Assembly: GCA_012519635.1 (NCBI GenBank)
Contig: JAAYPV010000079.1
Coordinates: 1 to 33,208, forward strand
Direction of reading: 5' to 3'
Length of the DNA: 33,208 nt
From: Clostridiales bacterium
Lineage (GTDB): Bacteria > Bacillota > Clostridia > Oscillospirales > Ruminococcaceae
Below the pieces are notes generated by a model. That model saw nothing but the letters and a program-made list of their open reading frames with translations. It ran no database searches and was not told where the DNA came from. The position numbers and the translations under genes were made by a program. Shown one piece after another: positions 1 through 33,208 of this stretch; the first letter of the stretch is position 1, and every line of letters starts with the position of its first letter.

Positions 1-2
1 AC

Positions 3-199
3 ATCGGTACCACCTTTTTCATATTTTTTAAATTAAATGATTTTCATCATTCTACAAGCTTCACCATGGGTACCACTCCCATCTTTCTAGATTGTTTTCC
101 ACACTTTACTATAAAGATATTTCATAAAGCATCACTACTTTCATAGAATTTAGGTTAGATAATTCCCATGTCAGTGTCCATTGGTACCACCTTTTTCAA
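3..199 (-). repeat. Three GTGGTACC repeats with following ATG
   Basis: On the minus strand, copy A (22-1) and copy C (about 199-180) share TGAAAAAGGTGGTACC followed by one variable base and ATG. Copy B (about 82-62) reads GGGAGTGGTACCCATG. In the frame of the upstream start codon each encodes V-V-P-M: M-K-K-V-V-P-M in A, M-G-V-V-P-M-V-K-L-V-E-stop in B, and (TTG start) K-K-V-V-P-M-D-T-D-M-G-I-I-stop in C. They could be shared ribosome-binding-site/start modules, related micro-ORFs or recombination sites. Copy A touches the window edge, so more copies may lie outside. Confidence 0.5.
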
Positions 200-421
200 T
201 GTAAACTGCTTTCTATTTAAAGACCATAGGTCATTAGTTTGAGATTTTCCTAAATCTCTATAAAACCCGTTATCTTTAAAATCACAGCCATCATTCAAGC
301 AAGGTTTCATTAGTACGACTTGACTCACTATGTAACCGACTAAACAGAAGCTTTTTAATAAAAGCAAAACTGGAATTAAAGCTAAGCTTTATTTTTCCCT
401 CTTATTTTAACTGTAAGCCAG

Positions 422-487
422 CTACGCTGGAAGCATTGACGAGTCATGAATGATGACTTCTATTGGTTGTTCGCCTATATTGTCCAC
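422..487 (-). CDS. 21-residue small ORF with strong ribosome-binding site
   Basis: A GTG start at 487 is preceded by AGGAGG (501-496) with 8 nt spacing, the best such site in this region. The frame reads V-D-N-I-G-E-Q-P-I-E-V, then I-I-H-D-S-S-M-L-P-A, and stops at TAG (424-422). The peptide is polar and acidic, with no signal or membrane segment. A CCAGC/GCTGG hairpin overlaps its stop codon. It may be a genuine small protein, a leader peptide, or the remnant N-terminus of a longer gene. I do not recognise it. Confidence 0.35.
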   Translation of the reverse strand: MDNIGEQPIEVIIHDSSMLPA

Positions 488-726
488 CGGACTCGCCTCC
501 TTTAAAATACTATTCCTGCCGAAGAATCCCCAACTGATTCTTAAACCCCTAGCAGAAACCTTCAGAAACTTGAATCTCTCTACTTAAGCAGTACCAGACT
601 TTTGTTCATTAACCGTATATAAGCTCATTTTCAAAATTCGCTTTAAGTATTTTTTCAAGCACTGCAAACCTTTACTTTCTATAGTCTGCATATTGTTTAA
701 GTATTCGACTTTGTTTCTGTGTCTAT

Positions 727-755
727 ATAATATCATGTAATTTGTTATTTGTCAA
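727..755 (-). promoter_or_regulatory. Sigma-A promoter firing leftward into the left edge
   Basis: On the minus strand a perfect TTGACA (755-750) and TATTAT (732-727) are separated by 17 bp. Transcription would start near 720 and run toward position 1. This is one of the best promoter matches in the window, yet no recognisable gene follows it within the window. Confidence 0.75.
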
Positions 756-814
756 TAGTTTTTTCTAAATTTTTTTCAATTATTTTGTTTAATATTCTGT
801 TAACATTTTTTATC

Positions 815-843
815 TTGACTTTTGTTTAATTATATTGTACAAT
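815..843 (+). promoter_or_regulatory. Sigma-A promoter for the DUF1292 gene
   Basis: TTGACT (815-820) and TACAAT (838-843) are separated by 17 bp. The start point would be near 850, giving a leader of about 85 nt to the ATG at 935. Confidence 0.65.
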
Positions 844-934
844 AAGAAAGTTAAAGATTTAATTATTAAATTTAAATGTTTAAATGTTTAAAAATGAAAA
901 TAATGTTGCCATATTCGGCGGATTGGAGATTATA

Positions 935-1267
935 ATGCCTGATTTAGATTATACACCAGATCTTTATACATTAGTCGATGAAGAGGGTAAGGAAGAAACT
1001 TTTGAATTATTGGATGTGCTTGAAATTGATGAGCAACGCTATTTTGCACTCATGCCTTATCTTCCAAAGCCTGAGGATTTATTAAATAGCGACGGTGAAT
1101 TGGTTATTCTTAAATCTGATATGGTAGACGGCGAGGAAACGCTAGTATCTATCGACGACGATGATGAGTTTGAAAAAATCGGATCAATTTTCCTACAAAG
1201 ACTTGAAGCAATGTTTGATGACGATGATTGCGAATGTGAAGATGACGATTGCGATTGTTGTCACTAA
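935..1267 (+). CDS. DUF1292 family acidic protein (YrzB-like)
   Basis: A 110-residue protein of the DUF1292/YrzB family, whose members have no known biochemical role and usually sit near ruvX/yrzL-type genes in Firmicutes. The visible hallmark is the D-E-E-G-K-E-E-T-F-E-L-L core followed by a segment resembling Y-F-A-L-M-P-Y, a small beta-rich domain. The C-terminus is extremely acidic and ends in a Cys/Asp-rich tail with five cysteines and a final His, which could bind metal. I prefer the ATG at 935 over the in-frame ATG at 884 because GGAG stands 7 nt upstream and the family fold begins just after it. It is monocistronic, with its own promoter upstream and the 6S RNA promoter directly behind it. 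Confidence 0.75.
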   Translation: MPDLDYTPDLYTLVDEEGKEETFELLDVLEIDEQRYFALMPYLPKPEDLLNSDGELVILKSDMVDGEETLVSIDDDDEFEKIGSIFLQRLEAMFDDDDCECEDDDCDCCH

Positions 1268-1285
1268 AATTTAATTATTTTCCTA

Positions 1286-1314
1286 TTGATTTTTCTTATT
1301 TGCTATGCTATAAT
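1286..1314 (+). promoter_or_regulatory. 6S RNA promoter
   Basis: TTGATT (1286-1291) and a perfect TATAAT (1309-1314) lie 17 bp apart, with an extended -10 TG at 1306-1307. The expected start is about 1321. Confidence 0.7.
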
Positions 1315-1320
1315 ACATCT

Positions 1321-1530
1321 AGAAGCAAAAAGCATTCTGCCTTGTTCGCGGTAATATAGTTATTATATAATCCAACACATATATAAAGGGAATCTAACTC
1401 TGTATTGAGGATTGCAGACCTCCCACTTTAATAGTGGACGAAGGGAGCGTGAGACTTACAGGAGGATACCCACCTGCTTATTGCGGGTTTTATATGCTAT
1501 ATGGTCGGCAAGGCGGTTTATTTTAAAAAA
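1321..1530 (+). ncRNA. ssrS: 6S RNA
   Basis: A free-standing RNA gene of about 200 nt with its own promoter and terminator. The closing stem pairs GCCTTG (1339-1344) with CAAGGC (1509-1514), next to the conserved TTCGCGG on the 5' side and GGTCGG on the 3' side. This matches the 6S pattern in which GUUCGC faces CGGC across the closing stem. Between them lies a long imperfect hairpin with a large AT-rich central region, expected to mimic an open promoter. By family knowledge it binds sigma-A RNA polymerase and damps transcription in stationary phase. The 3' end is uncertain. The call rests on motif and architecture; a covariance-model search (Rfam 6S) would settle it. Confidence 0.78.
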
Positions 1531-1550
1531 ATTACAATTTATTTTAATTA

Positions 1551-1584
1551 ACAAGACAGGTTTCAATCTGTCTTGTTTTTTATT
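1551..1584 (+). terminator. Terminator after 6S RNA
   Basis: ACAAGACAG (1551-1559) pairs perfectly with CTGTCTTGT (1568-1576) around an 8-nt loop, followed by a T-rich tail. Confidence 0.85.
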
Positions 1585-1611
1585 TTGGTTTTTGTAGTGC
1601 TTTTTTAGCAT

Positions 1612-1625
1612 GTTTATGTTATAAT
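1612..1625 (+). promoter_or_regulatory. Extended -10 promoter for the dnaD-like operon
   Basis: A perfect TATAAT (1620-1625) preceded by TG (1617-1618) one base away gives an extended -10 element. No clear -35 is visible at the expected distance. The start codon follows 28 nt downstream. Confidence 0.5.
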
Positions 1626-1653
1626 AAAATAAAATCATTCACGGGAGAGTCTT

Positions 1654-2706
1654 ATGGAATATATAGTTAAGCTTGAAAATTGGAATTCTGTTTTTGCTGT
1701 TCCATCAAGTGTTGTTGATAATTATATTAAACTTGCTACCGGTGCCTCTCTAAAGGTTCTGTTGTTTATGCTTAGAAATAATAACCAGAACTACGATATA
1801 TCCTATATTGCACAAGCACTCGGAATATCTGCTGAAAATGTTGAGGAGGCATTCTGCTTTTGGGAACAGGTTGGTATTTTATGTAAAACAGATGGGCCCG
1901 ACAGCAAATTTACCCCTCTGCCCGATGTTCAAAATAAAATTAATACTGTAAATGCTCCTGTATTGCTCAACGATATTGATACAGCAATAAAGCATGATAA
2001 TACTGCTGCGGTAGTTGAAAAAAACAAGAAATTTACACAACGCTCTAGTTCAGGTTATCCAATTTCCCCATCAGAAATATCAGAAAAGCTTGATACCTCA
2101 CCTGAAATAAAAGCCTTGTTCTCTATGGCTGAAATATCTCTCGGTAATTTGCTTACATATACTGAACAGCGTTCACTTATCTGGATTTACGAATATCTTG
2201 GACTTAAAGCTGATGTCATACTAATGCTTCTTGAATACTGCATTTCTATTGATAAAAGGAATATGCACTACTTAGAAACTATTGCTATTTCATGGCAGGA
2301 AAATGATATAAACACTCTTGAAGCAGCACAGGCTGAAATAAAACGATTACAAGAATTGAATAGCTTTACAAGCAAGGTTTTGAAGGTATTGCAGATTGAA
2401 CGAAAGCCAACACCAAAACAACACGAATTTATCAGCCTATGGATAGAAAAGGGATATAGTATTGACCTTATTGAATATGCCTACGAAAAAACCATTGACA
2501 GCATTGACAAATGCTCATTCCCGTACATAAACCGCATACTTGAAAATTGGTATGACAACGGGCTTATTACTAGAGATAAGGTTGATGAATACGATTTAAA
2601 AATACCAAATTCTAAAAAAATCAAAAATAAGCCTGAACAATCCTATGATTTAAATGACCTTGATTCTCTCGCTGTTAATCTGAATAAAACAATGAATGGA
2701 GGGTAA
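1654..2706 (+). CDS. DnaD/DnaB-type primosomal replication-initiation protein
   Basis: A 350-residue protein of the DnaD/DnaB-like (DnaB_2) superfamily, which helps load the replicative helicase at oriC and at restart sites in Firmicutes. Residues about 20-85 form a winged-helix-like N-terminal domain (repeated helices, then A-L-G-I-S). Residues about 130-310 hold two DnaD-type helical repeats; the second ends in the family signature F-P-Y-I-N-R-I-L-E-N-W-Y. The C-terminal 40 residues are Lys/Asn-rich and probably disordered. GGGAGAG precedes the ATG. Only 3 nt separate its stop from the next gene, a DnaC-like loader, so the two are co-transcribed and probably partners. Whether it is called DnaD or DnaB cannot be decided from this sequence. 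Confidence 0.85.
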   Translation: MEYIVKLENWNSVFAVPSSVVDNYIKLATGASLKVLLFMLRNNNQNYDISYIAQALGISAENVEEAFCFWEQVGILCKTDGPDSKFTPLPDVQNKINTVNAPVLLNDIDTAIKHDNTAAVVEKNKKFTQRSSSGYPISPSEISEKLDTSPEIKALFSMAEISLGNLLTYTEQRSLIWIYEYLGLKADVILMLLEYCISIDKRNMHYLETIAISWQENDINTLEAAQAEIKRLQELNSFTSKVLKVLQIERKPTPKQHEFISLWIEKGYSIDLIEYAYEKTIDSIDKCSFPYINRILENWYDNGLITRDKVDEYDLKIPNSKKIKNKPEQSYDLNDLDSLAVNLNKTMNGG

Positions 2707-2709
2707 CCC

Positions 2710-3699
2710 TTGCCTGATTCAAATATTTACGAAAGAGCCATTGACATTATTGCAAAAAGAAGACTTGATGCAAAACAGAATTATGAAAACAATTATAAAA
2801 TCGCAGAGGAAAAAATTCCTGAGATAGTTGAAATTAATCGACAGCTTGCCAATACAAGCCTTGAGCTTTTTAATATAATAAAAGCCGGTGGCGATGATAT
2901 GAATAAACGCTTGGAAGAGCTGAAGATTAGAAACCTTCAGGCACAGGACATGGTTGAAAATCTTCTTGTTCAAAACAATTTTCCTAGAGATTTTCTCAAT
3001 ATAAAATACACCTGCGAAATTTGCAGTGATACAGGCTTTGTTCAGAACTCAAGATGCAAATGCCTTCAAGAACTGATTCGTGAGCTATCGGTCAAGGTAT
3101 TAAATTCACACTCCCAAATCAAGCTATGTAGCTTCAAAACCTTCAAACTGGACTACTACAAAAATATTATTACCTCTGACGGAACAAACTGCTATGAGGC
3201 AATGTCCCATGTTTTAAGCTATTGTATGAAGTATGCATATGAGTTTTCACTCAATTCAAAAAGCATTTTTATGCTTGGAAATACTGGACTTGGTAAAACT
3301 CATTTATCCCTATCCATAGCAGAAAAGGTTATTGAAAAGGGATATAAAGTGCTTTATGACTCGATAATAAATTATCTGCGACAAATTGAAAAGGAACATT
3401 TTGGGCGTGATACCTCTGGCACAGACACACTCGGGCTTATTCTTGACGCTGACCTTGTAATCCTTGACGATTTAGGCTCTGAACACGATACCAGCTTTTA
3501 TGTTTCAACTATATACAATATCGTTAACACAAGGTTGAACAAGGGCTTGCCCACTATAATAAACACAAACCTCACCCCACAGGAATTGGAAAGCAAGTAT
3601 GAGCCACGACTTGTTTCAAGGCTTTTTGCTATGTATGATTATCTGAAGTTCATTGGAAACGATATTCGCCATATTAAAAAGAAAAATGGTGAGCTATAA
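2710..3699 (+). CDS. dnaC: DnaC/DnaI-like helicase-loader ATPase
   Basis: A 329-residue AAA+ ATPase of the DnaC/DnaI/IstB type that loads the replicative helicase. The first 90 residues are helical and charged, the part that contacts helicase in DnaI. A zinc-ribbon-like segment follows with C-E-I-C and C-K-C. The P-loop G-N-T-G-L-G-K-T is at residues 190-197, Walker B is L-V-I-L-D-D-L-G-S-E, and an arginine-rich region (P-R-L-V-S-R-L) stands near the C-terminus. The start is TTG at 2710, set by GGAGGG 7 nt upstream, directly after the DnaD-like gene. IstB transposition helpers share the fold, but there is no IstA neighbour. No terminator is obvious behind it. Confidence 0.88.
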   Translation: MPDSNIYERAIDIIAKRRLDAKQNYENNYKIAEEKIPEIVEINRQLANTSLELFNIIKAGGDDMNKRLEELKIRNLQAQDMVENLLVQNNFPRDFLNIKYTCEICSDTGFVQNSRCKCLQELIRELSVKVLNSHSQIKLCSFKTFKLDYYKNIITSDGTNCYEAMSHVLSYCMKYAYEFSLNSKSIFMLGNTGLGKTHLSLSIAEKVIEKGYKVLYDSIINYLRQIEKEHFGRDTSGTDTLGLILDADLVILDDLGSEHDTSFYVSTIYNIVNTRLNKGLPTIINTNLTPQELESKYEPRLVSRLFAMYDYLKFIGNDIRHIKKKNGEL

Positions 3700-3762
3700 A
3701 TCTTATAAAAAAAATATTCACTTTTTTTAACCAAATTGACATAAAATTTTTTATAATTATCC

Positions 3763-3791
3763 TTGACAAATTGGAACCTATAATATATAAT
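3763..3791 (+). promoter_or_regulatory. Sigma-A promoter of the Mn riboswitch unit
   Basis: A perfect TTGACA (3763-3768) and TATAAT (3786-3791) are separated by 17 bp. The riboswitch begins within about 10 nt of the expected start point. Confidence 0.8.
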
Positions 3792-3796
3792 TATTG

Positions 3797-3930
3797 CAGA
3801 TAAGAGGGAGTAGCTTGCACCGTTTCGGTGTTATTTTAGGGCGTCAACACGATTATTAAATCCGCACTAATATAAGCAATAAGCAAGACTTTTATCAAGG
3901 CTATTATGTCTTGATAAAAGTCTTTTTTAT
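3797..3930 (+). promoter_or_regulatory. yybP-ykoY manganese riboswitch with terminator
   Basis: The leader carries the two conserved segments of this class: GAGGGAGTAGC (3804-3814) and, about 30 nt on, GTCAACAC (3843-3850). Between them is a P2-type hairpin, CACCG/CGGTG (3818-3830). It runs into a 15-bp perfect terminator stem. By family knowledge the class senses Mn2+ and turns on Mn2+ exporters, including P-type ATPases such as lactococcal YoaB. That fits the downstream gene exactly. Mn2+ binding would be expected to favour readthrough. Confidence 0.85.
3885..3930 (+). terminator. Riboswitch-controlled intrinsic terminator
   Basis: AAGACTTTTATCAAG (3885-3899) pairs without mismatch with 3910-3924 across a 10-nt loop, then TTTTTAT. 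It lies between the aptamer and the ATPase start, so it acts as an attenuator. Confidence 0.85.
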
Positions 3931-3983
3931 ATCAAGGCTCTATCTGGGCATAATATCATAAAATACTAATAGGAGGAATAAAA

Positions 3984-6602
3984 TTGACATCACACAGCAT
4001 TAATCAAGAGGAGCTTTTGAAAGTGCTCAATACAAATGAGCAAACTGGTTTAAACAGTAGCGAGGCGGAAGAAAGGCTTAAGCAAGATGGAAAAAATGTT
4101 TTGAAAGAAAAAAAGAAAAAAACTTTATTCCAACGCTTTATTGCTCAATTCAAAGATGTAATGATTTTAATCCTGATTGCAGCTGCTATCATTTCATTTG
4201 CAATTGCAATTTATGAGAAGAATCCAAAGGAATTCTTTGAGCCATCACTTATTCTGCTAATCGTATTCCTAAATGCACTTATGGGTGTAATACAGGAAAA
4301 TAAGGCCGAAAAGGCTTTAGAGGCATTACAGAATCTTTCAGCCCCTCATGCAAGGGTAATAAGAAATGGCAAGGAGGAAATCATTGACGCATCAAAACTT
4401 GTCAAGGGCGATATAATTAAGCTGGAGGCAGGAGATTTTGTTCCTGCTGACGCAAGACTACTCACCTCCTCATCATTGAAATCTGAGGAATCAGCTTTAA
4501 CTGGTGAATCCGTTCCTTCTGAAAAGAACGCAAAAGAGATTGTTGCTGAAAATGCTCCAATTGGTGACCGAACTAATATGGTTTACTCAGGTTGCAGTAT
4601 AACCTACGGAACAGCAACTGCTGTTGTTACTTCAACAGGCATGAATACTGAAATGGGTAAAATCGCTGGTATGCTTGAAAGAGAAAAGGAAGTGCAGACT
4701 CCCCTTCAGCAAAGACTAGCGGCATTAGGTAAATATCTTGGTATTATAGCATTGACAGCTTGTGCAATTATATTTGTTATCGGTCTGCTTAACAAAATAT
4801 CACTTATGGATATCTTTATGACTTCTGTATCACTTGCAGTATCAGCAATTCCTGAGGGACTGCCCGCAATCGTTACCATTGTTTTATCAATCGGTGTTCA
4901 GCGTATGGTTAAGCAAAATGCGATTATAAAAAGACTTCCTGCTGTTGAAACATTGGGAAGTGCGTCTGTAATCTGCTCTGATAAAACAGGAACCCTTACG
5001 CAAAACAGAATGACATTGGTTACTGCTTATGAGGATAAGACAGGTAACATTGAGCAAATCAGTGACAAAAATTCTGATGAGATAAAAAACTTGCTTATGC
5101 ATGCAACTCTTTGCAGCGATGGTTCCGTTGTTTTTGATAATGGAGATGAAAAGCATCTAGGTGACCCTACTGAAACATCAATAGTGCTTGCTGCATATAA
5201 AAATGGTATGAGCAAGGAGGAGTTAAATCAGAAGTTTCCAAGACTTGCTACACTCCCATTTGATTCTGACAGAAAGCTAATGACAACCGTTAACAATATC
5301 AATGGTAAAACAGTGGTAATTGTAAAAGGTGCAGTTGATGTTTTGGTCGGCAAATGTATCAGCGGCAATATTGAGAAGGCAAAGGAAGTTGCCGAAAATA
5401 TGAGTAAAGACGCTCTTAGGGTTATTGCAGTTGCCTATAAGGAAATCGATACCCTTTCAGCTGAACCTACCACAGATGAACTTGAAAACGGTCTAATCTT
5501 CATGGGGCTTGTTGGAATGATTGACCCTCCAAGAGCGGAGGCAAAGGATGCTGTTGCTACCTGTATAAGGGCTGGGATTAAGCCTGTTATGATTACGGGT
5601 GACCATATTGTTACTGCATCTGCAATTGCTAAAGAATTAGGTATTTTAAAGGATGGCGATAAAGCTATTACGGGCGCTGAACTCCAGGCAATGTCTGATG
5701 AGGAACTAAGTGAAAATGTAAGAAATATTTCCGTTTACGCTAGAGTATCTCCTGAGGATAAAATCAGAATAGTTAAAGCATGGCAGGCAAAGGGTGAAGT
5801 CGTTTCCATGACAGGAGATGGTGTTAACGACGCACCTGCACTTAAAGCTGCTGATATTGGTTGTGCAATGGGTATTACAGGTACCGATGTTGCGAAGGGT
5901 GCAGCAGATATGACCTTAACTGATGACAATTTTGCTACAATTGTAAAGGCTGTCGAGGAAGGTCGCGGCATTTACGATAATATTAAAAAGGTTGTTGCAT
6001 TCCTTTTAGGTACAAATATTGGAGAAATTCTTACTGTATTTTTTTCAATGCTTATCTGGCATGAATCTCCTTTGCTTTCAACACAGCTGCTATGGATTAA
6101 CCTTGTAACAGATGGCCTACCTGCAATTGCTTTAGGCATGGAGCCTGTTGATAAGGATATAATGAATAAAAAACCAAAGCAAAAGAATGAAAGCATTTTT
6201 GCAAACGGATTAGGTATCCGAATAGTTTTTCAAGGTCTTATGTTCGCATTATTAACTCTATTTGCATTCTTCTTTGGCTGGAAATATTCAAAGGATATAG
6301 CAACTGGCAGAACAATGGCGTTTATGACTTTGGCTCTGACTCAGGTATTTCACTCGTTCAATATGCGTTCTAACCGTTCTATTTTCAAAATAGGACCATT
6401 CACCAACAAATATTTAAGCGGTGCAGCATTACTTTCTCTGATACTCGTTCTCCTAGTATCACTTGTTCCACCAATCGCAAATGTATTTGGCTTAACTCTA
6501 CTCAAACCATTTATGTATTTAATTGTACTAGGACTTTCAATAACTCCTGTTGTTGTGCTAGAAATTACAAAATTAATAGGCCTAATTAAGCACCATGAAT
6601 AA
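3984..6602 (+). CDS. P2-type Mn2+/Ca2+-exporting ATPase
   Basis: An 872-residue P-type ATPase of the PMR1/SERCA-like group (Lactococcus YoaB-like). Residues in view: T-G-E-S of the actuator domain at 173-176; P-E-G-L-P at 290-294; phosphorylated Asp333 in D-K-T-G-T-L-T; hinge T-G-D-G-V-N-D-A-P at 610-618; ion-binding N678 and E681 in TM5 (G-T-N-I-G-E) and N706/D710 in TM6 (N-L-V-T-D-G-L-P). Ten membrane segments fit the length. The N/E/N/D set belongs to Ca2+/Mn2+ pumps, not to heavy-metal (P1B) ones. The Mn2+ riboswitch upstream argues for Mn2+ export as the main role. The start is TTG at 3984, with AGGAGG upstream. There is no clear terminator behind it. Confidence 0.9.
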   Translation: MTSHSINQEELLKVLNTNEQTGLNSSEAEERLKQDGKNVLKEKKKKTLFQRFIAQFKDVMILILIAAAIISFAIAIYEKNPKEFFEPSLILLIVFLNALMGVIQENKAEKALEALQNLSAPHARVIRNGKEEIIDASKLVKGDIIKLEAGDFVPADARLLTSSSLKSEESALTGESVPSEKNAKEIVAENAPIGDRTNMVYSGCSITYGTATAVVTSTGMNTEMGKIAGMLEREKEVQTPLQQRLAALGKYLGIIALTACAIIFVIGLLNKISLMDIFMTSVSLAVSAIPEGLPAIVTIVLSIGVQRMVKQNAIIKRLPAVETLGSASVICSDKTGTLTQNRMTLVTAYEDKTGNIEQISDKNSDEIKNLLMHATLCSDGSVVFDNGDEKHLGDPTETSIVLAAYKNGMSKEELNQKFPRLATLPFDSDRKLMTTVNNINGKTVVIVKGAVDVLVGKCISGNIEKAKEVAENMSKDALRVIAVAYKEIDTLSAEPTTDELENGLIFMGLVGMIDPPRAEAKDAVATCIRAGIKPVMITGDHIVTASAIAKELGILKDGDKAITGAELQAMSDEELSENVRNISVYARVSPEDKIRIVKAWQAKGEVVSMTGDGVNDAPALKAADIGCAMGITGTDVAKGAADMTLTDDNFATIVKAVEEGRGIYDNIKKVVAFLLGTNIGEILTVFFSMLIWHESPLLSTQLLWINLVTDGLPAIALGMEPVDKDIMNKKPKQKNESIFANGLGIRIVFQGLMFALLTLFAFFFGWKYSKDIATGRTMAFMTLALTQVFHSFNMRSNRSIFKIGPFTNKYLSGAALLSLILVLLVSLVPPIANVFGLTLLKPFMYLIVLGLSITPVVVLEITKLIGLIKHHE

Positions 6603-6638
6603 TATTATTTAAATAGATTATAATATGTATTATTTATA

Positions 6639-6653
6639 TGTAACTCAGTTACA
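6639..6653. promoter_or_regulatory. Perfect 15-bp palindrome upstream of trxA
   Basis: TGTAACT-C-AGTTACA has two perfect 7-bp arms around one base. It sits just upstream of the trxA -10 (6675-6680), with its centre about 41 bp before the expected start point, and takes the place of a recognisable -35. This is the geometry of a class II activator site. The binding protein is unknown. Confidence 0.5.
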
Positions 6654-6674
6654 GAAATAACGCAATTTTACGGT

Positions 6675-6680
6675 TATAAT
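6675..6680 (+). promoter_or_regulatory. trxA -10 element
   Basis: A perfect TATAAT 31 nt before the trxA ATG. No acceptable -35 is present at 16-18 bp (the bases there read cagaaa), which suggests dependence on an activator. Confidence 0.5.
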
Positions 6681-6711
6681 GGTGTTAAAGTGAATATAAG
6701 GAGGTATAAAT

Positions 6712-7026
6712 ATGTCGGTTACTGTATTAACAAAAAATAATTTTGAGAATGAGGTTCTCAAGTCAAATAAACCTGTCCTAATTGATTTTTGGGCTGCTTG
6801 GTGTGGTCCATGCAGAATGCTATCCCCTATTATTGAAGAAATCGGTGAAGAGTACAGCGAGGATATTAAGGTTTGTTCTGTTAATGTTGATGAAGAAAGG
6901 GAGCTTGCATCCCAATTCAGCATTATGAGTATTCCAACACTTGTAGTCTTTAAAAACGGAGAGCTTACTGAAACCTCCATAGGAGTAAAATCTAAAAATG
7001 AGATTTTAAAAATGTTCGATATCTGA
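6712..7026 (+). CDS. trxA: Thioredoxin
   Basis: A 104-residue cytoplasmic thioredoxin, the usual family length. The redox motif W-C-G-P-C is at residues 30-34 (C31 and C34), the cis-proline is P75 in S-I-P-T, and a buried Asp is in L-I-D-F-W. It reduces protein disulfides, for example ribonucleotide reductase and peroxiredoxins. AAGGAGG stands 7 nt before the ATG. No thioredoxin reductase gene is adjacent. The gene is monocistronic between its own promoter, with the palindrome at 6639-6653, and a strong bidirectional terminator. Confidence 0.95.
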   Translation: MSVTVLTKNNFENEVLKSNKPVLIDFWAAWCGPCRMLSPIIEEIGEEYSEDIKVCSVNVDEERELASQFSIMSIPTLVVFKNGELTETSIGVKSKNEILKMFDI

Positions 7027-7031
7027 TATAA

Positions 7032-7070
7032 AAAAGGTGCTGTCATTAAATGATAGCACCTTTTGTTATT
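7032..7070. terminator. Bidirectional terminator between trxA and the lipoprotein gene
   Basis: AAAAGGTGCTGTCATT (7032-7047) pairs with AATGATAGCACCTTTT (7049-7064) with one G-U; the top pairs form the loop. It is T-rich on both strands, so it serves both convergent genes. Confidence 0.85.
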
Positions 7071-7739
7071 TTATTGCGCAGTTGTCACTTTTTCATCAGT
7101 TTCAGCGATTGTTTCCATACCATCTGTTGTTTCCATCATATCCGTTTCGCCCATTGATGTTTCCTCATCCGATATTTCAGAAGTAATATCACTTCCTGTT
7201 ATATCAGTTCCAATTCCACCAAATGCAAAGTCGCTAAACTCAATGACTAAATCTAAATTTGGCATTTCAAATGAGTTAAGCAGCCCTGTTTCCTTGTCTA
7301 GCTTGATTTCATAATCACCCTGCTCAGTTCTGCCCTCAATAACCATATACTCTTTATCATTAATTACCTCAATGGTATCCTTAGCTGCTGTTTCGTCAAT
7401 AATGCTAAATAAATTGCTCATCATGGACTTTATCGGTAACGCAGATTTTGGTACAGAAAAGCTTAATCCCTTATATGATGCTGTTACCTCATCATCCATA
7501 AACATCAGCTTTACTCCAGCTAATGTATTTGGTTGTGAGAAATATGCCTCCCACGCACCGTTTCCAAATCGCTTTACCTCTGCCTCTGAAAGAAGATCGC
7601 CGTACTTCATCTTGACATTACATGAAAAAGAGCTGTCAAGCTTAGGCTTAATTTCCTTTTTTACTTTCCCAACCTTGCCGCAAGCAGACAAAGTAAGAAT
7701 ACTGATTACCACTAACATCAATGCAAAAATCCTTTTCAT
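7071..7739 (-). CDS. Predicted lipoprotein of unknown function
   Basis: A 222-residue exported protein: M-K-R start, a hydrophobic stretch, then the lipobox L-S-A-C-G, so the mature protein would be lipid-anchored through Cys on the outer face of the membrane. The next 150 residues look like a beta-rich fold resembling LolA/LppX-type lipoproteins (repeated K-M-K-Y, F-M-D-D-E and Y-E-I-K-L-D-K-E-T-G patterns). This is a fold impression only. The C-terminal 45 residues are Thr/Glu/Asp/Met-rich and probably unstructured. The start is the second Met (7739): GGAG lies 6 nt before it, while the upstream ATG at 7751 has GGAG too close. It stands alone, convergent with trxA. Confidence 0.7.
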   Translation of the reverse strand: MKRIFALMLVVISILTLSACGKVGKVKKEIKPKLDSSFSCNVKMKYGDLLSEAEVKRFGNGAWEAYFSQPNTLAGVKLMFMDDEVTASYKGLSFSVPKSALPIKSMMSNLFSIIDETAAKDTIEVINDKEYMVIEGRTEQGDYEIKLDKETGLLNSFEMPNLDLVIEFSDFAFGGIGTDITGSDITSEISDEETSMGETDMMETTDGMETIAETDEKVTTAQ

Positions 7740-7835
7740 AAAAAGCTCCATTCTCCGTTTTCGGTATTAATTTATCTTTTTACAATCCTTGACTTTTGCA
7801 GATTCTCCTTAATTTTGAAATGACATTCCACAACA

Positions 7836-9368
7836 TCAATTACTCATTTCCAGTTCATTAAACAGGTAAGGTAATTCCTGCACCATGTCCGTTGGAAGCA
7901 TAGCCTGCTGAGAATACTTGGTTGCTGCCAGGTCTCCAGCCCTGCCATGCATATAAACACTTAAAATTGCTGATTGTTCAGACTTAATTCCCTGTGCAAC
8001 AAATGAAGCAATCATTCCACTTAATATATCCCCACTTCCCCCTTTACTCATTCCTGGATTTCCGTTTATATTTACATAGGCTTTATCGGAAACAGCCACA
8101 ATCGTTCCTGCCCCCTTCAGCACCAATGTAGCATTACTTTCCCTTGTAAAGCCAGCTGCTGATGCAAGTCTATCGGACTGAACCTCCTCCGTTCTACAAC
8201 CGATAAGCCTTGCAAATTCGGCAGGATGAGGTGTAATAATAACCTCCGACTTGTTGTCCTTTATAATATCTATGCAGTCCACCATACAGTTTATACCATC
8301 AGCATCTAAAATTATAGGACATCTTATGTTTTTTATTACTTCTCTGACTAATTTTTTTGTTTCATCGGTAACACCAAGCCCACAACCAATTAAAACTGCA
8401 GTAGCCTTATTACTTTGCTCAATAATTTTGTCAAAGTTTTTTTCAAGATAGAATCCATTTTCATCAGTTTCCATAGATAAAATCATTGCCTCAGGTACTC
8501 TTGTTAAAATTGAATTAGCAGTCCTTATTGATGAGGTTACTGTAAGCAATCCTACACCACAACGCACGGCAGACTCACAGGCCATAATGCTTGCACCGGT
8601 CATTTGCTCACTACCGGTAATGCAGAGCAGGCGTCCAAAATTGCCCTTATGTGAATCAGTTTTTCTTTTAGGAATAATCCCTGAAACTAGCTCCTTATCT
8701 ATCACCTTTATAGGAAATTCAAGCGTATCATAATAACCTTTAGGTATGCCAATATCCACAACTATAATATTTCCGCATACCTCCTTTAGAGGATATTGCT
8801 CCATTCCAAACTTTTTATAAGCAAAGCAGACTGTATAATCAGCTGTAAATACCCCATCAGAAACAGCCCCTGTAGCACAATTTCCCCCACTTGGCACATC
8901 AACTGCAATCCTTATTGCAGCAGTTTTAACTGCAAATATTTTTTTTAGTCTATTCTCAAGCTCACCACGAAAACCCGTTCCGAACACTCCATCAACGACC
9001 ATATCTGCGTGATTTATGGTATCCATAATCTGAATATCTTCTGCTATAATAGACACATTCTTATCCTTAATCTTTGTAAATTCTTTCAACGCAATCTCAG
9101 TTTTAGGCATACCATATAAAAGTGCAATTGCAACCTCAAAGCCCTGATTAATAAGGTGTCTTGTAGCCACAAAGCAATCCCCACCGTTATTTCCATTACC
9201 ACATAAAAAGATGATTTTCTTCCCACTTAAAGCTGATTTACAATATATCTCTTCAATTTCCCTAGCAAGGCATAAGCCAGCATTCTCCATAAGCTGTCCA
9301 TAGGATAAATTATTTTTATCAGAAAGCTCCTCCAAAGCTCTCATTTGTTTTGGTGTAACTAAATTCAT
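7836..9368 (-). CDS. nnr: Bifunctional NAD(P)H-hydrate epimerase / ADP-dependent dehydratase
   Basis: A 510-residue fusion of the two enzymes that repair hydrated NAD(P)H. Residues 1-215 are the YjeF-N epimerase domain, with the G-N-G-N-N-G-G-D motif (57-64) and a conserved Asp in D-G-V-F-G-T-G. Residues about 230-505 are the ribokinase-like dehydratase (CARKD/YjeF-C) domain, with H-K-G-N-F-G-R near its start and the catalytic G-G-S-G-D (443-447). The length matches the usual fusion. AGGAGGG precedes the ATG. acpS lies immediately upstream on the same strand, a pairing common in Firmicutes, but a small terminator-like hairpin stands between them, so nnr may be expressed only partly from the acpS promoter. 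Confidence 0.93.
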   Translation of the reverse strand: MNLVTPKQMRALEELSDKNNLSYGQLMENAGLCLAREIEEIYCKSALSGKKIIFLCGNGNNGGDCFVATRHLINQGFEVAIALLYGMPKTEIALKEFTKIKDKNVSIIAEDIQIMDTINHADMVVDGVFGTGFRGELENRLKKIFAVKTAAIRIAVDVPSGGNCATGAVSDGVFTADYTVCFAYKKFGMEQYPLKEVCGNIIVVDIGIPKGYYDTLEFPIKVIDKELVSGIIPKRKTDSHKGNFGRLLCITGSEQMTGASIMACESAVRCGVGLLTVTSSIRTANSILTRVPEAMILSMETDENGFYLEKNFDKIIEQSNKATAVLIGCGLGVTDETKKLVREVIKNIRCPIILDADGINCMVDCIDIIKDNKSEVIITPHPAEFARLIGCRTEEVQSDRLASAAGFTRESNATLVLKGAGTIVAVSDKAYVNINGNPGMSKGGSGDILSGMIASFVAQGIKSEQSAILSVYMHGRAGDLAATKYSQQAMLPTDMVQELPYLFNELEMSN

Positions 9369-9382
9369 AAAGCCCTCCTAAT

Positions 9383-9409
9383 AAAAAAGCTGCCTATTAT
9401 TTAAGCAGC
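9383..9409 (-). terminator. Weak terminator between acpS and nnr
   Basis: On the minus strand GCTGCTT (9409-9403) pairs with AGGCAGC (9395-9389) with one G-U, around a 7-nt loop and followed by six T. It would lower readthrough from acpS into nnr. Confidence 0.5.
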
Positions 9410-9418
9410 AGTATTACC

Positions 9419-9769
9419 TCAGTATATTATGACTATCGCAGTAGCATATTCCTTTGTATGACTTATGCTGACCGATATATTTTTATCTCCAGCTATCTCC
9501 AACGCTTTCCCCTTTAAAACTATATATGGCGCTCCAAGCTCATCGTTAAGCGTTGCCACTTCATTCAATTCAAACTCCCTCACACCTATTCCTAAGGCTT
9601 TTCCAAAAGCCTCCTTAACGCAGAACCTTCCAGCAATAGTTTCAGGATTATACCTGCGTTGCTCAAAAAGCTCTAACTCCTCTCTTGAAAAAACCTTGCT
9701 TAAAAAACGGCTGTTTTTCATGCTCCTTTTTATGCGTTCAACTTCAATTATATCAATTCCTACACGCAT
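9419..9769 (-). CDS. acpS: Holo-[acyl-carrier-protein] synthase
   Basis: A 116-residue 4'-phosphopantetheinyl transferase that activates acyl carrier protein in the cytoplasm using CoA. The Mg2+-binding Asp is D6 in V-G-I-D-I-I-E-V-E-R, E53 is in F-C-V-K-E-A-F-G-K-A-L-G, and the C-terminal S-I-S-H-T is present, with the usual family length of about 120. A 24-codon ORF ends immediately upstream, its TAA overlapping this ATG, so translation may be coupled. AGGGAG is 12 nt from the start, rather far. The gene is preceded by a long leader of about 260 nt from the promoter at 10038-10066. Confidence 0.93.
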   Translation of the reverse strand: MRVGIDIIEVERIKRSMKNSRFLSKVFSREELELFEQRRYNPETIAGRFCVKEAFGKALGIGVREFELNEVATLNDELGAPYIVLKGKALEIAGDKNISVSISHTKEYATAIVIIY

Positions 9770-9842
9770 TATAATCTCATTCTCCCTAATAGATACGGCT
9801 TAATGCTTTCCAATACTTTTTCAGCTGAAAAAATAAGCATTG
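9770..9842 (-). CDS. Possible 24-codon upstream ORF coupled to acpS
   Basis: On the minus strand an ATG preceded by GGGAG opens a frame that begins M-L-I-F-S-A-E-K-V and ends G-R-M-R-L, with its TAA overlapping the acpS ATG. The stop/start overlap is the main evidence. The peptide is short and unrecognised. It may be a coupling or regulatory leader peptide, or chance. The exact 5' end was counted by eye and could be a base or two off. Confidence 0.25.
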
Positions 9843-10037
9843 ACTCCCATATTTTCTATGATAAAATTCAGCATAGTACTCATTTTCATAAATTTCATCG
9901 GATACTATTAAACATCCTTAGCATAATTTACTTTCTAAAGCTATTAAAAGATACACACCGACCTACAACAAGCGCTTTCTTTTTTCAATATTATCTTATC
10001 AATATCCTTTTTTATCCTTCAAGTTTTTCTTTTTACA

Positions 10038-10066
10038 ATTATATCATATTTTTTTTAAATTTTCAA
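10038..10066 (-). promoter_or_regulatory. Promoter for acpS (leftward)
   Basis: On the minus strand TTGAAA (10066-10061) and a perfect TATAAT (10043-10038) are 17 bp apart. The start would be near 10031, leaving a leader of about 260 nt. Apart from the small coupled ORF I see no known RNA motif in that leader. Confidence 0.65.
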
Positions 10067-10087
10067 TAAGAAACACTTGCATTTTTA

Positions 10088-10116
10088 TTGAAAATTGTAT
10101 ATACTTATTCTATAAC
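10088..10116 (+). promoter_or_regulatory. Promoter of the pheST T-box operon
   Basis: TTGAAA (10088-10093) and TATAAC (10111-10116) with a 17-bp spacer place the start just before the T-box Stem I. It is back to back with the acpS promoter, the two -35 boxes being about 20 bp apart. Confidence 0.6.
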
Positions 10117-10118
10117 AC

Positions 10119-10357
10119 GATGACTGAGAGAGTAAACATTTTTTTGCATATTCCAGAGAGGGATTGTCATTGGCTGTAAGCAGTCCTATTATGTTTAAAT
10201 GTTGAAGTTCACTCACGAGTGGCTATGCCTAAGTTCCATTAATAAGGAATTGTAAGCTGTGACGTAAAGTCTGCGTTAAAGACAAGAGGGTGTTTGCCTT
10301 TGGAAAATGGGTGGTTTAAGCAAGATTTGTCTTGTCCTGTTTGGGCAGGACTTTTTT
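10119..10357 (+). promoter_or_regulatory. T-box riboswitch, Phe (UUC specifier)
   Basis: Stem I has the expected GATGACTGAGAGAGTA start (10119-10134), the AGAGAG segment with the distal TGGCTGTAAGCAGTCC loop region, and a specifier loop with GAAG-TTC-A. The codon TTC at 10208-10210 selects tRNA-Phe. The antiterminator holds GGGTGGT (10309-10315), whose TGGT can pair with the ACCA end of uncharged tRNA. CAAGA/TCTTG (10321-10334) forms its upper helix and GGG/TCC its lower one. The competing terminator is GTCCTG/CAGGAC (10334-10351). Uncharged tRNA-Phe would therefore turn on pheST. Confidence 0.9.
10334..10357 (+). terminator. T-box-controlled terminator before pheS
   Basis: GTCCTG (10334-10339) pairs with CAGGAC (10346-10351), followed by six T. 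Its 5' arm overlaps the antiterminator 3' strand, so the two structures exclude each other. Confidence 0.85.
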
Positions 10358-10394
10358 ATTTTATGATTTACAATTATATTTATGAGGTGGTTAA

Positions 10395-11414
10395 ATGAAA
10401 CAGCAATTAGAAAAGATTGAGTCATTGGCTAAGGAAGAAATTCTTTCCTGCGATGATATCAAGGGACTTGATTCGTTAAGAGTCAAGTATCTTGGCAAAA
10501 AGGGTGAGATAACATCTATTTTAAAGCAAATGGGTAAGCTATCCGCTGAAGAACGCCCTATCATCGGACAGCTTGCAAACAAGGTTCGTGAAGATATTGA
10601 AAATACCATTTCCGAAAAGCTAAAGGCATTAAAGCAAATTGAACAGGATAATGCAATAAAAAACGAAACGATTGACATTACCTTGCCTGGCAAAACAAAA
10701 CAAATCGGAAAGCTGCATCCTCTTACAATCGTTGCAAATGAAATTAAGGAAATCTTTATCGGTATGGGTTATAGCATTGCTGACGGCCCTGAGGTTGAAT
10801 ACGATTACTATAACTTCGAGGCGTTAAACCTGCCTCCGGACCATCCGGCAAGGGATACTCAGGACACATTCTATATAACAGATAATATTCTTCTCCGTAC
10901 ACAAACATCCTCCGTTCAGGTTCATGTAATGGAAAACCAAAAGCCTCCTATAAGAGTAATTTCTCCTGGACGAGTTTATCGCTCTGATGCAGTTGACGCA
11001 ACACATTCCCCTCTTTTTAATCAGATTGAGGGACTTGTTGTGGATAAGGGCATAACTATGGCTGATTTAAAGGGTACACTTGAAACACTTATGAGGCGTC
11101 TTTACGGCGATGATTATAAAATCAGACTCCGCCCACACCACTTCCCTTTCACTGAGCCCAGTGCAGAGGTTGATGTTATGTGCTTTAACTGTCAAGGAAA
11201 GGGCTGTCGTGTCTGCAAAAACGAAGGATATATCGAGGTTCTTGGTGCTGGTATGGTACACCCTAAAGTACTTGAGGGCTGTGGTATCGACAGCGAGATT
11301 TACTCTGGATTCGCATTCGGTCTTGGCTTAGAAAGAATTGTTATGAGAAGATACAATATTAACGATATGCGTCTGCTTTACGAGAATGATTTAAGATTTT
11401 TAGAGCAGTTTTAA
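10395..11414 (+). CDS. pheS: Phenylalanyl-tRNA synthetase alpha subunit
   Basis: A 339-residue class II synthetase subunit that forms an alpha2-beta2 enzyme with PheT to charge tRNA-Phe. Residues 1-85 make the N-terminal coiled coil. The catalytic core follows, with the start of motif 2 near [11 protein letters not shown] and motif 3 G-L-G-L-E-R-I-V-M near residue 315. A C-F-N-C and C-R-V-C pair near residues 255-270 resembles the cysteine insert seen in many Firmicute PheS. GAGGTGG is 7 nt from the ATG. It is the first gene of the T-box-controlled pheST operon. Confidence 0.97.
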
Positions 11415-11454
11415 TTAGATTCATTATTGCATATAGAATTTAGGAGGAAGACTT

Positions 11455-13848
11455 ATGAATTTATCTATGAAATGGCTTTCAGATTATATAGAAAAAGATA
11501 TTCCCATAAAGGAATTCTGTCATGGTATGACAATGAGCGGTTCAAAGGTTGAAGGCTATACAGTTGAGGGTGAAGAGATTTCTAATGTTGTTGTTGGAAA
11601 AATTCTTTCCGTTGCACCTCATGAAAACTCCGACCATCTACTTATATGTCAGATTGATGTCGGCAAGGGTGATCCTATTCAAATTGTCACAGGTGCATCT
11701 AATATTAAAGCAGGTGATATTGTTCCTGTCGCTCTTGATGGTGCAACTCTTCCAGGTGACAAAAAAATTAAAAAGGGCAAGTTGCGTGGTGTTGAAAGCA
11801 ATGGTATGCTCTGCTCACTTGGTGAGTTGAACCTTACTACACATGACTTCCCATATGCTATTGAAGATGGAATTTTCATAATTCAGGAGGATTGTAAAAT
11901 AGGACAAGATATTCAGTCTGCAATAGGCTTGGATGATACCTCTGTTGAATTTGAAATCACCTCAAACAGGCCTGACTGCTTATCTGTAATTGGCCTTGCA
12001 AGAGAGACTGCAGCCACATTTGGTACTGAATATACCGTTAAAACTCCTAGCTTTTCTGCAAATTCAGAAAATATAATCGACAGCTTAAAGGTAACTATTG
12101 AAAACAAGGATTTGTGTAAGCGTTACTGTGCTGGGCTTGTTAAAAATGTAAAAATAGAGCCATCTCCTCGTTGGATGAGGGAGCGTTTAAGAGCAAGTGG
12201 TATTCGTCCCATCAATAATTTTGTTGATATCACAAACTATGTTATGCTTGAATACGGACAGCCAATGCATGCTTTTGATTTAAGATATGTTGATGGTGCT
12301 GAAATTAAAATCAGAAATGCAATAAACAACGAAAAGATAACAACCCTTGATGGCATTGAACGCATACTTTCCGATGATATGCTTATAATTGCTGACGCAA
12401 ATAAACCAATCGGTGTTGCTGGTGTAATGGGTGGTGAATACAGCGGAATTATGGACGATACAAATACCGTTGTATTTGAGTCTGCATATTTTGACCCTGT
12501 ATCCATCAGAAAAACAGCTAAAAAGCTTGGTATGCGTACTGATGCAAGTGCAAGATTTGAAAAGGGCTTGGATAAAAACAGTGCCTTAGTTGCTTTACAC
12601 AGAGCATTTGAACTTGTTGAACAGCTTGGTGCGGGAGAAATTGTCGGCGGAATCATTGATGAGGATTATATTGACAAAACACCTAAAGTTGTTGATTTTA
12701 AGCCTGAATGGATAAACAGCTTTCTTGGAACCAATATCCCTGAAAGTGATATGATAAAATATTTAACAAGCCTTGATTTCATTGTTGAAAATGGTAAAAT
12801 TACAGTGCCTAGCTTTAGAAACGATATTGAGGGCAAGGCTGATATCGCTGAAGAAATCGCAAGAATTTATGGCTATAACAATATCCCATCAACTACCTTC
12901 AAAGGTTTTGCTGAATCACAGCTCACTCCTATTCAGAAGTTTACTGACAAAATTTTATCTACTATGATATCACTAGGTTGCTATGAAATCTCAACATATT
13001 CATTCATATCCCCTAGATATTTTGATAAAATCAACCTGCCAGAAGTCAGTGCATTAAGGCATACTGTTAAAATTGCTAATCCTTTAGGTGAGGATACAAG
13101 CATTATGAGGACTACACTCATTCCATCAATGCTTGAAATCCTATCCAGAAACTATAATAACAGAAATGAAGCTGCAAAGCTCTTTGAGGTGGGCAAGGAA
13201 TATACCCCAACAGCACCTGACAGATTGCCAGAAGAACTTCTCCGTCTTACAATAGGTCTTTACGGCGATAATGCAGACTTCTATGAACTAAAAGGCATAA
13301 TTACAGCTTTGCTTGACTATTTAGGAATAGATGATTATGAATTAGTGCGTTGTCATGAAAATTGCAGCTTTGATGAGGCATCTGCTTTCCATCCGGGCAG
13401 AAGTGCTGTTATTATTAAAAATGGTACTGCCTTCGGAATATTTGGTGAAGTGCATCCATCAGTTGCTGATAACTATGAAATCGGCGTGAGAACCTATGTT
13501 GCTAAACTAAATATCCCTGAAATGATGGAGCTTGCAAAAACAGAGATAACATATAAACCATTGCCAAAATATCCTGCTACAACAAGGGATTTAAGTCTGG
13601 TTTGCAATGATGATATTCCTGTTGCAGAGCTTGAAAAGGTAATTAAAAAAGCTGTTGGAAATATTCTTGAAAAGGTTACGCTATTCGATGTCTATAAGGG
13701 ACAGCAGATTGAACAGGGCAAAAAGAGTGTTTCCTACTCAATTTCCATGCGTTCACATGAGGGTACTTTAACAGATGAACAGGCTGATGCAGCAATGAAG
13801 CGAGTATTAAAGGCACTTGCTGAAATGGGTGCAGAGTTAAGAATGTAA
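11455..13848 (+). CDS. pheT: Phenylalanyl-tRNA synthetase beta subunit
   Basis: A 797-residue beta subunit, full length for the bacterial family. Domains in order: N-terminal tRNA-binding (EMAP/OB) domain around 40-150 (H-E-N-S-D-H-L-L-I-C), B3/B4 editing domain around 205-390, B5 domain near 400-470 and a class II-like catalytic core lacking the active site around 480-680. The C-terminal ferredoxin-fold anticodon-binding domain begins near K-P-L-P-K-Y-P-A-T-T-R-D and binds the tRNA anticodon stem. It starts 40 nt after pheS with AGGAGG before the ATG, so it is co-transcribed and under the same Phe T-box. A terminator follows at once. Confidence 0.97.
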   Translation: MNLSMKWLSDYIEKDIPIKEFCHGMTMSGSKVEGYTVEGEEISNVVVGKILSVAPHENSDHLLICQIDVGKGDPIQIVTGASNIKAGDIVPVALDGATLPGDKKIKKGKLRGVESNGMLCSLGELNLTTHDFPYAIEDGIFIIQEDCKIGQDIQSAIGLDDTSVEFEITSNRPDCLSVIGLARETAATFGTEYTVKTPSFSANSENIIDSLKVTIENKDLCKRYCAGLVKNVKIEPSPRWMRERLRASGIRPINNFVDITNYVMLEYGQPMHAFDLRYVDGAEIKIRNAINNEKITTLDGIERILSDDMLIIADANKPIGVAGVMGGEYSGIMDDTNTVVFESAYFDPVSIRKTAKKLGMRTDASARFEKGLDKNSALVALHRAFELVEQLGAGEIVGGIIDEDYIDKTPKVVDFKPEWINSFLGTNIPESDMIKYLTSLDFIVENGKITVPSFRNDIEGKADIAEEIARIYGYNNIPSTTFKGFAESQLTPIQKFTDKILSTMISLGCYEISTYSFISPRYFDKINLPEVSALRHTVKIANPLGEDTSIMRTTLIPSMLEILSRNYNNRNEAAKLFEVGKEYTPTAPDRLPEELLRLTIGLYGDNADFYELKGIITALLDYLGIDDYELVRCHENCSFDEASAFHPGRSAVIIKNGTAFGIFGEVHPSVADNYEIGVRTYVAKLNIPEMMELAKTEITYKPLPKYPATTRDLSLVCNDDIPVAELEKVIKKAVGNILEKVTLFDVYKGQQIEQGKKSVSYSISMRSHEGTLTDEQADAAMKRVLKALAEMGAELRM

Positions 13849-13860
13849 AGAAATAAAACA

Positions 13861-13887
13861 GGCTGAATGAAATTCATTCAGCCTTTG
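13861..13887. terminator. Bidirectional terminator between pheT and thrB
   Basis: GGCTGAATGAA (13861-13871) pairs perfectly with TTCATTCAGCC (13873-13883), with the innermost bases as loop. A T-rich tail follows on the plus strand and a TGTTTTATTT-like tail on the minus strand. Confidence 0.85.
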
Positions 13888-13890
13888 CTT

Positions 13891-14778
13891 TTACACTAAT
13901 ATTGTTCCATTATTATCAATTTCAAGCATTTTAACCTGCCAGCCATTAAGTCCATGCCTCTCCAGCGCAAACCTTAGCTTTCCCAAAAAGAAATCATTCT
14001 TTTCATCTACAATTGACATAATCGACGGACCTGCACCACTTATATAAACAGCATAAGCACCAAGACTATACGCCAAATCGAAAACATATTTTGCGTAAGG
14101 TATAAACTCTATGCGATAGGGCTGGTGAAGCCTGTCATCAACTGCTGTTCTAAGATTTTCATATTTTCCAGTCAAAAGTGATGCTGAAAACAACGCCGCA
14201 CGAGATAAATTATAAACAGCGTCCTTATGAGATACCTCCTTTGGCAAGCAGCCCCTTGCCTTTTCAGTACATAACTCAAAATCTGGAATAGCCACAACAA
14301 ATTTTAAAGCAGCATGTACCTCCTGCTTTACCCAATGCACACGCTTACCATCAAAAACAGCAGTAACAATTCCCCCCAATAATGCTGGTGCTGTATTATC
14401 AGGATGCCCCTCCATCTGTGCAGATAAATTAACCAAATCATCAAGTGTAAGCGGCTTTCCCATAAGAATATTCGCACCGATAAGCCCCGCAATAATACAA
14501 GCAGAACTGCTTCCCAGCCCTCTTGTCATGGGGATATTATTTTCCTGTATAATCTTTAGTCCCGTAAACTGCTTTCCACATACCTCATAAAGCGATTTTG
14601 CCGATTTATATATCAGATTATTTTCGTCAGCAGGTACATCGACTCCATCAAGAGAGGATATATCCACTCCGTCATATTCTTCCATCTGCACATAATTATA
14701 ATAATTCAGAGCCAGTCCAAGTGCATCAAAGCCTGCTCCTAAATTCGCACTAGTTGCAGGAATCTGTATCTTTATCAC
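13891..14778 (-). CDS. thrB: Homoserine kinase
   Basis: A 295-residue GHMP-family kinase that phosphorylates L-homoserine with ATP on the way to threonine. The N-terminus has P-A-T-S-A-N-L-G-A-G-F-D-A. The ATP-binding GHMP motif G-L-G-S-S-S is at 87-92 after P-M-T-R, and the C-terminal G-A-G-P-S substrate/phosphate loop is present. The length is typical. It is the last gene of an operon with the ACT regulator and hom, 12 nt after hom. No threonine synthase (thrC) is in the window. Confidence 0.95.
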   Translation of the reverse strand: MIKIQIPATSANLGAGFDALGLALNYYNYVQMEEYDGVDISSLDGVDVPADENNLIYKSAKSLYEVCGKQFTGLKIIQENNIPMTRGLGSSSACIIAGLIGANILMGKPLTLDDLVNLSAQMEGHPDNTAPALLGGIVTAVFDGKRVHWVKQEVHAALKFVVAIPDFELCTEKARGCLPKEVSHKDAVYNLSRAALFSASLLTGKYENLRTAVDDRLHQPYRIEFIPYAKYVFDLAYSLGAYAVYISGAGPSIMSIVDEKNDFFLGKLRFALERHGLNGWQVKMLEIDNNGTILV

Positions 14779-14790
14779 ATAAATCTCCTT

Positions 14791-16011
14791 CTAATCAATA
14801 TCCAGAACAGAAATCATTGACTTTACCTTTATTCCGTTTTCTTCAAGCTTTATTTTAAGTTTAACGGCATCCTTAATACACATTATATGCGTAACAAATG
14901 CAATTTCGTCATTATCATCAGCTGAAATATACTCAACATCGCCAAACAAATCCGAATTCATTTTATCCACGCGGAAATACATTCTTGACTGTGCTTTGCA
15001 ATATTCCTCAACATAATTGCTGTCAGTGCTTTCCCCCCAATACTGTGAGAACACCATTCTATCATGCTTGATTGACTCAATGAGGTCAGCCACAACAGCA
15101 CTCGCTGTCGGAAATTTACCAGCACCTCTTCCATAAAACATGGTCTTATCCACTGCGTCACCAACAACCATAACTGCATTGAATACATCATCAACTCTTG
15201 AAATAAGGTTAGAATATGGAACAAGCTTTGGCTCAACTGAAATATGAATTTTTCCACTATCCAGTTTTTTTACGCTTCCTATCAGTTTAATTGAGCCACC
15301 CCATGCTTTTGCAAACTCAACATCCTTTAAGGCAATATCTCTTATACCTTTTGTATAAACGCTTTTCGGATAAACATGCTTTCCAAACGCCAATGATGCC
15401 AGAATACATATTTTTCTACATGCATCATTTCCATCGACATCATCTGTCGGGTCCTTTTCAGCGTAACCTAAGCTCTGTGCCAGATTTAAAGCATCCTCAA
15501 AACTCATCTGTTCATTAATCATCTTAGTGAGAATAAAATTAGTTGTACCGTTTAGTATTCCCGATATCTCCTTTATTTCATTCGCACCAAGACATCTATG
15601 TAATGGGCGAATTATCGGAATTGCTCCACCAACACTTGCCTCAAAGAAAAAGTTACAGTCCATTTTCTTTGCAATAGCAAGCAACTCTGCACCCTTTTCT
15701 GCAACAAGCTCCTTATTTGATGTTGAAACACTTTTACCCTTTTCAAGGCAAGCCTTGACAAAGCTGTATGCAGGCTCAAGACCTCCCATACATTCAGCAA
15801 CAACCTTTATATCATCATCATTAACTATAATATTAAAATCCTTAACCAGCTTGTCCTTATATGGGCTATCTGGAAAATCCCTGATATCAAGAATATACTT
15901 AATTTCAACCTCTTCTCCCGCTTTTTTTTCTATCTGATGTTTATTCTTATAGAATAAATCGACAACACCAGAACCAACAACACCGTAACCTAATACTGCA
16001 ACCTTCGCCAT
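14791..16011 (-). CDS. hom: Homoserine dehydrogenase
   Basis: A 406-residue NAD(P)-dependent enzyme converting aspartate-semialdehyde to homoserine, the branch point to threonine and methionine. The Rossmann motif G-Y-G-V-V-G-S-G-V is at residues 8-16. The catalytic domain shows G-I-L-N-G-T-T-N-F-I and G-Y-A-E-K-D-P-T-D-D-V-D-G-N-D-A. The C-terminal 60 residues look like an ACT domain for threonine feedback, somewhat shorter than in Bacillus (about 430 total). It lies 15 nt after the ACT regulator and 12 nt before thrB. Confidence 0.95.
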   Translation of the reverse strand: MAKVAVLGYGVVGSGVVDLFYKNKHQIEKKAGEEVEIKYILDIRDFPDSPYKDKLVKDFNIIVNDDDIKVVAECMGGLEPAYSFVKACLEKGKSVSTSNKELVAEKGAELLAIAKKMDCNFFFEASVGGAIPIIRPLHRCLGANEIKEISGILNGTTNFILTKMINEQMSFEDALNLAQSLGYAEKDPTDDVDGNDACRKICILASLAFGKHVYPKSVYTKGIRDIALKDVEFAKAWGGSIKLIGSVKKLDSGKIHISVEPKLVPYSNLISRVDDVFNAVMVVGDAVDKTMFYGRGAGKFPTASAVVADLIESIKHDRMVFSQYWGESTDSNYVEEYCKAQSRMYFRVDKMNSDLFGDVEYISADDNDEIAFVTHIMCIKDAVKLKIKLEENGIKVKSMISVLDID

Positions 16012-16026
16012 TTATAAATTTCTCCT

Positions 16027-16470
16027 TCATTCACTTGATAAAATTTTAACATCTACAACGCCTGTAAGCTGTGAAATGCCTGCCTTAATCGTATAAATCT
16101 CATCCATTGAACCATTTAAACGCAAAGAAATGGTAACCGCTGCAACCCCATCAATCGGGATTGTCTGGTTAACTGTCAAAATATTTGCATTAAGCTGATG
16201 AAGTAAGACTAAAACACTTGACAATACTCCAGGTTCATCCTTAAGCTCTGCATAAATAGTAATAATCCTATTCGTAAACTCCTTGTCATAGGAATAAATC
16301 GAATCTTTATACTTATAAAATGCACTTCTGGAAATACCAACTCTTTTACACGCAGCAGCAGAGCTTTTTTCTTCCTTATTAGCAAGCAATTTCTTAACCT
16401 CAATAACTTTTGTAATAACCTCAGGAAGTACTTTTGAATCAACAAGAACAAGTTGTGGTTTTTCGTTCAT
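16027..16470 (-). CDS. UPF0735 (PheB-type) ACT-domain protein
   Basis: A 147-residue protein of the UPF0735/PheB family. Residues about 20-65 form a helical, helix-turn-helix-like region (A-C-K-R-V-G-I-S-R-S-A-F-Y-K-Y), and residues about 70-145 are an ACT domain (D-E-P-G-V-L-S-S-V-L), the type that binds amino acids. It heads the hom-thrB operon, so it probably senses an amino acid such as threonine, or less likely phenylalanine, and adjusts the pathway. Its exact function is not established for the family. The stop is 15 nt from the hom start. The promoter is at 16542-16571. Confidence 0.85.
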   Translation of the reverse strand: MNEKPQLVLVDSKVLPEVITKVIEVKKLLANKEEKSSAAACKRVGISRSAFYKYKDSIYSYDKEFTNRIITIYAELKDEPGVLSSVLVLLHQLNANILTVNQTIPIDGVAAVTISLRLNGSMDEIYTIKAGISQLTGVVDVKILSSE

Positions 16471-16541
16471 CGAAACAACACTCCGTCTTATAAATAATTA
16501 AATACAGTCCACCACACGAAAACAATTGTATTTCTGATATA

Positions 16542-16571
16542 ACTATACCACATTAAAATGAATTTTGTCAA
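16542..16571 (-). promoter_or_regulatory. Promoter of the ACT-hom-thrB operon
   Basis: On the minus strand TTGACA (16571-16566) and TATAGT (16547-16542) are 18 bp apart, giving a leader of about 65 nt with no terminator hairpin or T-box. Confidence 0.7.
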
Positions 16572-16680
16572 TACTTGTTTTGTGGATATATTTGTAAAGT
16601 GTTTTTATTCAACTGTAAACATCAGGCAAATATTAGCTTTCTTTTTATGTAACATAGTGATTAGTATCTAAAAGCTGCTC

Positions 16681-16720
16681 AAATTATTAATTCATTTTGT
16701 AGACACTTCTAAATTATTAA
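16681..16720. repeat. Two AAATTATTAA direct repeats before the glnN promoter
   Basis: The decamer occurs at 16681-16690 and again at 16711-16720, exactly 30 bp apart (about three helix turns), the second ending 7 bp before the -35 box. It could be an UP-element-like or regulator-binding pair. In DNA this AT-rich, chance is possible. Confidence 0.3.
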
Positions 16721-16727
16721 ATTACTA

Positions 16728-16756
16728 TTGACAAACCTATAAACATACTATAAAAT
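16728..16756 (+). promoter_or_regulatory. Promoter of glnN
   Basis: A perfect TTGACA (16728-16733) and TAAAAT (16751-16756) are 17 bp apart. Transcription would start near 16763, about 100 nt before the ATG. Confidence 0.65.
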
Positions 16757-16780
16757 AAAATTAAAATTAAATGTAAATAT

Positions 16781-16860
16781 CAGAAACAATGGCGTTTCAG
16801 TATGAGGCAATTCTCCTTGCCTTATATTTGAAACTCCTTTTATTTTAAGGAGGATTTTTT
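16781..16860 (+). promoter_or_regulatory. Attenuator-like leader of glnN
   Basis: Three segments compete. GAAAC (16783-16787) pairs with GTTTC (16794-16798) around a 6-base loop. GTTTCA (16794-16799) can instead pair with TGAAAC (16829-16834), enclosing a second perfect hairpin, AGGCAA/TTGCCT (16805-16822). CTCCTT (16834-16839) pairs with AAGGAG (16847-16852), followed directly by six T and the ATG, which makes a terminator that also hides the ribosome-binding site. The long hairpin and the terminator share C16834. This is a plausible RNA switch; the ligand or protein is unknown. Confidence 0.55.
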
Positions 16861-18963
16861 ATGTCCGAAACTGCTAAACAGCAAAATATCTCCGAATATT
16901 TTGGTTGCAATGTTTTTAATGAAACTGTAATGAGAGATAGACTCCCTAAAAAGGTTTATGAAGCTGTTATGAAAACCAAAAATTTAGGAACAGCTTTAGA
17001 TAACAGTGTTGCAGATATTGTTGCTAATGCTATGAAAGATTGGGCTGTTGAAAAAGGAGCTACTCATTATACACATTGGTTCCAGCCAATGACTGGTATT
17101 ACTGCTGAAAAGCATGACTCCTTCTTATCTGCTGCTGAAAACGGCAAAGCAATTCTTGACTTTTCAGGTAAGGAGCTTGTAAAGGGTGAACCGGATGCCT
17201 CCTCATTCCCATCTGGTGGATTAAGAGCAACATTTGAGGCAAGGGGTTACACTGCTTGGGACCCTACATCCAATGCCTTTATAAAGGATAATTCACTTTA
17301 TATCCCTACTGCATTCTGCTCATATACAGGTGAAATCCTTGATAAAAAAACTCCTCTTCTCCGCTCAATGGAGGTTATTAATCAGCAAGCCTTAAGAATT
17401 TTGAAGTTATTTGGAAATACTACTGCAACAAGAGTAATAACAACTGTTGGTGCTGAACAGGAATATTTCCTGATTGATAAGAAATTATTTGATCAGCGTA
17501 AAGACTTAGTGCTTACAGGCAGAACCCTTTTTGGAGCAAAGCCTCCTAAAGGACAGGAGCTTGAAGACCACTACTTTGGAAATATTAAAAAACGAGTTTC
17601 CGACTTTATGAAGGATTTGGACATGGAGCTTTGGAAACTCGGAGTTTATGCCAAAACTGAACACAATGAGGCTGCTCCTGCACAGCATGAGCTTGCTCCT
17701 TTATTTACTACTGCTAACATTGCTGCTGACCATAATCAGCTCACTATGGAATTGATGAAAAAAACAGCATTAAAGCATGGTCTGGTATGTCTGTTGCACG
17801 AAAAGCCTTTTGCTGGAGTTAATGGTTCAGGTAAGCATAATAATTGGTCACTATTGGCAAATGATGGGCAAAATCTTCTTGATCCGGGTGATACTCCACA
17901 AGAAAATCTTCAATTTCTCCTATTCCTATGTGCTATCATAAAGGCCGTTCATACTTATGCGCCACTTCTAAGGCTATCAGCTGCCAGCGCTGGAAATGAC
18001 CACCGTTTAGGTGCTAATGAGGCTCCTCCTGCTATCGTTTCTATTTTTATCGGAAGTAACCTAGAGGGCGTTCTTAATGCATTAGAAAAAGGTAAAACCT
18101 ATGTAGCACCAACTAATCAGGAATTTGTTATCGGTGTAGACGCACTACCAAACTTCCCTAAGGATACCACCGACAGAAACAGAACATCACCATTTGCATT
18201 TACAGGTAATAAATTTGAATACAGAATGCTTGGTTCTTCTGACTCAATTTCATGTGTTAACACCATTATCAATACCATTGTAGCACAGGTTCTTAGTGAA
18301 TTTGCAGACGAACTTGAACAAGCTGATAACTTTGAATCAGCATTGCGACAACTCATGGCAAGAACAATCAAAGAACATAAAAGCATTATCTTTAACGGCA
18401 ATGGCTATTCTGAGGAATGGATTGCTGAGGCTGAAAGACGAGGTTTGCCAAATCTTCCGACTACTGCTGATGCGTTGCCTCATTATTTAAAGGACGAATA
18501 TGTCAGCGTATTTGAAAAGTTTAAAATTTATACAAGGGCTGAGATAGCGTCAAGAACTGAAATTCTGCTTGATAATTACAATAAGGTTATAAACATTGAA
18601 GCGTTAACTATGCTGGATATGGCTAATAAGCAAATTTTACCTGCTGCTATAAAGTATACAAAAGAATTATGTGATACTGTAATTGCAAAGAAAGCCATTG
18701 GTATTGAAGGTGGTGCAGAAGAAAAGCTAGTACGCAGACTTTCTGATATCACAAACAGCTTGGATGAAGCGATTTCCGTTCTAAACCAAAAAATAATAGA
18801 TTCAAAAAATTGCAATGGCTCACAGGAATTATCCATGTTCTGTAAAAATGAAATACTTCCTAGCATGCAGTCATTGAGAGCTTTAGCAGATGAGCTAGAA
18901 ACTATTATACCTGATACATTATGGCCTTTCCCAACATATTTAGAATTATTATTTATGATTTAA
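16861..18963 (+). CDS. glnN: Type III glutamine synthetase
   Basis: A 700-residue glutamine synthetase of the large GSIII class, which joins ammonia and glutamate using ATP in the cytoplasm. The length of about 700 separates it from GSI (about 450). Visible family segments are [15 protein letters not shown] near residue 120, the active-site region with V-G-A-E-Q-E-Y-F-L and [13 protein letters not shown], and [10 protein letters not shown] near 320. It is monocistronic, with a strong terminator behind. Control appears to act through the leader at 16781-16860. No GlnR, PII or GOGAT gene is in the window. Confidence 0.96.
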
Positions 18964-18975
18964 GTCTACTTAAAG

Positions 18976-19014
18976 AAATTCACTCTGGTCCGTCATAGGA
19001 GCAGAGTGAATTTT
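18976..19014 (+). terminator. Terminator after glnN
   Basis: AAATTCACTCTG (18976-18987) pairs perfectly with CAGAGTGAATTT (19002-19013), with a 14-nt loop and a short T tail. Confidence 0.8.
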
Positions 19015-19070
19015 ATTGTCTAAACCAACCAAAATACAACAGTGTAAAGAAATGATTTTACATTAAAACA

Positions 19071-19104
19071 AAAAAAGAGAACTTATCTATAAAAGATAAG
19101 TTCT
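19071..19104 (-). terminator. Terminator of the first AbrB-like gene
   Basis: AGAACTTATCT (19078-19088) and AGATAAGTTCT (19094-19104) form an 11-bp stem with a 5-nt loop. On the minus strand it is followed by C and seven T. Confidence 0.85.
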
Positions 19105-19139
19105 AAAGAAATAAAACTCAACGTACAATAATTTTGAAA

Positions 19140-19382
19140 CTATTCTTCTTTTAGTTCCTTCATGCAAACTGCACAAACACACTTAGTTTTAAAGTCGCCT
19201 AAATCTTCGTTGCTTCCACAAAATACGCATGAAGATTTATACTTCTTAAGTATGATTGAATCCTGGTCTACATAAATTTCCAAAGCGTCCTTTTCAGCAA
19301 TATCAAGTGTTCGTCTTAACTCAATTGGTAGAACAATTCTACCTAATTCATCGATTTTTCTTACGATTCCTGTTGATTTCAT
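19140..19382 (-). CDS. AbrB-family transcriptional regulator with zinc-ribbon tail (copy 1)
   Basis: An 80-residue protein. Residues 1-48 form the swapped-hairpin AbrB/SpoVT DNA-binding domain with the hallmark D-E-L-G-R-I-V-L-P and E-L-R-R-T-L. Residues 52-73 carry C52-x2-C55 and C70-x2-C73, with an extra C68, likely a zinc knuckle or ribbon. The family governs transition-state and sporulation genes in Firmicutes. A paralogue with the same architecture lies at 22344-22589. It is divergent from spmA and monocistronic, with its own promoter and terminator. GGAGGAG precedes the ATG. The target genes are unknown. Confidence 0.9.
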   Translation of the reverse strand: MKSTGIVRKIDELGRIVLPIELRRTLDIAEKDALEIYVDQDSIILKKYKSSCVFCGSNEDLGDFKTKCVCAVCMKELKEE

Positions 19383-19452
19383 TTAAACTCCTCCTATCCT
19401 ATTATAATATTCATATTGAGTTTTTCGTACATAGTTTCCATTTACTACATCA

Positions 19453-19482
19453 AGTATACATCTTTTCGACCTATTTTGTCAA
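19453..19482 (-). promoter_or_regulatory. Promoter of AbrB-like copy 1
   Basis: On the minus strand TTGACA (19482-19477) and TATACT (19458-19453) are 18 bp apart. Confidence 0.7.
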
Positions 19483-19654
19483 GCATTTTTACGGAATTTT
19501 TTAAAGTTTTAAATATTTTACCATTTATGCAATATTTTAAAGTTATTTTGTGCATTTTTCATATATTTTAAACAATTATATCAGCATTTTCACTATAACA
19601 GTTTAAACTAACAACAGTTAAAAGCGAATATACATAACGGAGTGTGTATAAAAA

Positions 19655-20239
19655 ATGATGAAATTTGTATTCGGATTCATGATAATTGTCTCTATATTTT
19701 TTGGTATAGTATCTGGAAATATTGATGAAGTATCCAACGCTGTATTACAAGAAGGTGTAAATGCTATTGAACTGTCACTATATATGATTGGCGGGATGTG
19801 CGTCTGGGGAGGCATTTTAAAAATTGCTGATAAAGCTGATATAACAAAGATGTTATCCTCCCTGTTTAAACCAATAGCAAAGCTGTTGTTCAAAGACCTT
19901 AACTTTAACGGCAAAGCATATAAGGCTATTTCAATGAATGTTATAGCAAATATACTTGGATTAGGTAATGCCGCTACTCCTTTCGGACTGGAGGCAATGA
20001 AGGAGCTTGAGAAGGAGGAAAAAACATCAGGTACCGCGTCTGACAACATGGTTATATTTACAGTATTAAACACAGCCTCTATAACACTGATACCGACTAC
20101 TGTCGCTATGCTTAGGCTTAAGCATGGCTCTCCTTATCCTCTTGATGTCCTTCCTTTAATTCTGTTAAATTCACTAATTTCATTAACAGTTGCAATTACA
20201 CTTGCAAAAATAATAAATTCGATAAGGAGTAGGAAATGA
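19655..20239 (+). CDS. spmA: Spore maturation protein A
   Basis: A 194-residue membrane protein of the SpmA/nucleoside-recognition (Gate) family. About four to five hydrophobic segments are visible, and the conserved G-L-G-N-A-A-T-P-F-G-L-E-A-M-K loop is at about residues 105-120. In Bacillus, SpmA and SpmB in the forespore are needed for spore core dehydration and heat resistance. The stop overlaps the spmB ATG by 4 nt (ATGA), so translation is coupled. The next codon is also Met, so the start could be either ATG. I found no convincing sigma-A promoter in the 270 bp upstream, which fits use of a sporulation sigma factor, but I could not assign one. Confidence 0.93.
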   Translation: MMKFVFGFMIIVSIFFGIVSGNIDEVSNAVLQEGVNAIELSLYMIGGMCVWGGILKIADKADITKMLSSLFKPIAKLLFKDLNFNGKAYKAISMNVIANILGLGNAATPFGLEAMKELEKEEKTSGTASDNMVIFTVLNTASITLIPTTVAMLRLKHGSPYPLDVLPLILLNSLISLTVAITLAKIINSIRSRK

Positions 20240-20757
20240 ATTTATCATCATATATATTACCCATTTTTATAGGATTAATACTTATTATAGGATTAATTAA
20301 AAAAGTTGATGTTTTTAGTGAATTTATTGAAGGTGCAAAGGAAAACCTAAAGGTTGGGGTGGAAATAATGCCCACCCTAATTGCACTAATGACTGCAATT
20401 GGAATGTTTAAGGCGTCGGGCGGATTGGAGCTGATAACTACCACAGTAGCACCTATAATTCACAAACTGGGATTTCCAGCCGAATGTGTTGCACTGGCAC
20501 TTATCCGACCTATCTCAGGCAGTGGCGGTTTAGCAGTCTTTGAATCAATACTAAATGATTACGGTCCAGACAGCTTTGCAGGACGCGTTGCAAGCGTTAT
20601 GATGGGCTCAACTGAAACTACATTTTATACCATAGCAGTATATTACAGTGTAACTAAAGTGAAAAAAACACGCCATACTTTATTATGCTCATTATCCGGA
20701 GATTTAACAGGTTTTATTTTCAGTGCACTGCTTGTGAGGTTGTTTTTTGTCATATAA
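20236..20757 (+). CDS. spmB: Spore maturation protein B
   Basis: A 173-residue partner of SpmA in the same nucleoside-recognition/Gate family. Conserved segments are G-A-K-E-N-L-K-V-G near residue 35, R-P-I-S-G-S-G-G near 93-100 and G-S-T-E-T-T-F-Y-T near 130, with four or so membrane helices. Its ATG lies inside the spmA stop (ATGA), with GGAG upstream inside spmA. Presence of the pair is the main evidence that this organism can form spores. No hairpin terminator is visible before the tRNA promoter. Confidence 0.94.
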   Translation: MNLSSYILPIFIGLILIIGLIKKVDVFSEFIEGAKENLKVGVEIMPTLIALMTAIGMFKASGGLELITTTVAPIIHKLGFPAECVALALIRPISGSGGLAVFESILNDYGPDSFAGRVASVMMGSTETTFYTIAVYYSVTKVKKTRHTLLCSLSGDLTGFIFSALLVRLFFVI

Positions 20758-20830
20758 CTATATAAATGTCCACATAATAATGTCTAAAACCTGCAAAATA
20801 AATAATAATTTAAAAAAATTAAAAAAAGTA

Positions 20831-20859
20831 TTGACATTGAAATTATTATTTGATATAAT
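20831..20859 (+). promoter_or_regulatory. Promoter of tRNA-Lys
   Basis: A perfect TTGACA (20831-20836) and a perfect TATAAT (20854-20859) are 17 bp apart, a full consensus match as expected for a stable-RNA gene. The start is about 40 nt before the mature tRNA. Confidence 0.85.
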
Positions 20860-20903
20860 GAACAATGTTGTCAGGGTTAAAACAGCTTTGGCACAGCAGG
20901 TTT

Positions 20904-20979
20904 GAGACATTAGCTCAGCTGGCAGAGCATACGCCTTTTAAGCGTAGGGTCGAGGGTTCGAATCCCTCATGTCTCACCA
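20904..20979 (+). tRNA. tRNA-Lys (UUU)
   Basis: 76 nt. The acceptor stem GAGACAT (20904-20910) pairs with ATGTCTC, followed by A and an encoded CCA. It has a TAGCTCAGCTGG D-arm and a GGTTCGAATCC T-arm. The anticodon stem ACGC/GCGT carries the loop C-T-TTT-A-A, anticodon TTT. Free-standing, with its own promoter and terminator. Confidence 0.97.
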
Positions 20980-21002
20980 TAATATAATATGGTGATGCTC
21001 TT

Positions 21003-21037
21003 AGCAAACCTTGATTATTATCAGGGTTTGCTTTTTG
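21003..21037 (+). terminator. Terminator after tRNA-Lys
   Basis: AGCAAACC (21003-21010) pairs with GGTTTGCT (21024-21031), extended by TTGAT/ATCAG inside, then five T. Confidence 0.85.
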
Positions 21038-21111
21038 TTTAAAGCTTAAATCCTCAGCAGGTGTTTTTGTTATCAGTAATGAAACAAAAGCTTTTCCCCT
21101 AATATATTTTT

Positions 21112-21141
21112 AAAGCACTTATATTTTATAAGTGCTTTTTT
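21112..21141 (+). terminator. Second hairpin terminator downstream of tRNA-Lys
   Basis: AAAGCACTTAT (21112-21122) and ATAAGTGCTTT (21128-21138) form an 11-bp stem with a 5-nt loop, followed by T. No gene lies between it and the tRNA terminator, so it may be a backup terminator or the end of an unseen small RNA from 21040 onward. Confidence 0.65.
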
Positions 21142-21146
21142 AAATA

Positions 21147-21185
21147 GAAAAAATCCACAAATTGCAAAAGTATGCTTGTGGATTT
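21147..21185 (-). terminator. Terminator of the unknown membrane-protein gene
   Basis: AAATCCACAA (21151-21160) and TTGTGGATTT (21176-21185) form a 10-bp stem. On the minus strand it is followed by T, as suits the leftward gene ending at 21206. Confidence 0.75.
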
Positions 21186-21205
21186 ATTTTCATAATATCG
21201 CAATG

Positions 21206-22135
21206 CTAAAAAATAATCTTTCTATTTGAAATATCAAAGCTCTCATCAAGAATTGCAGTAAAGTATCTAAACCTCACTTCACCATCAATATACATGACAT
21301 CGCCCTCTTCTGGAACTCCCAATAATTCGTAATCCTTTGCAGTCAACTCTCTTAAATAAACCTTATCCGTTTCCTTTCGATTTATTTTCTTTAACTGCTC
21401 CTTGCTTAAATACAATTGAAGTTCCGGATTTAAACTAAGTAGATGCGCAACTATATTATCACGTTTTTCAATACGCCATTCAATCTGTAAATCATACCCG
21501 CTTTTCCTGCCGATACTATTATCAACATATACCTTTACCTTATATCCCTTTGCCTCAAATGTTACAAAATCATTTGAAATATCGTAATCATTCGGCTCTA
21601 CATATACCCTAGTACCTAAGGTCGAATTTGAATCAGCGTCCGTAACATAACAGCGATAGGAACCTGTTTGCGATATTATATGGCTTCGTATAACCTTTTC
21701 TTTATAATCAGTTGAAAAAAGCGTTGTAAGTAAAAAATATCCCAGCGCGCCAAAGATATAAAACAATAAAAAAATCGTACCAAGAATAGTCTTGGTTTTC
21801 TCCGTTGCTCCACACACAAAAAACATTACTATAACCATTGTGCAGATTGGAATAATTATTACCCATTCACCAAAATAAAACAAAATTATCGGCAAAATCG
21901 CCGGCATCATAAGCATTGTAATAACTCGGGTAACTACTTCTTTTCGTGTATAAATCATAATTGTACCAAAAAAAAGTGTAATCCCTAGCAATAACATGGA
22001 AAAGGATATTTTATCCTCTAACGCAACAGTATAGAACAGTGAAAAAAACGAAAAAGCATAAACAATTATAGCGTAAAATATGCTAAAAAAAGAGAAAATA
22101 TGTTTTGTCCATGCATTGTCAAGAATTTTTTTCAT
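21206..22135 (-). CDS. Membrane protein of unknown function
   Basis: A 309-residue protein that I do not recognise. The N-terminal half has about five hydrophobic segments (roughly residues 12-36, 44-62, 70-90, 93-112 and 116-138). The remaining 170 residues are soluble and rich in beta-type stretches and charged residues (K-V-I-R-S-H-I-I, Y-R-C-Y-V-T-D-A-D-S-N-S, then a helical segment with L-S-K-E-Q-L-K-K-I and Y-E-L-L-G-V-P-E-E-G-D). There is no signal-peptide cleavage site or lipobox. AGGAGGGG precedes the ATG at good spacing, and the gene has its own promoter and terminator, so it is real and expressed alone. It could be a small-molecule or stress sensor; that is only a guess. Confidence 0.75.
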   Translation of the reverse strand: MKKILDNAWTKHIFSFFSIFYAIIVYAFSFFSLFYTVALEDKISFSMLLLGITLFFGTIMIYTRKEVVTRVITMLMMPAILPIILFYFGEWVIIIPICTMVIVMFFVCGATEKTKTILGTIFLLFYIFGALGYFLLTTLFSTDYKEKVIRSHIISQTGSYRCYVTDADSNSTLGTRVYVEPNDYDISNDFVTFEAKGYKVKVYVDNSIGRKSGYDLQIEWRIEKRDNIVAHLLSLNPELQLYLSKEQLKKINRKETDKVYLRELTAKDYELLGVPEEGDVMYIDGEVRFRYFTAILDESFDISNRKIIF

Positions 22136-22174
22136 TTCGTTCCCCTCCTTTTGTCAGACTCCGTAAACATTTTA

Positions 22175-22203
22175 ATTATATCACTTCTCATTCCATTTTA
22201 CAA
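22175..22203 (-). promoter_or_regulatory. Promoter of the unknown membrane-protein gene
   Basis: On the minus strand TTGTAA (22203-22198) and a perfect TATAAT (22180-22175) are 17 bp apart. Confidence 0.6.
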
Positions 22204-22249
22204 GTAAAAAAAGAATTTTATTGTGGTATATTTTAAATTTATCAGAAAT

Positions 22250-22285
22250 AAAAACCCATATTTCATCAACTTGAAATATGAGTTT
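22250..22285 (-). terminator. Terminator of AbrB-like copy 2
   Basis: AAACCCATATTTCA (22252-22265) pairs with TGAAATATGAGTTT (22272-22285) with one mismatched or wobble pair and a 6-nt loop. On the minus strand it is followed by a T-rich tail. Confidence 0.8.
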
Positions 22286-22343
22286 GAAAGTTAATTCGAT
22301 TTTATATTTTAATTATGTAGTTATGTAAAATACTCAATGGATT

Positions 22344-22589
22344 TTAGACTTTGCTTTTCAATTCTCTCATGCAATCAGCACAAACATATTTTTCTTTAAA
22401 TTCACCAATTGATTCAGAGCTTCCGCAGAATGTACAGTTAGGAGTATATTTTTTAACGATAATATACTCATTATCAGTATAAATTTCTATTGGGTCCTTA
22501 ACGTCAATCTCCATAGTTCGTCTTAATTCCTTAGGTAAGACAATTCTTCCCAATTCATCAACTCTTCTGACAATACCTGTTCTTTTCAT
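22344..22589 (-). CDS. AbrB-family transcriptional regulator with zinc-ribbon tail (copy 2)
   Basis: An 81-residue paralogue of the gene at 19140-19382, about two-thirds identical by eye over its length. The AbrB hairpin (D-E-L-G-R-I-V-L-P, E-L-R-R-T-M) is at residues 1-48, and C52-x2-C55 and C70-x2-C73 form the likely zinc site; the extra C68 of copy 1 is Tyr here, so C68 is probably not a ligand. It has its own promoter and terminator. AGGAAGC stands before the ATG, a weaker ribosome-binding site than in copy 1. Two similar AbrB proteins could form mixed complexes or act at different growth phases. Confidence 0.9.
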   Translation of the reverse strand: MKRTGIVRRVDELGRIVLPKELRRTMEIDVKDPIEIYTDNEYIIVKKYTPNCTFCGSSESIGEFKEKYVCADCMRELKSKV

Positions 22590-22702
22590 GAGCTTCCTCC
22601 CAAAAATTGTTTTGACAATAAAGTACCTTTAAATGTAAATATCCGTTAGATTATTAACCCAATTAAATGGTTAAAAATAATGATATTAGTATTTTTTATT
22701 AT

Positions 22703-22732
22703 ATTATATCATATAAATTGTATTTATGTCAA
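22703..22732 (-). promoter_or_regulatory. Promoter of AbrB-like copy 2
   Basis: On the minus strand TTGACA (22732-22727) and TATAAT (22708-22703) are 18 bp apart, leaving a leader of about 105 nt. Confidence 0.75.
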
Positions 22733-22876
22733 GTCTTTGAATGTGTTAGTATTTATTCTTTTGTTTTTGCAAAATATGATTTCTTTGAAAAATAATATAA
22801 ATACCCATGAATTCCAGTATAAATGCATTTGATGTATAGAATAAGCATAAATTTGTTAAAAAAATTGAAAAAAGCA

Positions 22877-22905
22877 TTTACAAAGTAGAATTGTTGTGCT
22901 ATAAT
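22877..22905 (+). promoter_or_regulatory. Promoter of rpsO
   Basis: TTTACA (22877-22882) and TATAAT (22900-22905) are 17 bp apart, with an extended -10 TG. Confidence 0.65.
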
Positions 22906-22915
22906 ATATTCATTC

Positions 22916-22985
22916 CGTTTACTTGGATTAAGGATTAAGCCTTGTTTAAAAGGAGTTTACCTGCCTTATTCTAAGTTAATGGTGA
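22916..22985 (+). promoter_or_regulatory. Probable S15 autoregulatory leader
   Basis: Between promoter and start, ACTTGGATTAAGG (about 22920-22932) can pair with CCTTATTCTAAGTT (about 22965-22978), with two mismatches, enclosing a smaller AAGG/CCTT hairpin. This is the multi-helix shape expected where S15 represses its own mRNA by mimicking its 16S rRNA site. Leaders of this kind are known for rpsO in Bacillus/Geobacillus. The assignment is from position and pairing only. Confidence 0.4.
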
Positions 22986-23007
22986 ATAATTTAAAAGAGG
23001 TGAAATT

Positions 23008-23274
23008 ATGCTACAAAAAAGTGAAAAGGCTGCAATTATTGAAGCAAATCGCACTCATGAAAATGATACAGGTTCTCCTGAGGTTCAGATTGCAATCCTT
23101 ACAAAGAGAATCAATGATTTGACTGAACATCTAAAGGTTCACAAAAAGGACCATCATTCTCGCAGAGGCTTGCTTAAAATGGTTGGTCACAGGCGTAACC
23201 TTCTACAGTATCTAATGAAGAAGGATATTAACAGATACCGCGAAATTATCGCTAAGCTTGGTATTCGTAAGTAA
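23008..23274 (+). CDS. rpsO: 30S ribosomal protein S15
   Basis: An 88-residue S15, exact family length, binding the central domain of 16S rRNA in the small subunit. Hallmarks are [27 protein letters not shown] and the R-R-N-L-L-Q-Y-L segment. AGAGGTG is 7 nt from the ATG. It is followed by pnp, the classic rpsO-pnp order, and preceded by a leader that may be S15-regulated. Confidence 0.97.
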
Positions 23275-23282
23275 AATTTTGC

Positions 23283-23319
23283 AAAGGCAGTTGGGAATTT
23301 TTCCTTTCTGCCTTTTCAG
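23283..23319 (+). terminator. Weak hairpin between rpsO and pnp
   Basis: AAAGGCAG (23283-23290) pairs with CTGCCTTT (23308-23315), with further GGAA/TTCC pairing inside. The T run after it is short (four). It may be a partial terminator or a processing site in a longer rpsO-pnp transcript. Confidence 0.45.
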
Positions 23320-23382
23320 CGTATCTGACATATGTAAATAGGTAATAATTTTTAATAATGTTTGTAATAAATACGGGCATTA

Positions 23383-23445
23383 TATAATGACGGTGGTTTT
23401 TTTAGCATTAAACCTTGCGTCTTGACTTATCAGGAATTGAGGTTT
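23383..23445 (+). promoter_or_regulatory. pnp upstream region: -10 box and alternative hairpins
   Basis: TATAAT at 23383-23388 (weak -35 TTTGTA near 23361-23366) could start pnp. After it, GGTTT (23395-23399) can pair with AAACC (23410-23414), with GACG/CGTC at the base, and the same AAACC can pair with a later GGTTT (23441-23445), so two hairpins exclude each other. In E. coli a hairpin in the pnp leader is cut by RNase III and used for autocontrol. The likeness here is structural only. Confidence 0.35.
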
Positions 23446-23484
23446 ATTGCTAAAGCTACTGTCATTAAAAACAGGAGGCAGTTT

Positions 23485-25599
23485 ATGTTTGAAAATTACA
23501 GAGTTTTTAAAACAACTTATGCAGGTCGAGAGCTTGTTGTAGAAACAGGTAAAACCTGTCAGTTAGCAAATGGTTCGTGCTGGGTTCGTTATGGCGAAAC
23601 TGTTGTTATGGCTAATGTAACAGCAAGTGAGAAGCCAAGAGAGGGTGTCGATTTCTTCCCTCTTTCTGTTGATTATGAGGAGCGTTTGTATTCAGTCGGC
23701 AAAATTCCCGGCTCATTTATAAAGCGTGAAGGAAAGCCTTCCGATAAGGCTATTCTTGCATCAAGAGTAGTTGACAGACCAATCAGACCATTGTTCCCCA
23801 GCGATATGAGAAATGATGTATCTGTTGTTATGACAGTGCTTGCAGTTGAACCTGATAATGTGCCTGAAATAGTAGGTATGATTGCAACTTCAATTGCCAT
23901 TTCAATTTCAGATATTCCTTTTAATGGACCTATTGGCGGCATCAGCATTGGACTTGTTGATGGCGAAATTGTGCTTAATCCTACACTTAAGCAAAGAGAA
24001 AAAAATGATTTAAATCTCACACTTGCTGCAACTATGGAAAAGGTTGTTATGATTGAGGCTGCAGCAAATCAAGTTGATGAGGAAACCATGCTGAAAGCTA
24101 TTGAAACAGGACATGAGGAGATTAAAAAGCTGATAGCATTCATCAATGAAATTGTAGCTGAGATAGGTAAACCAAAGTTTGAATTTGAATCACAGCAAGT
24201 AGACAAGGATATGTATAATGCTATAAGTGAATTTGCAATTGATAAAATTCGCTATGCACTTGATACAAATGATAAAAATATTCGTGAAGAGAGATTAACT
24301 CCTATTAAAGACGAAATTCATGAAAAATTTGATGAGATTTATCCTGAACAGACTACTATGATAGACGAGTGCATCTATCAGCTACAAAAATATGTAGTAA
24401 GACGTTGGTTGTTAGATGATGGGAAACGCGTTGACGGCAGAGGACTTGATGAAATCAGACCACTTGCAGCAGAGGTTGGTTTATTGCCAAGAGTACATGG
24501 TTCAGCCTTGTTTACAAGAGGACAAACTCAGGTTTTAACTGTCGCTACATTGGGCTCAATAAGTGATTCTCAGAAAATGGACGGAATTGATGAGGAAGTA
24601 TCAAAAAGATATATGCATCATTATAATTTTCCTTCATATTCCGTTGGAGAAACCAAGCCTAGCAGAGGTCCTGGTCGTCGCGAAATCGGACATGGTGCAT
24701 TAGCTGAAAAGGCTTTGGAGGCAGTACTCCCAAGTGTCGAAGAGTTTCCTTATGCAATCAGACTTGTTTCTGAGGTTCTATCCTCCAATGGTTCAACATC
24801 ACAGGGTGCAATCTGTGGTTCTACACTTGCACTTATGGACGCAGGTGTACCGATAAAGGCTCCTGTTGCTGGTATTTCATGTGGACTTATAACAGAGGGC
24901 GACAGATGGATGACTATGGTTGATATTCAAGGTGTTGAGGACTTCTTTGGCGATATGGACTTCAAGGTTGGTGGTACTCATAAGGGTATTACCTCAATAC
25001 AGGTTGATATAAAAATTGACGGCTTAACTATTGATATTATAAGAGATGCGTTTGAAAAAACACGCAAAGCTCGCTGCTATATCCTTGATGAAATTATGCT
25101 TAAGGCGATAGATAAACCAAGAGCAACTGTTGGAAAATATGCTCCAAAGATGTTGCAGACTACAATTAATGTAGATAAAATCAGAGATGTAATTGGACAA
25201 GGCGGTAAGATTATTCAAAAGATTTCCTCTGAATGTGAAGTAAAAATTGACATTAGCGAAGATGGAAATGTATTTATCTCAGGCGTTGATATGGATAATG
25301 CAAAGAAAGCATTACAAATTATTGAAACAATTGCAAACGACCCTGAGGTTGGTGCAATCTATAAGGGTAAGGTTGTACGCATTATGAATTTTGGCGCCTT
25401 TGTTGAAATCGCTCCTGGAAAGGACGGCTTAGTGCATATCTCTAAGCTCGATAATTCAAGAGTAGAAAAGGTTGAGGATATCGTATCCATTGGCGATGAA
25501 ATTGTTGTAAAGGTTATGGAAATTGACAGTCAGGGCAGAATTAATCTTTCAAGAAAGGATGCATTGGCTGATTTAGCTGCTGCTAAAGCAAATAAATAA
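23485..25599 (+). CDS. pnp: Polyribonucleotide nucleotidyltransferase (PNPase)
   Basis: A 704-residue phosphorolytic 3'-to-5' exoribonuclease of mRNA decay, acting as a trimeric ring in the cytoplasm. Domains in order: first RNase PH domain (about 10-140), helical linker (150-235), second catalytic PH domain (about 320-530, with R-V-D-G-R-G-L-D-E-I-R-P and E-D-F-F-G-D-M-D-F-K-V), KH (about 555-615, with V-I-G-Q-G-G-K-I-I) and S1 (about 620-690, with N-F-G-A-F-V-E-I). I chose the ATG at 23485 because GGAGG lies 6 nt upstream and the family N-terminus begins here. An in-frame TTG at 23422 has no such site. Confidence 0.96.
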   Translation: MFENYRVFKTTYAGRELVVETGKTCQLANGSCWVRYGETVVMANVTASEKPREGVDFFPLSVDYEERLYSVGKIPGSFIKREGKPSDKAILASRVVDRPIRPLFPSDMRNDVSVVMTVLAVEPDNVPEIVGMIATSIAISISDIPFNGPIGGISIGLVDGEIVLNPTLKQREKNDLNLTLAATMEKVVMIEAAANQVDEETMLKAIETGHEEIKKLIAFINEIVAEIGKPKFEFESQQVDKDMYNAISEFAIDKIRYALDTNDKNIREERLTPIKDEIHEKFDEIYPEQTTMIDECIYQLQKYVVRRWLLDDGKRVDGRGLDEIRPLAAEVGLLPRVHGSALFTRGQTQVLTVATLGSISDSQKMDGIDEEVSKRYMHHYNFPSYSVGETKPSRGPGRREIGHGALAEKALEAVLPSVEEFPYAIRLVSEVLSSNGSTSQGAICGSTLALMDAGVPIKAPVAGISCGLITEGDRWMTMVDIQGVEDFFGDMDFKVGGTHKGITSIQVDIKIDGLTIDIIRDAFEKTRKARCYILDEIMLKAIDKPRATVGKYAPKMLQTTINVDKIRDVIGQGGKIIQKISSECEVKIDISEDGNVFISGVDMDNAKKALQIIETIANDPEVGAIYKGKVVRIMNFGAFVEIAPGKDGLVHISKLDNSRVEKVEDIVSIGDEIVVKVMEIDSQGRINLSRKDALADLAAAKANK

Positions 25600-25619
25600 A
25601 CTTACTAATAAAAAATTAG

Positions 25620-25656
25620 CTCCTTGATAAGTAAAGTCTTATCAAGGAGTTTTTAT
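25620..25656 (+). terminator. Terminator after pnp
   Basis: CTCCTTGATAAG (25620-25631) pairs perfectly with CTTATCAAGGAG (25638-25649) across 6 nt, then TTTTTAT. Confidence 0.88.
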
Positions 25657-25754
25657 ATCGAATAACAGCAGTAAGTAATGCAGAATTTTTCGTCATACAG
25701 ATGTGGCTTAATAAGTCATTCAGTAACAGAATATTGTTGAATTTCATATTATTG

Positions 25755-25760
25755 TATAAT
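25755..25760 (+). promoter_or_regulatory. -10 box of cax
   Basis: TATAAT at 25755-25760, 39 nt before the ATG. The -35 is poor (TTGTTG 15 bp upstream). Confidence 0.4.
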
Positions 25761-25799
25761 ACAACATGCTTTGAATCAGCTTTGTAAGGAGATATAACA

Positions 25800-26852
25800 A
25801 TGAAATACTTACGATATCTGTTAGTCTTTGTACCCATTTCAATTATAGGTGCTTTTTTAAACTGGAATACAACATTGGTTTTCTTTATAACATGCCTTGC
25901 TATAATTCCCCTTGCTGGCTATCTAGGCATGGCGACTGAGGAATTAGCTGCAATAACAGGACCTAGATTAGGTGGATTTCTAAACGCTACCTTTGGAAAT
26001 GCGACAGAGCTGATAATTTGTTTTTTTGCATTGAAAGCTGGAATATTTGATATTGTTAAGGCATCACTTGCCGGTTCAGTTTTAGGCAATATCCTATTGG
26101 TTTTGGGTTGCAGTATTTTTGCAGGTGGGTTAAAGCATAAGGAACTGCATTTTGACGCTCAACAAGGGAATTTCACATCTACTATGCTACTGTTTGCAGT
26201 TGTTGGCCTATCAGTACCAGCTGTATTTACATATACAAACTCAATCTCTGAACAAGATTTTACAACAAAATACCAGAGCTTTAGCTTGATTGTCAGTGGT
26301 ATTCTGCTAACAGTATATGTTATAGGTTTAATTTACTCATTTAAAACTCAAAAGGACCTCTATGGTGTTGAACACGCAGAGGATATAGATTCAAAATGGT
26401 CTTTGCCAGTTAGTATTACCATTTTAGGAGTGGCTACAGTCTTTATTGCTACCATGTCAGAAATTTTAGTATCAAATATAGAGTCAATGACAAATGCTGT
26501 TAATGTTACTAAAATATTTGTAGGACTTATTGTGATACCAATTGTAGGAAATGCCGCAGAGCATAGTACAGCAATTATGATGGCAATGAAAAATAAAATG
26601 GATATTTCAATAGAAATAGCAGTTGGTTCAAGCCTTCAGATTGCGTTATTTGTTATACCCTTACTTGTAATTATGAGTATGGTTTTCTCTCCAATGAGCA
26701 TTATTTTCAAGCCGATTGAATTATTTATTTTCGGAGTAAGCGTACTTATCGCAAACCAGATTGTTTCCTCTGGAAAAACAAACTGGCTTGAGGGCTTAAA
26801 ACTAATCTCAATTTATGCCATCTCAGCAGTCGGCTTTTATCTTATCGAATAA
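25800..26852 (+). CDS. cax: Calcium/proton exchanger (Cax family)
   Basis: A 350-residue membrane antiporter of the CaCA superfamily, length typical for bacterial ChaA/Cax proteins with 11 or so helices. The two inverted alpha-repeat signatures are clear: G-G-F-L-N-A-T-F-G-N-A-T-E-L-I-I near residues 60-75 and G-N-A-A-E-H-S-T-A near 250-258. Their acidic residues (E74-region and E254-region) carry Ca2+. It would export Ca2+ (possibly also Mn2+) using the proton gradient. AAGGAG precedes the ATG. It is monocistronic and convergent with thrS across a shared terminator. It may act alongside the P-type Mn/Ca pump at 3984, but no shared regulator is visible. Confidence 0.92.
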   Translation: MKYLRYLLVFVPISIIGAFLNWNTTLVFFITCLAIIPLAGYLGMATEELAAITGPRLGGFLNATFGNATELIICFFALKAGIFDIVKASLAGSVLGNILLVLGCSIFAGGLKHKELHFDAQQGNFTSTMLLFAVVGLSVPAVFTYTNSISEQDFTTKYQSFSLIVSGILLTVYVIGLIYSFKTQKDLYGVEHAEDIDSKWSLPVSITILGVATVFIATMSEILVSNIESMTNAVNVTKIFVGLIVIPIVGNAAEHSTAIMMAMKNKMDISIEIAVGSSLQIALFVIPLLVIMSMVFSPMSIIFKPIELFIFGVSVLIANQIVSSGKTNWLEGLKLISIYAISAVGFYLIE

Positions 26853-26859
26853 GCAAACA

Positions 26860-26892
26860 AAAAACCCAAAGCAAAACGCTTTGGGTTTGGTT
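26860..26892. terminator. Bidirectional terminator between cax and thrS
   Basis: AAACCCAAAGC (26862-26872) and GCTTTGGGTTT (26878-26888) form a perfect 11-bp stem with a 5-nt loop. The minus strand has an excellent T run (from the A run at 26856-26864) and the plus strand a GG-broken T-rich tail. Confidence 0.85.
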
Positions 26893-26897
26893 TATAT

Positions 26898-28838
26898 CTA
26901 TCTCTTCTTAGTTGCAATTTCCTCAGTCAATCTTTCAGCAAGTTCTCCAAATGACATTGTGCCTAAATCCCCATCTCTGCGTGAACGCACTGCAACAGTT
27001 TTTTCCTGTACTTCACTGTCACCTATAATTATCATGTATGGAATCTTTTCAAGCTGTGCCTGTCTGATTTTATAACCAACCTTTTCAGCTCTGTCATCAA
27101 CAGAACAACGAATATTCATTGCCTTCAGCTTTTCTGCAACCTCATTTGTATAATCTAAATGCCTATCAGCAATAGGAATGAGCTTAACCTGTTCAGGAGC
27201 AAGCCATAATGGGAATGCTCCAGCATATTTCTCAATAAGCAACGCAAGAGTTCTCTCATAACAGCCAAGTGATGTCCTATGAATAATATATGGATTTTTC
27301 TTTGTTCCATCAGCATCTACATATTCCATGCCAAACTTTTCTGCAAGCATCTGGTCAATCTGTATTGTTATAAGCGTATCCTCTTTTCCATGAACATTCT
27401 TAATCTGAATATCAAGCTTAGGACCATAAAACGCAGCTTCACCAATACCAATGGAATACTTTATACCTAAATGGTCAAGGATTTTCTCCATCATACCTTG
27501 TGCCTCATCCCACTGCTCATCAGTTCCAATATACTTTTCCCTGTTATCTGGGTCCCATTTAGAGAAGCGGTAAGTGACATCCTCTAAAAGCCCCAATGTT
27601 TCAAGAATATAGTTTGCCAACTCCACGCAGCCCCTAAACTCATCCTCTAGTTGTTCAGGTGTGCAAATCAAATGCCCCTCAGAAATAGTGAACTGTCTTA
27701 CTCTGATAAGACCATGCATTTCACCACTGTCCTCATTTCTGAAAAGTGTTGAAGTTTCACCCAATCGCATTGGCAAATCCCTGTATGAACGCTGTCTGTT
27801 CAAGAAAACCTGATACTGGAACGGACAAGTCATAGGACGCAAAGCAAAAACTTCATCATCCTTTTCCTCATCACCCATTACAAACATTCCCTCTTTATAG
27901 TGAAACCAATGACCTGAAATCTTATATAAATCACTTTTCGCCATCAAAGGAGTTTTAGTCAAAAGATAGCCTCTTTTTGCCTCCTCATCCTCAACAAAGC
28001 GTTGTAGAATTTGAATAATCTTAGCTCCCTTTGGAAGCAATATTGGCAAACCTTGTCCGATTATATCAACTGTTGTAAACAGCTCAAGCTCACGACCTAA
28101 CTTATTATGGTCACGCAATTTTGCTTCCTCTAATCTCTTCAAATGCTCCTCAAGCTGAGACACCTTTGGATATGCAGTTCCATAAATTCTAGAAAGCATC
28201 TTGTTCTTTTCACTGCCCCTCCAGTATGCACCTGTGCATGACAATAACTTGAACGCCTTAACTGTACCTGTTGTCATAAGATGAGGACCTGCACATAAAT
28301 CTGTGAACTCACCCTGCTTATAGAATGAAATCGGCTCACCTTTTCCAGCATGCTCCTCGCACAATTCCACCTTATATGGCTCATTTTGCTCATTTAAAAG
28401 TTTCAAAGCCTCCTCAGGAGAAAGCTCAAACTGCTCTAAAGGCATGGCATCCTTGACAATCTTTTTCATTTCATTCTCAATAGCAGCTAATTCCTCCATT
28501 GTGAATGGATTTTCTGTGTCAAAATCATAGTAAAATCCATTGTCAATAGCAGGACCAATTCCTAGCTTAACATTAGGATATAAATGCTTAACAGCCTGTG
28601 CTAAAATATGAGAGGCAGTATGCCAGAACGCCTTTTTACCCTCATCACTATCAAAGGTCATAACCTCAAATTCGCAGTCCTCATTGATAATAGTACGCAA
28701 ATCACGCACCTCACCATTGATTTTCACACAGCAAGCTGCCTTGTATAATCCTGCACCAATACCCTTTACAATTTCAGCGGCAGAAAGTCCACTTTCTACC
28801 TCACGAATACTTCCATCCTTTAATGTAAGTTTAATCAT
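26898..28838 (-). CDS. thrS: Threonyl-tRNA synthetase
   Basis: A 646-residue class II synthetase charging tRNA-Thr, length as in the family. Residues 1-60 are the TGS domain (I-K-L-T-L-K-D-G). The editing domain follows, with F-W-H-T-A-S-H-I-L (HxxxH) and C-A-G-P-H-L. The catalytic core has R-P-M-T-C-P-F (zinc-binding Cys) and motif 2 near L-P-M-R-L-G-E-T-S-T-L-F-R-N-E. The C-terminal anticodon-binding domain starts near L-A-P-E-Q-V-K-L-I-P-I. I place the start at 28838 (AAGGAG 8 nt upstream), 13 codons inside an open frame beginning at 28877. It is controlled by a Thr T-box. Confidence 0.97.
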   Translation of the reverse strand: MIKLTLKDGSIREVESGLSAAEIVKGIGAGLYKAACCVKINGEVRDLRTIINEDCEFEVMTFDSDEGKKAFWHTASHILAQAVKHLYPNVKLGIGPAIDNGFYYDFDTENPFTMEELAAIENEMKKIVKDAMPLEQFELSPEEALKLLNEQNEPYKVELCEEHAGKGEPISFYKQGEFTDLCAGPHLMTTGTVKAFKLLSCTGAYWRGSEKNKMLSRIYGTAYPKVSQLEEHLKRLEEAKLRDHNKLGRELELFTTVDIIGQGLPILLPKGAKIIQILQRFVEDEEAKRGYLLTKTPLMAKSDLYKISGHWFHYKEGMFVMGDEEKDDEVFALRPMTCPFQYQVFLNRQRSYRDLPMRLGETSTLFRNEDSGEMHGLIRVRQFTISEGHLICTPEQLEDEFRGCVELANYILETLGLLEDVTYRFSKWDPDNREKYIGTDEQWDEAQGMMEKILDHLGIKYSIGIGEAAFYGPKLDIQIKNVHGKEDTLITIQIDQMLAEKFGMEYVDADGTKKNPYIIHRTSLGCYERTLALLIEKYAGAFPLWLAPEQVKLIPIADRHLDYTNEVAEKLKAMNIRCSVDDRAEKVGYKIRQAQLEKIPYMIIIGDSEVQEKTVAVRSRRDGDLGTMSFGELAERLTEEIATKKR

Positions 28839-28934
28839 TTTAAAATCTCCTTTTAATATATGTTTGTATAGAATCATCTTATTGTATTCTAAATATCAAC
28901 AGCCCATCTGTTTTCAGCGATAATCCTCACCTCA

Positions 28935-28970
28935 ACACAAAACGCCCCTCAGACATAAGTCTAAGGGGCG
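28935..28970 (-). terminator. T-box-controlled terminator before thrS
   Basis: On the minus strand CGCCCCTTAGAC (28970-28959) pairs with GTCTGAGGGGCG (28954-28943), mostly GC, then TTTTGTG. It is the strongest hairpin in the window. Confidence 0.85.
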
Positions 28971-29176
28971 ATAAATCGCTGTTCCACCCAAATTCATGCA
29001 AATAAAGACAATTTGCACCTCATTTTGCTCTGTAACGGGAGCGACCGTTGCTTATTAGGCACACTCAGAGGTGGTATACTTAATATGCTTAATAATTTCG
29101 CTCACAGCCACCGACGAAATCTCTCTGAAATAAGCGTCTATATTAAGTCGTCCTCATCATAGCTTTAAAATATTAC
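28935..29176 (-). promoter_or_regulatory. T-box riboswitch, Thr (ACC specifier)
   Basis: On the minus strand: Stem I start GATGAGGACGACTTA, AGAGAG with GGTGGCTGTGAGC distal loop, specifier loop with ACC-ACC followed by TCTGAGTG (complement of about 29064-29075; either ACC codes Thr), and the classic T-box GGGTGGAACAGCG (28989-28977). The antiterminator upper helix is GCGA/TCGC and the lower is GGG/CCC. The terminator stem competes with it. The TGGA bulge (28986-28983) predicts a tRNA-Thr ending in UCCA. Uncharged tRNA-Thr should turn thrS on. Confidence 0.93.
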
Positions 29177-29182
29177 ACCGTC

Positions 29183-29211
29183 ATTATAACACTACATTTT
29201 ACATTTGTCAA
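29183..29211 (-). promoter_or_regulatory. Promoter of thrS
   Basis: On the minus strand a perfect TTGACA (29211-29206) and a perfect TATAAT (29188-29183) are 17 bp apart, upstream of the T-box. Confidence 0.85.
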
Positions 29212-29254
29212 GAGCACCAATCAAGTAATAACAGGTAACTATCAATCCTAAAAA

Positions 29255-29884
29255 CTATTTCGTGCCAAAAATTCTATCTCCTACATCGCCCAATCCAGGT
29301 ACAATATATTTTTCGTCATTCAAACCTTCGTCCATAACACCATAATAAATGTCCACATCAGGATGTGCCTTTAAAACTGCATCAAGTCCCTCAGGTGCAG
29401 CAATAATGCACATAAACTTTATATTTGAAACGCCCTTTTCCTTAAGCTCATTAATTGCAGTAATTGCAGATACACCTGTTGCAAGCATAGGATCAATAAT
29501 GATTGCCTGTCGCTCTGCAATATCATCAGGTAGCTTTGAATAGTATTTAACAGGCTGGAGCGTCTTAGGGTCCCTATATATACCGATATGTCCGATTTTA
29601 GCCGCTGGAACAAGTGCTGTGACACCTTCAATCATACCCAAGCCTGCACGCAAAAGTGGTACAAACGCAAGCTTTCTGCCAGAAATAACTTTTGTTTTTG
29701 CAACAGCAACTGGTGTTTCAATCTCAACTTCTTTTAGTGGCAAATCCCTTGTTGCCTCATAGCAAATAAGCATGGCTGTTTCGGAAACAAGCTCTCTAAA
29801 TTCCTTAGGACCAGTGTTTTTATCCCTCATAAGCGAAATTTTATGCTGAATAAGTGGATGATCGATTAAATGTAGCTTTGACAT
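29255..29884 (-). CDS. upp: Uracil phosphoribosyltransferase
   Basis: A 209-residue enzyme of pyrimidine salvage joining uracil and PRPP to UMP, exact family length. The PRPP-binding loop [10 protein letters not shown] is at about residues 130-139, and the uracil-binding C-terminal G-L-G-D-V-G-D-R is present. The N-terminal [10 protein letters not shown] is typical. It is 12 nt after rpiB and co-transcribed with it. No strong terminator follows before the thrS promoter. Confidence 0.97.
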
Positions 29885-29896
29885 CTTATACCTCCA

Positions 29897-30337
29897 TTAA
29901 TAATTATTAGTTTCTATATCCGTAAACATATCTATTCTCTTTTTGTGGCGTCCACCCTCAAATTCCGAATTAAGATATATATTAACCAGTTCAACAGCCA
30001 GACCTGCACCGATAGTTCTTGCTCCAAGACATATTACATTGGAGTCATTATGAAGTCTTGTATATTTTGCTGAAAAATAATCAGAGCAAACTGCTGCACG
30101 AATACCTTTAAACTTATTTGCAGCAATTGACATTCCAATACCCGTACCGCAAATCAAAATTCCCTTATCACAATCCCCGTTAATAATTTCCTTGCAAACA
30201 CTTGTAGCAATCACAGGATAATCGCAAGAAGTACCATCGCAACCTAAATCCTTATATTCAAAATTATTCTCTTCCAGATATTTAATAATTTCAAGCTTTA
30301 AAGCATAGCCAGCATGGTCACATCCGATAGCAATCAT
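29897..30337 (-). CDS. rpiB: Ribose-5-phosphate isomerase B
   Basis: A 146-residue RpiB/LacAB-family isomerase interconverting ribulose-5-P and ribose-5-P, feeding PRPP for the next gene, upp. Visible are G-C-D-H-A-G-Y at 5-11, catalytic Cys63 in I-C-G-T-G-I-G-M-S, and R-A-A-V-C with H-N-D-S-N-V-I-C-L-G-A-R-T-I-G. The length is the usual one for RpiB (about 145-150). The allied LacA/LacB sugar isomerases are less likely without lactose/tagatose genes nearby. GGAGGGG precedes the ATG. Confidence 0.94.
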   Translation of the reverse strand: MIAIGCDHAGYALKLEIIKYLEENNFEYKDLGCDGTSCDYPVIATSVCKEIINGDCDKGILICGTGIGMSIAANKFKGIRAAVCSDYFSAKYTRLHNDSNVICLGARTIGAGLAVELVNIYLNSEFEGGRHKKRIDMFTDIETNNY

Positions 30338-30374
30338 GCTCCCCCTCCTTTATTCCGAAAATTACTGACAGTTT

Positions 30375-30403
30375 ATTATAACACATAGAAATACACAATT
30401 CAA
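30375..30403 (-). promoter_or_regulatory. Promoter of rpiB-upp
   Basis: On the minus strand TTGAAT (30403-30398) and a perfect TATAAT (30380-30375) are 17 bp apart, in the gap after tsaB. Confidence 0.6.
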
Positions 30404-30435
30404 TGTTTTTTTGCTTAATATTATGTGTATTTTTC

Positions 30436-31128
30436 TCATTTTTTGTTCAAATCTTTTTCCGCCTTTGTAAGCTGAAGATAGCTTGCCTCAAGCTCATCTG
30501 CCGAAACATCTTCATGGTCAAGTGCTGCAAGGCATAGGCTGCTTGCTAGCTGATATTTTAAATGGGGAGGAGCAACATATATAAAATCCTGCTTATACTT
30601 CTCATAAAATTCATCAGCACCGTCCCCCACAAGGATAATATCCTTATTATATCTTGCAAGGGTGGCAAAAACCTCTTCTTGTGCAATAATTTCATCATCA
30701 GACAGACGGGTTATACTCCTGCCATCACCCTCAAAAAACGCTGTATAAACAAGGTCCTGTCTTGCCTTTATAAGAGGACAAATAATCCCCTTGTAGCCCA
30801 TCATATTATAGGCAAGTGCCTCAAGCGTTGAAATTCCGACACAATTCTTTTGCAAGGCATATGCCATTGCTTTAACTGCTGAAATTCCGATTCTAAGCCC
30901 TGTATATGAACCAGGTCCGACTGATACTGCAAAAACATCAACATTCTGTAAGGACCTGCCCACATCCTCCAACATTTTCTTGCAAAGAGGAAGTATAACC
31001 TGTGAATGTGTACGATTTGTATATAGATTATTCTGTGCAATAATCTTTCCGTCCTCATACAAAGCAGTGGCAGCTGTTTTCCCTGAGGTATCAATCCCCA
31101 ATATCAGCAAAACGCTCATCTCCCTCAA
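30436..31128 (-). CDS. tsaB: tRNA threonylcarbamoyladenosine (t6A) protein TsaB
   Basis: A 230-residue actin-like protein of the TsaBDE complex that places threonylcarbamoyl on A37 of ANN-reading tRNAs. The N-terminal phosphate loop I-D-T-S-G-K-T-A-A, the H-S-Q-V-I-L-P segment and V-G-P-G-S-Y-T-G-L-R-I-G mark the family. The start is uncertain: TTG at 31128, ATG at 31119 (GGGAG directly adjacent, too close) or TTG at 31110 (AGGGAG 9 nt before; gives M-L-I-L-G-I-D-T-S, closest to other TsaB proteins). All overlap the tsaE 3' end, so the two are translationally coupled. tsaD is not in the window. Confidence 0.93.
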   Translation of the reverse strand: MREMSVLLILGIDTSGKTAATALYEDGKIIAQNNLYTNRTHSQVILPLCKKMLEDVGRSLQNVDVFAVSVGPGSYTGLRIGISAVKAMAYALQKNCVGISTLEALAYNMMGYKGIICPLIKARQDLVYTAFFEGDGRSITRLSDDEIIAQEEVFATLARYNKDIILVGDGADEFYEKYKQDFIYVAPPHLKYQLASSLCLAALDHEDVSADELEASYLQLTKAEKDLNKK

Positions 31129-31534
31129 TTATCATCTCTCTTGTAGTGTCATCAATATAATTTAAAGTGATAAAAATAGTGTTATCTGGCAACGCATCTT
31201 CTATATTTTCTGCCCATTCAATTGCAAAAACGCTCTCCTCTAGGGGGTAATCATAAAAGCCTGTGGTTTCCAAATCTGCCAGACCCTCTATACGATACAT
31301 ATCAAAATGATAAAGAGTAATTTCACCTCTATATTCATTGACAAGAGCAAAGGTTGGAGATGTAACCTCATCAGCTAGACCTAGACCCATCGCAAGTCCT
31401 CTGGTGAATGTTGTCTTTCCAGCACCAAGTCCGCCATGATATGCAATAACATCACCTTTGGCTAACCGACTACCTATCCGCTTTGCAAAATCAATTGTTT
31501 CTGTCGGAGAGTGTAATATTTTTTTTACTTCCAT
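31091..31534 (-). CDS. tsaE: t6A biosynthesis ATPase TsaE
   Basis: A 147-residue ATPase that drives the TsaB/TsaD cycle in t6A tRNA modification. The P-loop G-G-L-G-A-G-K-T is at 34-41, then F-T-R-G-L-A, V-T-S-P-T-F-A-L-V-N-E-Y, and the H-F-D-M-Y-R segment. The C-terminal A-I-E-W-A-E motif of the family is present. It overlaps tsaB by up to 38 nt. GAGG stands before the ATG. I could not find a clear own promoter; readthrough from the formate ligase gene 85 nt upstream is possible. Confidence 0.95.
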   Translation of the reverse strand: MEVKKILHSPTETIDFAKRIGSRLAKGDVIAYHGGLGAGKTTFTRGLAMGLGLADEVTSPTFALVNEYRGEITLYHFDMYRIEGLADLETTGFYDYPLEESVFAIEWAENIEDALPDNTIFITLNYIDDTTREMIIEGDERFADIGD

Positions 31535-31618
31535 ATCTACCTCAATCTGAATTTATCTAGGTTTTAAAGCAAAAATATTGCCATAATTTAATCCATGTAA
31601 ATATTTAAGATAAACTAG

Positions 31619-33208
31619 TTAGAAAAGTCCACTAATATTTCCCCCATTATCGCAGTCAATCTTAATAGCTGTTGGATATTTAGGTAATCCAGGCATTGTC
31701 ATAATATCTCCCGCCAATGCTACAACAAAGCCTGCACCAGCTGAAAGCTTTACATCCCTAATAGTTATTGTAACGCCCTCAGGCTTGCCAAGAATTGTAG
31801 GGTCATCAGAAAGAGAATACTGTGTTTTTGCAACACATACAGGGATTTTATCAAATCCAAGAGCATTAATTTCATTTATTGCCTTTTCAGCCTGTGCTGT
31901 ATAGGACACTCCATCTGCTCGGTAAATTTCCTTTGCAATAATATCTAGCTTTTCCTTAATAGGGAGCTTTTCATCATAAATAGGCTTGAAATTATCTTTA
32001 CTATCACAGCAAAGTTCAATAGTATTGCAAACCTTTTGAGCAAGGTCTATTCCTCCAGCTCCACCCTTTTCAAATACCTCTGCAAGCGAAACCTCAACAC
32101 CCATTTTCTCACAGAAATCCTTTATAATGAGAATTTCAGCATCTGTATCAGTATGAAAACGATTTATCGCAACAACAACTGGCAAGCCAAACTTATGCAT
32201 ATTTTCAATATGTGTCTGAAGATTTACAATACCCTTCCTAAGGGCCTCAAGATTTTCTTTTGAAAGCTCATCCTTTGGCACTCCACCGTTATACTTCAAA
32301 GCTCTTATCGTAGCAACAAGCACAACACATGATGGGGTTAATCCACCAAATCTGCATTTTATATCAAAAAATTTTTCAGCACCTAAATCCGAACCGAATC
32401 CAGCCTCTGTTACGCAATAGTCACCAAGCTTTAATGCTAGCTTAGTTGCCCTTATTGAATTACAGCCGTGTGCAATATTTGCAAAAGGACCGCCATGAAT
32501 CAATACAGGAGTATTTTCAAGAGTCTGAACAAGATTTGGCTTTAATGCATCCTTAAGCAGCGCTGTCATAGCACCAGCAACCTCTAAATCCCTTGCAAAT
32601 ACAGGCTTATTTTCAAAATTATATGCAACCAGAATATTTCCTAAACGCTTTTTCAAATCCTCAAGACTTGTTGCAAGGCATAAAATAGCCATTATTTCAG
32701 ATGCAACAGTAATCTGAAAACTATCCTCACGAGGTGATCCGTTCACCTTGCCACCAAGACCGATAACAATATTCCTAAGCGCCCTGTCATTCATATCCAT
32801 ACAACGCTTAAACAAAACTCTGCGCGGGTCAATTTTAAGCTCATTACCTTGCTGGATATGATTGTCTAGCACTGCACACAACAGATTATTAGCAGCTGTA
32901 ATAGCATGCATATCCCCTGTAAAATGAAGATTTATATCCTCCATAGGCACAACCTGTGAATAGCCTCCACCAGCTGCACCGCCTTTAATGCCAAAAACAG
33001 GCCCCAAAGATGGCTCACGCAAAGCAAGCACATTTTTCTTTCCTATTTTCCACATAGCCTGCGACAATCCGACGCTGATTGTTGTTTTTCCCTCTCCCGC
33101 AGGGGTAGGATTAATTGCCGTTACTAAAATTAGCTTTCCGTCAGGCTTATCATCCAGCTTATCATATAACTTTTCCGATAATTTTGCTTTATAATGTCCG
33201 TAAGGCTC
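31619..33208 (-). CDS. fhs: Formate-tetrahydrofolate ligase, 5' end cut by window
   Basis: A partial gene: 529 codons plus stop are visible. The frame stays open through an in-frame TTG at 33067 to the right edge, where it begins E-P-Y-G-H-Y-K-A-K. The family is about 555 residues, so about 27 N-terminal residues lie beyond 33208. The ATP-binding loop [10 protein letters not shown] is at visible codons 34-43. Further segments are [19 protein letters not shown] and the C-terminal M-P-G-L-P-K-Y-P. It makes 10-formyl-THF from formate and ATP, for purines and, in acetogens, the Wood-Ljungdahl pathway. Confidence 0.96.

Follow-up and report, generated by a model that had tools for sequence, protein, structure and literature searches.

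The window analysed here, a stretch of 33,208 nucleotides from a Clostridiales genome, carries glnN, the gene of a type III glutamine synthetase (GSIII) and the sole GSIII_N match in the source genome, which is 83.5% complete. A sigma-70-type promoter lies upstream and puts the predicted transcript start at about position 16763, which gives a leader of about 98 nt (Table 1). This leader folds far more stably than its shuffled versions (-25.1 vs -13.2 kcal/mol, z -4.0). All the hairpin sequences named in a preliminary description of this DNA are present in it: a short hairpin with a hexaloop of the ANTAR type, hereafter P1, a longer hairpin, and a CTCCTT/AAGGAG hairpin over the ribosome-binding site. 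Elsewhere, the window holds a 6S RNA at 1331-1523 (+) (Rfam RF00013, 61.4 bits) and, about 3 kb apart on the minus strand, genes for two alike small proteins (19140-19382 and 22344-22589) whose N-terminus is AbrB-like and whose C-terminal part has CxxC motifs.

Table 1. Features of the glnN promoter, leader and gene, in window positions.
Feature	Positions	Strand	Evidence or remark
glnN promoter, sigma-70-type, TTGACA-17 nt-TAAAAT	16728-16756	+	11 of 12 consensus letters
Promoter box TTGACA	16728-16733		
Promoter box TAAAAT	16751-16756		
P1, ANTAR-type hexaloop hairpin GAAAC-AATGGC-GTTTC, proposed antiterminator	16783-16798	+	Conservation, covariation, hexaloop-model score
P1 loop AATGGC	16788-16793		
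Intrinsic terminator hairpin	16791-16837	+	-21.4 kcal/mol, nascent-chain folding, overlap in relatives
Terminator 5' arm GGCGTTTCA	16791-16799		
Terminator 3' arm TGAAACTCC	16829-16837		
GTTTCA/TGAAAC within the outer stem	16794-16799/16829-16834		
Terminator inner stem AGGCAA/TTGCCT	16805-16810/16817-16822		
Terminator U-tract TTTTATTTT	16838-16846	+	Directly after the 3' arm
CTCCTT/AAGGAG hairpin over the ribosome-binding site	16834-16852	+	Arms 16834-16839/16847-16852; probably incidental
Ribosome-binding site AAGGAGG	16847-16853		
T6	16855-16860		Abuts the glnN ATG
glnN, GSIII, 700 aa, ATG at 16861	16861-18963	+	Pfam GSIII_N and Gln-synt_C-ter

Two of these hairpins exclude each other. The 5' arm of the terminator consists of the GGC of the P1 loop followed by the P1 3' arm, so that P1 and the terminator cannot coexist; positions 16794-16798 are common to both, in agreement with what the preliminary description had said of its first and its long hairpin. 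The outer terminator stem is paired at 8 of 9 positions, with one C-U mismatch, its GTTTCA/TGAAAC part encloses the inner stem, and the U-tract is interrupted. The long hairpin had earlier been taken for a second candidate ANTAR hairpin, with the worry that its loop, TTCTCC, breaks the ANTAR rule. The hairpin exists as described but its role was misassigned: it is the intrinsic terminator, and its loop is thus no objection to an ANTAR reading. When the nascent chain is folded, P1 (-2.5 kcal/mol by itself) forms first and persists to position 16832, and the terminator takes over at 16837, where the U-tract begins. The nearest relative, whose GSIII is 88% identical (L002), has kept the outer stem of the terminator, while the inner stem has diverged.

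The P1 loop has A1 and G4, as had been read before, and P1 is the top match of our hexaloop model genome-wide. The next-best matches in the source genome lie inside reading frames or where these begin, with no overlapping terminator detected by eye; at the given completeness, further hexaloop targets may be absent from the data. We fetched 80 GSIII loci and scored the leaders of 79 relatives. Of these 79, 49 contain a hexaloop in the strict sense (loop AANGRC closed by C-G, stem of 4 or more pairs), where dinucleotide shuffles lead one to expect 0.14. For covariation, hairpins were collected by their loop letters alone (C[AG]ANG[AG]CG), leaving out matches in upstream coding sequence. In the resulting 37 distinct hairpins, 89.7% of cells pair, four of the five pairs show changes in both partners, and covariation scores 0.64; shuffling lowers this to 0.31, and sliding to 0.24 or less. 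The P1-type hairpin before GSIII recurs across Clostridia and Treponema. Over both samples of this study, 107 of 139 hexaloops lend their loop end and 3' arm to a terminator-like hairpin, against 8.65 expected with the downstream sequence shuffled. A similar promoter stands shortly before the hexaloop in 93 of the 122 leaders.

If P1 is the target of an ANTAR protein, hexaloop and protein should occur together. The source genome encodes one ANTAR protein (C31:7926-8084), receiver-like, directly downstream of a glnA-like gene. The preliminary description had guessed that a variant ANTAR target may control glutamine synthetase here and had named covariation among relatives and an ANTAR gene in this genome as the things to look for; both were found, and they strongly support the guess. 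Among the 50 genomes of the fetched loci, the 5 without a detectable ANTAR gene all lack a proper hexaloop in the GSIII leader; in one of them (L008) the loop is AATCGC, with G4 lost. We then drew a second sample of Clostridia, evenly and independently, at least 90% complete, which yielded 88 genomes with GSIII leaders. The hexaloop is present in 53 of 63 ANTAR-positive genomes vs 3 of 25 ANTAR-negative ones (p=3e-10), and the association persists when labels are shuffled within families only (p=0.002). The hexaloop and terminator criteria were fixed after the first leaders had been viewed; this class-level sample is independent for the presence of the hexaloop, not for its consensus. There are exceptions. 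Three ANTAR-negative genomes retain hexaloops, which assembly gaps may explain, and two loci (L010, L011) have an ANTAR gene in the genome and no hexaloop in the GSIII leader. In several ANTAR-positive exceptions GSIII is the second gene, behind asnA, which predicts a hexaloop before asnA instead. It is there in L061, L074, L241 and L243-L247, weakly so in L078, and not in L242. The GSIII leaders of L010-L013 have a different terminator hairpin, free of a hexaloop, just after the promoter, perhaps another type of attenuator; L010 and L011 have ANTAR genes, L012 and L013 do not.

These exceptions bear on an alternative, namely that another RNA-binding protein holds P1, or that a riboswitch senses a small molecule, and that ANTAR genes co-occur through shared nitrogen metabolism. 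A few genomes do break the association, and binding of P1 by the ANTAR protein is a proposal. Yet A1 and G4, as in known ANTAR targets, are present in the loop, and within families the hexaloop disappears together with the ANTAR gene. As for a riboswitch, a hairpin of 16 nt is all that is conserved, less than a typical ligand pocket needs, and there is no Rfam match: at gathering score, neither the glnN leader nor the leaders of 20 relatives matched the covariance model of the glutamine riboswitch or of any other Rfam family, and a permissive scan of 16700-16900 returned chance matches below threshold only. We consider this alternative unlikely.

The number of hexaloops is where the glnN leader departs from precedent; in its family, one hexaloop per leader is nearly always the rule. 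All ANTAR targets described so far have two (PMC3369931, PMC8164766), and known ANTAR antitermination requires both (PMC3369931, PMC8934654). The glnN leader has the A1/G4 loop, the overlap with a terminator and an ANTAR protein in the genome; what it lacks is a tandem pair of hexaloops joined by about 2-25 nt, and we therefore file it as a variant rather than as a classical dual-hexaloop member. The precedent invites the explanation that it is a classical target after all, with a second hexaloop that has degenerated and was missed, and about four leaders do look dual (L009, L126, L136, L213), with a second hexaloop 28-39 nt away. However, the 122 leaders show no enrichment of a second A1/G4 hexaloop beside the main one (1 upstream, 2 downstream), nor do they with relaxed stems, and none fits in the window. 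Where a promoter was recognised (93 leaders), P1 follows the -10 box after a median of 12 nt, too little for another hairpin upstream; in the window the spacing is 26 nt. A missed second hexaloop is thus very unlikely. About 12 leaders, mostly from Treponema with a few from Clostridia, have two hexaloops 60-120 nt apart. In seven Treponema GSIII leaders (L031, L033, L037, L043, L046, L055, L057), the promoter is followed by two consecutive hexaloop-terminator units ahead of GSIII, as if to tighten control. In two Clostridium GSIII leaders (L068, L076), the hexaloop-terminator unit lies about 235-250 nt before the gene and a second promoter follows nearer GSIII; this arrangement could yield a short terminated RNA or provide a second start.

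The headline of the preliminary description, that the CTCCTT/AAGGAG hairpin with T6 is a regulated terminator that masks the ribosome-binding site and blocks transcription as well as translation, is scarcely credible and was rejected: the hairpin can form (-7.0 kcal/mol) and is flagged by a consensus terminator scan, but in L002 only four of its pairs remain, the other folded relatives have it in weak or irregular form or not at all, and it is present in the P1-forced fold and in the terminator fold alike, so that it is no switch partner of P1 and nothing would switch it. The blocking once proposed among all the hairpins thus stands for P1 and the long hairpin, and falls for this one, which is compatible with both states. 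It is probably incidental. Complementarity of this kind, CCTTTT before AAGGAGG, arises by itself where a U-tract borders a ribosome-binding site.

The ANTAR protein itself, encoded at L082:3034-3600, shows both conserved and altered features. Compared with EutV (6ww6), Lys149, Glu160 and Met172 are conserved, Arg142 is lost, and a His replaces Tyr164, the stacking residue. At this position, where the Tyr of EutV stacks on G4, nearly all aligned ANTAR proteins (L082, L092-L110) have His, and the Clostridium beijerinckii one has Phe. In the receiver domain, the motif VVNTPL has Asn in place of the phospho-acceptor Asp, which is replaced in the aligned relatives too. The protein thus lacks the residue that marks EutV-type phospho-regulated receiver-ANTAR proteins, and for this reason its receiver is probably not phosphorylated. 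The glnA-like protein encoded before it (L082:1699-2985) is a divergent GSI that scores 324.9 against the NCBI GlnA cut-off of 429.15, which makes a sensor role conceivable; that it is a sensor rather than a main enzyme is speculation. The leader of this glnA-ANTAR unit contains a strong short hairpin, AGGGTAGG-TTTTT-CCTACCCT (L082:1625-1655).

Together, a number of arguments from sequence comparison (the exclusive hairpins, their conservation and covariation, the terminator overlap, the ANTAR co-occurrence and the single-hexaloop architecture) make it very probable that the glnN leader is a transcription antiterminator of the ANTAR type with a single hexaloop. Against this count the two-hexaloop precedent, the His for Tyr164 and the loss of Arg142, the exceptions in L010/L011 and in ANTAR-negative genomes, the C-U mismatch and the interrupted U-tract. 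In the proposed mechanism, P1 would form first as RNA polymerase leaves the promoter. The active ANTAR protein, from the gene beside glnA elsewhere in the genome, would bind the loop, whose G4 is the contact that matters most in the EutV complex already known, and hold P1. Its 3' arm would thereby be kept out of the terminator, and transcription would proceed into glnN. With the protein inactive, TGAAACTCC would capture the loop GGC and the P1 3' arm, and transcription would stop at TTTTATTTT. Binding to P1 and antitermination are proposed, and the direction would be positive, as in EutV, NasR and AmiR. The signal may be nitrogen or glutamine status and, with no phospho-acceptor aspartate in the receiver, might arrive through the neighbouring GSI-like protein.

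The proposed mechanism resembles several known systems. The NasR/nasF and AmiR/amiE leaders likewise control nitrogen genes by ANTAR antitermination, as we propose for glnN, and AmiR is a precedent for an ANTAR protein with a pseudo-receiver; those leaders differ in having two stem-loops (in the revised model), other sensor domains and other hosts. The eut leaders of Enterococcus faecalis, controlled by EutV/EutW, have in common with glnN an A1/G4 hexaloop that runs into an intrinsic terminator and is incompatible with it, and a receiver-ANTAR regulator is likewise encoded by their genome (PMC3369931, PMC8934654). In contrast to glnN, where the one hexaloop itself overlaps the terminator, they have P1 and P2, with P2 overlapping; and EutV is phosphorylated on Asp54, where the protein studied here has no aspartate. 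Predicted ANTAR targets also lie before nitrogen assimilation genes, and general statements in the literature include glutamine synthetase genes among them, but these were found with a dual-hairpin model (PMC3369931, PMC3369936). The glutamine (glnA) riboswitch is likewise a leader RNA that controls nitrogen assimilation genes, unlike the glnN leader in that the latter has only a 16-nt hairpin conserved and matches no Rfam family. In the open-access papers covered, we found neither a single-hexaloop ANTAR target nor a GSIII-leader target or regulon.

A wider reading, which we offer tentatively as possible rather than probable, is that of a nitrogen regulon, widespread in Clostridia and Treponema, that is built on single-hexaloop ANTAR antiterminators. 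It would comprise GSIII, asnA, glutamate synthase-like genes, the GSI-like gene that accompanies the ANTAR gene and, in some cases, gatCAB; one hexaloop would suffice against a moving polymerase, and the regulator would be a phosphorylation-independent pseudo-receiver protein sensing nitrogen through the adjoining GSI-like protein. The leader family bears on how an ANTAR dimer uses its hexaloops: in the structure EutV binds one at a time, whereas eut antitermination needs two, and the authors asked to what extent single-hexaloop targets occur in nature and called for work on them (PMC8934654). This leader family offers more than 100 candidates, with termination as a built-in readout. For the receiver-ANTAR proteins that many gut and rumen bacteria encode beside glnA, it suggests both a target RNA and a regulon. 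The ANTAR gene lies at most 15 kb from GSIII in 26 of the 63 ANTAR-positive genomes (counted by hand from tables), and in such clusters the divergent unit, whether glutamate-synthase-like or glnA-ANTAR, often carries a hexaloop of its own (L248, L249, L252, L253, L256, L260), which suggests autoregulation. The glnA-ANTAR leader of the source genome has no recognisable hexaloop, and no ammonium transporter gene was found in this incomplete genome. Finally, one hexaloop (L258:7808-7823, minus strand) precedes gatC (7205-7495, minus strand) and with it the gatCAB operon. This operon encodes the Glu-tRNA(Gln) amidotransferase, an enzyme that uses up glutamine, and possibly belongs to the same regulon.
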